Source: Pseudoduganella namucuonensis
Lineage (GTDB): Bacteria > Pseudomonadota > Gammaproteobacteria > Burkholderiales > Burkholderiaceae_D
Assembly (NCBI RefSeq): GCF_900116645.1
Contig: NZ_FPBO01000019.1
Coordinates: 1-64,000 of the forward strand
Length of the DNA stretch: 64,000 bases
Direction: 5' to 3'
The number at the start of each line of letters is the position of its first letter. The stretch's first letter is position 1. A model generated the notes under the pieces. That model did no database searches, was not told the DNA's origin, and saw only the letters and a program-made list of their open reading frames with translations. Positions 1 through 64,000 of this stretch are shown here, piece by piece. The position numbers and the translations under genes were made by a program.

Positions 1-542
1 ATGCGCTCCTGCAGCGACTTGGCGGAGAAGCCGCCGAACACCACCGAGTGCGTGGCGCCGATGCGCGCGCAGGCCTGCATGGCGGCCACGCCTTCGACCG
101 ACATGCTCATGTAGATGATGACGCGGTCGCCCTTCTTGATGCCGCGCGACTTCAGGCCGTTGGCGAACTTGCAAACCTTCTCGTGCAGTTCCTTGTAGCT
201 GACCTTGGCGACGGCGCCGTCGTCCGCCTCGAAGATGATGGCGGTCTTGTCGGCGTTGCCGTTGGCCAGATTGCGGTCCAGGCAGTTGTACGAAACGTTG
301 AGCTTGCCGCCTTCGAACCACCGATAGAACGGGGCGTTGTCCTCGTTCAGCGTGCGGGTGAAGGGCTCCTTCCATTCGATGTGCTCGCGCGCCAGGCGCG
401 CCCAAAAGCCCTCGTAGTCCAGTTCCGCCGCCGCGCACAGGGCGCGGTAGGCCGCCATGCCGGATACATTGGCCTGCGCGGCGAAGTCCGCCGGAGGCGC
501 GAAGACGCGGTTTTCATGCGTGGTGTGATCTGATTCGGACAT
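1..542 (-). CDS. acs: Acetyl-CoA synthetase, N-terminal part (runs off the window)
   Basis: AMP-forming acetate:CoA ligase. The 180 visible residues match the N-terminal ACAS_N region ([15 protein letters not shown], then [19 protein letters not shown]) and the beginning of the AMP-binding domain ([26 protein letters not shown] and VVFGGFS). The catalytic core and C-terminal lid lie outside the window. The ATG at 540-542 follows an AAGGAGACA ribosome site. It starts 57 bp after mdcH on the same strand, so it may be the last gene of the malonate operon. That makes sense because malonate decarboxylase converts free malonate to acetate and CO2, and acetate must then be activated. PrpE is the main alternative, but the N-terminus reads as Acs. 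Confidence 0.93.
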
Positions 543-599
543 GCTTGTCTCCTTGAATGATGATAGAGGCGCTAGCGGCCGCGTTCCGTGGACGCCCGC

Positions 600-1532
600 T
601 CAGCGCCGCGATTTCTCTTGCGCCAGCAGCGCCAGCACGGTGTCGATCCGGTTGCCTTCGCAACTGAGCGCCAATCCCGATTCGAATACGGGCGCGGTCA
701 ATCCGGTCAACACGGCGCCGCTGGGCATTTCCAGCGCCAGCCGGGCGCCCCGCTCCCAGGCGTGGCGGGCGGTGTCGAACCAGTGGACCTGGCGCGCCAT
801 GTTGGCAGCCAGGTCGTCGCGGATGGCGCGCGGATCGAACAGCGCGCGTGCGCTTCCGCCGCTGATATAGACGGCCTTGGGGCGCGACAGCGGCACGCCA
901 TCGAAGGCCTCTTGCATGCGCTTCGCCTGCGCGTCCAGCAGCGCGCAATGCGACGGTACGCCGACGTCCAGCGCTTCGGCCCTGGTGGCGCCGGCGGCCA
1001 GCGCCAGATCCGCCACGCGCCGCAACGCGTCCCGCCCGCCGGCGATCACCTGCTGGCGCGGCGCGTTCAGATTGGCCAGGTACACCGGCGAGGCGGCGCG
1101 GTGCACTTGCGCGATCAGCGGTTCCAGCTGTCCCTGATCGAGCCCGCCGATGGCCCACATGCCGTAGCCGTGCGGGTAGCCCTGCTCCATCAGTTCGGCC
1201 CGGCGCGCCACCAGCCGCACGGCGTCCGGGTAGGCGATCACGCCGGCGGCGACGGCGGCCGGGTAGGCGCCTATCGACAGGCCCGCCACCATGTCCGGCT
1301 CGGCGCCATGCGCCGCCAGCACGCGCGCCATCGCCACGCCGGCGGCCAGCAGGCAAAGCTGGGTCGCGACGGTCGAAGCGAGGGCTTGTTCGCTGTCCAG
1401 CGCCAGCGGGTCCCGTCCCAGCGCGGCGGCGGTTTCGGCCAGCGTCCGCGCCGTTTCAGGGTGGTCGGGCAGCGCGTGCAGCATGCCGGGCTTTTGCGCG
1501 CCCTGGCCGGGGAAGGTGTACAGGACACTCAT
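600..1532 (-). CDS. mdcH: Malonate decarboxylase epsilon subunit (malonyl-CoA:ACP transacylase)
   Basis: FabD-like acyltransferase, 310 aa, that loads malonyl onto the dephospho-CoA-type prosthetic group of MdcC. Seen: the GQGAQ N-terminal motif (residues 9-13), nucleophile elbow GLSIG with Ser86, and the PSHCALL segment carrying the family's catalytic His. The start at MSVLYTFPGQG is set by an ATGA overlap with the mdcG stop codon; the open frame continues upstream but would only add a shadow of mdcG. It is the last mdc gene, with acs 57 bp downstream. Confidence 0.93.
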   Translation of the reverse strand: MSVLYTFPGQGAQKPGMLHALPDHPETARTLAETAAALGRDPLALDSEQALASTVATQLCLLAAGVAMARVLAAHGAEPDMVAGLSIGAYPAAVAAGVIAYPDAVRLVARRAELMEQGYPHGYGMWAIGGLDQGQLEPLIAQVHRAASPVYLANLNAPRQQVIAGGRDALRRVADLALAAGATRAEALDVGVPSHCALLDAQAKRMQEAFDGVPLSRPKAVYISGGSARALFDPRAIRDDLAANMARQVHWFDTARHAWERGARLALEMPSGAVLTGLTAPVFESGLALSCEGNRIDTVLALLAQEKSRR

Positions 1533-2242
1533 GGCGCCGCCCCCGCCTGCCAGGGGTCGGCGCACAGCCGCGGACCGGTGGCGGTCTTCAGCATCACGCG
1601 GCCGCCGCGCAGCCATTCGGCCAGCGCGAAGGCACCCTCGCCGGTGTCGATCTGGATGTCCACGCGAAGGTCCGCGCCGGCCTGGATGGCGGCCAGCGCC
1701 GCCGTCCGCGCGGCGTCCAGCGGTTGCGGGGCGCGCACCAGCAGGTCAAGGTCGCTGTCCGGGCGCAGGACTTCGATGCCCGTGGCAAGGTAGAAGCCGA
1801 CGCCGCCGGTGGGGCCCCAACTCAGGCCCGTCGCGTCCAGCGCGGCGGCGATTGCGTTCAGCGCCGCGGCGATTCCGCCCAGTCCCGCGGCGCAAACCGG
1901 GGACAGTCCCTCCGCGCCACGCGGGCTGGCCAAGGCTGGCGCCGGGGACCGCGGGACTGTCCCCTGTTCCGGGCCGCGGGTATTCTCGGGCGCAGCCAGC
2001 ATCTCGGGGGTGACACGGCGCAGCACCGCGTCCTGGTGCACATAACCCTTGCAGCGCTGGTTGCGCGCCAGGCCGCGCAGGCCGACCGGCAGCAGGGCGC
2101 CGGCCGTGGCTTCGCGCCGCACCACCACGGGCGCCCGGCGCATCCAGTCCGCGTCGGCCCATTCCGGCCAGGCTCCGTCCACCCGCACGCCGCCCTCCGC
2201 CACCCAGAGCAGGTCGTGCGGCCAGTATCCGGCGTGGCTCAT
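1529..2242 (-). CDS. mdcG: Malonate decarboxylase holo-ACP synthase (phosphoribosyl-dephospho-CoA transferase)
   Basis: Transfers the 2'-(5''-triphosphoribosyl)-3'-dephospho-CoA made by MdcB to the MdcC serine. The 237-aa product has the family start HDLLWV, an RNQRCKGYVHQ segment and the nucleotidyltransferase-like motif DSDLDLLV. Residues about 93-115 are a Pro/Gly/Ser/Ala-rich insert encoded entirely by a 66-bp palindromic element (1899-1964), making the protein longer than the roughly 200-210 aa I expect. Function seems retained because the frame stays open. It overlaps mdcH by ATGA and starts 3 bp after madM. Confidence 0.9.
   Translation of the reverse strand: MSHAGYWPHDLLWVAEGGVRVDGAWPEWADADWMRRAPVVVRREATAGALLPVGLRGLARNQRCKGYVHQDAVLRRVTPEMLAAPENTRGPEQGTVPRSPAPALASPRGAEGLSPVCAAGLGGIAAALNAIAAALDATGLSWGPTGGVGFYLATGIEVLRPDSDLDLLVRAPQPLDAARTAALAAIQAGADLRVDIQIDTGEGAFALAEWLRGGRVMLKTATGPRLCADPWQAGAAP
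1899..1964. repeat. 66-bp palindromic element, copy 1, inside mdcG
   Basis: Perfect 12-bp inverted arms GGGGACAGTCCC (1899-1910) and GGGACTGTCCCC (1953-1964) are separated by exactly 42 nt. The spacer begins TCCGCGCC and ends GACCGC, and an inner GCGCCA/TGGCGC pair could form a second stem. The left flank AAACC recurs at the copies at 6387 and 52685. The length of 22 codons keeps mdcG in frame. REP-like or miniature mobile origin is inferred. Confidence 0.85.
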
Positions 2243-2245
2243 TGC

Positions 2246-3010
2246 TCAACCCACCAGCGACTTGGTCGCGAAATACAGTATCGATGGCCCCATCAGGCAG
2301 CCCAGGCCCGTGTGGAAGGTCGCCACCAGCGTCCCGTAGGGCACCAGCTTGCGGTCGGTGGCCGCGAGGCCGGCCGAGACGCCGCTGACGGTGCCGGCCA
2401 AGCCGCCAAAGACCATCGCCGAACGCGGCGTCCTCAAGCCCAGGAATCCGGCCGCCACCGGCGTGCCCACCATCACCAGGATGGCCTTCACCAGGCCGGT
2501 CGCGATGCTGAGCGCCATGAGCTCGGAGCTGGCGCCGATGGCCGCACCCGTGACGGGACCCACGATGTAGGTGACCGCGCCGGCGCCGATGGTGGTCATG
2601 CTGACCGCGTCGCGGTAGCCGAAGGCGTAGGCCACGCTGGCGCCGACGATAAAGGGCAGCACCGTGCCCAGCACCAGCGCCACCACGCCTATCATGCCGG
2701 CCTTGCGCGCCTCGGTGGCCTGCACCTCGAACGCGGTGGCCACGATGGCAAAGTCGCGCAGCATGGCGCCGCCCATCAGGCCGATGCCGCTGAACAGGGA
2801 CAGGTCCGCCAGCCCCTTCTGGCCCCCGGTGTGGCTGCCGCCCCAATAGGCCAGCCCCAAGCCGATCACGATGGCGATGGCCGAGCCATGCACCCGGCCG
2901 AACGTCAGGTGCTTCGATAGCAGCATCGACACGTACATGATCAGGCCGACCACGGCGAAGGCGGTCACCAGTCCGTTGTGCAGCACGGTTTTTTCGAGCA
3001 TTTCGATCAT
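2246..3010 (-). CDS. madM: Malonate transporter subunit MadM
   Basis: Larger subunit (254 aa) of the two-component MadLM malonate importer, described as a cation-coupled symporter. The protein is almost wholly hydrophobic, with several predicted membrane helices (for example VTAFAVVGLIMYVSMLL and SAIAIVIGLGLAYW) and glycine-rich turns (FSGIGLMGGAMLRD). The ATG at 3008-3010 has an AAGGAGAAC site. It sits between madL and mdcG, the usual context for this carrier. Confidence 0.9.
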   Translation of the reverse strand: MIEMLEKTVLHNGLVTAFAVVGLIMYVSMLLSKHLTFGRVHGSAIAIVIGLGLAYWGGSHTGGQKGLADLSLFSGIGLMGGAMLRDFAIVATAFEVQATEARKAGMIGVVALVLGTVLPFIVGASVAYAFGYRDAVSMTTIGAGAVTYIVGPVTGAAIGASSELMALSIATGLVKAILVMVGTPVAAGFLGLRTPRSAMVFGGLAGTVSGVSAGLAATDRKLVPYGTLVATFHTGLGCLMGPSILYFATKSLVG

Positions 3011-3020
3011 GATGTTCTCC

Positions 3021-3437
3021 TTATGCCGTCTTGGCGGTGGTGGATGGACCGGTGGCCGGATTGTTGGCGGTCTCGCTCGCGCCGGTCTTTTCGCCGCGGT
3101 TGATCAGCGAGATGGTGCAGGCGCACACCACCAGGGTGCCCACCGCCGCCAGCAGCGCCACCGGTCCGCCTTTCAGCGCCGCCACCACGTTCTGCTGGGC
3201 CGCCATCGCCACCACCACCGGGATGTACATCGCGCCCCAGAAGGTCACGCCCAGCTCCGTGGTCTGCGGCATCAGGCCGCGCTTGTGCATGTACAGCCGC
3301 GCGAAAATCAGCAGGATCATGGCGATGCCCACCCCGCCGACATTGGTTTTCACGCCGATCAGGGCGCCCAGCAGGTCGCCGAGGAAAATGCCCAGCAAGT
3401 GGCACACGGCCAGTAGTGCGGTTCCATAGATAATCAT
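3021..3437 (-). CDS. madL: Malonate transporter subunit MadL
   Basis: Small membrane subunit (138 aa) of the MadLM malonate carrier. It starts MIIYGTALLAVCHLLG and has about four hydrophobic segments, followed by a hydrophilic Thr/Ala-rich tail from residue 115. A GGAGGAGAC ribosome site precedes the ATG at 3435-3437. It lies 85 bp downstream of mdcE and 10 bp ahead of madM. Confidence 0.9.
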   Translation of the reverse strand: MIIYGTALLAVCHLLGIFLGDLLGALIGVKTNVGGVGIAMILLIFARLYMHKRGLMPQTTELGVTFWGAMYIPVVVAMAAQQNVVAALKGGPVALLAAVGTLVVCACTISLINRGEKTGASETANNPATGPSTTAKTA

Positions 3438-3522
3438 GATGTCTCCTCCAGTTCGAAGTCAGAAAAGCGGGCGGTGGCTGGTTTTTATTGTGCCGCGCAC
3501 CCGCGGAGTTATTACCGCAATC

Positions 3523-4395
3523 TCATCGCGCCGCGCCTTGCCATTGCTCGCGCAGCAGTTCCCTCACCTTTCTCGAGGCCTGCCGGTGCGGTCCGTTCAG
3601 CCGCCCGCCCAGCCCGCGATCGCCACTGGCCAGGATGTCGGCCAGCGCCTGTTCCAGCGACTCCCGCACCATGGCGGTGTCCGTCGCCGTCGCCGCGTCG
3701 GGATCGGCCGGGGCCAGCACGCGCCACAGCATGCCCAGCGAGGCGTAGCTCTGGATGTCGTAGGCCATCGGCGGCACGCTGGCGGCCAGTTCCTCCAGCG
3801 CCTCCACCGAGCGCAGGGTGATGCGCGCGGCGGAGGCCTTGCCCATCGCATGCACCATGACCTTGCGGTCGTCGAAGGCGATCAGGCGGTTGGCCTGGTA
3901 GCCGTGCGCCAGGAAGGCGCCGGACATGGCGCTGCCGACGATCAGCCCGATCACCGGATGCCCGGCCAGCCGCGCCTCCGCATAGGCGCCCGCCGCGCCG
4001 GCCAGCGCCTGGTGTATGCCGTAGGCCTCCTCGGCGCGGCCGTAGGCCTGGCTGGCGACATCGATCACGGCCACGATGGGCCGCTTGACCGGCGCGGCCC
4101 GGTCGGCCTGGACGACCTCCCCCACCGCGCGCGCCAGTTGCCAGCCTTCGACCAGGCCGATCTCGCCGTTGCGGGCCCGCGCGAAGCGGTTGTGCGGGTC
4201 CGGCACCACGGCGATGTAGCGGGCCGGCTGGCCGGCCAGTTCGGCGTCCGCCACCCGCACGGCGGCGCAGTAGCCTGGCGCCGGCGTTGCGCCGCCGGTC
4301 AGCGCGGCGAGCCAGCGGGCTCCCCTGCTGGCGGATTCGGTTGCAGGGCTGTCGCCGGCCGCGTCGTCCGCATCGAGATTGACTAGCGTGTTCAT
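3523..4395 (-). CDS. mdcE: Malonate decarboxylase gamma subunit
   Basis: Carboxyltransferase-fold subunit (290 aa) that acts with MdcD to decarboxylate malonyl-S-ACP to acetyl-S-ACP. It shows crotonase/ClpP-like segments such as KRPIVAVIDVASQAYGR and GLIVGSAMSGAFLAHG. The first 30 residues are Asp/Ala-rich and may be dispensable. ATGA overlap with mdcD. This is the biotin-independent class: no biotin carrier or sodium pump subunit occurs in the cluster. Confidence 0.92.
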   Translation of the reverse strand: MNTLVNLDADDAAGDSPATESASRGARWLAALTGGATPAPGYCAAVRVADAELAGQPARYIAVVPDPHNRFARARNGEIGLVEGWQLARAVGEVVQADRAAPVKRPIVAVIDVASQAYGRAEEAYGIHQALAGAAGAYAEARLAGHPVIGLIVGSAMSGAFLAHGYQANRLIAFDDRKVMVHAMGKASAARITLRSVEALEELAASVPPMAYDIQSYASLGMLWRVLAPADPDAATATDTAMVRESLEQALADILASGDRGLGGRLNGPHRQASRKVRELLREQWQGAAR

Positions 4396-5243
4396 GACTG
4401 CACTCCTTTACCGTAAATCGCGCGCACCTGCTGCGCGCTAGCCTGCACCGTGGCATCCACCCGCTCCAGGCAGGCCAGGAATTCTTCATGGCGCTGGCTG
4501 CGGTGCCGTTCCGGCGGGCCTTGCCGGAACAGCCCGGCCAGCGTGGCGCGGATGGCGGCCGTGTCGTCCTCCACGCAGAAGTCAGCCAACCGCGACTGGT
4601 GGCGCTGTTCGCCGCCGGTCAGGCTCCAGATGAAGGGCCGGTTGCGCGAGTCGAATTCGGCCACGCCCGCCTCCTGCTCGATCACCTGCGGGCCGTTCAG
4701 CCCCAGGCGCGCCTCGCTGGTGAGCACCAGCCAGGAACACAGCCCCGCAGCGATGGACATGCCGCCATAGCAGCCCACAGTGCCCGCGCTCACGCCGATC
4801 ACCGGGCGGTAGCGCCGCAGGTCCACGATCGCCGCCTGGATCTCGGCAATCGCCGCCAGTCCCAGATTGGCCTCCTGCAGCCGGACCCCGCCCGTTTCGA
4901 ACAGGATCACGGCCTGCGTCGGCACGCCGTTGCGGTTGTCCTCCGCCGCCAGCTCCAGCGCGCCGGCGATCTTGGCGCCGCCCACCTCGCCCATGCTGCC
5001 GCCCTGGAAGGCGCCCTCTATCGCCAGCACCACGGTGGGCAGGCCGTCCAGCGTGCCCTTGGCGACGATCACGCCGTCGTCGGCCTGCACCACGATGTGC
5101 TGCATGGCCAGCCAGGGCGACGTAATCCGGTCGAAGGGGCCGACCAGTTCCGTCATGCCGCCCTCGTCCAGCAGCGCCCTGGCGCGGCTGCGCGCGCCGC
5201 GCTCGATGAAGCTGTCGCGGGAAAGTAGTTGTTGGGTGTTCAT
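4392..5243 (-). CDS. mdcD: Malonate decarboxylase beta subunit
   Basis: Acetyl-CoA-carboxylase-beta-like subunit (283 aa), partner of MdcE in the decarboxylation step. It begins with the family's MNTQQLLSRDSFIERGAR, and contains the glycine-rich core GAFQGGSMGEVGGAKIAGALELA and the oxyanion-region segment GVSAGTVGCYGGMSIAAG. It is joined to mdcC and mdcE by ATGA overlaps, which suggests translational coupling and fixed stoichiometry. Confidence 0.93.
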   Translation of the reverse strand: MNTQQLLSRDSFIERGARSRARALLDEGGMTELVGPFDRITSPWLAMQHIVVQADDGVIVAKGTLDGLPTVVLAIEGAFQGGSMGEVGGAKIAGALELAAEDNRNGVPTQAVILFETGGVRLQEANLGLAAIAEIQAAIVDLRRYRPVIGVSAGTVGCYGGMSIAAGLCSWLVLTSEARLGLNGPQVIEQEAGVAEFDSRNRPFIWSLTGGEQRHQSRLADFCVEDDTAAIRATLAGLFRQGPPERHRSQRHEEFLACLERVDATVQASAQQVRAIYGKGVQS

Positions 5244-5539
5244 GGCCGCGCCGCCTCCTCGTAAGCCTGTTCGATGCGCATGCGCACCACGCCGGGCGTC
5301 GCGCCACTGTCGTGGATCTCGATGCTCGCCGCGGGCAGCGGCTCGGCCGAGAACACCCGGTCCAGCAAGGCCTGCCAGGTCGCGCCGAAACCCTTCACCG
5401 AGGTCTGCACCAGCACCGTGGTGCGTCCCGCCGGCGCGGGCTCCAGCAATACCTCCAGGTCGCCCGAGCTGACCACGCCGGCCAGCGCGCGCCCTGCGGC
5501 CGGCTGCCCGGCCGCGTATTCAAACCGCAGTTGTTCCAT
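5240..5539 (-). CDS. mdcC: Malonate decarboxylase acyl carrier protein (delta subunit)
   Basis: 99-aa acyl carrier that holds malonyl and acetyl on a phosphoribosyl-dephospho-CoA arm rather than phosphopantetheine. The modified serine in the characterised Klebsiella protein lies in a VxSGDLEVL context. Here GVVSSGDLEVLLE puts Ser25 in that place. There is no DSL phosphopantetheine motif, as expected. The start codon lies 20 bp inside the end of mdcB, and the stop overlaps the mdcD start. Confidence 0.92.
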   Translation of the reverse strand: MEQLRFEYAAGQPAAGRALAGVVSSGDLEVLLEPAPAGRTTVLVQTSVKGFGATWQALLDRVFSAEPLPAASIEIHDSGATPGVVRMRIEQAYEEAARP

Positions 5540-6497
5540 GATGCGTCTCCACTTCTTCCATGTTGTCGTTCTCTATGCCGTCGAGCAGCAGCGCCGCCGC
5601 CAGCAGGTCCGCCGCGCCGCCCGGCGATACGCGCAGCGCCACCAAGTCCTCGCCCAGCGCGTGCAGCGCCGCCGCGCCTTCCACCCCGCCGGCGCCGCCG
5701 GCGTCCAGCACGCATTGCGCGCCTTGCTGCGCGGCTTCCAGCGCGGCGCGGCCGCCACGCGCCAGCAGGCAGGTGTCGTCCAGCCGCGCCATCACGGCCA
5801 GCAGGGCGTTCAGGCGCGCCGCGTCTTCGCTGTCGCCTCGGCGGCGGGACTGGCGCAGCATCGGCAGCGCCAGCTCGATCACGTGCGGGAAGTCCCGCTG
5901 CGCCTGGGAGCGCGCGCCGCCCACGCCGTGCCGCAGGCAGGCCAGCGCGCCCTTGTTGCCGGTGAGCGCGGGGGCGTGCCGGTCGTGCAGCCGGGCCAGC
6001 GCGCCGGCGCGGCCGGCCACCGCCTGGGCGGAACGCGCCGCCGGGTCTTGCGCGGCGGCGGTGACGATCAGTCCCAATGCCCAGATGGCGCCGCGGTGGG
6101 TGTTGACCCCGGCCGTGGCGTGCATCATGGCGCGTTCCGCGTCGCGGCCCGCCGCGCCGATACGCTCGCGCAGGGTCCGCGGATCCGCGATCGCGCCGCC
6201 GGCCAGCGCCATGGCGTGGAAGGCCGGCCGCAGCGCGCGGGCCGAATGGCACATCAGCATCCAGTTCAAGTCGTCGTGGGCGCCGTTGCCGCGCAGGTCC
6301 ACCAGGCCGGGTTTCGGCGTGAGCGTGGCCTCGTCGATCAGGGCGTCCACGGCCGCATCCGCGAGCCAGTCCGCCAGCTCGAAACCGGGGACAGGCCCGC
6401 GTTCGGCGTCCCAGGCCAGGACCGGGGCATACGACGCGGAGGGTCTGTCCCCAGCCGCGCTGGCCGTCGCTATCTCCATTGGATTCAAGGCATTCAT
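5520..6497 (-). CDS. mdcB: Triphosphoribosyl-dephospho-CoA synthase
   Basis: CitG-family enzyme (325 aa) that makes the MdcC prosthetic-group precursor from ATP and dephospho-CoA. Family segments: EATLTPKPGLVDLRGNGAHDDLN, GVNTHRGAIWALGL and TGNKGALACLRHGVGGAR. The start (MNALNPMEIA) is chosen from a TGATG junction with mdcA; the open frame continues upstream only as a shadow of mdcA. Residues 16-37 are encoded by a second copy of the 66-bp palindromic element (6387-6452), ahead of the conserved domain. Confidence 0.91.
   Translation of the reverse strand: MNALNPMEIATASAAGDRPSASYAPVLAWDAERGPVPGFELADWLADAAVDALIDEATLTPKPGLVDLRGNGAHDDLNWMLMCHSARALRPAFHAMALAGGAIADPRTLRERIGAAGRDAERAMMHATAGVNTHRGAIWALGLIVTAAAQDPAARSAQAVAGRAGALARLHDRHAPALTGNKGALACLRHGVGGARSQAQRDFPHVIELALPMLRQSRRRGDSEDAARLNALLAVMARLDDTCLLARGGRAALEAAQQGAQCVLDAGGAGGVEGAAALHALGEDLVALRVSPGGAADLLAAALLLDGIENDNMEEVETHHGTTAV
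6387..6452. repeat. 66-bp palindromic element, copy 2, inside mdcB
   Basis: Arms GGGGACAGGCCC (6387-6398) and GGGTCTGTCCCC (6441-6452) pair at 11 of 12 positions, with the odd pair a possible G-U. The spacer is again exactly 42 nt, and AAACC precedes the left arm. The element is read in a different frame here than in mdcG and acnA but keeps mdcB open. Confidence 0.8.
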
Positions 6498-8170
6498 CAC
6501 CAGCTCCTGAATTTCGCGGGCGGGTTGTACAAGCCATCCGACCACTCCACCAGCTCGCCGATGCTCTTGGCGGCCAGCAGTGAACGGGTGGCGTCGGCGC
6601 GCTGCACGCCGATGTCCTCCGGCAGCGCGATCAGCCCTTCGCCGCGCATGCGCGCGGTGTCCTTCGGGTTGTGCCGCATGCCCACCGGCGTCACGCCCGA
6701 CACCGCCGCCAGCATGGCCTTGCGCTCCTCCAGCGAACGCGCCTTGTACAGATAGGCGATGCCCTCCTCCGTCAGCACGTGGGTCACGTCGTCGCCGTAG
6801 ATCATCACCGGCGCCAGCGGCATGCCGGACGCCTTGCCCACCGCCACCGCGTCCAGCGATTCGACGATGGAGGGCTGGCCGCCGTCCTGGAAGGTTTCCA
6901 CCATCTGCACCACCAGCTTCTTGCCGCGCGCCAGCGGGTCGTCGGTCTCGATCAGGTCCAGCCAGGCCGGCGTGGCGTGGCGCCGGCCGTGCGGGTCGTG
7001 GCCCATGTTCGGCGCGCCGCCGAAGCCCGTCAACCGGCCGCGCGTGACGGTGGAGGAATTGCCCAGGCCATCCATCTGCAGGGTGGAGCCGATGAACAGG
7101 TCCACCGCGTACTGGCCGGCCAGCTGGCACAGCGCGCGGTTCGAGCGCATGGACCCGTCGCGCCCCGTGAAGAAGATGTCCGGCCGCGCCGCCGCGTAGG
7201 CCTCCATGCCCAGCTCCGCGCCGAAGCAGTGCACGCTCTCTACCCAGCCGCTTTCAATGGCGGGGATCAGCGTGGGGTGGGGATTCAGGGTCCAGTTGCG
7301 GCAGATCTTGCCCTTCAGGCCCAGTTGCTCGCCGTAGGTCGGCAGGATCAGCTCGATGGCGGCGGTGTTGAAGCCGATGCCGTGGTTGAGCGACTGCACC
7401 TGGTGCCGCTCGTAGACGCCGCGTATCGCCATCATCGCCATCAGGATGTGCAGCGGCTTGACCAGGCGCGGGTCGCGGGTGAACAGCGGCTCGATATAGA
7501 ACGGCTTGTCCGATTCCACCACGAAGTCGATCCAGGAACCGGGAATGTCCACCCGCGGCAGGTCGCCCGGATTGTCGACGATCTGGTTGACCTGGGCGAT
7601 CACGATGCCGTCGCGGAAAGCGGCCGCCTCCACCAGCGTCGGCGTGTCCTCCGTGCTGGGGCCGGTGTACAGATTGCCCTGGCGGTCGGCCATGTAGCCG
7701 GCCACCATGACCACGTTGGGCGACAGGTCCACATACAGCCGCGCGTACAGCTCCACATAGGTGTGGATGGCGCCCATCTCCAGCAGCCCGTCCTGCAGGA
7801 ATTGCGAGATGCGCAGGCTTTGCGCGCCGGCGAAGGCGAAATCGAGCTTGCGGGCGATGCCGCGCTCGAACAGGTCCAGGTGCTCCGGCAGGCTTACGCT
7901 GGGCATGATCAGGTGCAGGTGGTTGACCAGGTCCGGATCCACTTGCACCAGCGAGCGGGCCAGGAAATCGGCCTGCTTTTGATTATTACCTTCAAGTACG
8001 ACGCGGTCGCCGCTGACGACCAGTTTCTGCAGCGCCTCGACGATGCGGTCGGGGCGCAGCACGGGCCCTTCGCATAGATGCGCCACGGCGGCCAGGCGGC
8101 GCTGTTTCTCGGTCCTCCGCGTGTCCCAGCGCCGGGCCGGCGCGGTTGCGGACGGGTTTGTGGTTTGCAT
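6497..8170 (-). CDS. mdcA: Malonate decarboxylase alpha subunit (acetyl-S-ACP:malonate ACP transferase)
   Basis: CoA-transferase-like subunit (557 aa) that swaps acetyl for malonyl on MdcC, releasing acetate. Long conserved runs are recognisable: WDTRRTEKQRRLAAVA at the N-terminus, GYMADRQGNLYTGPSTEDTPT, SLNHGIGFNTAAIELILPTYG and GRLTGFGGAPNMGHDPHGRRH. First gene of the operon, with an AGGGAGACA site before the ATG at 8168-8170. The promoter faces mdcR across 138 bp. Confidence 0.95.
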   Translation of the reverse strand: MQTTNPSATAPARRWDTRRTEKQRRLAAVAHLCEGPVLRPDRIVEALQKLVVSGDRVVLEGNNQKQADFLARSLVQVDPDLVNHLHLIMPSVSLPEHLDLFERGIARKLDFAFAGAQSLRISQFLQDGLLEMGAIHTYVELYARLYVDLSPNVVMVAGYMADRQGNLYTGPSTEDTPTLVEAAAFRDGIVIAQVNQIVDNPGDLPRVDIPGSWIDFVVESDKPFYIEPLFTRDPRLVKPLHILMAMMAIRGVYERHQVQSLNHGIGFNTAAIELILPTYGEQLGLKGKICRNWTLNPHPTLIPAIESGWVESVHCFGAELGMEAYAAARPDIFFTGRDGSMRSNRALCQLAGQYAVDLFIGSTLQMDGLGNSSTVTRGRLTGFGGAPNMGHDPHGRRHATPAWLDLIETDDPLARGKKLVVQMVETFQDGGQPSIVESLDAVAVGKASGMPLAPVMIYGDDVTHVLTEEGIAYLYKARSLEERKAMLAAVSGVTPVGMRHNPKDTARMRGEGLIALPEDIGVQRADATRSLLAAKSIGELVEWSDGLYNPPAKFRSW

Positions 8171-8308
8171 TGTGTCTCCCTCCTAGGTTCGTACAACACA
8201 GCATAGGAAGGATGGCCATGCCATACAATCAACCTGGCAGCGCGATGTTTACTCCAAGAGTAATGATTCCGGGCGCTTCAGGGCGGCATTGGGGCTACAA
8301 TTGGCGGC
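8171..8308. promoter_or_regulatory. Divergent mdcA / mdcR control region
   Basis: 138-bp gap between the two divergent starts. LysR-type activators normally bind such a region and respond to the pathway substrate. It is relatively AT-rich around 8195-8270. I could not settle on a single convincing T-N11-A operator or sigma-70 pair, so only the region is annotated. Confidence 0.5.
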
Positions 8309-9226
8309 ATGGCCATCGACGAAGAAATCACCCTCAAGAAGCTGGAAGTGTTCCTGGCCTTCATGCGCCTGGGCAGCCTGGCGCGCGTGGCCGAGGAACA
8401 GGGACAAAGCACCGTCAGCGTGCACCGCGCCCTGCACTCGCTGGAGGAGGGCCTGCGCTGCCCCCTGTTCAAGCGCGAGGGCCGCAATCTGACGGCCCTG
8501 CCCACCGCCTACGCCTTGGCCAAGCACGCGCAGCGCGCCGTCGGCGAGTGCGAGGAAGGCATCCGCAAGGTGCGCGAACTGGCGGGCTTCGACGCCGGCC
8601 GCATGCGGATCGGGTCGCTGTATTCACTGACGCTGCGCTGCATCCCGCAATTGCTCATCGCCCTCAAGCTGCGCAAGCCGGACTTGCAGGTGGACCTGAC
8701 GCTGGGCTCCAACGAGGAACTGCTGCGCAGCCTCGCCGACGGCCGGCTGGACGCGGTCGTGATCGGCGTGCAGCAAGCGCTGGAGGACAAGGACCTGATC
8801 GCCGTGCCGCTGTTCGAGGACGAGGTGATGCTGGCCGCGCCCCTGGGCTCGCCCTACGCGGGCCTGGCGCGGATAGACCTGCAAACCATGCGCGACGAGA
8901 AGTTCATTACCCTCGGCGGCGGCTTCGTCACGGCGGACAGCTTCCAGCACGCCTTCCGCCAAGCCGGATTCGTGCCGGAGACCGTGATGCGGGTGGGCGA
9001 CATCTTCTCGCTGATTAACCTGGTCAGCGGCGGCATCGGCTACAGCCTGCTGCCGGGCCGGGTGGCCGAATTCAGTTCGCGCATCCAGCTGATCCCGCTG
9101 GAGGCGCGCTACGTCTCGCACCAGCGCATCACGCTCCTGCTGCCGCGCAACCGCGAACGCGATCCCAACCTGCTGGCCCTGGCGGCCGAATGCCGCATGT
9201 ACGGCAAACACAGCCCGCTGCGGTAA
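8309..9226 (+). CDS. mdcR: LysR-family regulator of the malonate operon
   Basis: 305-aa LysR-type regulator. An N-terminal winged helix-turn-helix (residues 8-67: LKKLEVFLAFMRLGSLARVA, then STVSVHRALHSLEEGLRCPLFKREGR) is followed by a substrate-binding-protein-like effector domain (about 93-295; GRMRIGSLYSLTLRCIPQLL). Its divergent position next to mdcA and its sequence style identify it as MdcR. Malonate or malonyl-type inducer and self-repression are inferred from the family. Confidence 0.88.
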   Translation: MAIDEEITLKKLEVFLAFMRLGSLARVAEEQGQSTVSVHRALHSLEEGLRCPLFKREGRNLTALPTAYALAKHAQRAVGECEEGIRKVRELAGFDAGRMRIGSLYSLTLRCIPQLLIALKLRKPDLQVDLTLGSNEELLRSLADGRLDAVVIGVQQALEDKDLIAVPLFEDEVMLAAPLGSPYAGLARIDLQTMRDEKFITLGGGFVTADSFQHAFRQAGFVPETVMRVGDIFSLINLVSGGIGYSLLPGRVAEFSSRIQLIPLEARYVSHQRITLLLPRNRERDPNLLALAAECRMYGKHSPLR

Positions 9227-9324
9227 GCATATTCTCATCCCGATGAGCGGGGCCGGCGCTTCCGGGCCCATATCAAAGGTGCTACACTCGCTGGCGCCTT
9301 TCCCTCCCCTCACCACAAAAAAAC

Positions 9325-12300
9325 ATGATCCTATCCGCCTCGTCGTGGCTGCAGCCCGCATGCGCCCTGGCCACCGCCGCATTCGTGCTGCAATCCGTTC
9401 TGCCTCCCTCCTCCGCGTACGCCGCCCCGGCCGCGCCGCAAACCGAAATCCGCTACCTCTCCGGCCTGGGTCCCAAGGACGCCGTGCCATGGGAGTTTTC
9501 CGTGACCGCGGGCCGGCGCGCAGGGGAATGGACCACGATTCCCGTCCCGTCGAACTGGGAGCAGCACGGTTTCGGCTCCTACGATTACGGAGAGGCGCCC
9601 AAGCATCACAGTGAGCATGGCCTGTACCGCCTGCGCTTCGCCGTGCCGCCGGCATGGCAGGGACGGCCGGTGCGCCTGGTGTTCGAAGGCGTGATGACCG
9701 ACGCCACCGTGAAGGTCAACGGCGTGGCCGCCGGCCCCACGCACATCGGCGGCTTCTACCGCTTCGGCTTCGACGTCACGCAACTGGTGAAATACGGTTC
9801 TTCCGCCGACAACCTGCTGGAAGTGGACGTGGCCAAGGTTTCGGCCAACACCGCCACCGCCGCCGCCGAGAACAAGGGCGACTATTGGATGTTCGGCGGG
9901 ATTTTCCGGCCCGTGTGGCTGGAGGCCGCGCCGCCGCAATCGATCAACCACACCGCCATCGACGCGCGCGCCGACGGCACCCTGACGGCGGACGTCACCG
10001 TGGCCGGCGCCCCGGCCGGCGCGGTGGTCGAGGGCAGCATCCACGGCGCGGACGGCAAACAGGTCGGCCAGCCGTTTTCGGCCACCGTCGATGGTAGCGC
10101 TAGCAAAATCGTGCTGCGCACCCGCGCCGCCGCGCCCCGGCTGTGGACGGCGGAGACGCCCAATCTGTACACGCTGCGCCTGACCTTGCGCCAGGGCGGC
10201 AAGCCGCTGCACGCCACACAGGAACGCTTCGGCTTCCGCACCTTCGAAGTGCGCAAGGGCGACGGCCTGTACCTGAACGGCAAGCGCATCCTGATCAAGG
10301 GCGTCAACCGCCACAGCTTCCGTCCCGACACCGGCCGCGCGCTGACCCGCGAGGACAGCTACGCCGACGCGCGCCTGATCAAGGAAATGAACATGAACAC
10401 GGCGCGCATGTCGCACTACCCGCCCGACCCGGCCTTCATGGAGGCGGCCGACGAACTGGGGCTGTACGTGCTCAATGAGCTCAGCGGCTGGCAGGCCGCG
10501 CACGACACGGAAACGGGCCGCCGCCTGGTGAAGGAAATGATCACGCGCGACGTGAACCATCCGAGCATCCTGTTCTGGGACAACGGCAACGAGGGCGGCT
10601 GGAACCGCGCCATCGACGGCGACTTCGCGCTGTACGACCCGCAGAAGCGCAACGTGCTCCACCCGTGGGAGCTGCACGGCGACGTCGACACCAAGCACTA
10701 TCCCAACTACGCGTTGCTGACGCAGCGCCTGCAGGGCCCCAACCTGCTGCTGCCCACCGAGTTCCTGCACGGCCTGTACGACGGCGGCGGCGGCGCGGGG
10801 CTGGACGACTACTGGAACGCCATCACCGCCTCGCCCTACGGCGCCGGCGGCATCTTCTGGGTGTTCGCCGACGAGGGCATCGCGCGCACCGACAGGCAGG
10901 GCGGGATTGACGTCTTCAGCACCTACGCGCCGGACGGGCTGGTGGGACCGCGGCACGAGAAGGAAGGCAGCTTCCACACGGTGCGCCATCTGTGGTCGCC
11001 GGTGCGGATCGCCACGCCGGCGCTCAATTCCGGCTTCGACGGCAAGCTCGCGCTGAGCAATCACTACGACTTCACGTCGCTGTCGAGCACCCGCTTCAGT
11101 TGGCGGCTGGTGCGTTTCGCGGGTCCCGATGCCGCCGGCACGGCGGCCGCGTCGGGCGTTTCGGTGCTGGCGTCCGGCCAGGCGCGCGGGCCGTCCGTCG
11201 CCCCCGGGACCAGCGGCCTGCTCGACCTGGCCTTGCCGGCGGACTGGCGCAAGCTGGGCGCGGACGCGCTGCAAGTCACCGCCTTCGGCCCGGACGGCAA
11301 ATCGCTGTGGGACTGGAGCTGGGCGACACCGCTGCTGGCCGAACGGCTGGACGTGGCCACCGAGGGTGGCGCCGCGGCGGCCCTCCCCGCCCCGCTCGTC
11401 GACAAGCAAGCCGCGGAAACGCGCCTCGTGGCCGGCGACGTCGTCGCCAGCTTCGACAACGCCACCGGCGCGCTGCGCGCCCTGAGCCGCGCCGGCAAGA
11501 CCGCGCAACTGGGCAACGGGCCCCGCCTGGCCTACGCCCGCGCCAAGAACGAGGCCGTAACCGAATGGCTTCCATTCAATCGGGTGGACACCGCCACGGG
11601 CGTCCATCGCCTGGACCAGGTGCAGACCGCCAGCACCATCGAGGTCGTGGTGGAAATGACTCCCGCCATCGCGTACGCCAGCTACAAGCTCGAAATCTCG
11701 GCCGACGGCCAGCGCTGGAAGCCCCTGTTCGAGGCGTCGCGCCGCGCCGGCGACGGCGGCCGCTTCGAGTTCGCGCCGCAACCGGTGATGGCGGTGCGGC
11801 TGACCGGCCTGGCCGGACCGGACGGCCAGCCGCTGGCCTTGAAATCGCTGCGGCTCGGCGCATCCCCCGCCCGCTTCCCCGCCGTGGCGTCCACGCCGGC
11901 CAAACTGGCCAGCGGCGTGGAAGGCGGCGCCAGGCCCACCGCGTGGCTGGAAGCCAAGGGCGGCAACGGCATCGCCGAGGTGCGCTGGACGCTGCACGCC
12001 GACGGCACGCTGCAACTGGACTACCGCTACGCGCTGGACGGCGAATTCCTGTTCCACGGCGTGACCTTCGACCACCCGGAAGCGGCGATGAAGTCGGTGC
12101 GCTGGCTGGGCGAAGGCCCTTACCGCAGCTGGCAGAACCGCATGCACGGCACCACGCTGGGCGTCTACGACAGCGCGCGGAACGACATCCAGCAAGGCTC
12201 GTCGTGGACGTATCCGGAGTTCCAGGGCTACTTCGCGGGCCTGCGCTGGGCGCGCCTGGAGACCACGGCCGGCGGCGTGACGATGTCGACGCCAACGGCG

Positions 12301-12498
12301 GGCATGTATCTGCGCATAGGCACGCCGCGCAGCGACCATCCCTACACCAGCGCCGAATACCCGGCTGGCGACCTGTCCTTCATGCACGCGATACCGGCCA
12401 TGGGCTCCAAGTTCGTGTACGCGGAGCGCATGGGCCCATCCGGCCGTCCCGCGTACGCGGCGGGCCAGTACGCGGGGCGGGTGTACTTCCGTTATTGA
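9325..12498 (+). CDS. Secreted GH2-family glycoside hydrolase (beta-galactosidase-like)
   Basis: 1057-aa glycosidase. Signal peptide at residues 1-34, cleaving near AYA-AP. Sugar-binding jelly roll about 45-200, immunoglobulin-like domain about 205-310, then the TIM barrel (KGVNRHSFRPDTGRALT). Acid/base Glu423 lies in DNGNEGGW and the likely nucleophile Glu479 in LPTEFLHG. The C-terminus resembles a beta-galactosidase small chain (WLGEGPYRSWQNRMHGTTLG). It has no operon partner and no copy of the LacI-type site found near the 31-51 kb glycosidases, so its substrate and control are unclear. The stop is 7 bp from the convergent dehydrogenase stop. Confidence 0.87.
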   Translation: MILSASSWLQPACALATAAFVLQSVLPPSSAYAAPAAPQTEIRYLSGLGPKDAVPWEFSVTAGRRAGEWTTIPVPSNWEQHGFGSYDYGEAPKHHSEHGLYRLRFAVPPAWQGRPVRLVFEGVMTDATVKVNGVAAGPTHIGGFYRFGFDVTQLVKYGSSADNLLEVDVAKVSANTATAAAENKGDYWMFGGIFRPVWLEAAPPQSINHTAIDARADGTLTADVTVAGAPAGAVVEGSIHGADGKQVGQPFSATVDGSASKIVLRTRAAAPRLWTAETPNLYTLRLTLRQGGKPLHATQERFGFRTFEVRKGDGLYLNGKRILIKGVNRHSFRPDTGRALTREDSYADARLIKEMNMNTARMSHYPPDPAFMEAADELGLYVLNELSGWQAAHDTETGRRLVKEMITRDVNHPSILFWDNGNEGGWNRAIDGDFALYDPQKRNVLHPWELHGDVDTKHYPNYALLTQRLQGPNLLLPTEFLHGLYDGGGGAGLDDYWNAITASPYGAGGIFWVFADEGIARTDRQGGIDVFSTYAPDGLVGPRHEKEGSFHTVRHLWSPVRIATPALNSGFDGKLALSNHYDFTSLSSTRFSWRLVRFAGPDAAGTAAASGVSVLASGQARGPSVAPGTSGLLDLALPADWRKLGADALQVTAFGPDGKSLWDWSWATPLLAERLDVATEGGAAAALPAPLVDKQAAETRLVAGDVVASFDNATGALRALSRAGKTAQLGNGPRLAYARAKNEAVTEWLPFNRVDTATGVHRLDQVQTASTIEVVVEMTPAIAYASYKLEISADGQRWKPLFEASRRAGDGGRFEFAPQPVMAVRLTGLAGPDGQPLALKSLRLGASPARFPAVASTPAKLASGVEGGARPTAWLEAKGGNGIAEVRWTLHADGTLQLDYRYALDGEFLFHGVTFDHPEAAMKSVRWLGEGPYRSWQNRMHGTTLGVYDSARNDIQQGSSWTYPEFQGYFAGLRWARLETTAGGVTMSTPTAGMYLRIGTPRSDHPYTSAEYPAGDLSFMHAIPAMGSKFVYAERMGPSGRPAYAAGQYAGRVYFRY

Positions 12499-12505
12499 AC
12501 GACCG

Positions 12506-13426
12506 CTACAGAACCGGCGTGAGCACCGCGCCGGTGTCGAAGTAGCTGCGCAGGTTGTCCAGCGTGAGACGCAGCATGGCCATGCGCGTCTCGTGGGTGG
12601 CGCTGCCGATGTGCGAGGTGAGCACCACGTTGTCGAGCGCGAACAGGCGCTGGTCGATGTCCGGCTCCTTGTCGAACACGTCCAGCGCCGCCCCGGCGAT
12701 CGCCTTGCGGCCGAGGGCGTCGATCAGGTCCTCCTCGTTGACCACCGATCCGCGTCCCACGTTCACCAGGTACCCTTGCGGGCCCAGCGCCTCCAGCACG
12801 GCGCGGTCGATGATTTTCTCGGTGCCGGCGCCGCCCGGCAGCATTGAAATCAGAATGTCGCAGTTCGCCGCCAGCGACAACAGGTCCGGCACATGGGGCC
12901 ACGCCAGGCCCTGGTCGTGCCGCCCGTAATAGGACAGGGACACGCCGAACGGCTCCAGCCGCAGCGCGATTTCCTTGCCTATCCTGCCCAGCCCCGCGAT
13001 GCCGACGCGCTTGCCGGCCAGACTGACCCCGAGCGGAAACGCGGCCTCGGGCCAGCGGCCAGCGCGGACAAAGCGGTCCACCTGGGGCAGCTGGCGCAGC
13101 ATGGCCAGCACCAGGCCCACGCCCAGCTCCGCCACGGCGGCGTTCAGCACATCCGGCGTGTTGCTGACGGCGATGCCGCGCTCCCGCGCCAGCGCCAGCG
13201 GAATGCGCTCGTAGCCCACGCCGAAGGTGGAGATGACGCCCAGGCTGGGCATGCGCGCGATCAGCGCGGCCGGAACCTCGCTATTGCTGCGCGCGATGAT
13301 GCCGCGCAGCGAGCCGCGCAAGGCGTCGTCGCGCTCCACTTGCTCCAGGCTATGGCAGCGGAACCCGGCGTCGATCAGTTCCTGGAAATGCGGCGGGAAG
13401 GCGCCAAGCTGCAAAAGGTCGTGCAT
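12506..13426 (-). CDS. 2-hydroxyacid dehydrogenase (glyoxylate/hydroxypyruvate reductase type)
   Basis: 306-aa NAD(P)-dependent D-2-hydroxyacid dehydrogenase. Rossmann motif GIAGLGRIGKEIAL, and the family catalytic triad as Arg in NVGRGSVVNE, Glu in DVFDKEPD and His in TSHIGSATHETR. The start MHDLLQLGAFPP follows AGGAG; the upstream open frame overlaps the cyclase gene and is rejected. It begins 31 bp after the diguanylate cyclase stop, so it could be cotranscribed with that trio or have its own promoter. Substrate not determinable from sequence. Confidence 0.87.
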   Translation of the reverse strand: MHDLLQLGAFPPHFQELIDAGFRCHSLEQVERDDALRGSLRGIIARSNSEVPAALIARMPSLGVISTFGVGYERIPLALARERGIAVSNTPDVLNAAVAELGVGLVLAMLRQLPQVDRFVRAGRWPEAAFPLGVSLAGKRVGIAGLGRIGKEIALRLEPFGVSLSYYGRHDQGLAWPHVPDLLSLAANCDILISMLPGGAGTEKIIDRAVLEALGPQGYLVNVGRGSVVNEEDLIDALGRKAIAGAALDVFDKEPDIDQRLFALDNVVLTSHIGSATHETRMAMLRLTLDNLRSYFDTGAVLTPVL

Positions 13427-13457
13427 GTGTACTCCTGAAAAGCGGTCTTCAGGCAGC

Positions 13458-14453
13458 CTAGCGAAATTCGTCCGGCGGCGCAAGGTCGAGGGATGGACCG
13501 GCGTAGGCGACGACCCGGTTGCGCCCCGAGTTCTTCGCGATGTACATCGCCTCGTCGGCGTGCTTGAGCAGGTCGGCGGCGCCGTCGCCCGGCCGGTGCT
13601 GGACGACACCGAAACTGGCGCTGATGTCGCCATCCAGGCCGGGGGGGCGGTTACGCGCGACCGCCTCGCGCAAGCGCTCGGCGCATTCAAGCGCCACCTT
13701 CAGCCCCGTCGCGGGCAGCACCAGCACGAATTCCTCGCCGCCCACGCGCGCCGCCAGGTCGATCCCGCGTATGGTCGCGCCCAGCAGCCCGGCGAGGTGG
13801 CACAGCACGACGTCGCCGGCGTCGTGGCCGTGAACGTCGTTGATGCGCTTGAAATGGTCGATGTCGAGCATGATGATGGAGAAGGTCTCGCCCAGCCGGT
13901 CCGTGCGGCCGGCCGCCATCCGCATGAATTGCTCGAGATGGCGCCGGTTCGCCAAGCCGGTCAGCGGGTCCGTGTTGCTGAGCTGGCGCAAACGCTCCTC
14001 GCTGGCGCGCAGCCGCCGCTCCCTGCGCGCCAGTTGGCGCTGCATCTCGATCAATTGCTCGTTAAATTGCAGCACCTGCTGGTTCAGGTTCTCCAACTCG
14101 GCGATGTCGAATTCCGCGAACAGCACCAGCTTGTCGCCGAGGCGATGGACCACCCCGAGCAGCGAGTGGCAGACCACCTGGTTGTCGCCGACAATCAGCA
14201 TGCCCCGATAAATGGGCTGCTCGCCCAGCGGCGGCTCGGCGGCGAGCGTGCCGAACGCCGGACGGAAGAAAAAGGAAGCGACCATTTCCGATTCCGCGTC
14301 GATCCGCGCCCGCAACAGGCGGCGGAAGCCGGTGTTGCAGTCGAGCAGGCGCCCGTCCTCGCGCACCACCGCAACGACCACGGCGCTCAAGTACCTGCAG
14401 CAATCCAGCAAAGTGTCGGCGTCCAGCTCTCCCGGATCGGCCGCGCGGTTCAT
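13458..14453 (-). CDS. Diguanylate cyclase with N-terminal PAS-like domain
   Basis: 331-aa protein predicted to make cyclic di-GMP. The N-terminal 100 residues look PAS-like (VVVAVVREDGRLLDCNTGFRRLL). A charged coiled coil about 100-145 (NQQVLQFNEQLIEMQRQLARRE) leads into a GGDEF domain from NTDPLTGLANRRHLEQF onward. The active site reads GGEEF, and an RGID inhibitory I-site stands exactly five residues before it, so product inhibition is likely. Metal-site segment DIDHFKRINDVHGHDAGD. No membrane segment. The start is fixed by an ATGA overlap with the B12-binding gene, implying coupled synthesis and a signal from that partner. Confidence 0.92.
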   Translation of the reverse strand: MNRAADPGELDADTLLDCCRYLSAVVVAVVREDGRLLDCNTGFRRLLRARIDAESEMVASFFFRPAFGTLAAEPPLGEQPIYRGMLIVGDNQVVCHSLLGVVHRLGDKLVLFAEFDIAELENLNQQVLQFNEQLIEMQRQLARRERRLRASEERLRQLSNTDPLTGLANRRHLEQFMRMAAGRTDRLGETFSIIMLDIDHFKRINDVHGHDAGDVVLCHLAGLLGATIRGIDLAARVGGEEFVLVLPATGLKVALECAERLREAVARNRPPGLDGDISASFGVVQHRPGDGAADLLKHADEAMYIAKNSGRNRVVAYAGPSLDLAPPDEFR

Positions 14454-15316
14454 TGCGGGAATTGCGCGATCGCGTGCAAGGCGTCGCTGGCCCAGCCGTC
14501 CGCCTTGACCGCACGCCACACGCGTTCACCGCCCAGGGTGACCTGTCCTCCCACCATGATGGGCGGGCAGCGCTCCCCGAGCTCCGCGCGCAGTTCCTCC
14601 AGTATGCCGCGCGCCAGCGGCAGATGCGCCGGCAGCGACAGCGACAGGCAAAGCATGTCCGGCCTCTCGGCGTCGATTTGACGTGTCAGGCCGGCGGTCG
14701 GCACGTCGGTGCCGAGGTAGCTGACATCCCAGCCTATCGTTTCGAACGCGTCGCACACGATGCGCAAGCCCAGGCCGTGATGGTTGCCGGCGACGCAGGC
14801 GAGCATCAGCTTGCGCTCGACGGGCGCCGCGAAGGACGCGTGCATGTAGGCCCGCGCCAGCACGTTCTGGCTCAGCGCGGTGGCCAGGTGCTCCTGGGCC
14901 ACGGTGATGCGGTTTTCCTGCCACAGATGGCCCACTTCGACCATCGCCGGCTGCAGCAGCCGCACGGAGGCCTCGCTCAGCGAGGCGCCGTTCCCCATGC
15001 AGGCATTGAACGTTTCCTGCGCCCCGCGCTGGTCGCCGCGCAGGACCTGTTCCAGATAGCGCGCCGTCTCGGGCAGCCGCGGATGGCGCGCATACCGATA
15101 GGGATCGCAACCGTCGTCCCGCCGCAGCGCGTCCTCGCCGGCGGCCAACAGCTGGTTCAAGCGCGCCGCCACGGTGGCAGGCAGGTGTCCGGTGAAGAAC
15201 GCCGCCAGCAGTTCAAACGATTCGGCCAGATGGCCGGTCGGCACCTTGCGGCTCTCCAGCACTTTGCGCAGCCAGACCGCGTAATCCGTGAACAGGGCCG
15301 GTTCATCGGCCAGCAT
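14450..15316 (-). CDS. Cobalamin-binding, photoreceptor-type protein (open part after an in-frame amber)
   Basis: 288-residue open frame with a helical B12-cap domain (about 75-165) and a Rossmann B12-binding domain (about 168-285). The cap carries W132-x9-E142-H143, the W-x9-EH signature of adenosylcobalamin photoreceptors such as CarH/LitR. The ligand loop NHHGLG puts His180 at the lower-axial histidine of the usual D/E-x-H-x-x-G, with Asn in place of the acid. There is no MerR DNA-binding domain. The ATG used here is probably not the true start: the same frame continues upstream through a TAG (15329-15331) to an ATG coupled to the preceding gene. It overlaps the cyclase start by ATGA. Confidence 0.8.
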   Translation of the reverse strand: MLADEPALFTDYAVWLRKVLESRKVPTGHLAESFELLAAFFTGHLPATVAARLNQLLAAGEDALRRDDGCDPYRYARHPRLPETARYLEQVLRGDQRGAQETFNACMGNGASLSEASVRLLQPAMVEVGHLWQENRITVAQEHLATALSQNVLARAYMHASFAAPVERKLMLACVAGNHHGLGLRIVCDAFETIGWDVSYLGTDVPTAGLTRQIDAERPDMLCLSLSLPAHLPLARGILEELRAELGERCPPIMVGGQVTLGGERVWRAVKADGWASDALHAIAQFPQ

Positions 15317-15328
15317 GGCGCCGTCGAG

Positions 15329-15493
15329 CTAGGCGAGATGGTGGCCGATGTCTTCCCTGCATCTGGCCACGCCTTGCTGGCCGAAACGGTGGCTCATTTC
15401 CGGGTGCCGCGCGTACAGCGCGTTCACCACGGCGTCCATCGCCCGCGCACGCAATTGCTCGCTTTCCAAGCCGGCGCCGCGCGCGGCGCTCAT
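15329..15493 (-). pseudogene. N-terminal part of the B12-binding gene, cut off by in-frame TAG
   Basis: 54 codons starting MSAARGAGLESEQLRARAMD and ending EDIGHHLA before a TAG at 15329-15331. The next codons (LDGAMLADEPALFTDYAVWL) continue the same frame and the same helical pattern, so the intact gene would be 14450-15493, about 347 aa. The ATG at 15491-15493 forms an ATGA junction with the upstream gene, which supports this as the original start. Possible causes: a real nonsense mutation (for example TAC to TAG), a base-calling error, or a split into two chains. Confidence 0.7.
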
Positions 15494-15789
15494 GCCGCCA
15501 CGACGTCGAGGCGCAGCATCTCGGTACGGCCCTTGGCCAACTTGAGGCCCTTCGGGATGCCGCGGTGCGACTCGCGGTAGGAATGGCTGTGATGCCAGGC
15601 GTCGAAACTGGCCGCGTCGCGCCACCATGTCAGCAGCCAGAATTCCTTCTCATCCGCGCAGGGATTGGCGACTTCCATGCGGATGAAGCCGGGGGCGGTG
15701 TCGACAAGGTGGGGACGGGCGATAAAAGCGTCGCGTACTGCGCCGTCGAGGTCGTTGGCGACCGCGAAACGGCTAATGGACAGAAACAT
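15490..15789 (-). CDS. Antibiotic biosynthesis monooxygenase (ABM) domain protein
   Basis: 99-aa single-domain protein of the dimeric alpha/beta ABM fold, shared by small cofactor-free monooxygenases and IsdG-type haem oxygenases. Seen: N-terminal strand MFLSISRFAVAN, a PGFIRMEVANP strand and the aromatic segment EFWLLTWWRDAASFDAWHHSHSYRESH. It heads the coupled trio (ABM, B12 protein, cyclase) with a GGGAG site. Tetrapyrrole chemistry is conceivable because the fold includes haem-degrading enzymes, but no assignment is made. Confidence 0.8.
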   Translation of the reverse strand: MFLSISRFAVANDLDGAVRDAFIARPHLVDTAPGFIRMEVANPCADEKEFWLLTWWRDAASFDAWHHSHSYRESHRGIPKGLKLAKGRTEMLRLDVVAA

Positions 15790-15936
15790 TGCGTACTCCC
15801 AGGGACCACATGCGGCCGAGCAGAAGCTGCAGAGGCCAGCGAACCATCATAACAGCTTGCGCGCCCTCCGCCCGCCCCCGCGCCGGGTAGCGCGGAATAT
15901 GACGAAATAGTGCGCATAACGGCCCTGGGCCCGGAA

Positions 15937-16845
15937 CTACGCGCCCGGCCTGTGCGAAAGCAATTCGAAAATGCTGGAGAAGTCCAGCGCGCCCGCGCCC
16001 GCGCCGCTGTGCAGCGCGTACAGGTTGCGCGCCAGTTCGCCCAGCGGTATCGGCGCCTTCGCGCCCATCGCCGCCTCCGCCGCCAGCCCCAGGTCCTTGA
16101 GCATCAGGTCCACTCCGAAGCCGCCGCTGTAGCCGCGCGACGAGGGCACGTTGTCCATCACGCCCGGCACCGGGTTGTAGACCTCCAGCGCCCAGTTGCG
16201 GCCCGAGCTCTTGCCCATGATGTCCGACAGCACGCGCGGATCGAGCCCGTTGGCCATGCCCAGCGCCAGCGCCTCGGCGGTGCCGGCCATCAGTATCCCC
16301 AGCAGCATGTTGTTGCAGATCTTGGCCGTCTGCCCCGCCCCGTGCGCGCCGGCGTGGAAGATGTTCTTGCCCATCCCCAGCAGCACCGGCCGGGCGCGCT
16401 CCAGCACCTCGGCCGGGCCACCCACCATGAAGGTCAGCGTGCCGGCGATGGCGCCGCCGGTGCCGCCGGACACCGGCGCGTCCAGCATCGCCAGTCCCGC
16501 CTCCGTGGCCGCCCTGGCGACCGCGATCGCCGATTGCGCGGCGATGGTGCTGCATTCGATGATCAGCGCGCCGGGGCGGAGGCGCTTGATGATACCTTCC
16601 GCGCCCAGGTACAGGCCCTCGACGTGGCGGCTGGCGGGCAGCATGGAGACGACGACGTCGGCGTCCGCCACCGCCGCCTGCGCGGACGCGGCCACCCTGG
16701 CGCCGGCGTCCCCCAGCGTTTTCAGCGCGGCGGCGGAGAGGTCGAACACGCTCAGCGTATGGCCGGCCTTGAGCAGGTTGAGGGCCATGGGCCCGCCCAT
16801 GTTGCCCAGGCCGATGAATGCGATATGAAATGAAGTACGGCTCAT
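15937..16845 (-). CDS. mmsB: 3-hydroxyisobutyrate dehydrogenase
   Basis: 302-aa NAD-dependent enzyme oxidising 3-hydroxyisobutyrate to methylmalonate semialdehyde in valine breakdown. Rossmann start IAFIGLGNMGGPMALNLL, substrate motif DAPVSGGTGGAIAGTLTFMVGG and catalytic-Lys segment GAGQTAKICNNMLLG are all present. The start MSRTSFHIAF overlaps the hydrolase stop by ATGA. Last gene of the operon 21501 to 15937. Confidence 0.93.
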   Translation of the reverse strand: MSRTSFHIAFIGLGNMGGPMALNLLKAGHTLSVFDLSAAALKTLGDAGARVAASAQAAVADADVVVSMLPASRHVEGLYLGAEGIIKRLRPGALIIECSTIAAQSAIAVARAATEAGLAMLDAPVSGGTGGAIAGTLTFMVGGPAEVLERARPVLLGMGKNIFHAGAHGAGQTAKICNNMLLGILMAGTAEALALGMANGLDPRVLSDIMGKSSGRNWALEVYNPVPGVMDNVPSSRGYSGGFGVDLMLKDLGLAAEAAMGAKAPIPLGELARNLYALHSGAGAGALDFSSIFELLSHRPGA

Positions 16846-18050
16846 GTTTTCTCCGTCTGCTTGTCCAGGTCCGCCAGCGGGTGCTGGCGCGGCGGCCAGG
16901 GGGTGTCCAGGAAATGCGCGGCGCCGGCGGCGGGCTGCCAATCCGGCCGCTGGTCCTTGTCGATCAGCAGCGCGCGTATGCCTTCGGCGAAATCGCCATG
17001 GGCGGCGCAACGCAGCGAGACGCCGTACTCCATGCGGAACACCTCGGCCAGCGACAGCTGCGGCGCGCGCTCCAGCAGGCGCCATGCCAGCGCCAGCGAG
17101 CCGGGCGATCCCCGCGCCGGCGCGGCGAGGGCTTTTTGCAGCCAGGGATCCTCGGTCCGCACCGCCGCGAATGCGGCCAGCACGGCCTCCAGGCTCTCGC
17201 GCCCGCACAGGTCATCGATCAGGTCGCGGTGCTGGCGTAGCGGCCCGGCGGCCTGCGCGGCGGGCGCGGTAGGCCCCGGTGCAGCGCACGCCGGCGTGTC
17301 CGCGGCGTGCGCTGCCTGCGCAGTGCCGTGCTCGGCCTCGCGCAGCACGGCGCCCAACAGCGCGCCGTTGGCGGCGCGGTCGTCGCTCCAGGGCTGCCGC
17401 AGCAGCGTGTCGATCACCTGCGGCTTGTCGGCGTGGGCCAGCACACGGTCGGCCAGGCCGATGTAGCGCGCGTCGGCGGCGTTGATGGCTGCGCCGGTCA
17501 AGGCCAGGAACAGGCCCGTCTTGCCCGGCATGCGGCTCAGGAACCACGAGCCGCCCACATCCGGGAACAGACCGATGCCGATCTCCGGCATCGCCAGCCG
17601 CGTCTTTTCCGTGGCGACGCGGTGGCTGGCGCCCGCCATCAGGCCGATGCCGCCGCCCATGACGATGCCGTGCCCCCAGCACAGTATCGGCTTCGGATAG
17701 GTGTGGATCTGGTAATCCAGCCGGTACTCCCGTTCGAAGAACGCGTTGGCGTAGGCGTTGCCCAGCACATCGCCGCGCTGCGCGGAGGCGCGGTGTTCCA
17801 GCATTGTGCGGTACAGGTTTTGCAAGTCGCCGCCGGCGCAGAAGGCTTTTTCCCCCGCCCCCTGCAGCAGCACCATGGCGACACGCTCGTCGCCGGCCCA
17901 CGCCGCCAACTGGGCCGACAGCAGGTCCGTCATCTCCAGCGACAGCGCGTTCAGCGTCTTTTCCGCGTTCAGCGTCAGCACGCCGATCAGGCGGCCGTTG
18001 GCGGCCGGCAGCGTCTCCGCCCGCACCGGCAGGTCCAGCGCGGCGCCCAT
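16842..18050 (-). CDS. 3-hydroxyisobutyryl-CoA hydrolase
   Basis: Crotonase-fold thioesterase (402 aa) that frees 3-hydroxyisobutyrate from CoA. Oxyanion segments AFCAGGDLQNLY and GHGIVMGGGIGLMAGASHR and the catalytic region MPEIGIGLFPDVGGSWFLSR are typical of HIBCH. Between the crotonase core and the C-terminal part lies an Ala/Pro-rich linker whose DNA holds a perfect 13-bp inverted repeat (17281-17315, residues about 246-257). The true start MGAALDLPVR is at a TGATG junction; the open frame reaches further upstream only as a shadow. Confidence 0.9.
   Translation of the reverse strand: MGAALDLPVRAETLPAANGRLIGVLTLNAEKTLNALSLEMTDLLSAQLAAWAGDERVAMVLLQGAGEKAFCAGGDLQNLYRTMLEHRASAQRGDVLGNAYANAFFEREYRLDYQIHTYPKPILCWGHGIVMGGGIGLMAGASHRVATEKTRLAMPEIGIGLFPDVGGSWFLSRMPGKTGLFLALTGAAINAADARYIGLADRVLAHADKPQVIDTLLRQPWSDDRAANGALLGAVLREAEHGTAQAAHAADTPACAAPGPTAPAAQAAGPLRQHRDLIDDLCGRESLEAVLAAFAAVRTEDPWLQKALAAPARGSPGSLALAWRLLERAPQLSLAEVFRMEYGVSLRCAAHGDFAEGIRALLIDKDQRPDWQPAAGAAHFLDTPWPPRQHPLADLDKQTEKT
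17281..17315. repeat. Hairpin inside the 3-hydroxyisobutyryl-CoA hydrolase gene
   Basis: Perfect 13-bp inverted repeat GCAGCGCACGCCG (17281-17293) and CGGCGTGCGCTGC (17303-17315) around a 9-nt loop. It encodes part of an Ala-rich linker. It differs in sequence from the 66-bp elements in mdcG, mdcB and acnA, but is another strong palindrome tolerated in frame. Confidence 0.75.
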
Positions 18051-18832
18051 CAGCGGTTCCTCCAGATTGGCGCGCGCTTTTCCAGGAAGGCGTTGACGCC
18101 CTCCTTCTGGTCCAGGGTGTCGAACAGGTCGATGAACAGCTCGCGCTCCACCGGCAGCCACTGCGCGGGGGCGTGGGCGCGCGCGCCCTGGATCAGGCGC
18201 TTGCAGGCCGCCACGGCGGACGGGCTTTGCCGGCCGGCCTTCTCCGCCAGCGCCAGGGCGGCCGCCCTGGCCTCGCCCTTGGCCACCACCTGCTCGACCA
18301 GGCCGATACGCAGCGCCGTCTGCGCGTCCACGCGCTCGCCGCACAGTATCATGCGCTTGGCCCAGCCCTCGCCCACCAGCATGGGCAGGTTCTGCGTGCC
18401 GCCCGCGCAGGGCAGCAGGCCTACCGCGGCCTCCGGCAGCGCCATTTGCGCCTGCTCCTCGGCGATGCGGATGTCGCACGCCAGCGCGCATTCCAGCCCG
18501 CCGCCCATGGCGTAGCCGTTCAGCGCGGCGATCGACACGCCGCGGAAGTGCGACAGCGCCTCGAAGGCCTCGCCGAAGCGGCGGCCCACTTCGCGCGCCA
18601 CGGCCTTGTCGCCGTCGGCGAACTGTTTCAGGTCCGCGCCCGCCGAGAAGAATTTCTCGCCCTGGCCGGTCACGACCAGGGCGTAGACCTCGCGATTGGC
18701 GTTCAGGTCCGCGACCAGCCGCTTCAGCGCGGCCAGGCTTTCGCTGGTCCAGGTGTTGGCCGGCGGGTTGGCCAGCGTGACGACGGCGGTGTGGCCGACG
18801 ATTTCAAGTTGAAGGTTGGTGTAGTCGTTCAT
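18050..18832 (-). CDS. Enoyl-CoA hydratase (methacrylyl-CoA hydratase role)
   Basis: 260-aa crotonase-fold hydratase; in this operon it should hydrate methacrylyl-CoA to 3-hydroxyisobutyryl-CoA. Conserved segments: FFSAGADLKQF, AALNGYAMGGGLECALACDIRIAEE and ALPEAAVGLLPCAGGTQNLP. In the last segment the usual second acid (E of PGAGGTQ-type enzymes) is less clear, with CAGGTQ following LP. ATGA overlap with the acyl-CoA dehydrogenase gene. Confidence 0.9.
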   Translation of the reverse strand: MNDYTNLQLEIVGHTAVVTLANPPANTWTSESLAALKRLVADLNANREVYALVVTGQGEKFFSAGADLKQFADGDKAVAREVGRRFGEAFEALSHFRGVSIAALNGYAMGGGLECALACDIRIAEEQAQMALPEAAVGLLPCAGGTQNLPMLVGEGWAKRMILCGERVDAQTALRIGLVEQVVAKGEARAAALALAEKAGRQSPSAVAACKRLIQGARAHAPAQWLPVERELFIDLFDTLDQKEGVNAFLEKRAPIWRNR

Positions 18833-19989
18833 CTGATTTCCTCTGTGTTGGGTTGTTCAAGCAAATGGCGCGCGACGATCACGCGCATGATTTCGTTGGT
18901 GCCTTCCAGGATCTGGTGCACCCGCACGTCGCGCAGGTAGCGCTCCAGCGGATATTCCCGGATGTAGCCGTTGCCGCCATGGATCTGCAAGGCCTGGTTG
19001 CATACCTTGAAGCCGGTGTCGGTGGCGATGCGCTTGGCCATGGCGCAGTACACGGAGGCGTTGGCGGCGCCGGCGTCGAGCTTGGCGGCCGCCAGGCGCA
19101 CCATCTGGCGCGCCGCCACCAGTTCGGTCTGCATGTCGGCCAGCTCGAACTGCAGGTGCTGGAAGGCGGACAGGCGGTTGCCGAACTGGCGCCGCTCGCC
19201 CATGTACTCGCGCGCCGCGTTCAGCGCGGCCTGCGCCGCGCCCACCGAGCAGGTGGCGATGTTGATGCGGCCGCCGTCCAGTCCCTTCATGGCGATGCGG
19301 AAGCCTTCGCCCTCCGCCCCCAGCAGGTGGTCGGCCGGGACGCGCACGCCGTCGAAACTGACCACGCGCGTCGGCTGGCTGTTCCAGCCCATCTTGACCT
19401 CCTTGCGCCCATAGCCGACGCCGGGGGTGTCGGCCGGCACCGCGAAGGCGCTGATGCCCTTCGGCCCCCCGTCGCCGGTGCGCGCCATCACGATCAGCAG
19501 GTCGGTGGCGCCCGCGCCGGAGATGAAGGCCTTGCTGCCGTCCAGGCGATAGGCGCCGTCCTTCAGCACGGCGCGCATGCTGAGCGAACCGGCGTCCGAT
19601 CCGGCGCCCGGCTCGGTGAGGCAGTAGGAGCCCAGCATCCGGCCGCTGGCCAGCGGCGGCGCCCAGCGTTCGCGCACCGCCGGGCCGGCCCAGGTGGCCA
19701 GCATCCAGCTGACCATGTTGTGGATGGTCATGTAGGCGGTGGTGGACGGGCACGCCGCCGCCAGTTCCTCGAACACGATGGCCGCGTCCAGCCGCGACAG
19801 TCCCATGCCGCCGGCGTCCCGCGGCGTGTACATGCCGCAGAAGCCCAGTTCACCCGCCTTGCGGATGGTCTCCACCGGGAAAACGCAGCCGGCGTCCCAT
19901 TCCGCCGCCAGCGGCGCCATCTCGCCGGCGGCGAAGTCGCGCGCCGCCCGCTGGAAGGCGGCCTGCTCTTCCGAGAGTTCGAAGTCCAT
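18829..19989 (-). CDS. Isobutyryl-CoA dehydrogenase (acyl-CoA dehydrogenase family)
   Basis: 386-aa FAD acyl-CoA dehydrogenase, ACAD8-like by sequence and operon position, oxidising isobutyryl-CoA to methacrylyl-CoA. Signature CLTEPGAGSDAGSL, the GERRQFGN motif, and C-terminal QIHGGNGYIREYPLERYLRDVRVHQILEGTNEI, whose EGTNE carries the catalytic glutamate of this branch. AAGGAG precedes the ATG. It sits between mmsA and the hydratase gene. Confidence 0.92.
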   Translation of the reverse strand: MDFELSEEQAAFQRAARDFAAGEMAPLAAEWDAGCVFPVETIRKAGELGFCGMYTPRDAGGMGLSRLDAAIVFEELAAACPSTTAYMTIHNMVSWMLATWAGPAVRERWAPPLASGRMLGSYCLTEPGAGSDAGSLSMRAVLKDGAYRLDGSKAFISGAGATDLLIVMARTGDGGPKGISAFAVPADTPGVGYGRKEVKMGWNSQPTRVVSFDGVRVPADHLLGAEGEGFRIAMKGLDGGRINIATCSVGAAQAALNAAREYMGERRQFGNRLSAFQHLQFELADMQTELVAARQMVRLAAAKLDAGAANASVYCAMAKRIATDTGFKVCNQALQIHGGNGYIREYPLERYLRDVRVHQILEGTNEIMRVIVARHLLEQPNTEEIR

Positions 19990-20007
19990 GAAGGCTCCTT
20001 GCGCCGT

Positions 20008-21501
20008 TTACTTCAGCGAGATGGTGGTGTTGACCGGTCCGGCCACGCTGCTGTCGTCGAACCAGCGCGCGGTGATGGTCTTGGTCTGCGTGTAGAACAG
20101 GATCACCTGCTTGCCGTACGGCCCCAGGTCGCCCAGCTTGGAGGCGCCGGAGCCGGTGAAGGAGAACAGCGGCACGGGTACGGGAATCGGCACGTTGATG
20201 CCGATCTGCCCCGCTTCCACCTCCTCCTGGAATTTGCGCGCGGCGGCGCCGGACTGCGTGAAGATGGCGGTGCCGTTGCCGTTCGGGTTGCCGTTGATGA
20301 AGGCGATGGCCTCGTCCAGCGTGGCCGCCCGCACCAGGCACAGCACCGGCCCGAAGATTTCCTGGTCGTAGATCGCCATGCCGGGCTTCACGCCGGAGAA
20401 GATGGTGGGGCCGACGAAATTGCCGCCCTCGTAGCCGGGCACCTCGGGCCGGCGGCCGTCCAGTTCCAGCTTGGCGCCACCCTCGATGCCGCCGGCGATG
20501 AAGCTTTCCACGCGCTCCTTCGCGGCGCAGGAGATCAGCGGGCCGATGTCGGTGCCCGGCTCGGCGCCGCCGCTGATCTTCAGCCCGCGCGCCTTTTCCA
20601 CCAACTCAGGGATCCAGTCGTTGGCCTCGCCCACCAGCACCGTCACAGGCAGGGCCATGCAGCGCTGGCCGGCCGCGCCGAAGGCGGCGCCCAGCAGGTT
20701 GTTCAGCGCCTGCTCCTTGTTCGCGTCCGGCAGCACGATGGCGTGGTTCTTCGCGCCCATCATGCACTGCACGCGCTTGCCGGTCTGCGAGGCGCGGTGG
20801 TAGACGTGGGTGCCGACCCTGGTGGAACCGACGAAGGACACGGCCTTGATGTCCGGATGGTCGCAGATGGCGTTGACGACATCCTCGCCGCCGTGCACCA
20901 CGTTCAGCACGCCGGGCGGTATGCCGGCCCGCAGCGCCAGTTCGACCAGGCGCATGGTCACCATGGGGTCCTGCTCGGAGGGCTTGAGCACGAAGGTGTT
21001 GCCGCAGGCGATGGCCATCGGGAACATCCACAGCGGGATCATGGCGGGGAAATTGAAGGGCGTGATGCCGGCGCACACGCCGATGGGCTGCTGCAGCGTG
21101 TAGGTGTCCACGCCGGAGGCGACGTTGTTGGCGATCTCGCCCATCTGCAGGCTGCCGATGTTGGCGGCGTGCTCCACCACCTCCAGGCCGCGGAAGATGT
21201 CGCCCTCGGCGTCGGCCAGGGTCTTGCCCTGCTCGGCGGTCAACAAGGCCGCCAGCTCCTTCATGTTCTCGCGGATCAGTTGCTGGTACTTGAGGAAGAT
21301 GCGGGCGCGCGCGCCGATCGGCGTTTTACGCCAGGTCTTGAAGGCGTTCCTGGCGGAGGAGACGGCGGCCGAGATCTCGGCGGCCGTGGCCATCGGCACG
21401 CGGGCCAGCACCTCCTGGGTGGCGGGATTGATCACATCCCGCCATTCGGTGGTGGACGACTCGACAAACTCGCCGTTGATCAGCAACTTGACAGTACTCA
21501 T
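20008..21501 (-). CDS. mmsA: Methylmalonate-semialdehyde dehydrogenase (CoA-acylating)
   Basis: 497-aa CoA-dependent aldehyde dehydrogenase converting methylmalonate semialdehyde to propionyl-CoA. Diagnostic segments: [56 protein letters not shown] with the active cysteine in QRCMAL, and [15 protein letters not shown] near the end. First gene of the valine operon. Together with the four genes after it, the set covers isobutyryl-CoA to propionyl-CoA completely. Confidence 0.95.
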
Positions 21502-21627
21502 GCGTGTGTTCCCCTATTGGTGGTCGGATGGGACCAGAATAGAAGAGCGCCGCCGCCGCGCCTATGACCGATTTATTCAAAATGGATGCGAGAATTTGCC
21601 ACGTCAAAATTCGACCGGCGGCGCCGT
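21502..21627 (-). promoter_or_regulatory. Upstream region of the valine operon
   Basis: 126 bp between mmsA and the aldehyde dehydrogenase stop. The AT-rich stretch at 21562-21612 (TTTATTCAAAATGG and a nearby CGTCAAAATTCG) is the likely promoter zone for mmsA. No regulator gene is adjacent. No terminator for the upstream operon was recognised here. Confidence 0.35.
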
Positions 21628-23037
21628 TCACATGCCCATCATATTGACCAGCACCTCGACCTTGCCGGCGTAGGGCGGCCGGGAGAAGCCCTCCATCGGA
21701 TTCTCGGCGGCCTGGTAATACACGCTGCGCTCATGGCTGAAGGCGAGAAAGGAGTACATGCCGTGATAGGCGCCATGCCCGCTCGGCCCGACGCCGCCGA
21801 ACGGCAGATTGGGCTCGGCGACATGCTGGATGACGTCGTTGATGGTCGCGCCGCCCGATGACGTGCGCGCCAGCACGGCCTCGATGAATTCAGGGCGGCG
21901 GCTGAACACATACAGCGCCAGCGGCTTGTCGCGCCGGTTGATCTCGCGCAGCGCGTCGTCGAGGTCGTCATAGGTCAACACCGGCATGACCGGACCGAAA
22001 ATCTCTTCCCGCATGATGGCCGCGTCGCGCGGCACGTCGACCAGGACGGTGGGCTCGATGCGCCGTCCGGCGCGCACCTTGCCGCCCACAGCGACGCGGG
22101 CGCCGCGGCTGACGGCATCGTCGATGAGGCGGTTCAGCCGTTGCAGGTTGCGGTCGTCGACTATCCGCGCCACGTCGGCCTCGTTCAGCGCGTCGTCCTC
22201 GTAGAACGATGCCCGGATGGCGCGGGCCACCTGGTCGACGAAGGCGTCGCGCTGGGCGGGCTTGACCAGCACATAGTCGGGCGACAGGCATATCTGGCCC
22301 GCGTTCATGTATTTTCCCCACGAGATCCGGGACGCCGCCTGGGCCAGGTCGGCGTCCTCGTCGATGATGACGGGCGACTTGCCGCCCAGCTCCAGCGTGA
22401 CCGAAGAGAGATGCCTCGCCGCCGCCGCCATCACCAGTTTCCCCACCTTGGTGGAGCCGGTGAAGAAGATATGATCGAAGGGATGGTCGAGCAGCGCGGC
22501 CGCGAGCTCCGGGCCGCCTTCGAGTATGGCGACTTCCGCCTCGTCGAACACGGCCCGGACCAGGCGCACGCAGACGGCGCTGGTCGCGGGGGTGAGTTCG
22601 GACGGTTTCAGGACGCAGACGTTGCCGGCGGCGATGGCGCCGACCAGGGGCTGCAACAGCAGCGCGAACGGGAAATTCCATGGCCCGAAGATGAGCACCC
22701 GCCCCTTGGGCTCGCGCAGGATGCGCGCCCGCGCGCCGGGCGCCGCATGGGCGCTGGGCGTCACTTCGACGGGCCGCATCCATTGCTCCAGGTTGGCGAC
22801 CGCGGTATCGATCTCGCCGAACAGGGCCGTGACCTCCATGGCCGCCTCGAAGGCCGGCTTGCGGAAATCCTCGGCCATCGCGGCCACCGCCGCCGGAAGA
22901 TGCGCGACGATGGCGGCGCGCAGCGCCGTGAGCCTGGCGGCCCGTTGGGCGGCCGAGGTGGCGCGCACCGCGTGCCGATGACGGTCCTGCAGGTCGAAAA
23001 TCCGCGCGATATCGGCCGGGTTCAGTGCGTCGCTCAT
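21628..23037 (-). CDS. Aldehyde dehydrogenase (coniferyl-aldehyde dehydrogenase type)
   Basis: 469-aa NAD(P)-dependent aldehyde dehydrogenase of the class 3/CalB branch. Motifs: FGPWNFPFALLLQPLVGAIAAGN, FFTGSTKVGKLVM, ELGGKSPVIID, active-site cysteine in NAGQICLSPDYVLV, and EEIFGPVMPVLTYDD. The start MSDALNPADIAR overlaps the alcohol dehydrogenase stop by ATGA; the upstream open frame is a shadow. Last gene of the GntR-linked operon. The substrate (aryl or allylic aldehyde) is inferred from family and neighbours. Confidence 0.87.
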   Translation of the reverse strand: MSDALNPADIARIFDLQDRHRHAVRATSAAQRAARLTALRAAIVAHLPAAVAAMAEDFRKPAFEAAMEVTALFGEIDTAVANLEQWMRPVEVTPSAHAAPGARARILREPKGRVLIFGPWNFPFALLLQPLVGAIAAGNVCVLKPSELTPATSAVCVRLVRAVFDEAEVAILEGGPELAAALLDHPFDHIFFTGSTKVGKLVMAAAARHLSSVTLELGGKSPVIIDEDADLAQAASRISWGKYMNAGQICLSPDYVLVKPAQRDAFVDQVARAIRASFYEDDALNEADVARIVDDRNLQRLNRLIDDAVSRGARVAVGGKVRAGRRIEPTVLVDVPRDAAIMREEIFGPVMPVLTYDDLDDALREINRRDKPLALYVFSRRPEFIEAVLARTSSGGATINDVIQHVAEPNLPFGGVGPSGHGAYHGMYSFLAFSHERSVYYQAAENPMEGFSRPPYAGKVEVLVNMMGM

Positions 23038-24170
23038 GGCTGGTCTCCGTTGCTGGTGGTGGACCGGCGCCGCATGCGGATGACCGGCTTGATCGTGCGG
23101 CCCGACTCGGTGTCGCGCACGGCGTCGTTGATGTTGTCGATGTCGTAGAACCGGATCAGGCGATCGAAGGGGAAGCGGCCCTGGCGGTGGTACTCGATCA
23201 GTTGTGGAATGAAGGTGTGCGGCACGCTGTCGCCTTCGATGACGTAACGGACCATCGCCCCCGTCATCAGGTCGCCGAGGACCAGCGGGAGCGGCGCATC
23301 CATCGGCCCCATGCCGAGCAACGCGACCTGGCCCATGCGCCTGGCGGAGCGGATGCCTTGCGCGACCACGGCCGGCAAGCCGGTGGCCTCGACCACATAG
23401 CCGGCGCCCGCGCCGGCGGTGATCTCCTTGATGGCGGCCACCGCGTCCGCCTCCCGGCCGTCTATCGCATGCGTGGCGCCCAGCTCCAGGGCGAGCGCGA
23501 GCCGGGCTGGTTGCACGTCGACCGCGATGATGGTCGCGCAGCCGGCGATTTTCGCCGCCATGACCGCCGACAAGCCGACCGCGCCCGCGCCGAAAATGGC
23601 CACCGAGCTGCCCGCCGGCGGCTTCAAATGATTGAGGATGGTGCCGGCCCCGGTCTGGATGCCGCATCCAAGCGGTCCCAGCAATTCAAGCGGGATGTCG
23701 TTTGGCACCTTGACGACGTGGCGTTCCCGCACCAGCGCATGGGACGCGAACGAGGATTGGCCGAAAAAGCTGGCGTTGATCTCGTGTCCGTGTTGATGAT
23801 GGGTACAGGAGCCATCCGGCCGCCGGCCCATGAAATTCGCCTGCAGGAAGTTGTCGCAATGGGCGGGGCGGCCTTCCCCGCATGGCGGGCAAACGCCGCA
23901 GGAGGCGAACGACAAGGCGACATGGTCGCCGACCCCGATCGTGCTCACCGCGGCGCCAATCGCGACCACCACCCCGGCCCCTTCGTGGCCCAGGATGTTG
24001 GGCATGGCCGGCACCGGGAAGACGCCGTCGCGCACGGCGAGGTCCGTATGGCAAAGGCCGGTGGCCAGCACCTCGACCAGCACCTCGTCGGCCCGCGGCG
24101 CGTCGATCCGCACCGTCTCGATCGTGAAATCGGCATGCACCTCGCGCAGCAGCGCGGCTTCGATATCCAT
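23034..24170 (-). CDS. Zinc-dependent alcohol dehydrogenase (aryl-alcohol type)
   Basis: 378-aa medium-chain dehydrogenase. Catalytic-zinc region GLCHTDLAVRDG and GHEGAG, four structural-zinc cysteines in CGVCPPCGEGRPAHC, and NAD-fold motif GAGAVGLSAVMAAKIAG. The sequence resembles benzyl/aryl-alcohol dehydrogenases. It would deliver aldehyde to the adjacent dehydrogenase (ATGA overlap), giving an acid for the CoA ligase of the same operon. Confidence 0.88.
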   Translation of the reverse strand: MDIEAALLREVHADFTIETVRIDAPRADEVLVEVLATGLCHTDLAVRDGVFPVPAMPNILGHEGAGVVVAIGAAVSTIGVGDHVALSFASCGVCPPCGEGRPAHCDNFLQANFMGRRPDGSCTHHQHGHEINASFFGQSSFASHALVRERHVVKVPNDIPLELLGPLGCGIQTGAGTILNHLKPPAGSSVAIFGAGAVGLSAVMAAKIAGCATIIAVDVQPARLALALELGATHAIDGREADAVAAIKEITAGAGAGYVVEATGLPAVVAQGIRSARRMGQVALLGMGPMDAPLPLVLGDLMTGAMVRYVIEGDSVPHTFIPQLIEYHRQGRFPFDRLIRFYDIDNINDAVRDTESGRTIKPVIRMRRRSTTSNGDQP

Positions 24171-24193
24171 TTTTTTCCCCGGTTAAAAGTAAA

Positions 24194-26206
24194 CTAAAGT
24201 TGTGCCGCCAGCCGCACCGCCTGGTTGATCGCCCGCTTCGCATCCAGTTCGGCGGCCTCGTCGGCGCCGCCGATCAAATGCACCCTGCCCCGCAAGCCGG
24301 CGGCGAGGGAGCGCTCCGGCAGCTGGCCGGCGCAAACGATGATCGAGTCGACCGCCAGCAGCCGGTCTTGGCCATCGACGGTGATGTGCAGGCCGTCGTC
24401 GTCGATGCGCCGATAGTCGACACCGGCGATGGTTTCCACGCCGCGGCTTTTCAGCGCCGCGCGATGGATCCATCCGGTCGACACGCCCAGGCCGTTGCCC
24501 ACCTTCGACGCCTTGCGTTGCAGCAGATAGACCTTGCGCGCGGGCGCCTCGACCCGTGGCGCGCACAGCCCGCTGTGTGGGCCGTAACTGGTGTCGACGC
24601 CCCATTCGGCGAAGAATTTTTCAGGATGCAGCGAGGCGCTGGCTCCGCCATGCGTCAGGAAGGTCGCGACGTCGAAGCCGATGCCGCCGGCGCCGATGAT
24701 GGCGACGCTGGCGCCGACCGGCCTGTCCTCCCTGAGCACGGCGAAGTAGTCGAGCACGCTCGGATGGTCGAGGCCTTCGATCGCGGGTACCCGCGGCGTG
24801 ACACCGGTCGCCAGCACGATCTCGTCGTATGCCTCGGCCTCCAGCTGCGCGGCCGTGACCCGGGTGGTCAAGCGCAGGCGCACGCCGGTGATCTCGATCT
24901 GGCGGCGGAAGTAGCGCAGGGTTTCGAAGAATTCCTCCTTGCCCGGAATCCGCTTGGCCAGGTTGAACTGGCCGCCGATCTCGGCGTCCGCCTCGAACAG
25001 GGTCACCTCGTGGCCGCGCGAGGCCGCGGTGGTGGCCGCCGCCAGGCCGGCCGGGCCGGCGCCGACCACGGCGATGCGCTTGCGCCGCGGCGCCGGTTCG
25101 ATGCGCAACTCGGTCTCGTGGCAGGCCACGGGATTGACCAGGCAAGAAGCCACCATTTCCTTGAAGCCGTGATCCAGGCAGGCCTGGTTGCAGCCGATGC
25201 AGGTGTTGATCGTATCGGCCTCGTCGCGCCGCGCCTTGCGGATGAATTGCGGGTCCGCCAGCAGCGGGCGCGCCATCGACACCATGTCGCAATAACCCTC
25301 GGCGATCAGGCGCTCGGCCACCTCCGGCGTGTTGATGCGGTTGCTGGCGACGATGGGGATGGCGACCTTGCCCTTGAGCAGGCGCGCCACCCAGGCATAG
25401 GCGGCGCGCGGCACGCTGGTGGCGATGGTCGGCACGCGCGCCTCATGCCAGCCGATACCGACATTGATGATGGTCGCTCCCGCCTGTTCGATCAAGGGCG
25501 CCAGCGCGACGCCTTCCGGCAGCGTCGATCCGCCTTCGACCAGCTCCAGCAGCGACAGCCGGTACACGATGATGAAATCCCGGCCCACGGCCTCGCGCGT
25601 TCGCCGCACCACCTCCACCGCGAAGCGCATCCGATTGGCATGCGAGCCGCCCCAGCCATCGCCGCGGTGATTGGTGCGCGGCGCCAGAAACTGGTTGATC
25701 AGATAGCCTTCCGAGCCCATGATCTCGACGCCGTCGTAGCCGGCTTCGCGCGCCAGCACGGCGCAGTTGACGAAATCGGCGAGGGTCCGTTCGATATCCT
25801 CTTCCGTCATCTCGCGCGGAACCTGCGGCCACAATGGCGACTTGATCGCGCTGGGCGCGACGGCCTGGCCATGCTTGACATTGCGGCCGCAATGCAGCAC
25901 CTGCATCGCGATCTTGCCACCGGCCGCGTGCACGGCATCGGTGACGATGCGGTGGCGCGCGATTTCGTCCGCGTTGCTCAGCTTGGGCGCGCGCGCGAAC
26001 GGCGCGCCTTCCTCGTTGACCGCCACACCGCCGGTGACGATCAGCCCCACGCCGCCCCGGGCGCGCTCGGCATAGAAGGCCGCGAGGCGTTCGAAGCCGT
26101 TCGGCTCCGGTTCGAGGCCGACATGCATCGAGCCCATCAGCGAGCGGCTGGATAGCGTCGTAAAGCCCAGGTCGAGCGGTTCAAGCAGGTGGGGATAGGG
26201 ATTCAT
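24194..26206 (-). CDS. FeS-flavin NADH:ene-reductase (2,4-dienoyl-CoA reductase family)
   Basis: 670-aa two-part enzyme: an FMN-binding TIM barrel of the old yellow enzyme type (1-325) with GYDGVEIMGSEGYLINQFLAP, a 4Fe-4S cluster motif CIGCNQACLDHG plus a later Cys in ASCLVNP, and a C-terminal FAD/NAD(P) domain (from 375) with VVGAGPAGLAAATTAASRGH. Length and order match FadH-like reductases. In this operon it may reduce an alpha,beta-unsaturated or dienoyl intermediate; the substrate is not known. Confidence 0.87.
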   Translation of the reverse strand: MNPYPHLLEPLDLGFTTLSSRSLMGSMHVGLEPEPNGFERLAAFYAERARGGVGLIVTGGVAVNEEGAPFARAPKLSNADEIARHRIVTDAVHAAGGKIAMQVLHCGRNVKHGQAVAPSAIKSPLWPQVPREMTEEDIERTLADFVNCAVLAREAGYDGVEIMGSEGYLINQFLAPRTNHRGDGWGGSHANRMRFAVEVVRRTREAVGRDFIIVYRLSLLELVEGGSTLPEGVALAPLIEQAGATIINVGIGWHEARVPTIATSVPRAAYAWVARLLKGKVAIPIVASNRINTPEVAERLIAEGYCDMVSMARPLLADPQFIRKARRDEADTINTCIGCNQACLDHGFKEMVASCLVNPVACHETELRIEPAPRRKRIAVVGAGPAGLAAATTAASRGHEVTLFEADAEIGGQFNLAKRIPGKEEFFETLRYFRRQIEITGVRLRLTTRVTAAQLEAEAYDEIVLATGVTPRVPAIEGLDHPSVLDYFAVLREDRPVGASVAIIGAGGIGFDVATFLTHGGASASLHPEKFFAEWGVDTSYGPHSGLCAPRVEAPARKVYLLQRKASKVGNGLGVSTGWIHRAALKSRGVETIAGVDYRRIDDDGLHITVDGQDRLLAVDSIIVCAGQLPERSLAAGLRGRVHLIGGADEAAELDAKRAINQAVRLAAQL

Positions 26207-26247
26207 TCAAGCTCCATGGTTGAGATCGATATTGGGCTTCGCGGGCC

Positions 26248-28542
26248 TTAGCGCCCTTGCCATTGCGGCCGGCGCTTCTCGAAGAAGGCGCGCGGGCCCT
26301 CCTTGAAGTCTTCCGTGGCCATCAGCCGGTACGCCGCTTCGACGCCGCGCTCGCCAAGCTCGGCGTCCGTGCCATCGAAGGCCGCCCCGGCCAGCCGGCG
26401 CGATTCCGCCACCGCCAGCGGCGCGTTGTCGGCGATTCGCCGCGCCAGCGCCAGCGCCTCGGTCATCACCTGATCATCGGCGGTCACGCGGTTGACCAGG
26501 TGCAGGGCCTGCGCTTCCCGGGCCGTCAGGCTGTCGCCGGTCAGGACCAGCTCCATCGCCTTGCGCTGCGGGATCGCGCGCGCCAGCCGGTACACCCCGC
26601 CCGCGGCCGCGATCACACCTCGCCGCACTTCCGGCAGGCCGAAGGTCGCGCTTTCACCGGCCACCGCCAGGTCGCAGGCGAGCACGAACTCGGTTCCGCC
26701 GCCCATCGCCGAGGCTTGCACCGCGGCGATCCAGGGCTTGCCGCGCCGGGCATGGACGAAGCCGCCGAATCCATTGCCGCCGGCCGTCGTTTCCTGGCCG
26801 CGGCCGGCCGCGAGTTCCGCCAGGTCGGCGCCGGCGCAGAACGCCGCCGTGCCGGCCGCCGCGAGGATCACGACCCGGATTTCCGTATCGTTTTCGGTTT
26901 GCTCGACGTAGCGGACCATCAGCCGGGTGACGGCGCCATCGACCGCGTTGCGTTTGTCCGGCCGGTTCAGCGTGACCAGCGCGATGTGCGGCGTGAGCTT
27001 CTCGAAGCGCACCGCGGGTTCGATGCGCTCCGGATTGGCGCTCAGGCTGAAATGGACCAGGCCATCGCCGCGCAGGTAGGCATGGCCCGGGGTGCCGACC
27101 GGCTCCCGCGTGGCGTCCACCAGCACAGCCAGCGTGTCCGGATCGGCCGCGCCGACGCGCGCCGCCAGGCGCCTGCCGTCCGGCGTGCGCGCGATGACCA
27201 CGCCGCGATCTGGCTCGCCCTTGCGGCTGAAGGTGGCGGTATAGGTTTCAATCGCGCAGGGCCCCTCGTAGTCCTCGACCAGCGCGGGAACCGGCCCGTA
27301 GCTGGCCTCGACCGCTGCCTGCAGGTCCTCGTTGCGGACCGGATGCGCCGGCGCGGCCGCGAAGAGCATGGCGGCATGGTGCTTGGTGACGTATTCGCCA
27401 TTCCCATGCAGCAGGCCCGCGCGGCCTTGCCCTCCGCGCAGGGCGCGCACCATCGCGGTGATCGCGTGGGTCATGTAGTTGTTGCCCGGGCCGCCGAAAA
27501 AGGTCAAGCCGCCGGCGACCGACAAGGGCCCGTCGGCGGCCAGGCCAAGCGCGCGCCGCGCCAGTTTTGGCACGCACGGAAAGCAGCTGTACAACTCGAA
27601 CAGGTCGATGTCGCGCGCCGCCACGCCGTTCAATTCCAGGGTCCGCCGCAATACCAGCTCCATCGCAGGCGCATGGTCGTAGCGGTCGCGCGCGAGAAAA
27701 TCGTGGGGCTCGTGCGCGCCCGCTCCGGAGCCGACGTACACGATCCGCTCGTCGGGCACCCCCATGGCGCGCGCCGCGTCCAGGTGCGTCATCAATACCG
27801 CGGCGGCCTGGTTCACGCCGCTTTGCGCGACCATGAATTTCTGATACGGATGGGCGATGGGCCGGTTGTGCTCCGACGGCGAGACGATGTCGGCGGCGCT
27901 CATCGGCTTGCCGCTCCAGGCATAGGGATTGGCGGCGGCGGCGCGCGACATATTGGCCCAGATCGTGCCCGATTCCATTTGCGCGTCGGCGAAGCTCTGG
28001 CCCCAGGCCGCGCGCGTGGCGTTGTCGTAGAGCGGATACACGTCGACCGCGTTGGTCAAGCCGTAGCGCGCCGCGAGCCGGGTGACGAAATCCTCGCCGC
28101 GCGGCAGCCTGTGGCCGGGGTCCTCGTCGGTCCACGCGGGCTTCACGCCCCTGGCGCGCAAGGCCATCGCGCTCTTGAACGCCTCGGCGCCGCACAGCAA
28201 CGCGACCTCCGACTCGCCGCGCGCGATATCGACCGCCGCGTCGAGCATCATGCGGACCGGGGTTTCGCCACCGACCGGGCCATGGATGCATTCCGCGGCA
28301 CGCAGCCGCAGGCGTTTGGCGAGCAGGCCGCCAAGGTCGCGGTAGGGCCAGGAAATCTGGTTGACGACACGCAGCGTGTCGATGCGGCGCAGCCATCCAC
28401 CGCCGGCGTCGGCATCGGCGCCGGCGGCGCAGCGCAGCAGCATCTCCAGCGGTTCCAGTCCCCGCAGCGGGTCGGCTGGCTTGTCGATCAATTCCCCGAT
28501 GCCGATGATGACGGGGATACGGCCGGCGGAACGCGGCGTCAT
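26248..28542 (-). CDS. Thiolase-like / enoyl-CoA hydratase fusion protein
   Basis: 764-aa single chain joining two beta-oxidation folds. Residues 1-415 are a thiolase-like domain of the SCP2/TLP1 type (FELYSCFPCVPKLARRALGL, FFGGPGNNYMTHA). About 420-500 looks like the extra C-terminal domain of type-1 thiolase-like proteins (ETYTATFSRKGEPDRGVVIA). About 510-764 is a complete crotonase (LVTLNRPDKRNAVDG, FCAGADLAEL, SAMGGGTEFVLACDLAVAG, FGLPEVRRGVIAAAGGVYRL). The start MTPRSAG lies at an ATGA junction with the CoA ligase gene. No stop or frameshift lies between the domains, so the fusion appears genuine. Confidence 0.85.
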   Translation of the reverse strand: MTPRSAGRIPVIIGIGELIDKPADPLRGLEPLEMLLRCAAGADADAGGGWLRRIDTLRVVNQISWPYRDLGGLLAKRLRLRAAECIHGPVGGETPVRMMLDAAVDIARGESEVALLCGAEAFKSAMALRARGVKPAWTDEDPGHRLPRGEDFVTRLAARYGLTNAVDVYPLYDNATRAAWGQSFADAQMESGTIWANMSRAAAANPYAWSGKPMSAADIVSPSEHNRPIAHPYQKFMVAQSGVNQAAAVLMTHLDAARAMGVPDERIVYVGSGAGAHEPHDFLARDRYDHAPAMELVLRRTLELNGVAARDIDLFELYSCFPCVPKLARRALGLAADGPLSVAGGLTFFGGPGNNYMTHAITAMVRALRGGQGRAGLLHGNGEYVTKHHAAMLFAAAPAHPVRNEDLQAAVEASYGPVPALVEDYEGPCAIETYTATFSRKGEPDRGVVIARTPDGRRLAARVGAADPDTLAVLVDATREPVGTPGHAYLRGDGLVHFSLSANPERIEPAVRFEKLTPHIALVTLNRPDKRNAVDGAVTRLMVRYVEQTENDTEIRVVILAAAGTAAFCAGADLAELAAGRGQETTAGGNGFGGFVHARRGKPWIAAVQASAMGGGTEFVLACDLAVAGESATFGLPEVRRGVIAAAGGVYRLARAIPQRKAMELVLTGDSLTAREAQALHLVNRVTADDQVMTEALALARRIADNAPLAVAESRRLAGAAFDGTDAELGERGVEAAYRLMATEDFKEGPRAFFEKRRPQWQGR

Positions 28543-30665
28543 GAAATACTCCCGGAATAGATGACGAGGCCATCGAGCGCTTCGATGTCGCCGCCGCGCA
28601 CCCATAGCGGGTTCACTTCCAGCGTGACCAGACTGTCGCCGAGCGCGAGCGCCGCGTCGCCGATGGCGGCGATCACTTCGGCCAGGCGGTCCAGATCGGC
28701 CGCCGGCGTGCCGCGAAAGCCTTGCAGCAGTTTGGCGGCCCGCAGCCCGGTGAGCATGCCGCGCGCCTCCGCGGCGGTGACGGGGAGCAGCCGCAACTGC
28801 GTGTCGGCCAGCGCCTCCACCCAGACGCCGCCCAGGCCGACGGCGAGCGTCTGGCCCCACTGCGGATCGCGTACCGTGCCGACCAGTATCTCCAGGCCGC
28901 CGCCGCGCATCGGAGAAACCAGCACGCCGTCGAGCCGCGCCGCCGGCAGCGCGGCGCGCACCGATTCAAGGATCGCGTCGAAGGCGGCGCCGACCGCTGC
29001 GTCTCCCCGCAAGTTGAGTTGCACGCCGCCGACATCGGTCTTGTGCGCGATATCGGGCGAGGCGATCTTCAGCGCCACCGGCGCATCGAACGCGGCGGCA
29101 TGGGCGAGCGCCTCGTCGCGCGTGCTGGCGAGCCGCGCCGGAATCACGGGCACGCCGCGGGCGGCCAGATAGTCCAGTACCGCGCGTTCACCGTCGGGCC
29201 GCGCGTCGCTGGCCTGCGCGGGAGCCGCGCGGACGGCGGTTCCCTGTGCCGCCCATGCGCTCCAGAGGCTGATGCGGCCCAGCGCCGCCACCACGGCCTC
29301 GATGCCGCCGAACACCGCCGGCACGCCGGTCTCCGCCATGATGTCGCGGCTCTTCTGCGTGAGCGGCCGGCTGGTCTGGTTGAGCATCGCCGAGGGTTTG
29401 CCGAGCGCGCCGAGGGCGCGCCCGATCGACACGATGGCCGGCACCTTGTCCCACTTGTCGTTCCACGGCATGCTGTAGACACAGCCGACAAAGCCGATCG
29501 CGGGATCGTCGCCGAGCGCCGTGAGCACGCGCTCGAACAACGCGGGATCGCGCACCGCCACGCCGGTGATGTCGAAGGGATTCAGCGCTTCGCCCGTGCC
29601 GGGCACGGCCTCGCGCAACAGCGCCTGCGTGGCCGGCGAGAACGCCGGCAGGCTGACGCCGTGCGCTTCCGCGCGATCGGCGATCAGCGTGCAGGCGCCG
29701 CCGGAGATGGAGACGATGCCGACGCCCGCGGCCTTGAGCGGCCCGGTATGCGCAAGCAGCCCCGCCGTGACGACGAGGTCTTCGAGCGCGTGCACGCGGA
29801 TCACACCGAGCTGGCGGCAGGCGGCGTCGAACACGGCATCGTCGCCCACCAGCGAGCCGGTGTGCGCGGCCGCCACCTTGGCGGTCAGTTCGGTGGCGCC
29901 CGCCTTGAGGATGACGATGGCCTTCTTTTGCGCCAGCGCGCGCCGGGCCGCAGCGGCGAAGGTGGCCGTGTCGCGGATGGTCTCGGCGAACACCATGATC
30001 ACCCGCACATGCTCGTCGTCGACCAGGAAGTCGACGCAGGCGCTGGTGTCGAGCATCGCTTCGTTACCGGTGGCGATGCACATGGACAGGCCGATATTGC
30101 TGTCGTGCGCCATTTCCACGATCTCGATGGCGGTGGCGCCGCTCTGCGACACCAGCGCCACTTTACCCGGCAGGAAGGGCGGATGAAACGGCATCGGCGT
30201 CATCGCCGCGCCTATCGACAGGTTGGCGAAGCCCAGGCAGTTCGGGCCCAGGAAGGTCACGCCGGCGGCGCGCGCACGCCGTGTGAGCTGGTCCTGGAGA
30301 CGCGCCCCTTCCGGCCCCGCCTCCGCGAAGCCGGAAGTCAGGATGACGGCCGACTTGATCCCGCTCGCGATCACATCGTCCAGCGCGTCGAGCGCGGCCT
30401 CGAGGGGAACCAGCAGGTAAGCGGCGTCCACCGCTTCGGGGATGGCCACGCACGAGGGAAATCCCGGATAACCATGCGCCGCCGCGCCGGTCTTGTTGAC
30501 CGCGTACACGCGGCCCGCGAAGCCGACGCGCTGGATGTTGGCGTGCAGCAGTTGCGACCAGGGCGAGCGCTCCGAAGCGCCGACCAGGGCAATCGAGCGT
30601 GGATAGAATAGCCGCTTCAGCGGCTCGTTACCGATGGCGGCGGTGGCGCTCTCCGCATTGTTCAT
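28539..30665 (-). CDS. ADP-forming acyl-CoA synthetase (acetate--CoA ligase family)
   Basis: 708-aa NDP-forming acyl-CoA synthetase with alpha and beta parts in one chain. CoA-binding domain about 10-140 (FYPRSIALVGASERS, FLGPNCLGFANLSIG), ligase domains with the phospho-histidine segment AAHTGSLVGDDAVFDAA, and a C-terminal ATP-grasp domain about 490-700 (VALKIASPDIAHKTDVGGVQLNL). Sphingomonad feruloyl-CoA synthetase FerA is of this class, so an aryl-propenoic acid is a plausible substrate but unproven. First gene of the operon after the GntR gene. Confidence 0.87.
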   Translation of the reverse strand: MNNAESATAAIGNEPLKRLFYPRSIALVGASERSPWSQLLHANIQRVGFAGRVYAVNKTGAAAHGYPGFPSCVAIPEAVDAAYLLVPLEAALDALDDVIASGIKSAVILTSGFAEAGPEGARLQDQLTRRARAAGVTFLGPNCLGFANLSIGAAMTPMPFHPPFLPGKVALVSQSGATAIEIVEMAHDSNIGLSMCIATGNEAMLDTSACVDFLVDDEHVRVIMVFAETIRDTATFAAAARRALAQKKAIVILKAGATELTAKVAAAHTGSLVGDDAVFDAACRQLGVIRVHALEDLVVTAGLLAHTGPLKAAGVGIVSISGGACTLIADRAEAHGVSLPAFSPATQALLREAVPGTGEALNPFDITGVAVRDPALFERVLTALGDDPAIGFVGCVYSMPWNDKWDKVPAIVSIGRALGALGKPSAMLNQTSRPLTQKSRDIMAETGVPAVFGGIEAVVAALGRISLWSAWAAQGTAVRAAPAQASDARPDGERAVLDYLAARGVPVIPARLASTRDEALAHAAAFDAPVALKIASPDIAHKTDVGGVQLNLRGDAAVGAAFDAILESVRAALPAARLDGVLVSPMRGGGLEILVGTVRDPQWGQTLAVGLGGVWVEALADTQLRLLPVTAAEARGMLTGLRAAKLLQGFRGTPAADLDRLAEVIAAIGDAALALGDSLVTLEVNPLWVRGGDIEALDGLVIYSGSIS

Positions 30666-30750
30666 TTCGTCTCCCGTCTTTTTTGACGCGACCCGGCCCG
30701 CCAACCATCAGCGGCCCGACGCGGCTCTTTTGAATGGTGCCGGCTAGCGG

Positions 30751-31398
30751 CTACAGAAAGGGGGCCAGCGCCTCCACGTCGCGCTGGAACTGATCCATCA
30801 ACTCCCGGCAACGGGCCACCGCGGCGGCCGGATTGCCCGCCTCCAGGGCGCACACCACCTCCTCCATCACCTCGGGATGCACCATGCCTTTCACGCGCCA
30901 GAGCACGACGACACGCTCGATCGCTGAAAACAGCTGGATCATCATGCGGCGCAGCGCACGGTTGCCGCTGGCGCGCAGGATCACATCCTCGTAGGCGCGC
31001 GCGGCGGTGATGAACGCCTGGGTGTCATCACCCTGCGCGGTGCGCTTGATCACTTCGAGCGCCGCGCGCATTTGGCGCACACCGTCGGCATCCACACGCG
31101 GCGCGCCCCACTCATAGGCGGCGAGCGTCAATAGCCGGAATAGCGCGACCAGTTCGCTCGCGCTTTGGCGATCGATATGGGATACCTGCTTGGGCCGGTT
31201 CGGCGGCATCTCGACCAAGCCCTCGGCGGTCAACAAGGTCAAGGCCTCCCGCACGGGGCTGGTGCTGGCGTCGTAGCGCTCCGCGAGCTCCAGGTCGCGA
31301 ATGATGGTTCCGGGCGGCAGCTGGCCGCTGACGATGTCCCGGCGCAGCTTGTCGGTGACCGATTCCTTGAGCGTCTTGTTCTTAACCTTGCTGAGCAT
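30751..31398 (-). CDS. GntR-family regulator with FCD domain
   Basis: 215-aa regulator: N-terminal winged helix (MLSKVKNKTLKESVTDKLRRDIVSGQLPPG, then ELAERYDASTSPVREALTLLTAEGLVEM) and an all-helical FCD-type effector domain (about 85-205). The start at 31396-31398 follows AGGAC; the longer open frame to 31527 crosses the likely operator and is rejected. It is 85 bp upstream of the CoA ligase gene on the same strand, so it probably controls the catabolic operon and itself. Confidence 0.88.
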   Translation of the reverse strand: MLSKVKNKTLKESVTDKLRRDIVSGQLPPGTIIRDLELAERYDASTSPVREALTLLTAEGLVEMPPNRPKQVSHIDRQSASELVALFRLLTLAAYEWGAPRVDADGVRQMRAALEVIKRTAQGDDTQAFITAARAYEDVILRASGNRALRRMMIQLFSAIERVVVLWRVKGMVHPEVMEEVVCALEAGNPAAAVARCRELMDQFQRDVEALAPFL

Positions 31399-31433
31399 GT
31401 TGTCCTGGCCTATGTCGCTTGAAGTAGTGGGCG

Positions 31434-31471
31434 ATGCACAATGCACCATAGAATGCATTCTGCAATGCATT
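31434..31471. promoter_or_regulatory. Repeated ATGCA / GAATGCATTC operator-like cluster
   Basis: Four ATGCA repeats begin at 31434, 31441, 31453 and 31466. Two sit in palindromes: GAATGCATTC at 31451-31460 and AATGCATT at 31464-31471. The cluster ends 36 bp upstream of the GntR start, where a dimeric FCD regulator controlling its own operon would bind. The rest of the gap up to 31659 holds no gene I can support. Confidence 0.55.
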
Positions 31472-31659
31472 TTGCGACAAGTCAAGCGCCGGCCGCGGGA
31501 GGCTGCATAGCGCCCCTGGCAAGACATGGGATTTTTATTGGGAAAAATCGGCGAGGCCGGGTCGCCGGTCGCGCCACGACACCATGCGCTGGCGCGCTGG
31601 CGTGCGGAATGATTTGCTTGATTAAGCCGGGAGGGTTGCGGGTCGATACAGTTGGGGAC

Positions 31660-31696
31660 GGGGCGGCGGCTATCCGGTCAAGATAGCCGCCGCCCC
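31660..31696. terminator. Strong hairpin 3' of the GH35 gene
   Basis: Perfect 15-bp stem (31660-31674 with 31682-31696; arms GGGGCGGCGGCTATC and its complement) around a 7-nt loop, 21 bp past the GH35 stop. No T-run follows on either strand, so it may be an mRNA 3' stabiliser or a weak/Rho-aided terminator rather than a classical intrinsic one. Confidence 0.5.
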
Positions 31697-31717
31697 CGGC
31701 GGTTGCCGTTTGCCGGA

Positions 31718-34164
31718 TTACTCCTCGGTGACCAACTTGTCGCCGACGTACACGCGGTAGCGCTTGATGCGCCCCGTCACGCCATCCGCCCCTTGCCGCG
31801 GCGTGTAGCGGAAGCCGGCCACGTTGTCCTGCTTGCCCAGGTCGATCACCAGCCGGTGCGGATGCGCGGGACGCGGCGCCTTGCCGCTGAAGGCCGTGTG
31901 CCAGTGGTCGGTGGCCTGGCCGTTGATCGCGTTCAGCGCGGAGCCGTCCTCCTTCGTCAGCTCTTCGCTGCTGGCGTAGGCGATGGTCCAGCTGGACTGG
32001 TTCAGCGTCTTGCCGTTCGCGTCCAGCAGGGCGATCTCGGCGACCGCCGCGAACTCCTTGCCGTCGAACGCGTCCAGCGACTCCAGGCAGAACTGGCTGC
32101 CGCCGGCCTGCTTGGCGAAGCGCACGTCCTGCGTGGCGGAACCCGGCTGGAACTCGCCTTCGTGCACCGGCGTCACGCCGTCCAGGCGCGGCTTGGCCTT
32201 GTTCGGCGGACGCGCCAGGTCCCGCTCCGGATGCAGCTGGTCCAGTATCGGCTCCTTGAGACCGGCGATGCGCGCGCTGCGCGGGCCGGTCAGGTCCAGC
32301 ACCACCACCTCGTTGCGGCCGCGCTTGATCCAGGGACCCGGCAGGTACATGGTCTGCGTCGGGCCTATGCTCCAGTAACGCCCCAGGCAGCGGCCGTTGA
32401 CCCAGACCACGCCCTGGCCCCAGCCCGACATGTCGAGGAAGGTGTCGGCCGTCTGGCTGGCGTCGAAGGCGCCGCGCCAGAACGCGGGACCGGCGGCCCT
32501 GCCCTGCTTCCACGCCAGCGGCGGCAAGACGCCGTCCGCGTCGAAATCGATGGCGCGGATTTCCCAGTTCTCCAGCGCCCGCGGCTGGCCGCCCTTGGCC
32601 AGGAAATGCACGGGGCCATGCAGGCCCTTGCGGTCATGGATCTCCACGCCGAAGTTCACGCGGGCGATGGTGTACAGCAGGATCTCCAGCGTCACCGGCT
32701 TGGCGCGCGCCGGCAGGTCGACGCGGAAACGGCGGTAGCGCGTGTCCATGGTGCCCACCTGCTTGCCGTCCACATACACCCAGGCCAGGTCGCGCACCTT
32801 GGCCGCCTCCAGCACGCCCGCCGGGCCGGCCGGCAGCGTGACGCGGTAAGCCACCAGGCCGCGGCTGATGTCGTACTGCTCGATCGGGCGCGGCGACACC
32901 TCCCTGATCGTCTTCGCGGGCAGGTTGGCGAACACCGCCGCCGATTCCTTCAGCGCGAACGCCGGGATGGCCATCACCGGATTGGCCGGCGGCGCGGCCG
33001 GCAGCGTCTCGCCGGGCTGCAGATAAGGCTTGATGCCGTCGCGGTAGGCCTGGAACTTCTCGCCCATCCAGCCCGCCTCGCTGATCGGCGCGTCGTAGTC
33101 GTAGCTGGTGGTGTCGGGGCGGAAGGGACGGTCACAGCCGCCCCACAGCCCGAAGCTGGTGCCGCCGTGCGCCATGTACAGGCTGAACGAGCCGTTCGCC
33201 TTGAGCATGGCCTGGATGTCGGCCACCGCCTTGTCGGCCGAGCCGCGGCGGTGCGGGCCGCCCCAGGTGTCGAACCAGCCGGAGTAGTATTCGCCGCACA
33301 TCAGCGGCCCTTGCTGCACGGAGGCCAGCATCTTGAAGCCGGCCGCGGGATCGCTGCCGAAGTTCGCCACCGAGAACAGCTCGGGAATGTGGGTCTTGGC
33401 GACCGCGTTGGTCGGGTTGCACTGGAACAGGGGCACGTCGAAGCGCGCGTCGATCAGCGACTTGCGCATCACGCGCATGTACTCCAGGTCCTCGCCGAAG
33501 AAGCCGTATTCGTTCTCCACCTGCACCATCAGGATCGGGCCGCCCTGTGTGACCTGCATCGGCCCCAGCACGCGGCCCACCTCGGTGATCCAGCGGCGCA
33601 CCGGCTTGACGAAGTTCTCGTCGCGCGTGCGCAGGAAGGCGTCGCCGGGGCTCTTGAGCAGCCACCATGGCAGGCCGCCCATTTCCCATTCGGCGCAAGC
33701 GTAGGGACCGGGACGCAGGATCACCCACAGGCCCTCCTGCTGCGCCAGGCGGCAGAATTCGGCGGCGTCGCGCGCGCCGCTCCAGTCGTAGCGGCCCTCG
33801 CGCCATTCGTGGTAGTTCCAGAACAGATAGGCGCAGACGGTGTTCAGGCCCATGGCCTTGAGCGCCTTCAGGCGGTGCGTCCAGTACTCGCGCGGCACGC
33901 GCGCGAAGTGCATTTCGCCGCAGCGGATCTGCAGCGGTTTGCCGTCCAGCAGAAAGTCGTTCTGGCCGATGCTGAAGCGCGGCGACGCTGCCTGCGCGTG
34001 GACCATGGCCGGCAGCATCATGCCGCCCAAGGCGGCTGCCGTGCTTCCCAGCATGCGGCGGCGGTCAAAACCAGAGGCGACTTCCGGGGTCAGACCCGAT
34101 GGGTCTGACCCCAGGTTTTGCCACTGGTTTTGCGCGGCGATGCCGGTCTTCCGAGATTTTTCCA

Positions 34165-34165
<1 letters not shown>
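31718..34165 (-). CDS. GH35 beta-galactosidase with Tat-type signal
   Basis: 815-aa exo-beta-galactosidase. GH35 barrel about 60-390: GEMHFARVPREYWTHRLKALKAMGLN, acid/base Glu219 in VQVENEYG, and nucleophile Glu292 in CGEYYSGW. Jelly-roll domains follow (GWGQGVVWVNGRCLGRYW) and a discoidin-like C-terminal segment ends the chain. The N-terminus is odd: DRRRMLGSTAAALGG (from residue 34) looks like a Tat signal but has 33 residues ahead of it, ten of them encoded by a 27-bp palindrome. It starts at a TAATG junction with lacZ, third gene of the operon with a LacI-type site. Confidence 0.9.
34086..34112. repeat. 27-bp GGGGTCAGACCC palindrome in the GH35 leader
   Basis: Perfect 12-bp inverted repeat GGGGTCAGACCC (34086-34097) and GGGTCTGACCCC (34101-34112) with a 3-nt loop. 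It is translated as residues 18-27, between the start codon and the Tat motif. I know similar short palindromes as common in Oxalobacteraceae genomes; only this copy was noticed here. Confidence 0.8.
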
Positions 34166-38569
<4,404 letters not shown>

Positions 38570-38592
38570 ACAAAGTCTCCTTGTTGTTGTGA

Positions 38593-38610
38593 TATGACAA
38601 CGATACCATA
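38593..38610 (-). promoter_or_regulatory. LacI-type operator before the DUF2264-lacZ-GH35 operon
   Basis: On the minus strand reads TATGGTATCGTTGTCATA, centred on CG. It matches the site before the lacI gene (48694-48711) at 15 of 18 positions and shares the left half TATGGTA with the sites before GH105 and the TonB receptor. It ends 24 bp upstream of the DUF2264 start codon. Confidence 0.65.
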
Positions 38611-38743
38611 TTGCATTAAAGTATTCTAACCGAGGCCCTTTGGCGCTGTCACTGCACCCCTTCCAACCGCGCTTACGCCACTTCACCCATATATTCAAAC
38701 ACTTAGAAAACAATTTCCGCCGAGCTATATCGAAAAGCTCGAG

Positions 38744-38777
38744 TGTTATATGATTTTAGTATGGTAACGTGATAACA
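38744..38777 (+). promoter_or_regulatory. Promoter/operator block before the GH105 gene
   Basis: The first 27 bp (38744-38770) match, at 26 of 27 positions and in the same orientation to transcription, a block before the TonB receptor gene (48533-48559). The upstream half contains TGTTATATGAT, possibly an extended -10 element. The downstream half TATGGTAACGTGATAACA (38760-38777) is the LacI-type site. The rest of the 254-bp divergent gap holds an AT-rich zone and no gene. Confidence 0.65.
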
Positions 38778-38823
38778 AAGCTTGGTACGCTATCAAACAT
38801 CGAGCACTTCCCCAGGAAATCCA

Positions 38824-39993
38824 ATGGCAAAGAAGAAAATCATCGCAGGCGTCGTGGCGGGACTGGTCATCGCGTTGTCGGGCTGCGCGTCGACCGACGC
38901 GCAGCGGGCGAACGTGGCCAGCACCCAAGGCGTCAGCACCTCAAAAGCGGAGGCCATCGCGCTCATCGACAAAGTCAACACCTACTGGCAAAAGAACACC
39001 CCTGCGGCCGAGACCTCGTTCTGGAACGTGGCCGCCTACCATACGGGGAACATCGAGGCCTACCGCGTCACGCGCAACGAAGCCTATCGCCAGTACTCGG
39101 AGGCCTGGGCCGAGCATAACCAGTGGATGGGCGCGAAGTCGCGGGACAAGGCCGGCTGGAAGTATAGCTACGGCGAGAAGGACGAGTACGTGCTGTTCGG
39201 CGACTGGCAGATCTGCTTCCAGACCTATGTGGACCTGTACAACCTGGACCCGAACAAGGACCCGAGGAAGATCGCCCGTGCCCGCGAAGTAATGGAATAC
39301 CAGATGGGCACCGCGCAGAACGATTACTGGTGGTGGTCCGACGGCCTGTACATGGTGATGCCGGTGATGACCAAACTGCACAAGTTGACCGGCGAGCGCC
39401 GCTACCTGGACAAGCTGGCCGAATACTTCAAATACTCGAACAGCATCATGTACGACGCGGACGAGAAGCTGTACTACCGCGACGCCAGGTACGTCTACCC
39501 CAAGCACAAGAGCGCCAACGGCAAGAAGGACTTCTGGTCGCGCGGTGACGGCTGGGTGTTCGCCGGCCTGGCCAAGGTGCTGCAGGACCTGCCCAGGGAC
39601 GATCCCTACCGCGCCGAGTTCGAGGCCAAGTTCAAGGGCATGGCGCAAGCGCTGAAGGCGGCCCAGCAGCCGGAAGGCTATTGGACCCGCAGCCTGCTGG
39701 ACCCGGCGCACGCGCCCGGTCCGGAGTCCAGCGGCACCGCCTTCTTCACCTACGGCTACCTGTGGGGCATCAATAACGGCGTGCTGCCGCGCGACGAATA
39801 CGCGCCGGTGGCGCGCAAGGGCTGGGAGTTCCTGAGCAAGGTGGCCGTGCAGGCGGACGGCAAGGTCGGCTACGTGCAGCCGATCGGCGACCGCGCGATC
39901 CCGGGACAGGTGGTGGACATGAATTCGACGGCCCATTTCGGCGTCGGCGCCGTGCTGCTGGCGGCCGCCGAAATGGCCAGGTTTCAAGAGTAA
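38824..39993 (+). CDS. GH105 unsaturated glucuronyl/rhamnogalacturonyl hydrolase, lipoprotein
   Basis: 389-aa glycoside hydrolase family 88/105 protein that removes 4,5-unsaturated uronic acids left by polysaccharide lyases. Lipoprotein signal with lipobox LSGC (Cys20). Alpha/alpha-barrel motifs: GDWQICFQTYVDLYN, catalytic Asp173 in WWWSDGLYMVMP, FWSRGDGWVFAGLAKVL and SSGTAFFTYGYLWGINNG. ATG at 38824 follows AGGAAA; the longer frame from 38782 crosses the promoter block. Its product needs a lyase upstream in the pathway; the BNR_4 protein at 44.2 kb is the only candidate here. Confidence 0.92.
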   Translation: MAKKKIIAGVVAGLVIALSGCASTDAQRANVASTQGVSTSKAEAIALIDKVNTYWQKNTPAAETSFWNVAAYHTGNIEAYRVTRNEAYRQYSEAWAEHNQWMGAKSRDKAGWKYSYGEKDEYVLFGDWQICFQTYVDLYNLDPNKDPRKIARAREVMEYQMGTAQNDYWWWSDGLYMVMPVMTKLHKLTGERRYLDKLAEYFKYSNSIMYDADEKLYYRDARYVYPKHKSANGKKDFWSRGDGWVFAGLAKVLQDLPRDDPYRAEFEAKFKGMAQALKAAQQPEGYWTRSLLDPAHAPGPESSGTAFFTYGYLWGINNGVLPRDEYAPVARKGWEFLSKVAVQADGKVGYVQPIGDRAIPGQVVDMNSTAHFGVGAVLLAAAEMARFQE

Positions 39994-40035
39994 GGCTCCG
40001 TAGTACGGGGGAGATCAATCCCTCGTCTCCCTTTG

Positions 40036-40072
40036 CCGGAGGATGGCTGATCGCCCTCCTCCGGATTTTTTT
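40036..40072 (+). terminator. Intrinsic terminator after GH105
   Basis: Perfect 8-bp stem CCGGAGGA (40036-40043) and TCCTCCGG (40057-40064) with a 13-nt loop, followed by A and seven T residues (40066-40072). It lies 43 bp past the GH105 stop and separates it from the ArsR operon. Confidence 0.88.
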
Positions 40073-40094
40073 GCCTAAATGGTTTTACATCCTG

Positions 40095-40122
40095 TCACGT
40101 GTCAGATATTATTTACACGTGA
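40095..40122. promoter_or_regulatory. Inverted repeat overlapping the ArsR-family start (likely autoregulatory operator)
   Basis: Perfect 8-bp inverted repeat TCACGTGT (40095-40102) and ACACGTGA (40115-40122) with a 12-nt AT-rich spacer. The right arm covers the probable GTG start at 40119. This arrangement fits self-repression by an ArsR-type dimer. Confidence 0.65.
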
Positions 40123-40451
40123 AAACCAAAACACCTTACGTCGATGGAGACCAGCTGCTGGCGGCCTTGTCGGCGCTCGCCAACCCCCATCGTCTGCGCA
40201 TCATCGCCGCGCTGCAGTCGGGCGGACGCAATTACGTCAGCCAGCTGGCGCGCGAGATCGGCATCAGCCGTCCCCTGCTCCACCTGCACCTGCAAAAGCT
40301 GGAGGGCGCGGGCCTGGTCACCAGCCAGCTGGAGCTGTCCGCCGACGGCAAGGCGCTCAACTACTTTGAAGTAAGCGGTTTCACCATCGCGCTCACGCCG
40401 GCGGCCATTGCCGAAGCGGCGAAATCCCTGACCACCAACCCAGAATCGTAG
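40119..40451 (+). CDS. ArsR-type winged-helix regulator
   Basis: 110-aa small regulator with a winged helix (LLAALSALANPHRLRIIAALQSGGRN, then VSQLAREIGISRPLLHLHLQKLEGAGLVTSQLE). No cysteine metal site is visible, so it probably does not sense metals. The start is uncertain: the frame opens at a TTG (40071) inside the terminator T-run, so GTG 40119 is preferred. That start has no ribosome site and may be leaderless. It leads a three-gene operon with a small membrane protein and an esterase. Confidence 0.82.
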   Translation: MKTKTPYVDGDQLLAALSALANPHRLRIIAALQSGGRNYVSQLAREIGISRPLLHLHLQKLEGAGLVTSQLELSADGKALNYFEVSGFTIALTPAAIAEAAKSLTTNPES

Positions 40452-40459
40452 AGGCCACC

Positions 40460-40696
40460 ATGGGCAACAGCAACCTTTTCGCGGCATTTTTCTTCCCGTC
40501 CACCGCAGTCGTCCTGGTCTTCTTTATGAAGTACGCGGCCTCCGTCCTGCAGGCGCGCGGGCGCCTCGCCCAGGATGAAGCCTATCGCGAGCTCGCGGCC
40601 AAGGCCGCGGCCTCCCAAGCCGAAACGGCCGCCGCGCTGGCGGACATCCAGGCGCGGCTTGGCCGGCTCGAGAAAGTACTCAAGGAAGTCGAGTGA
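40460..40696 (+). CDS. Small membrane protein with coiled-coil tail
   Basis: 78-aa protein: one membrane helix (residues 5-27, NLFAAFFFPSTAVVLVFFMKYA), then a charged, alanine-rich helix (about 32-78) with heptad spacing, probably a coiled coil. Starts 8 bp after the ArsR gene and overlaps the following gene start region. Function unknown; it may be a membrane partner or target of that regulator. Confidence 0.7.
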   Translation: MGNSNLFAAFFFPSTAVVLVFFMKYAASVLQARGRLAQDEAYRELAAKAAASQAETAAALADIQARLGRLEKVLKEVE

Positions 40697-40698
40697 CC

Positions 40699-41679
40699 AT
40701 GAGGCGGATGCTGCGGTTCCTGGGTTTCACGTTGCTCGGCCTGGTCGGGCTGGCCGCCCTGTTAGGCGCGCTGCTCGGCTACCTCGTCTATTCGCCGGAG
40801 CCGGAGCTTCCGCAACTGTCCGGCACAGTCGCCAAGGGCGCGATGGAGGCCGGCGGATTGCAGCGGACCTACCGCAGCTATCTGCCGCGCGACCTGCCGA
40901 AAGGCGCGCCGCTGGTGATCGTGATGCACGGTTCGGGCGAGAACAGCGCGTCCAGCCGGATTGAGACGGGCTACGGCTTCGAGCGGCTGGCCGACAAGCA
41001 TGGCTTTGCGGTGGTCTACCCGGATTCGTACACCTTCGACTGGAACGACTGCAGCACGATCGGCGAATTCAGCGCCAATGGGCGCCCGGTCGATGACGTG
41101 GGATTCCTGGGCGCGCTGGTGGACAAGCTGGCGGCCGAAACCGGGATCGATCCTGGCCGCGTGTTCGCGACCGGGATTTCGGCTGGCGGGTCCATGTCGA
41201 TCCGGCTCGCGCTGGAGGCCCCTGCCCGGTATCGCGCGGTGGCGGCGGTGGCGGCGAGCGTGCCCGCGCCGGAAAACTTCAAATGCCAGCCCGCCGGGCC
41301 GGGGCCTTCCGTGATGATCATGAACGGCACCAAGGATCCGCTGGTGCCGTTCAATGGCGGCGAGATCAACCTGCTCGGCATGTTCTACAAGGGCGGCAAT
41401 GTGAAGCCGTCGCCGGAAGCCGGCCAGTATTTCGCGGACTTGAATAAACTGAGCGGCGCGCCGGAAACCGTTAAGACTCCGGGAGCCGACGGCATCAGCG
41501 CGGAGCATACCCGCTGGCGCAATGGCGGCAAGACGGAAGTGGAACTGGTCACCATACACGGAGGCGGACATGGGATTCCGCAGCCTTACCGGCGGCTGCC
41601 TAGATTGCTGGGACCGTCGGCTTCGGAACCGAACGGGCCGGAACTGATTTGGGCATTCTTCCAACGGCAATCGCAGTAA
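40699..41679 (+). CDS. Membrane-anchored esterase of the PHB-depolymerase/feruloyl-esterase family
   Basis: 326-aa alpha/beta hydrolase with an N-terminal anchor helix (LRFLGFTLLGLVGLAALLG). Catalytic triad by family pattern: Ser in GISAGGSMS, Asp in NGTKDPLVPFNGG and His in HGGGHGIPQ; oxyanion region VIVMHGSGENSAS. Such enzymes (Esterase_phd, LpqC, CE1-like) act on polyesters or feruloyl/acetyl esters, so a role in de-esterifying plant polysaccharide is possible given the context. A GTG at 40693 is an alternative start. A degraded copy of its last 20 codons appears at 42308-42365. Confidence 0.8.
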   Translation: MRRMLRFLGFTLLGLVGLAALLGALLGYLVYSPEPELPQLSGTVAKGAMEAGGLQRTYRSYLPRDLPKGAPLVIVMHGSGENSASSRIETGYGFERLADKHGFAVVYPDSYTFDWNDCSTIGEFSANGRPVDDVGFLGALVDKLAAETGIDPGRVFATGISAGGSMSIRLALEAPARYRAVAAVAASVPAPENFKCQPAGPGPSVMIMNGTKDPLVPFNGGEINLLGMFYKGGNVKPSPEAGQYFADLNKLSGAPETVKTPGADGISAEHTRWRNGGKTEVELVTIHGGGHGIPQPYRRLPRLLGPSASEPNGPELIWAFFQRQSQ

Positions 41680-41725
41680 AATACCGCCGCCTGCGTGAAT
41701 GAGGTTCAGTTAAGCGCGTTCTCAT

Positions 41726-41817
41726 GTAGGGCGGAGTAGCTCGAAGAGCTATTCCGCCGGATGCGTGCGGACCTGCCGGCATCCGGCGGAATAACGCTGC
41801 GCGTTACTCCGCCCTAC
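41726..41817. repeat. Compound palindromic repeat (REP doublet), copy A
   Basis: 92 bp with inverted termini GTAGGGCGGAGTA and TTACTCCGCCCTAC. Inside are two minor hairpins and a GGATGC/GCATCC pair, giving a BIME-like doublet. A second copy lies at 45523-45606. It sits between the esterase and the zinc-ribbon gene. Confidence 0.8.
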
Positions 41818-41888
41818 GGGGCCACGACGGACCTTAACTTAACGGTATTGCGCCGCCTGTGGCGACCTTTAATGGAGAGAGCAGAAAA

Positions 41889-42098
41889 ATGTCCACCGAT
41901 TCGAAACCATGCCGTAATTGCGGCAACAGCGAATTTTTCACGAAGGAAGTTAGTGCGGACGGGGCGGCCATGCTGCCCATCGGCGCGCTGCACGGGCCGA
42001 AATACCAAATAGTTGTCTGCGGCAGTTGCGGTCTGACCGAGTGGTTTGTTCCGAGCCGCTTCCTGCCCCTTGTAAGGGAAAAACTTGATCCGCTATGA
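41889..42098 (+). CDS. Small zinc-ribbon protein
   Basis: 69 aa with two CxxC knuckles (CRNC at 8-11 and CGSC at 44-47), a classic zinc-ribbon spacing. ATG follows GGAGAGAG by 9 nt. No further domain; function unknown. It lies between repeat copy A and degraded gene tails, in a patch of mixed origin. Confidence 0.7.
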   Translation: MSTDSKPCRNCGNSEFFTKEVSADGAAMLPIGALHGPKYQIVVCGSCGLTEWFVPSRFLPLVREKLDPL

Positions 42099-42104
42099 GC
42101 GGAT

Positions 42105-42300
42105 CAAAAGACTGGTGCCAGCGCTGCTTCCACTGCAACGTATGGACTTTCGAAGGCGCGGCTTCCGCCGTGCCATCTCCATCCACCTGCTACATGTTTT
42201 GCAGGAACAGATTCAACTCCCCGCTACGCTTCCATAGTTCCATATCAAAGCTGGGCTCTCAAGCTCCCAGGCTCCCGCCGAGTTGTGGCTCAAATCGCGG
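42105..42300 (-). pseudogene. Degraded copy of the 3' end of the BNR_4 gene
   Basis: The minus strand still reads QVDGDGTAEAAPSKVHTLQW, close to the C-terminus QVDGEGTADAQPSKVRVLQW of the intact gene at 44197. DNA similarity extends further, for example TTTTGCAGGAACAGATTCAA at 42198-42217 recurs at 44274-44293, but frameshifts break the frame. Only the tail of the gene is present. Confidence 0.75.
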
Positions 42301-42307
42301 AGACCAT

Positions 42308-42365
42308 CGGCATCGGAACCGAACGGGAACTTATCTGGACCGTTTTAGAACGACACCTGCGCTAA
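42308..42365 (+). pseudogene. Degraded copy of the 3' end of the esterase gene
   Basis: TCGGAACCGAACGGG followed by AACT-AT-TGG and a TAA stop parallels the last codons of the esterase (41620-41679; SASEPNGPELIWAFFQRQSQ versus GIGTERELIWTVLERHLR here). Short and diverged, so the match is suggestive rather than certain. It lies directly beside the BNR_4 tail remnant. The remaining gap to 42522 shows no gene. Confidence 0.5.
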
Positions 42366-42522
42366 CGCCACCACATTATCCAATAGGCAAGAAAATATGC
42401 GCAGAGGCAGCACTATCAGGCATAATTTGTTCCTCTAACAAGCATTGAGGCACATTGGTCCATGCCGTTGGTGGGCACTATTTACGCGCCGGCATCACCC
42501 TGACCTCCCAAAAACCATTCAC

Positions 42523-42924
42523 ATGACCGACAAAAATCCCTACCTCCCCCCGCAAGCGGCGCTGGACGATGCCCCTGAAGCCAACATTTATCCGGATTAT
42601 GGATGGAATGTTGCCCGCGCCCAGAAGGCCCTGCTGGTCGCCGTGATACTGCAGATTGGCGGTGTGGTGACGGATGTGGGGTGGCTGATCTACTTGTGCG
42701 GAGTCGGCCTGTCGTTCTGGGCGGTGTACAACCTCGGTGACGCGCTACAGACACATAAAGATGGATTTTCGACGGGTGGCGGCGGCAAATGGCTTATGCT
42801 GATATGGATTCCGTATGTTGGCGTAATCGCCCTTCTGATCCTGAATGGAAAAGCCACGAGGTTTTTGAAAGACGCCGGGTACACGGTCGGACTTTTTGGC
42901 GCGCGCCGCAAGCTGGGCAAGTAG
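42523..42924 (+). CDS. Hypothetical membrane protein
   Basis: 133 aa. A Pro-rich start (MTDKNPYLPPQAALDDAPE) is followed by about three membrane segments (KALLVAVILQIGGVVTDVGWLIYL, VGLSFWAVYNLG and KWLMLIWIPYVGVIALLIL) and a basic tail. The NPY-PP start is seen in many small DUF-type inner membrane proteins. No strong ribosome site before the ATG. No function assigned. Confidence 0.65.
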   Translation: MTDKNPYLPPQAALDDAPEANIYPDYGWNVARAQKALLVAVILQIGGVVTDVGWLIYLCGVGLSFWAVYNLGDALQTHKDGFSTGGGGKWLMLIWIPYVGVIALLILNGKATRFLKDAGYTVGLFGARRKLGK

Positions 42925-43041
42925 AGCGTTAAAAATCCGCAACGACGACAAGCGGATACCCAGCGGTGTATGCTGCAAAGTCTTATAACGGCCAAAGCAG
43001 ACATTTGAAACAAACCTTTTGGCGCTTGCGCCGTACCTTGG

Positions 43042-44063
43042 ATGAAAATTCTTCGACTCTTGTTCGGTCAAAGGAATGCACCGACTACTTCCGCTGTGGT
43101 AAGTCATGCAGAACACAGACAGCCGCTTGATCAATATGTTGCTGGACGTATTCAAGAAGCAAGATCCGCCACTAATGTTGAAGATTTGCAGGTGTTGGCG
43201 CGTGACTACTCCGGGTACGTTCGTGAAGCAGCAATAGCACGATGCGTCGAACTTTCCTTGCCGGAGCTTTTCGCGCTTGTTGCAGAGCGCTTGAATGATT
43301 GGGTGCCTCAAGTACGTCGCCTGGCGCGGCAGGCCTTGGTGACAATGCTTCCGTTCGTACCTTCATGCCAGGTGCTGTCGGCACTTCCTGCAATCTTATT
43401 GCTGCACAGCTCGGGCAGGGATGAATACTCAAGTTGGCTTAATGAATTTGAAACAGCGTTGATTGCCGCCATTCCAGTTAAAGAGTTCATTACAAATGCT
43501 AAAGGTAAGAACATTAAGACGGCTCGGGCTTGCGTTCACCTGCTCAAAAAGCACAATCTGTTGGAGACAATCGAGCTCTTTAAATTAATTGTAGGACGCA
43601 ATGATGATATCGTACGGAGCGGCGGCCCGCATTAATCGCTGATATCGAAGGCTGCTTGGACGAATTAGAAAGTGCCGATGCTCGCGAAGGAACAAATTTT
43701 TATTTTGCACGATCTAGAATGCGTGATGTTATAATTAATAACGACATCATTTCTTTAAATGAGTTATTCGCGAACAGGAAAAATCTTCCAATTTCAGCAA
43801 AAGTTGCTCTGTTGGGCATGTTATCCTTAAAAGATAAGGACTTTCAATATGATGAACTTCATAGTGAGCTCGTGAAGTCGACGCGGGATCGCAAAAATCC
43901 TCTCGCGAAGATTGAAATAGCACGCATCGATTTTGAGCATTTGATTATAAAACAGCAATTTTCTGAGGCGGCTAAAATATTAAATGTTCATAGGGAGAAT
44001 TTCACTGAAGTTTGCTGCGAACAACTTGCCAGGCAACTGCCTTCAAAATATTTGAAGGCATGA
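43042..44063 (+). pseudogene. HEAT-like repeat protein broken by a frameshift
   Basis: Two abutting frames, 43042-43635 (197 aa) and an open frame through to 44063, appear to be one gene of about 341 codons. The first ends IVRSGGPH-stop. The second frame, read from the same spot, gives RPALIADIEGCLDELESADAREG with no start codon of its own, so loss of one base near 43617-43625 explains both. The N-terminal half has helical repeats (DYSGYVREAAIARCVEL, LNDWVPQVRRLARQALV) like HEAT repeats. GC content is well below that of the neighbours. Function unknown. Confidence 0.65.
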
Positions 44064-44196
44064 CTAATGCGATAAATTAGCAGATGGGATCGTGCGGCAT
44101 GCAAGATCTACTTTCATACGGTCCAGAGGCAGGGCCGCCGATTTTCTGACCGCTCACTCAGTGTTCGGTTTGGGGCGGAAGCGAACTGCCGCTTTA

Positions 44197-45504
44197 CTAT
44201 CGTGGCGTCCACTGAAGCACCCGCACCTTGGACGGCTGGGCATCCGCCGTCCCCTCCCCGTCCACCTGCTGCACGTTTTGCAGGAACAGATTCAACTCCC
44301 CCCTGCGCTTCCACAGTTCGGTATCAAAGCTGGGCTCCCACGCGCCCGCCGAATCCTCGGTCAGATCGCGCACGGTCCAGCGCTTGGCCTTGAAGTTCTC
44401 GATGCTGGCCACCGACACGCGGCTCCCCCGCTCCTGGTCGCGGAAGATCAGCAGCGCCGATGGCTTTTCACCCTGGATATCAACCATGATCTGCGGCCGC
44501 GAGATCGGAATCGCCTTGGTGCCCTGGCCGCTCAGCGAGAACGGCGCGGTCCTGAAGTCCAGATTCAGCTGGCTCCACTCGGCGCCATCGCGGTATACCA
44601 CGTGGTACTGCGGCACCGTAGATCCGGCCTCGCGCCAGTAGCTGGCGATGTAGGGATTGCCTTCCCTGTCCGCCGACATGGAGGTCTGGTTGATCAATTC
44701 ACTGTTCTGCGGAATGCGCGCGGCGTATTCCGCGCTGGCCGCGGTGATGGGCAGCGTGTACCGCTCGCCGCTGGACTTCTCCCACGTGCGTCCGCCATCG
44801 CGCGAACGGGCGTAGGCCATGTCGTGGTTGCTCGCCACGTCGGGCGACTCGCGCCACACCCAGGACACGTGCATCGTGCCGGTATGGTCGAGGAAGGCCT
44901 GCCAATAGGCGTTGCGCTGCCCTTCCCCGCTTATCAGGTTGCTGTGCACCCGGCTCCAGGCGCCGGCCGCCACGTCGTATCGGTTGATCACCAGGTTGCC
45001 CTGGCCGGAGGCGCCGTTCCGGTACAGGAACAGCAGGTTGCCGTCCGGGAGCCGGTAGAACTCGGGGTAGGAGACCGATCCTTCATCCAGACCGGTCATC
45101 GGCATCTTGGCCGTTAGTTCAAGCGCGCCCGGGCTCACGCCGCGCGCGTAGCGCAGGGTGTGGTTGTGGTGGTCCCAGGACATGTGCAGGTAGCCCGCGC
45201 CGTCGACCATGATGCTGATGCTGTTGTGGGCGTCGCGGGCGTTACCCTGGTATGGCGTGCGTTTCAGTTCCCACTGGTCCGTGCCCAGCTTGCGCTTGCC
45301 CAGCACCACGTGGGCGTCCTTGTCGTAGAAGGCGATGTACTGGGTGTCGCCGTGGCTCGCCAGGGAGTTCTTGCGGAAGACCACGGCGTTGACGGAGTTT
45401 CTGGCCCAGCCGTCGGCGACGTCGATGATGCGGACCGGGGGGCTGGCGCAGCCGGCGAGCAGGCCGGCCAACACGGCAGCCTGCAGTACATACTTTAGTT
45501 TCAT
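44197..45504 (-). CDS. BNR_4 beta-propeller lipoprotein, polysaccharide lyase-like
   Basis: 435-aa lipoprotein (lipobox LAGC, Cys19) with one seven-bladed BNR_4-type propeller. Telling segments: DAHNSISIMVDGAGYLHMSWDHHNHTLRYARG, SYPEFYRLPDGNLLFLYRNG, and QRNAYWQAFLDHTGTMHVSWVWRE. This fold includes ulvan lyases (PL24/25) and rhamnose-glucuronate lyases (PL42), where a histidine and tyrosine act in elimination; the WDHHNH motif would supply the histidine. It is downstream of the TonB receptor on the same strand with only repeat copy B between, so they are probably cotranscribed. A lyase cutting next to glucuronate would feed GH105. Confidence 0.75.
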   Translation of the reverse strand: MKLKYVLQAAVLAGLLAGCASPPVRIIDVADGWARNSVNAVVFRKNSLASHGDTQYIAFYDKDAHVVLGKRKLGTDQWELKRTPYQGNARDAHNSISIMVDGAGYLHMSWDHHNHTLRYARGVSPGALELTAKMPMTGLDEGSVSYPEFYRLPDGNLLFLYRNGASGQGNLVINRYDVAAGAWSRVHSNLISGEGQRNAYWQAFLDHTGTMHVSWVWRESPDVASNHDMAYARSRDGGRTWEKSSGERYTLPITAASAEYAARIPQNSELINQTSMSADREGNPYIASYWREAGSTVPQYHVVYRDGAEWSQLNLDFRTAPFSLSGQGTKAIPISRPQIMVDIQGEKPSALLIFRDQERGSRVSVASIENFKAKRWTVRDLTEDSAGAWEPSFDTELWKRRGELNLFLQNVQQVDGEGTADAQPSKVRVLQWTPR

Positions 45505-45522
45505 TGTTCAGTTCTCGTTCTA

Positions 45523-45606
45523 TAGGGCGGAGTAGCGCGGAAGCGCGTAGTCCGCCGGATGCGTGCGGGCCGGCACACATCCGGCGGGCCTAAAGCCCCG
45601 CCCTAC
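45523..45606. repeat. Compound palindromic repeat (REP doublet), copy B
   Basis: 84 bp beginning TAGGGCGGAGTAG and ending CCCCGCCCTAC, with GTCCGCCGGATGCGTGCGG in the middle, clearly related to copy A at 41726. It fills the gap between the TonB receptor stop and the propeller gene start, where it may modulate their relative expression. Confidence 0.8.
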
Positions 45607-45618
45607 GCAGACCTGGCG

Positions 45619-48462
45619 TTACAGCTTGCCGCGAATGCCGATCTTGATGGTGCGGCCATCATACTTCGCGTAGTCCATGCGCGTCTTCTTGCCGCTGCCG
45701 TACTGGCCGGTGGCGTCCTCGAAGTAGTCGTAGGCCAGCGTGTTGGACAGGTTCAGCGCGTCCAGGCGCAGTTCCAGCGATTCGCTCAACTTGTAGCTGA
45801 TGTTGGCGTCCAGGTAGCCGCGCGCGGCGCGCCAGCGGATCATGTCGTCGCCCAGGTTGCGCGGGTTGTCGCCATGCAGCGAGCGGCCCTTGTAGTTGTA
45901 GGACATGCGCATCGCCAGTGGACCACGCTCGTAGTACGCGGTGGTGCTGTAGGCGTACTTGGGCACGGAGTTGACTTCCACTTCCTTGCCCGCGTTGGTG
46001 ATCCACTTGAAGCTGTTGAACGGGTCGATGTGCGTGTAGCTGGCCAGCGCGCCGAAGCCCTTGAACGGCTCGGGCAGGAAGGTGAACGCCTGCTGGTAGG
46101 CCAGTTCGAAGCCTTTGAGCGTCTGGTTGCCGGCGTTGCTGAAGCTGCGCAGCGTCATCGGCAGGTTCGGGTCCACGCGGCCGGAGGCGTCCTGGAAGAT
46201 GGCGCCCAGCGCGGTGTCCGGCAGGCCCAGCGAACCGAAGGTCACGTTGGTGGTGCTGGATACCGTGGCGTCGGTCAGCTCCTTGCGGAACACGGCGGCC
46301 GACACCAGGCTGCCAGGCTGGAAGTACCATTCCAGGCTGGTGTCCAGGTTCTTGGACTGCTGCGGGCGCAGGTTCGGATTGCCGGCCGTGGCAGTGTTAT
46401 CGAACTGGTTGGGGATGACGGTCTGCGCGGCGATGATGGACAGCGATGCGCGGCTGATGGTCTTGCCCCACGAGGCGCGCCACATCAGGTTGTCCGTCAG
46501 GTCCAGCGCGGCGCTGAAGGCGGGCAGCACATTGCTGTAGGAGCCCTTCTCCTGGTTGGGCTGGTAGGCCAGCCCCGCGCCCTTCTGCTTGAAGTTGTCG
46601 ATCAGCGTCTCGGTGCGCGAGTAGCGCACGCCGGCGTTGAAGCGCAGTTCGCGGTCCAGCACCTGGCCCTTGAAGTCGGACTGCACGAAGCCGGTGGTGA
46701 CCTTTTCGCCGGCGGTGAAGCTCTGCGCGGGCGTGAAGGTGGCTTCGGAGTTCAACGCCAGCGGGTCGAAGGTGGAGTAGGTGTAGTCGCGCGTGAAGGT
46801 GCCCCAGGCCTTGGGCCAGCCGGCGCCCATGTCCAGGTTCCCGATCGGCAGGTTGGACGTCATGCCGCTGCGCAGGCCGGCGGTGCCGAGCGAGTTCAGT
46901 TTGGCGGTGGCGGCGGAGGTGCCGTTGCGCTTGTTGATGCCCTTGGTGGTGTCGACGTACACCAGGCCGGCCTTCAGGTGGCCGGTCCAGTCGCCCGGCA
47001 GGTTGTAGTCCCAGTCGGCGACCACGCGTCCCTGCTTGGCCTTGTCGGTCTCGCGGGTCCAGCCGGTGCCGATGCCGAAGCCCTGGAAGTTGTTCGGGTC
47101 CGTGTAGCTGGTGGGCGAGGACATCGACGGGTACACGTGGTCGTCGCCGTAGTCGATGGTGGAGTCGACGCCGAAGATCTGGCCGGACAGCGTGTCCTGG
47201 TAGCTCAGGGCCTTGCTGCTGTTGGAGCTCAGTTGCGCGGTCAGCGCCAGCTTGTCGTTCACCGTCCAGCGGCCGTTCAGGGCCGTGTAGCCGAATTTGG
47301 TTTCGTCTTCGCTGTAGGTGACGCCGCTGCTGTACGAGGTGTTGCCGAAGGTGCCGGTCAGCAGGTTCGATTCGGGATCGACGCGCACGTTGATCGGCAC
47401 GAAGCCGTTGTTGCCGGTCTGGCCCGCCGGGGCGTTGCGGTTGGTGGTCTTGCTGTTGCGGACCAGCAGGCCGAAATACATCTCGTCGCGGGTGTTGGTC
47501 AGTTTCGAATACAAGGTGTCCAGGCTCAGATTCAGGCCACCGCTCTTGTACTGCAGCGAGGACACCATGCCGTCACGGGTGCGCTCGTTGGCCGAGCCGT
47601 AGAAGCGGTAGATGCGCGGCAGCAGCGCGTTGTCCACCGCGCTGCGGGTGTTGGAGCCCAGGTTGGCGCGCGGGTGGTCGTAGTCCAGCGTGACGGCGAA
47701 GTTGCCCTTCACCGGATTCTGGCTGCCGCGCGCGGAGCTGTTGTAGCCGCCCGTGGCCTCGAAGCCGGAGCGGTTGTTCACGCTGGACGAATGCGACACG
47801 CCCGCCAGGAAGCCCCACTCGCCCCAGGTGTTGGAGAACAGCGCGAAGCCCATCGGGTCGGCCTTCTTCGACATGGTGTTGTAGGACTCGACCAGCGAAT
47901 AACGGATGGTGCGCTTGGGATTGTCGAAGGGGCGCGGCGTCTGCAGGTCCACCACGCCGCCCATGCCGCCTTCGCTCAGTTCGGCCAGCGGCGATTTGTA
48001 GAAGTCCACGCGGCCGAACAGTTCGGACGCGAACACGTCGTAGTTGAAGCCGCGCGCCGCGCTGCCGATGGTGCCGGTGGAGGTGGCGTTGACCGGCGCG
48101 CCGTTCAGCGTGGTGACCGAGTATTCGGTGGGCAGGCCGCGGATGGAGATGCGCTGGCCCTCGCCGGAGCTCTCGTCGCGGTTGAGGATCACGCCCGGCA
48201 CGCGCTGCAGCGATTCGGCCACGTTCGCCTCGGGGAATTTGCCGATGTCCTCCGCGACGATGGAGTCGCGCACGCCGATGGCCTGCTGCTTCAGGTTCAG
48301 CGCCTTCTGCAGGCTGGAACGGAAGCCGGTCACCACGACGGTGTTGACGGGCGCCTCGCTCGCGGGGGCCTCGCTCGCCACGGCCTCGCTTTGCGCCAGC
48401 GCGTTCCCGTACGCGGCCGATAAGGCCAGCGGTACCAGCGTGGCCAGAATCTTCTTCCTCAT
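45619..48462 (-). CDS. TonB-dependent outer-membrane receptor (Xanthomonas/Caulobacter type)
   Basis: 947-aa receptor importing oligosaccharide across the outer membrane with TonB energy. Signal peptide 1-23 ending ALAQ. TonB-box-like VNTVVVTGFRSSLQ, plug domain about 45-170 (AEDIGKFPEANVAESLQRVPGV, GQRISIRGLPTEYSVTTLNGAPV), then a beta-barrel ending in KIGIRGKL. The plug style matches the carbohydrate-associated TonB-Xanth-Caul group. Its promoter carries a LacI-type site shared with the glycosidase genes, placing it in one regulon with them. Confidence 0.93.
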   Translation of the reverse strand: MRKKILATLVPLALSAAYGNALAQSEAVASEAPASEAPVNTVVVTGFRSSLQKALNLKQQAIGVRDSIVAEDIGKFPEANVAESLQRVPGVILNRDESSGEGQRISIRGLPTEYSVTTLNGAPVNATSTGTIGSAARGFNYDVFASELFGRVDFYKSPLAELSEGGMGGVVDLQTPRPFDNPKRTIRYSLVESYNTMSKKADPMGFALFSNTWGEWGFLAGVSHSSSVNNRSGFEATGGYNSSARGSQNPVKGNFAVTLDYDHPRANLGSNTRSAVDNALLPRIYRFYGSANERTRDGMVSSLQYKSGGLNLSLDTLYSKLTNTRDEMYFGLLVRNSKTTNRNAPAGQTGNNGFVPINVRVDPESNLLTGTFGNTSYSSGVTYSEDETKFGYTALNGRWTVNDKLALTAQLSSNSSKALSYQDTLSGQIFGVDSTIDYGDDHVYPSMSSPTSYTDPNNFQGFGIGTGWTRETDKAKQGRVVADWDYNLPGDWTGHLKAGLVYVDTTKGINKRNGTSAATAKLNSLGTAGLRSGMTSNLPIGNLDMGAGWPKAWGTFTRDYTYSTFDPLALNSEATFTPAQSFTAGEKVTTGFVQSDFKGQVLDRELRFNAGVRYSRTETLIDNFKQKGAGLAYQPNQEKGSYSNVLPAFSAALDLTDNLMWRASWGKTISRASLSIIAAQTVIPNQFDNTATAGNPNLRPQQSKNLDTSLEWYFQPGSLVSAAVFRKELTDATVSSTTNVTFGSLGLPDTALGAIFQDASGRVDPNLPMTLRSFSNAGNQTLKGFELAYQQAFTFLPEPFKGFGALASYTHIDPFNSFKWITNAGKEVEVNSVPKYAYSTTAYYERGPLAMRMSYNYKGRSLHGDNPRNLGDDMIRWRAARGYLDANISYKLSESLELRLDALNLSNTLAYDYFEDATGQYGSGKKTRMDYAKYDGRTIKIGIRGKL

Positions 48463-48526
48463 TTGTCTCTCCTTTGTAGTTTTGATAGTTGACGCTTAGC
48501 TTACGTTTACCAGCCTATCAATTTTT

Positions 48527-48559
48527 GTTTCAACGTTACCATACTAAAATCGTATAACA
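48527..48559 (-). promoter_or_regulatory. Promoter/operator block before the TonB receptor gene
   Basis: On the minus strand, 48559-48533 matches the GH105 promoter block at 26 of 27 positions. The site TATGGTAACGTTGAAACA lies in its downstream half. It starts about 70 bp before the receptor ATG. TGTTATACGAT may be the -10 region, placing the operator near the transcript start, as expected for repression. Confidence 0.65.
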
Positions 48560-48693
48560 GACGCGCAAATGGTTATAGCTACTGGCATTGATTACCACAA
48601 CCATATGATTTAAAAGAAAATAATCAACTTTATGAGCAAATTCACCTTAGCCCTTGACTGGCTAAAAACAGGATTTTATTTCATTTTAAGCAA

Positions 48694-48711
48694 TATGTTA
48701 GCGTTGTCATA
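48694..48711 (+). promoter_or_regulatory. LacI-type operator before the lacI-family gene
   Basis: TATGTTAGCGTTGTCATA, an imperfect palindrome centred on CG, 98 bp before the regulator ATG. Nearly the same as the DUF2264 site (15 of 18). This would allow self-regulation. The 347-bp divergent gap (48463-48809) is otherwise AT-rich and shows no gene. Confidence 0.6.
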
Positions 48712-48809
48712 GCACCACATCATGATTGCCCCTGAAAAATCCGTCCTTGCCACCGGGAGATAGACGTTATGATTTCGGCTCAGAAGAAAAATCAGGGTTG
48801 GGAGACAGG

Positions 48810-49838
48810 ATGCGCAAGGGAAGTACGTTGACCGAAGTGGCCAAGGCGGCCGGCGTTTCGGTGATCACCGCCTCGCGCGCGATTCGCGGATTAGGCTACG
48901 TGTCGGAGGCGACCCGCCTGCGGGTGATGGAAGCGGCCCAACTGCTCAACTACACCCCGGACATGCTGGCCAAGCGCATGCGCGGCGACAGCGGAAACCT
49001 GATCGGCGTTTTCATCAACAACTTCGGTTCGGTGGTGATGCATGAACTGATCAGCGCCATCAGCAAAGAGGCGCGGCGGCTGGGTTTCGACCTGGTGGTG
49101 TTCCACGCGCAAAGCTTCAATGAGCCGGGCCGCGCCGCCACCAGCGAAATGCTGCGCAAGCTGTGCGACGGCCTCCTGCTGGTGCTGCCGAACACCTTCG
49201 ACCATTATCTGGACGTGCTGGAAAAGGACCGCTTCCCCTGCGTGCTGGTGAACTTCTCGGCCCGCAAGATGAACCTGCCGGTGGTGGTCAGCGACAACCG
49301 CAACGGCGCGCGCAAGGCGGTGGACCACCTGCTGTCCCTGGGACACCGCCGCATCGGCTTCATCGCCGGCACGCCGTTCACCGGCCAAAGCGCGGAACGC
49401 CAGAAGGGTTACGTGGACGCCTTGTGCGCGGCCGGCGTGGAGATCGATCCGGCGCTGATCATCGAGGGCGACTTCAACCAGATCAGCGGCTTCAACGCCG
49501 CCGAGAGCCTGCTGTCGCTGCCCCAGCCGCCCACCGCCATCTTCGCGGCCAACGATGAAATGGCATTCGGGGCGATGGACGCGATCCGCACGCGCGGGCT
49601 GAGCGTGCCGGAGGATGTCTCGCTTGTCGGCTACGACGACATCCCCGCCGCGCGCTACGTCTACCCCACCCTCACCACCCTGCACCAGCCCTTCGTGGAG
49701 ATGGGCGTGCGCGCGGTGGTGGAGCTGGTCGATCTCATACGGGGCAAGGAAGTGGGGGCGGACCGCGTGGAGTTCACGTCGGAGTTGATTGTTCGTGGGT
49801 CCACCGGGCCCGTGAGGCGCGTTCCCGCGGAGAGCTAG
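48810..49838 (+). CDS. LacI-family transcriptional regulator
   Basis: 342-aa repressor. Helix-turn-helix TLTEVAKAAGVSVITASRAIRG with hinge helix LNYTPDMLAKRMRG, then a periplasmic-binding-protein-like sugar domain (about 60-335) with IFAANDEMAFGAMDAIRTRGLSVPEDVSLVGYDDIPAARYVYPTLTT. ATG at 48810 has a GGAGACAGG site; the frame extends upstream from a TTG without support. It lies divergent from the TonB receptor. Four similar operators in the cluster point to it as the local regulator; the inducer should be a sugar from the same polysaccharide. Confidence 0.92.
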   Translation: MRKGSTLTEVAKAAGVSVITASRAIRGLGYVSEATRLRVMEAAQLLNYTPDMLAKRMRGDSGNLIGVFINNFGSVVMHELISAISKEARRLGFDLVVFHAQSFNEPGRAATSEMLRKLCDGLLLVLPNTFDHYLDVLEKDRFPCVLVNFSARKMNLPVVVSDNRNGARKAVDHLLSLGHRRIGFIAGTPFTGQSAERQKGYVDALCAAGVEIDPALIIEGDFNQISGFNAAESLLSLPQPPTAIFAANDEMAFGAMDAIRTRGLSVPEDVSLVGYDDIPAARYVYPTLTTLHQPFVEMGVRAVVELVDLIRGKEVGADRVEFTSELIVRGSTGPVRRVPAES

Positions 49839-51234
49839 GCATGATACCCGGCGGCCCACACTTGGGCTCCCGTCCACACGGGGGCGACGGCAACAGCGAC
49901 GGTGACGCAGCCGGCTAGCGCCATGAACATCTCCGCCCACCGCCAGGCCGGCACGCTGCGCTACACCGCGGCGGGGCTGGCCATCGTCATCTTCTGGCTG
50001 CTGCTGGGCGAGTTCGCCATCGCCATGCGGGAACGCTCGGCGCTGCCCAGCGTGCTGGAACTGCTGCGGCGCCATCACGCCTCCGACACCACGGTGTCCC
50101 TGCTGGTGTCGGCCTTCCCGTCCATCCTCGGGCTATGCCTGGGTCCCATCATCAGCTATCGCTCGGACCGGTATCGCAGCCGCTGGGGGCGCAGGCTGCC
50201 CTTCCTGATGGCGGCCACACCCGTCGGCGCGGCGGCGATGATAGGGCTGGCGTTCTGCCCCACGCTGGGCGCGGCCACGGACCGCTGGCTGGGCGCCTGG
50301 TCGCCGGGGCTGGACGCCTGCGTGCTGGGTTACTTCTGCGTGTTCTGGGCCATATTCGAATGCATCGTCATCACCACGCTGGCGCTGTACGCGGGGCTGG
50401 TGAACGACGTCATCCCCTTCCCCATATTGGGCCGCTTCTACGGCGGCTTCCGCGTCGTCAGCCTGAGCGCGGGCATCGTGTTCAATTACTGGATGTTCCC
50501 TTTGACGGACCAGTACCTGTCCGAGGTCTTCGCCGGCATCGGCATCCTGTTCGGCCTGGGCTGCATGCTGATGTGCGTGATGGTGAAGGAAGGCGACTAT
50601 CCCCCGCCGCCCGAGGAAAACGGCGGTGGCGCGGGCGGCTTGGCGGCCATGGGGCGCGAGTTCATGCGGGAGTGCTTTTCCAACCCGCGCTACCTGTGGG
50701 TGTTCGCCGCGATGATGCTGGCCAGCGTCACCTTCAGCCCCTTCAACACCTTCTACCAGTACTACGCCAACAGCGTCGGCATTTCCAAGGCCAGCCTCGG
50801 GTACATGTCGGCGGTCGCCTACGGCATCTCCATCGTGCTGGCTTTCGGCATCGGCTGGCTGGTGGACCGCTACAGCGCGGTGCGGGTGTCGCTGGCCATG
50901 CTCGCGCTGCACTGCGTGGTGTCCGTGTGCGGCTACCTGGGCGTGCGCGACGCGCACAGTTTCTCGGTGCTGTACGTCGCGCATGTGATCATCTCCGGCG
51001 CCTACTTCACGGCGGCGGCCTCGATGCCCATGGCGCTGTTCCCCAAGATGCGCTTCCTGCAGTTCAATTCAGCCAAGGACGTGATGGTCTCGCTGGCCAC
51101 CATCGCCATCGGCGTCCTGCAGGGACCGGTGTTGGACTGGTCGGGCCACGACTACAGCCTCACGCTGCTGAGCGCCGCCATCCTGTCGCTGCTGGGCGTG
51201 GCCTGCCTGCTGCGGGTGCAGGCGGCGCTGGCCC

Positions 51235-53979
<2,745 letters not shown>

Positions 53980-53986
53980 GGTGCGA

Positions 53987-54024
53987 TCATTATTGCATTT
54001 AACATCGATTAAGTGCAATAATGA
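53987..54024. promoter_or_regulatory. Large palindrome between acnA and a divergent binding-protein gene
   Basis: 16-bp arms TCATTATTGCATTTAA (53987-54002) and TTAAGTGCAATAATGA (54009-54024) match at 15 of 16 around 6 nt. It fills half of the 75-bp space between the two start codons, so a bound dimer could control both genes. Confidence 0.6.
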
Positions 54025-54054
54025 ATTGCACAAATTCGCATCTACGGAGACATC

Positions 54055-54795
54055 ATGGACAACATCAGCGGTTTTGTCGCCGCCGAATTCCTCACCAACG
54101 GCAGGCTGCGCGCGGCCATCAATCTCGGCAACCCCATCCTGGCCAGCCAGCCGCCCGGCCAGGCGCAACCCTCTGGAGTCTCGGTGGACCTGGCGCGCGA
54201 GCTGGCCAGACGCCTGGACGTGGAACTGGAAATGGTCGTCTTCAACGCCGCCGGCCTCGCCGCCGCCGCGCTGGCTGCCGGCTCGGTCAACATCGGCTTC
54301 GTCGCCATCGATCCGCAGCGCGGCGAGGGCATACGCTTCACCCCTCCCTACGTGCAGATCGAGGGTAGCTATCTGGTGCGCGAGGAATCGCCGCTGCGCG
54401 CCAAGGAGGAGGTGGATCGGCAAGGCATCCGCGTCGCCGTGGGCCTCGGCAGCGCCTACGACCTTTACCTGGGCCGCACGCTCAAACACGCGCAACTGGT
54501 GCGCGCGGCGACGTCGCCGTCGGTGGTCGACACCTTCCTGCACCACGAGCTGGATGTTGCGGCGGGCGTGCGCCAGCAGCTCGAGTACGACGCCGAACGG
54601 TTTGGCGGCCTGCGCATGCTGGACGGCCGCTTCATGACGATCAATCAGGCCATGGGCCTGCCCCTGCGCTGCAGCGACGGCGCGTGGCGATTGCTGTGCG
54701 GCTTTGTCGAGGAACTGAAATCCGGGGGCTTTGTGGCCGACGCGCTGGCAAGGCACGGCATCGACGGCGCGGCGGTGGCGCCGCCCGCAATATAA
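54055..54795 (+). CDS. Family-3 substrate-binding-type protein without signal peptide
   Basis: 246-aa amino-acid-ABC-type binding domain (GRLRAAINLGNPILA, SVDLARELARRLDVELEMVVFNAAGL, VNIGFVAIDPQRGEGIRFTPPYVQIEGSYLVRE). It has no recognisable signal peptide and no membrane anchor, so it may be cytoplasmic and act as an effector-binding or catalytic variant rather than a transport component. No permease or ATPase is adjacent. ATG follows CGGAGAC. Confidence 0.78.
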   Translation: MDNISGFVAAEFLTNGRLRAAINLGNPILASQPPGQAQPSGVSVDLARELARRLDVELEMVVFNAAGLAAAALAAGSVNIGFVAIDPQRGEGIRFTPPYVQIEGSYLVREESPLRAKEEVDRQGIRVAVGLGSAYDLYLGRTLKHAQLVRAATSPSVVDTFLHHELDVAAGVRQQLEYDAERFGGLRMLDGRFMTINQAMGLPLRCSDGAWRLLCGFVEELKSGGFVADALARHGIDGAAVAPPAI

Positions 54796-54814
54796 CCATA
54801 AAAGAGGAGCACAA

Positions 54815-55915
54815 ATGAACAAGAGAACACTGCTGGCGGCGCTGGTCGCGTCGGCCTGCGTGATGGCGGCGCCGTACGCCGCCGCGCTAATCCCGGCCGG
54901 CTATCCCGCCACCTACGCCAAGACCATCGAGGCCGCGAAGAAGGAAGGCAAGCTGGTGATCTACAGCACCACCGACACCAAGCTGGCGGGATCGCTGGTG
55001 AAGGACTTCAAGGCGCTCTACCCCGGCATCCAGGTCGAATACAACGACATGAACTCCACCGAGATGTACAGCCGATTCGTGTCCGAAATGGCGGCCGGCG
55101 GCGCCAGCGCGGACCTGCTGTGGAACTCGAGCATGGACCTGCAAATGAAGCTGGTCAGCGAGGGATACGCGGCGGCGTACAAGTCGCCCGAGGCGGACGC
55201 CATTCCGGCCTGGGCCAACTATCAGGACACCGCCTACGGGACCACATTCGAGCCCGCGGTCCTGGTGTACAACAAGCGGCTGGTGCCGGCCGGCGACGTG
55301 CCGGCCACCCACGCGGCGCTGCTCGCGCTCCTCACCACCAAGGCCGACAAGTACCGCGACAAGGTGACCACCTACGACGTGGAGAAATCCGGCGTGGGCT
55401 ACCTGCTCACCACCAGCGACCAGGCGCAGAACAAGCAGTTCTGGGACTTGGCGCGCGCCTTCGGCAAGGCGGGCGTGCGGGTGCAGTCGTCGAACGGCAC
55501 GATGATGGAGCGGATCTCCTCGGGCGAGCAGCTGATCGGCTACAACATCCTCGGCTCCTACGCCCACGCCCGCGCGAAGCAGGACCCGTCGCTGGGCTAT
55601 GTGGTGATGACCGATTACTCGCTGGTGCTGTCGCGCGTGGCCTCGATCAGCAAGACCGCGCGCAATCCGAACGCGGCCAGGCTGTGGCTGGACTACATGC
55701 TGTCCAAGCGCGGGCAGACGCTGATCGCGAACGAGGCGCAGCTGTTCTCGATTCGTCCCGACGTCACCGGCGACGGCACTGCGGCGGACCTGGCGCGCAA
55801 GCATGGCGCGGCGCTGAAGCCGATTCCAGTCCATCCTTCCATCCTGTCGCACATGGAACAGTCCAAGCGGCTGGCCTTCATCAAGAGCTGGAAGGAGGCG
55901 ACGGGCAAGAAGTAG
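54815..55915 (+). CDS. ABC transporter substrate-binding protein (ferric-iron/Fbp type)
   Basis: 366-aa periplasmic binding protein, class AfuA/FbpA by pattern: signal peptide 1-24 (LLAALVASACVMAAPYAA), AAKKEGKLVIYSTTD, ADLLWNSSMDLQMKL, NPNAARLWLDYMLSKRGQTL. AGGAG precedes the ATG. It starts 19 bp after the family-3 protein and probably shares its transcript. No permease or ATPase follows, so the ligand (iron, phosphonate or a carboxylate) stays open. Confidence 0.83.
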   Translation: MNKRTLLAALVASACVMAAPYAAALIPAGYPATYAKTIEAAKKEGKLVIYSTTDTKLAGSLVKDFKALYPGIQVEYNDMNSTEMYSRFVSEMAAGGASADLLWNSSMDLQMKLVSEGYAAAYKSPEADAIPAWANYQDTAYGTTFEPAVLVYNKRLVPAGDVPATHAALLALLTTKADKYRDKVTTYDVEKSGVGYLLTTSDQAQNKQFWDLARAFGKAGVRVQSSNGTMMERISSGEQLIGYNILGSYAHARAKQDPSLGYVVMTDYSLVLSRVASISKTARNPNAARLWLDYMLSKRGQTLIANEAQLFSIRPDVTGDGTAADLARKHGAALKPIPVHPSILSHMEQSKRLAFIKSWKEATGKK

Positions 55916-55938
55916 CGACCAAGCTCTCGACTAGTAGG

Positions 55939-55969
55939 GGCGACAGCAACTGACCGCAGTGCTGTCGCC
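55939..55969. terminator. Hairpin between convergent genes
   Basis: Perfect 10-bp stem GGCGACAGCA (55939-55948) and TGCTGTCGCC (55960-55969) with an 11-nt loop, midway between the binding-protein stop and the esterase stop. No T-run on either side; it could serve both transcripts. Confidence 0.5.
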
Positions 55970-55972
55970 GAT

Positions 55973-57493
55973 CTACTTCAGGCTACTATATTGGACTTCA
56001 AACGGAACAGGAATCGGTCGTGGTTTTTCCTCGCCGGGAACGACATACTCCAGCTTGAGAAGAACGCCTCCGCCCTTCTGGAAGTGTTCCATGCGAATAG
56101 GATAAAAGCCCTTTTCCAATGGAACCAGATAGGTTTTCGGGCTACCGCCGCCATGAAGGCCATCATATGCGATCAGCAGTTTGTCATCCAGGAACAATTT
56201 TGATCCATCGTCCGAATCCAATACGAAGATATAATAACCATCCTTTTGTATTTCAATATGGCCTTCGATCACGCAAGCGAAGTTGACTTGGCGCGAAAGT
56301 TTGTTTATATCGAAATCCTTGTTGGCAATACCGGACTGGATGGGCTTCAGCTTACTAAAATCGGGGAGCGTGTCCCACTCCCCTTCGTAATATGAATAGT
56401 GGAAGCCGCCCGACTGTGCGTTCTTCGGCTTTTCATTCGCGGGAAGTGTCTTTCCAATTTTGAACTCACCGACAGTCGATTTATTATATCGGTCGTTACG
56501 GCCAAGCGCTCTCGCGGACAGTTTTACGCTGTTCATCAAGCTATTTTCGGGTTCCAATATTTTGGATGCCGTTGTGGGCTCGCTTCCATCCGTTGTATAA
56601 CGTGCCGATTTGGGTGCTCCAAAAAAGTAGACAGTATAAGGCTTATCCTTCAGAACAATGCCATTCATCGGATGGAATTCGACGCCACGGTTGCTGTAGC
56701 CGTCGTAGAAAAACTTCAGTCCGTCGTAAACGCTTTTCAGGCGTACAGAGCCATGCGTCTCATCCGGATAGGCTGCGATCTTCCAGTTCAGGTCTTTCGG
56801 GGCCTTACTCTTCAGAACGGAATCCATGATGGGAATTCCCATCTGCTTGAGGCCATCACCTTCGCGCCCTGTGATGAAAAGGGATTTGCCCGACTGCAGC
56901 GAGACACTTAATTTATCGGCAGCAAGTTTATTCATATAGTTGCCGTCCCACCAAAAACTCGGATCAACCGCGAGGTACGAGTTGAAGAGCTGTGGTTCGG
57001 TAAGCAGCGCGTACATGGAAAACACGCCGCCGAAAGAATGGCCGAACAAGATGTTGCTACCATTGGTGGGATACGACTTGTTGATATAGGGTATAAGTTC
57101 GCTCTTGAAGAACGATAGGAACTTGTCCGCCCCACCCGACGCCGCATTCCCGGCAACATTTGTCGGCAAAAAGTCACGGTCGCGGTTGGTGTTAAACACG
57201 GCCACAATGATAATGGGCGGCATGTATGACTCGCTCTGCGCAAACTGTTGGATCGCTGCAATGGACTTCAAGTTCGAGTCGCCATCCAAGAGGTATAACA
57301 CCTCGTACTTTTCTTCAGATCCGGGCTTATAATTCTCAGGCAAGAGCACCTGGATCACTCGCTCCTCTTTTAAGATATCTGAGTACAGCGAATCACGCTT
57401 GCCAGGCAGATTCTGGGCAAGCGCGTTGGTAAAAAATGCCAAGAGGGGAATAATGAACAGCGCGCGACGAAAGAGAGAGATGGTTTTTTTCAT
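55973..57493 (-). CDS. Esterase with chitobiase-like and PA14 domains, Bacteroidetes-like
   Basis: 506-aa secreted protein. Signal peptide 1-26 (ALFIIPLLAFFTNALAQ). Esterase domain of the Esterase_D/IroE type (about 30-265) with VLYLLDGDSN, nucleophile Ser in FGHSFGGVFS and a His in PDETHGSV. Then a CHB_HEX_C-type Ig domain (APKSARYTTDGSEPTTASK) and a C-terminal PA14-like domain (GYYIFVLDSDDGSKLFLDDKLLI). AT-rich codons, lysine- and asparagine-rich composition and a weak ribosome site contrast with all neighbours, suggesting transfer from Bacteroidetes. Confidence 0.85.
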   Translation of the reverse strand: MKKTISLFRRALFIIPLLAFFTNALAQNLPGKRDSLYSDILKEERVIQVLLPENYKPGSEEKYEVLYLLDGDSNLKSIAAIQQFAQSESYMPPIIIVAVFNTNRDRDFLPTNVAGNAASGGADKFLSFFKSELIPYINKSYPTNGSNILFGHSFGGVFSMYALLTEPQLFNSYLAVDPSFWWDGNYMNKLAADKLSVSLQSGKSLFITGREGDGLKQMGIPIMDSVLKSKAPKDLNWKIAAYPDETHGSVRLKSVYDGLKFFYDGYSNRGVEFHPMNGIVLKDKPYTVYFFGAPKSARYTTDGSEPTTASKILEPENSLMNSVKLSARALGRNDRYNKSTVGEFKIGKTLPANEKPKNAQSGGFHYSYYEGEWDTLPDFSKLKPIQSGIANKDFDINKLSRQVNFACVIEGHIEIQKDGYYIFVLDSDDGSKLFLDDKLLIAYDGLHGGGSPKTYLVPLEKGFYPIRMEHFQKGGGVLLKLEYVVPGEEKPRPIPVPFEVQYSSLK

Positions 57494-57687
57494 TAGGGGC
57501 GTCTCAAATTTAAGATTGCTCGGTTCGCCAGCTCTGTTAGCGCTACCCCAGCTCGCCGATCGTTTTCCCCAAGCATAGTTAGCCTGCGGCAGGAGCGGCG
57601 GAGCGGGAGGTCATCGATGACGAATCTTGCAAATATACCATGCTGCTTGAACCCGGATTGCAGCTGTCCCAATAAAAGGAGTTTCAC

Positions 57688-57957
57688 ATGGCAGATAGGA
57701 GGACAAAAGTGCTGAGCGCACAGATACCGCTTCCGCTGGCGGAGAGGGTCGAGAGGATGGCCGAACGGCTCGGGCGTACGCGCGGATGGATTGTGAAGCA
57801 GGCACTGTCGGCTTGGCTCGATCAGGAAGAGCACCGCGAACAATTAACCCGCGAAGCCCTTGCCGACGCGGACGCAGGCCGCGCCGTCGATCACCAGGCA
57901 GTGTCGGCCTGGGCTGACAGCCTGAATACAGACAAGCCGCTACCAGCGCCGCGCTGA
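57688..57957 (+). CDS. Ribbon-helix-helix antitoxin (ParD/CopG type), orphan
   Basis: 89-aa DNA-binding antitoxin: ribbon VLSAQIPLPLAERVERMAERLGRTRGWIVKQALSAWLDQEEH, then an acidic C-terminal toxin-binding tail. A strong AAAAGGAG site precedes the ATG. The stop overlaps an ATG (TGATG at 57955-57959), the standard layout with parE, but the toxin gene that follows is destroyed. Confidence 0.82.
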   Translation: MADRRTKVLSAQIPLPLAERVERMAERLGRTRGWIVKQALSAWLDQEEHREQLTREALADADAGRAVDHQAVSAWADSLNTDKPLPAPR

Positions 57958-58024
57958 TGGAACTGAAGTGGACCGGCAGGCGCGTTCCGACTGGGCGCGC
58001 CCGCATGAGTTGCTCGCCCCGCTG
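57957..58024 (+). pseudogene. ParE-type toxin remnant, frameshifted and truncated
   Basis: Begins ATG-GAA-CTG-AAG-TGG-ACC (MELKWT, a typical ParE start). After loss of one base near 57975-57977 the next frame reads QARSDWARPHELLAPL, the normal continuation. Similarity stops at the 3' end of the neighbouring gene at about 58025, so about 22 of an expected 100 or so codons survive. Confidence 0.75.
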
Positions 58025-58026
58025 GA

Positions 58027-58815
58027 TTACTTCAGCCTCAGTTCATCCGCGATGATGTACTGGCGGTTGACGCGGTACTGGCCCTTGTCCTTGCTCCACT
58101 CCACCCAGCTGGCGTTGTTCTGCACCAGGTCCGCGCGGACCTTGGCCTGGGTTTTCTCGCGCAGGCCGAGGCCCTCGTCGCCGTTGTACTCGTAGAACAT
58201 CAGCGCCGACCAGTGGCGGCCCACGACGTAGCGGCCCAGGTAGACGTTGTACTGGTTCAGCACACCCTCCTTCAACCAGCCGTCCAGCTGCGGCACCAGG
58301 TAGCCGCGCAGGTAGGCCATGTACTTGTCGGTCGGGACCAGGTAGTCGTAAGGGATCACCACGTACACGCCCGAGCCTTTGCTGGTGCCGCCTTCCAGGT
58401 ACAAATCGCCCGGATTGGTGTCGATCTTGTTCACCAGCGCCAGCGTCTTTTGCGGCATCCCGGCCGGCATCACGGCCTCCACTTCCTTCCACTTGGCCAT
58501 GGAGGCCGCGTTGGGGAAGTTCAGCAGCGTCATCATGTCCCAGTTCTGGTTGTCGTTCCAGCGGCTGAACAGCACCTTGTAGGCGCTCAGCAGGCCTTCG
58601 GTCTTCCACTTCTCCAGCTGCTGCAGGCCCTCGGTCTGCATGTATTGGCGCAGCGGCAGGCGGTTGACCGGCGAGGCGTGGTACTCCATCACCAGCGCCG
58701 TGGTGCCCGCCGCCGTGGGGTCGGCCGCCGGCGCGGCTTGCGCGCCGGGCTGTACGCCGGCCAGCATGGCCGCCGTGCTGAAGGCCAGCCCGCGCCAAAG
58801 TGTCGTAGATTTCAC
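58027..58815 (-). CDS. Exported protein of unknown function
   Basis: 262 aa starting at GTG (58813-58815) after AGGAGACAGGAAA. Signal peptide 1-27 ending AQA. The rest is soluble and seems to contain two similar alpha/beta modules (VMEYHASPVNRLPLRQYM..FPNAASMAKWKEVEAVMP and VVIPYDYLVPTDKYMAYLRGYLVPQLDGWLKEG), reminiscent of dimeric alpha-beta barrel (ferredoxin-like) domains. Not recognised further. It lies 21 bp downstream of astA and may be cotranscribed. Confidence 0.65.
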   Translation of the reverse strand: MKSTTLWRGLAFSTAAMLAGVQPGAQAAPAADPTAAGTTALVMEYHASPVNRLPLRQYMQTEGLQQLEKWKTEGLLSAYKVLFSRWNDNQNWDMMTLLNFPNAASMAKWKEVEAVMPAGMPQKTLALVNKIDTNPGDLYLEGGTSKGSGVYVVIPYDYLVPTDKYMAYLRGYLVPQLDGWLKEGVLNQYNVYLGRYVVGRHWSALMFYEYNGDEGLGLREKTQAKVRADLVQNNASWVEWSKDKGQYRVNRQYIIADELRLK

Positions 58816-58836
58816 TTTCCTGTCTCCTGTTTTTGT

Positions 58837-59895
58837 TTAAGAAAATGTCGCGCTGTTTTCCTGCTTCCTGATCCCGGCGGCGCGCGCGGGCTGCACGGGC
58901 ATGGTCACGACCTCCTCGCCCGGCGCGCAGCGCAGCGCGTCCAGTTGTTCCGGCGGCAGCACCAACCTGCCGCCCTCCGGCGCCGCCCGCGCGGCGATCA
59001 CGCGGAAGTCGCGCATGCTGGTGGTGGACACCAGCGCGTCCACGCCGGCGAGCGCCGTTCCGGCCTCCGCCACCACGCGCATGCTCTCGCGGCTGGCGCG
59101 CAGGTCGCCGACCTTCGCCTGCAGTACCGGGCCGCCGTCGAAGATGTCCAGGTAGCCCTCGTAGCGCAGGCCTTCCTGCTCCAGCAGGCGGCGCGCGGGC
59201 ACCGTGTCCACGTGGGTCTTGCCGATGGCGGCGCGCGCCTCTTCGCTCAGCAAGGCGGTGTAGAGCGGGTGCCGCGGCATCAGCTGGGAGATGAAGGCCT
59301 TGTCGCGTCCGCACATGTCGTCGGCGGCCTGGAAGTCCATCTTGAAGAAATGGCGGCCCAGGCTCTCCCAGAACGGCGAGCTGCCGTCGATGTCCTGGTA
59401 GCCGCGCATCTCGGCGAATATGCGTTCCGAGAACAGCTCGGGGAACTGCGCGATGAAGAGGAAGCGGCTCTTGGACAGCAGCTTGCCATTCAGGCCCTGG
59501 CGGTAATCCGGGTGCAGGTAGAGCGAGCACAGTTCGGCGCAGCCGGTCATGTCGTAGGAGAGGTAGAGCGCCTGCATCTGGGCGAACACGTTGGCCTCGG
59601 CGCTGGAATGGATCATGGTGCCGAGCCGGTAGCTGTAGAACGGTTCGTCCAGGCCGACGGAGCGCTTGATGGCGCACACGCCGCCCACCCGGCCGGTGGC
59701 GCAGTCCTCCATCACGAACAGGTAGTCGCATTCGATCGGGGCGGCGGTGCCGGCGAAGGATGCGGAGGCGATCTCCAGGCGCCGTTCCAGCGCGCCGCGA
59801 TCGGCTTTCAGGGTGGTCATGCCCGGGCCTATCTGGCGGGCGAGTTCCAGGACGGCGTCGAGGTCTGTCGGCGCGGCGGGTCGTACGATTAGCAT
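58837..59895 (-). CDS. astA: Arginine N-succinyltransferase
   Basis: 352-aa acyltransferase of the AstA/AruF family, first enzyme of the arginine succinyltransferase pathway. Features: IVRPAAPTDLDAVLELA, GMTTLKADRGALERRLEIASASF, ELCSLYLHPDYRQGLNGKLLSKSRFLFIAQFPELF, FWESLGRHFFKMDF and YLDIFDGGPVLQA. No astB, C, D or E is adjacent; instead it follows a peptide ABC transporter on the same strand, 83 bp after the ATPase gene. Confidence 0.9.
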   Translation of the reverse strand: MLIVRPAAPTDLDAVLELARQIGPGMTTLKADRGALERRLEIASASFAGTAAPIECDYLFVMEDCATGRVGGVCAIKRSVGLDEPFYSYRLGTMIHSSAEANVFAQMQALYLSYDMTGCAELCSLYLHPDYRQGLNGKLLSKSRFLFIAQFPELFSERIFAEMRGYQDIDGSSPFWESLGRHFFKMDFQAADDMCGRDKAFISQLMPRHPLYTALLSEEARAAIGKTHVDTVPARRLLEQEGLRYEGYLDIFDGGPVLQAKVGDLRASRESMRVVAEAGTALAGVDALVSTTSMRDFRVIAARAAPEGGRLVLPPEQLDALRCAPGEEVVTMPVQPARAAGIRKQENSATFS

Positions 59896-59978
59896 GATGT
59901 TCTCAAAATTTTTGGATGTGGGTATCCCGCCCGCGATGCCGGTGGCACCGCGGGTTGTTGCGATTCGAAACAGGAAAG

Positions 59979-61751
59979 CTAGGCCGCCTGGTCCACCACC
60001 GCCGCGCGGTGCGGCGCGGCGCCGGTCCCTGCTGGCCTCAAGGGCACCAGCTTGCGCGCCTGGTTGCCGTCGACTTCCGGCTGGAAGTAGCGCAGGTCGC
60101 CGCGCGCCGGCGGCAGCTTGCGCGTCTCGACGCGGAAGCCCTCCTCGCGGTTGCCGTACAGTTCAGGCACCGCCTGCAGCAGCCGCTGGGTGTAGGGGTG
60201 GCAGGGCGCGTCGAACACCTCGTCGCGCGTGCCCTCCTCCACCACGTGCCCGCGCAGCATGACGATCACGCGGTCGGACACCTGCTCGACCACGCCCAGG
60301 TCGTGCGAGATCAGCAGGCACGCGAAGCCGTAGGTGTCCTGCAGCTGCACCAGGATGTCGAGCACCTGCTTTTGCACCGTCACGTCCAGCGCGGAAACCG
60401 GTTCGTCGGCGATGATGATGTCGGGCCGCACCACCAGCGCGCGGGCGATGGCCACGCGCTGGCGTTGTCCGCCCGAGAGTTCGTGGATGTAACGCTTGGC
60501 GTAGGCGCCGCCCAGCTGCACGTCCTCCAGCGCCTTGGCTACCCGGGCCTCGCGTTCGAACCTGTTGAGGCTATCGTCCAGCCGCAGGCCTTCTGCCACC
60601 AGCGCGCCCACCTCCATGCGCGGATCGAGCGAGGAGTACGGGTCCTGGAACACCATCTGGATGCGGCGCCGCGCGCTGCGCAGCTCTTCCTTGCCGGCGG
60701 TGAGCAGGTCCTTCCCTTCAAACAGGATGGCGCCGCCCGATGGTTTCAGCAGGCCGAGGATGGCCTTGGTCAGCGTGGTCTTGCCGCTGCCCGATTCGCC
60801 GACAATGGCCAGCGTCTCGCCGGGCGACACCGAGAACGAGGCCGGATGCACGGCGCGTACCTGGCGCTTGCCGAACCAGCCCTCGCGCGCCTCGTAGTCC
60901 ACCGTCAGGCCGCGCACCTCGAGGATGGGCGGCTTGGGCGGCGGCGGCACGGCGTCCGGGTCGCGCTTGGGCAGCGCGTCCAGCAGCTTCAAGGTGTAGT
61001 CGTGCGCGGGACGCGACAGCACCTGCTTCACCGGTCCGGTCTCGACCGCGTCGCCGCGGCACATCACCAGCACGCGCTCGGTGTACTCGGCCACCAGCGA
61101 CAGGTTGTGGCTCACGAAGATCAGGGCCGTGCCCTCCTGCACCGTCAGCTCCAGCATCAGGTCCAGCACTTCCTTCTGCACCACGCAGTCCAGCGCCGTG
61201 GTGGGCTCGTCGGCGATCAGCAGCTTGGGCTTGAGCAACATGACGGCGGCCAGCATGATGCGTTGGCGCATGCCGCCCGAGAACTCGTGCGGGTAGCGTT
61301 GCATGCAGTCCTTGGGATTGCGCACCAGCACCCGTTCCAGCATGGCCAGCGCCAAGGCGCGGGCCTCGGCGCGGCCGATGCCGCGCCGGCACACCAGGCC
61401 CTCGGTCAGCTGGTCGCCGATGCGGAAGGCGGGGTTCAGCGACACCATCGGTTCCTGGAACACCATGCCGATCTCGGTGCCGCGCAGCGCGCGCCAGTCC
61501 GCCGGCGTGTTGCGGAACAGGTCGCGGCCGTTGAAGACCGCGCTGCCGCCGGACACCGTGGCAGCGTCGGGCAGCAGGCCAAGCAGGGCCTTGCCTATCA
61601 TGGTTTTGCCGCTGCCGGACTCGCCGACGATGGCCAGCGACTGGCCCTGCGCGAGGTCGAAGCCAACCCGCTTGACCACCGCGCGGCTACCCTGCTCCGG
61701 GCACGGGAAGGCGATGGTCAAATCGCGCACACTCAACAAAGGCTGATTCAT
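59979..61751 (-). CDS. Peptide ABC transporter ATPase, two fused ATP-binding domains
   Basis: 590-aa chain with two complete ABC ATPase domains (DppD-like 1-265 and DppF-like 290-560). Walker A GESGSGKT occurs twice; signature motifs are FSGGMRQRI and LSGGQRQRV; Walker B segments LLIADEPTTALD and IIIADEPVSALD. Oligopeptide ABC C-terminal pieces follow each domain. A TGATG overlap with the permease gene fixes the start (MNQPLLSVRDL). Confidence 0.92.
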   Translation of the reverse strand: MNQPLLSVRDLTIAFPCPEQGSRAVVKRVGFDLAQGQSLAIVGESGSGKTMIGKALLGLLPDAATVSGGSAVFNGRDLFRNTPADWRALRGTEIGMVFQEPMVSLNPAFRIGDQLTEGLVCRRGIGRAEARALALAMLERVLVRNPKDCMQRYPHEFSGGMRQRIMLAAVMLLKPKLLIADEPTTALDCVVQKEVLDLMLELTVQEGTALIFVSHNLSLVAEYTERVLVMCRGDAVETGPVKQVLSRPAHDYTLKLLDALPKRDPDAVPPPPKPPILEVRGLTVDYEAREGWFGKRQVRAVHPASFSVSPGETLAIVGESGSGKTTLTKAILGLLKPSGGAILFEGKDLLTAGKEELRSARRRIQMVFQDPYSSLDPRMEVGALVAEGLRLDDSLNRFEREARVAKALEDVQLGGAYAKRYIHELSGGQRQRVAIARALVVRPDIIIADEPVSALDVTVQKQVLDILVQLQDTYGFACLLISHDLGVVEQVSDRVIVMLRGHVVEEGTRDEVFDAPCHPYTQRLLQAVPELYGNREEGFRVETRKLPPARGDLRYFQPEVDGNQARKLVPLRPAGTGAAPHRAAVVDQAA

Positions 61752-62575
61752 CAGTGCGCTCCCTTCATGCGTGGGTCGAGCAGGTCGCGCACGGCGTCGC
61801 CCAGCATATTGATACCCAGCAGGGCGAACGAGATCATCGCGCCGGGGAAGATGGACAGCCACACCGCCTGCTCCATCGAGTTGCGGCCGTCGGACAGCAT
61901 GCCGCCCCAGGTCGGCGCCGGCGGCGGCACGCCCAGCCCCAGGAAACTCAGCGCGCTCTCGGACAGCAGCGCGGAACCGAACAGCGAGGTGGAGAAGATG
62001 ATCAGCGGCGCGATGCAGTTCGGCAGGATGTGGCGCGTCACGGTCCACAGGCCGCTGTTGCCCATGGCCTGCGAGGCGATCACGAAGTCGCGCTGGCGCA
62101 GCGAGAACACCGTGGCGCGGGCGATGCGGGCAACAGAAGGCGTGTAGGCCAGGCCCAGCGCCATCACCACGCCCAGCTTGGACGGGCCGATGATGGCCAT
62201 GATGCCCAGCGCCAGCAGCAGGCCAGGGAAGGCCATCAGCGACTCCAGGAAGATCATCACGACGCGGTCGGTCCAGCCGCCCAGGTAGCCGGTCAGCACG
62301 CCGATGGCGGTGCCTGAGATGGTGGCGAACAGCACGGTGCCCAGGCTGACGGCGACGCTGACGCCCGCCCCGGCCATGATGCGCGACAGGACGTCGCGCC
62401 CGAATTCGTCGGTGCCCAGCCAGTGCTCGGCCGACGGCGGGCCGTACTTGGCCATCAGGTCGCCGTCGACCGGATCGTAGGGCGTGTAGACGCAGCCGGC
62501 CAGCGCCAGCAGCACCACCACGCCGACGAACAGCACGCCCACCACCAGGTTGATACGTTTGAATGACATTTTCAT
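61751..62575 (-). CDS. Peptide ABC transporter permease (DppC/OppC type)
   Basis: 274-aa inner-membrane permease with about six helices. N-terminal OppC-type segment and HWLGTDEFGRDVLSRIMAGAGVSV; the EAA loop appears around QAMGNSGLWTVTRHILPNCIAPLIIF. Ends LGDAVRDLLDPRMK. Follows the partner permease by 7 bp. Confidence 0.92.
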   Translation of the reverse strand: MKMSFKRINLVVGVLFVGVVVLLALAGCVYTPYDPVDGDLMAKYGPPSAEHWLGTDEFGRDVLSRIMAGAGVSVAVSLGTVLFATISGTAIGVLTGYLGGWTDRVVMIFLESLMAFPGLLLALGIMAIIGPSKLGVVMALGLAYTPSVARIARATVFSLRQRDFVIASQAMGNSGLWTVTRHILPNCIAPLIIFSTSLFGSALLSESALSFLGLGVPPPAPTWGGMLSDGRNSMEQAVWLSIFPGAMISFALLGINMLGDAVRDLLDPRMKGAH

Positions 62576-62582
62576 TGGTGCC

Positions 62583-63524
62583 TCACAGCTTGATGCGTGG
62601 ATCGAACAGCGGATACAGCAAGTCGATGACCAGGTTGACGAACACGTACAGCAGCGCCACGAACAGCAAACAGCCCTGCACCACCGGATAATCGCGGGCG
62701 TAGATGCTTTCCACCAGCAGGCGCCCGATGCCCGGCAGGGTGAACACGGTCTCGGTCACCGCCGCGCCGGACAGCAGGTGGCCCAGCACCAGGCCGATCA
62801 CCGTCAGCGTGGGGCCGAAGGCGTTGGGGAAGGCGTGGCGCAGCATGACGCGGTTTTCCGGCAGGCCCTTGGCGCGGGCGTGGGCGATGTATTCCAGGCG
62901 CAGCACGTCGATGGTGCTGGCCCGCATCATGCGCGACAGCGCGGCGATCTCGGTCAGCGTGATGGCGATCACCGGCAGCACCATGTACTGCAGCGCCGCC
63001 CAGCCGCCGGTGGCGACCGACTCGAAGCCGAAGGTCGGCAACCAGTTGAGCTTCACGCCGAACAGCCAGATCAGCATGATGCCGACCCAGAAGCTGGGAA
63101 TCGACACCAGCACGATGGCGCCCGCCACGATGCTCAGGTCCGGCCAGCGGTTCTGGCGCCAGGCCGCGACCATGCCGGCCGGGATGGCGATCAGGCAGGA
63201 CAGCAGTGTGGCCGCCAGCACGATCTGCGCGGTGACGGGGAAGTGCTGGACGATCAGTTCCAGCACCGGCTCGCCGGTCTTGACCGAGTTGCCCAGGTCG
63301 CCCCGCAGCACCTTGCCGGACCAGCTCAGGAACTGGCGCGGCATGGACTGGTCCAGGCCCAGCGAGGCGCGCATTTCCTGCACCAGCGCGGGGTCGGTGG
63401 CGTCGTGCAGCATCAGCGTGACCGGGTCGCCCGGGATCAGGCGGATCATCACGAACACCAGCAGCGAGACGATCAGCGCCGTGGGCAGCGCCATCACTAT
63501 GCGTTTTAATGCGTAAGACAACAT
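62583..63524 (-). CDS. Peptide ABC transporter permease (DppB/OppB type)
   Basis: 313-aa permease beginning MLSYALKRIVMALPTALIVSLLVFVMIRLIPGDP, the classic DppB start. EAA loop region ARAKGLPENRVMLRHAFPNAFGPTLTVIGL; end LVIDLLYPLFDPRIKL. The start MLSYALKR is favoured over a longer frame that would run into the binding-protein gene 8 bp upstream. Confidence 0.92.
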   Translation of the reverse strand: MLSYALKRIVMALPTALIVSLLVFVMIRLIPGDPVTLMLHDATDPALVQEMRASLGLDQSMPRQFLSWSGKVLRGDLGNSVKTGEPVLELIVQHFPVTAQIVLAATLLSCLIAIPAGMVAAWRQNRWPDLSIVAGAIVLVSIPSFWVGIMLIWLFGVKLNWLPTFGFESVATGGWAALQYMVLPVIAITLTEIAALSRMMRASTIDVLRLEYIAHARAKGLPENRVMLRHAFPNAFGPTLTVIGLVLGHLLSGAAVTETVFTLPGIGRLLVESIYARDYPVVQGCLLFVALLYVFVNLVIDLLYPLFDPRIKL

Positions 63525-63532
63525 GGGGAAAC

Positions 63533-64000
63533 CTATTGTTTGCTGACGTTGAAGAAGCGCGGACGGCGATACGGCCACGGCTCGAATCCCTTGAGCTTCT
63601 TGCTGACGCCGATCAGGACCGGCGAGTTATAGATATGCAGCATCGGGACATCGGCGATCATGCGCTTGTGCAGGTCCTCGAACGCGGCCTTGCGCTTGGC
63701 CGGGTCGCCCTCGGCCTTGAGCCCGGCCAGCACGCGGCTGGCCTCGGGATTGGTCCACTGGCTCATCGGCGTGACCGCCTTGTCGCCCAGGACGTCGCCG
63801 TACATGATGGCCGGGTCCATGCGCGACGAGTAGGTGAAGGCCATCATCTGGAAGCGCCCCTCGCGGAAGTTGGTCACCTGCGTGGCCCACTCCAACACCT
63901 CGACCTCGGTCTTGATGCCGGTCTTGCCCAGCATGTTCTGTGCCACCACGGCCAGCCGGTACATGTCCGGATAGCGCTTGGTGGTCTGGATCTTGATGGT
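63533..64000 (-). CDS. Peptide ABC transporter substrate-binding protein, C-terminal part
   Basis: The last 155 or so residues of a family-5 (DppA/OppA-like) periplasmic binding protein; the N-terminus lies beyond the window. Visible pieces: AQNMLGKTGIKTEVEVLEWATQVTNFREGRFQMMAFTYSSRMDP and the close KAAFEDLHKRMIADVPMLHIYNSPVLIGVSKKLKGFEPWPY. Upstream gene of the transporter operon. Confidence 0.9.
   Translation of the reverse strand, partial: TIKIQTTKRYPDMYRLAVVAQNMLGKTGIKTEVEVLEWATQVTNFREGRFQMMAFTYSSRMDPAIMYGDVLGDKAVTPMSQWTNPEASRVLAGLKAEGDPAKRKAAFEDLHKRMIADVPMLHIYNSPVLIGVSKKLKGFEPWPYRRPRFFNVSKQ

Follow-up and report, generated by a model that had tools for sequence, protein, structure and literature searches.

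Photocobilins are a class of photoreceptor that combines B12 with biliverdin, and there are groups of them with the B12 domain at either end of the protein. According to the available parts of the report on this class (Nat Commun 2024, PMC10979010), a fused diguanylate cyclase is activated more than 10-fold by light, a separate photocobilin acts on a cyclase by contact, the bilin was supplied to the purified protein, and in AbDPcob the bilin occupancy is ~20%, with adenosylcobalamin alone carrying a light response. SasPcob (8J2W/8J2X) and AbDPcob (8J2Y) have several features in common with a protein encoded in the 64,000-nucleotide stretch of Pseudoduganella namucuonensis DNA analysed here (the window): a CarH-type cobalamin domain, a phycobiliprotein-like globin, predicted bilin contacts of the D270/W296 type, and a diguanylate cyclase as output, be it fused or reached by contact. 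The window protein differs from both in that its globin comes first (the available text mentions both orders among predicted members), its cyclase has a gene of its own that overlaps the sensor gene, an ABM gene lies ahead of it, and the copy is interrupted.

BBAG-2 globins also occur together with a B12-binding protein and are associated with bilin biosynthesis. In the available text (PNAS 2023, PMC10151467), globins and B12 proteins are linked with heme oxygenase, and the neighbours of BBAG-2 globins and photoglobins are pre-PcyA and, in some cases, canonical heme oxygenase, whereas the neighbour in the window is an ABM gene. CarH and LitR share with the window protein a cobalamin domain with GxxW, EH, GxxH and GxxxP, but the window protein has no MerR match and has a globin and a cyclase instead. 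Photoglobins reportedly bring a globin and a B12-binding protein together as well. The four motifs are those given as the light-type cobalamin signature in the available part of PMC11796333.

In the window, three minus-strand genes are joined by two ATGA overlaps in the order ABM, B12, GGDEF (Table 1), and the codons confirm this arrangement as described in the first-pass annotation. The Pfam matches across the trio are ABM, B12-binding together with B12-binding_2, and GGDEF. Rfam and tRNA scans of the window gave no matches.

Table 1. Features of the ABM, photocobilin and cyclase genes (positions in the window)
Feature	Position	Strand	Basis
ABM-family protein, 99 aa	15490..15789	-	Pfam ABM, NCBIfam, alignment, codons
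Ser6 of ABM protein, where IsdG-type enzymes have the catalytic Asn	15774-15772	-	alignment
Trp65 of ABM protein	15597-15595	-	alignment
His75 of ABM protein	15567-15565	-	alignment
Photocobilin-type protein: globin (~11-125), cobalamin-binding domain (~140-347); TAG-interrupted frame	14450..15493	-	
Asp48, aligned with SasPcob Asp270 (key biliverdin contact)	15350..15352	-	alignment, paper's numbering
In-frame TAG at codon 55 of the photocobilin frame; lies between D48 and W74, the putative bilin contacts	15329..15331	-	
288-codon ORF, ATG 12 bases past the TAG	14450..15316	-	
Trp74, aligned with SasPcob Trp296 (touches bilin ring D and corrin)	15272..15274	-	
GxxW (188-191) and EH (201-202), light-type cobalamin signature	14888..14932	-	
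GxxH (236-239), His239 the expected lower cobalt ligand	14777..14788	-	
GxxxP (261-265), light-type cobalamin signature	14699..14713	-	
Diguanylate cyclase, 331 aa: PAS-like N-terminal domain, coiled coil, GGDEF domain	13458..14453	-	
RxxD inhibitory-site motif, five residues ahead of GGEEF	13758..13769	-	codons
GGEEF active-site motif	13728..13742	-	codons

The first ~125 residues of the B12 protein resemble a bilin-binding phycobiliprotein globin, as judged by phmmer and alignment. Since this globin lies ahead of the B12 domain within the same protein, the protein is by sequence a photocobilin and not just a CarH-like core; the first-pass annotation had recognised the core but had overlooked the globin. 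Its description of a light-type B12 domain holds, as W-x9-EH, the His-ligand motif and all four light signatures are present, and D48 and W74 would be the counterparts of SasPcob D270 and W296. The absence of a MerR DNA-binding domain, likewise claimed, agrees with a Pfam scan of the B12 protein that gave no MerR match. In phmmer, photocobilins scored 107 bits and the corrinoid protein 1y80 scored 42 bits; in NCBIfam, CarH (43.3 bits) and MtgC (43.2 bits) are both far below cut-off (400 for CarH). The position of Trp74 is Trp in 26 of 26 aligned globin-B12 sequences, and the bilin Asp is absent from seven of the 26: Asp occupies the D48 position in every one of the 11 ABM-linked proteins and in 8 of the other 15. 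This set includes G867 and two of the five fetched Azospirillum loci; Chitinimonas (L033 and G045, apparently one contig), which has a B12 domain and a cyclase and no globin, stands outside it. In G787 all three photocobilin-like paralogues (L079, L081, L082) have His in place of the bilin Asp, a replacement also reported for AbPcob.

The sole stop within the 347 codons of the B12 frame is the TAG at codon 55, and therefore the photocobilin copy in the window is probably broken or shortened. The third-position GC of this frame is 0.83 before the TAG and 0.86 after it; being about equal on either side, it implies that the interruption is recent, or else an assembly error. Neither the ABM frame nor the GGDEF frame is interrupted. 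The 288-codon ORF downstream, in which the residue numbers of the first-pass annotation were counted, is a possible re-initiation product, without the first globin helices and D48. The system in the window genome is probably off, or its sensor is made only in a shortened form that lacks part of the bilin pocket.

No full-length relative of the globin-B12 protein was found outside the window genome among 41 genomes, including 24 congeners. Across 399 genomes of the order, a globin-B12 profile scored at least 259 bits in five (the window genome, G045, G130, G237 and G257), the next score being 77. G045 has the B12 domain only, and G130, G237 and G257 have ABM, globin-B12 and GGDEF in an order matching the window. 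In these three, the GGDEF frame is interrupted (L037:2508-3523, L038:2502-3500, L039:500-1458), with a homopolymer run at the break in G130 and G237; the cause may be phase variation, decay or sequencing error. G1161, a congener of G257, has the trio in the window order with all three frames open. Loss of the trio in relatives had been named beforehand as grounds for giving up the proposal, and the trio proved to be conserved, intact in G1161 and with an interrupted cyclase in the other three. What the window contains is a genuine conserved operon of a known light-sensor kind, interrupted in the strain as sequenced.

Further genomes with matches at E 1e-30 or better numbered seven among 369 of the class and five among 398 of the phylum. 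In six of these twelve (G454, divergently; G598, G667, G864, G891 and G996), an ABM gene of the Ser type described below adjoins the sensor. In G605, G731, G776, G787 (three copies) and G798 there is no ABM at the locus, and the genomes have remote homologues or none, G787 having none. The occurrence is patchy: one genus has the locus in 2 of 8 genomes, and one family in 2 of 60. L032:2339-5002 encodes a single 887-residue protein with GGDEF, globin and B12 domain, which has the highest full-length identity (55-57%) to the window protein; a search of that genome, run without a positive control of its own, gave no ABM match. From 15 plasmid matches, eight were fetched, the remaining seven being three more Azospirillum and four Streptomyces records; the annotation tables of the plasmid loci L067 and L068 contain no ABM.

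The third gene of the operon has a GGDEF domain (148.5 bits, Pfam) and the motifs that predict a diguanylate cyclase. It shares GGEEF and RxxD with SiaD-type and other stand-alone cyclases (best NCBIfam match SiaD, 182.4 bits, cut-off 290) but differs from them in its PAS-like N-terminus, which it has in common with the G867 kinase (hhalign probability 98% for the domain of the GGDEF partners) and with the PAS part of an ABM-PAS fusion in G667 (81%). No such match was found for the N-terminus of the Ilyobacter cyclase (0.3%), and a domain common to the PAS-like region and the kinase N-termini of G454, G598, G891 and Azospirillum was rejected (1%, coiled coil only). The output is GGDEF in the trio genomes, Ilyobacter and a Sphaerochaeta MAG, and a histidine kinase in G454, G605, G867, G891 and Azospirillum, and also in G598, where the assignment is based on 55% identity to the G454 kinase; the contigs of G864 and G996 stop close to the B12 gene, and no output partner was seen. 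The proposed coupling of the B12 protein to a diguanylate cyclase gene is supported. The accompanying idea, that a cyclic di-GMP output would be a novel route beside the transcriptional one, is not supported, because the control of such a cyclase by a photocobilin had already been published (2024, PMC10979010, available parts).

The catalytic triad of IsdG comprises Asn7, Trp67 and His77, of which Asn7 is critical (PMC6018153, available text). The ABM partner belongs to the ABM family (Pfam ABM, 49 bits, cut-off 23.1) and resembles IsdG, MhuD and HmuQ in this domain and in the Trp and His of the triad; a stretch R-x-H-x-V-(D/E)-x3-GF is common to the partner and the aligned MhuD (Rv3592) chains. 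It differs from these enzymes in having Ser for the critical Asn and a C-terminal P-(K/E)-GLKL stretch of its own. The nearest NCBIfam family is HmuQ, at 39.3 bits and below the cut-off of 130, so that the protein is not placed in HmuQ. The ABM proteins nearest to it carry heme-degrading annotation (the best PDB match, TT1380, is unnamed). The tetrapyrrole tie suggested in the first-pass annotation is plausible; the change from Asn to Ser, which had escaped notice there, weakens a simple heme-oxygenase reading. To judge from its sequence, the partner comes from the heme-degrading side of the ABM family, but it ought not to be classed among the IsdG-type heme oxygenases. A single-sequence model (mean pLDDT 52.7) was set aside.

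Among the copies fetched, all 11 photocobilin-linked ABM proteins and one truncated relic have Ser at position 6, and all 36 other homologues have Asn there (25 from the order, 10 from the class, plus that of G867). Away from full-length photocobilins, 26 of 27 places in the order were aligned (25 Asn and the Ser-type relic), and 10 of 24 in the class (all Asn). Trp65 is aligned in all copies, and His75 in all but G667 (Gln) and the relic. In an ABM profile search of 399 genomes of the order, scores of at least 149.9 bits were obtained in exactly four genomes, those with a full-length globin-B12 protein, followed by 67.8 and 52.8 bits; the genomes listed for this draw and for that of the globin-B12 profile coincide. 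As these four genomes had contributed to the ABM profile, each row was left out in turn: members then scored 115-151 bits, the relic scored 65-70, and no other ABM protein of the order exceeded 54. Among 175 genomes of the class, only the window genome and G454 reached 149.9 bits or more, the next score (68.5) belonging to an ordinary Asn-type protein. With the window ABM protein as query against 17 genomes (16 with both domains, and G045 with the B12 domain only), ten had a single strong copy (E 3e-22 or better), which in each case lay at the photocobilin locus, and the other seven had no ABM or only a remote copy (at most 31% identity); G891 has a second, remote copy at 32%. On a tree of 25 photocobilins, which left out G867 (split genes in another order, with an Asn-type ABM adjoining), ABM adjacency requires about five changes (4-5 in the bootstrap), two of them forced by well-supported branches. 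The partner looks to be a distinct, apparently undescribed subfamily dedicated to photocobilins; the literature covered, in the parts available and for one search among the best 15 of 290 entries, shows no mention of ABM beside such sensors, and the photoglobin paper (Schneider et al. 2022), which lay outside the search, may note it.

Several loci show other arrangements of these parts. The relic, in G026 (L102:1501-1794, 67.8 bits), is a truncated Ser-type ABM gene that directly follows a hybrid histidine kinase; the 12 kb fetched (L148) contain no photocobilin match. G996 (L140:233-1599) has a photocobilin that is split by nature, its globin and B12 domain being encoded by two overlapping genes that follow ABM. 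In G867 (L142:7093-8616), ABM, B12 and globin are three separate genes, globin last and followed by a kinase; its ABM is of the ordinary Asn type and remote, and its globin lacks the bilin Asp. In G667 (L078:2535-3515), ABM is fused to PAS and a coiled coil with a cysteine-rich end, overlapping the photocobilin gene, and the active-site His is Gln. Because this PAS is related to that of the window cyclase, ABM is tied to the signalling partner too.

Canonical heme oxygenase (PF01126) was found in one of 18 genomes (G667) and not in the window genome, the control search finding it in 3 of 14 well-known genomes. Other heme-degrading families are the HugZ and ChuS types. With canonical heme oxygenase nearly absent, ABM is a candidate source of the bilin. 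ABM as a stand-in for the missing enzyme was considered and rejected: heme oxygenase is missing with and without ABM, and thus the pattern does not discriminate. A strict correspondence of ABM presence with the bilin Asp, suggested by raw counts, was unsupported after relatedness was taken into account, two independent pairs remaining. IsdG-family enzymes give products besides biliverdin (PMC9393634, available part), and the available parts of the literature searched gave no answer as to the cellular source of the bilin of photocobilins, or which bilin it is. That ABM serves the bilin side is put at slightly under an even chance, and that it performs the actual bilin synthesis at less than this. 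More tentatively, and with well under an even chance, the Ser-type ABM could be a dedicated chromophore enzyme or loader of photocobilins, re-tooled by the Asn-to-Ser change, that provides a second pigment without canonical heme oxygenase, possibly one other than biliverdin IX-alpha.

Taken together, the operon would be a bilin/B12 light sensor controlling cyclic di-GMP with ABM on the bilin side (probability about 0.7). By analogy with published photocobilins, from which the chromophores, light response and direction of control are drawn, adenosylcobalamin would be held where the four-helix bundle meets the Rossmann domain (W191, E201-H202, H239), and the globin pocket (D48, W74) would take up a bilin. 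Cleavage of the cobalt-carbon bond by light, either direct or by way of the bilin, would cause a change that reaches the PAS-like/coiled-coil part of the cyclase through protein contact and alters cyclic di-GMP synthesis; ABM may make, modify or load the tetrapyrrole for the bilin side. The globin could instead have a structural or contact role without bilin, in a B12 light sensor with a single chromophore, ABM being unrelated or a regulator that binds the sensor. This is unlikely, given that D48 and W74 are both kept at 11 of 11 ABM-linked loci and that the nearest ABM proteins are annotated as heme-degrading, although the low bilin occupancy of AbDPcob and the light response of its adenosylcobalamin alone (PMC10979010, available parts), the globin-B12 proteins without the bilin Asp, the Ser in the ABM active site and the absence of canonical heme oxygenase from 17 of 18 genomes all speak for it.

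B12 domains occur in corrinoid carriers too, and the CarH and MtgC scores are similarly weak, which would suit a cobalamin-status or redox sensor that reports the form of cobalamin and not light; such a sensor is improbable in view of W-x9-EH and the four light signatures, the phmmer preference for photocobilins over 1y80, and a globin without evident role in a plain cobalamin sensor. The chances are about even that the locus is a functionless one in decay, a candidate horizontally received operon whose sensor gene is already broken: the in-frame TAG, the lack of a full-length relative in 24 congeners, the patchy occurrence and the interrupted GGDEF frames of three relatives point this way, and the single stop in 347 codons with nearly constant third-position GC (a recent break or an assembly error) and the open ABM and GGDEF frames point the other way.

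Unfused pairs of photocobilin and cyclase genes are a system for testing control by protein contact, and the Ser-type ABM is a possible tool gene for two-colour optogenetics. An ABM subfamily with a diagnostic active-site change, confined in the searched genomes to the neighbourhood of these sensors apart from one relic, is a handle on the origin of the bilin; if its proposed role is true, light sensing would have a source of bilin that bypasses heme oxygenase.
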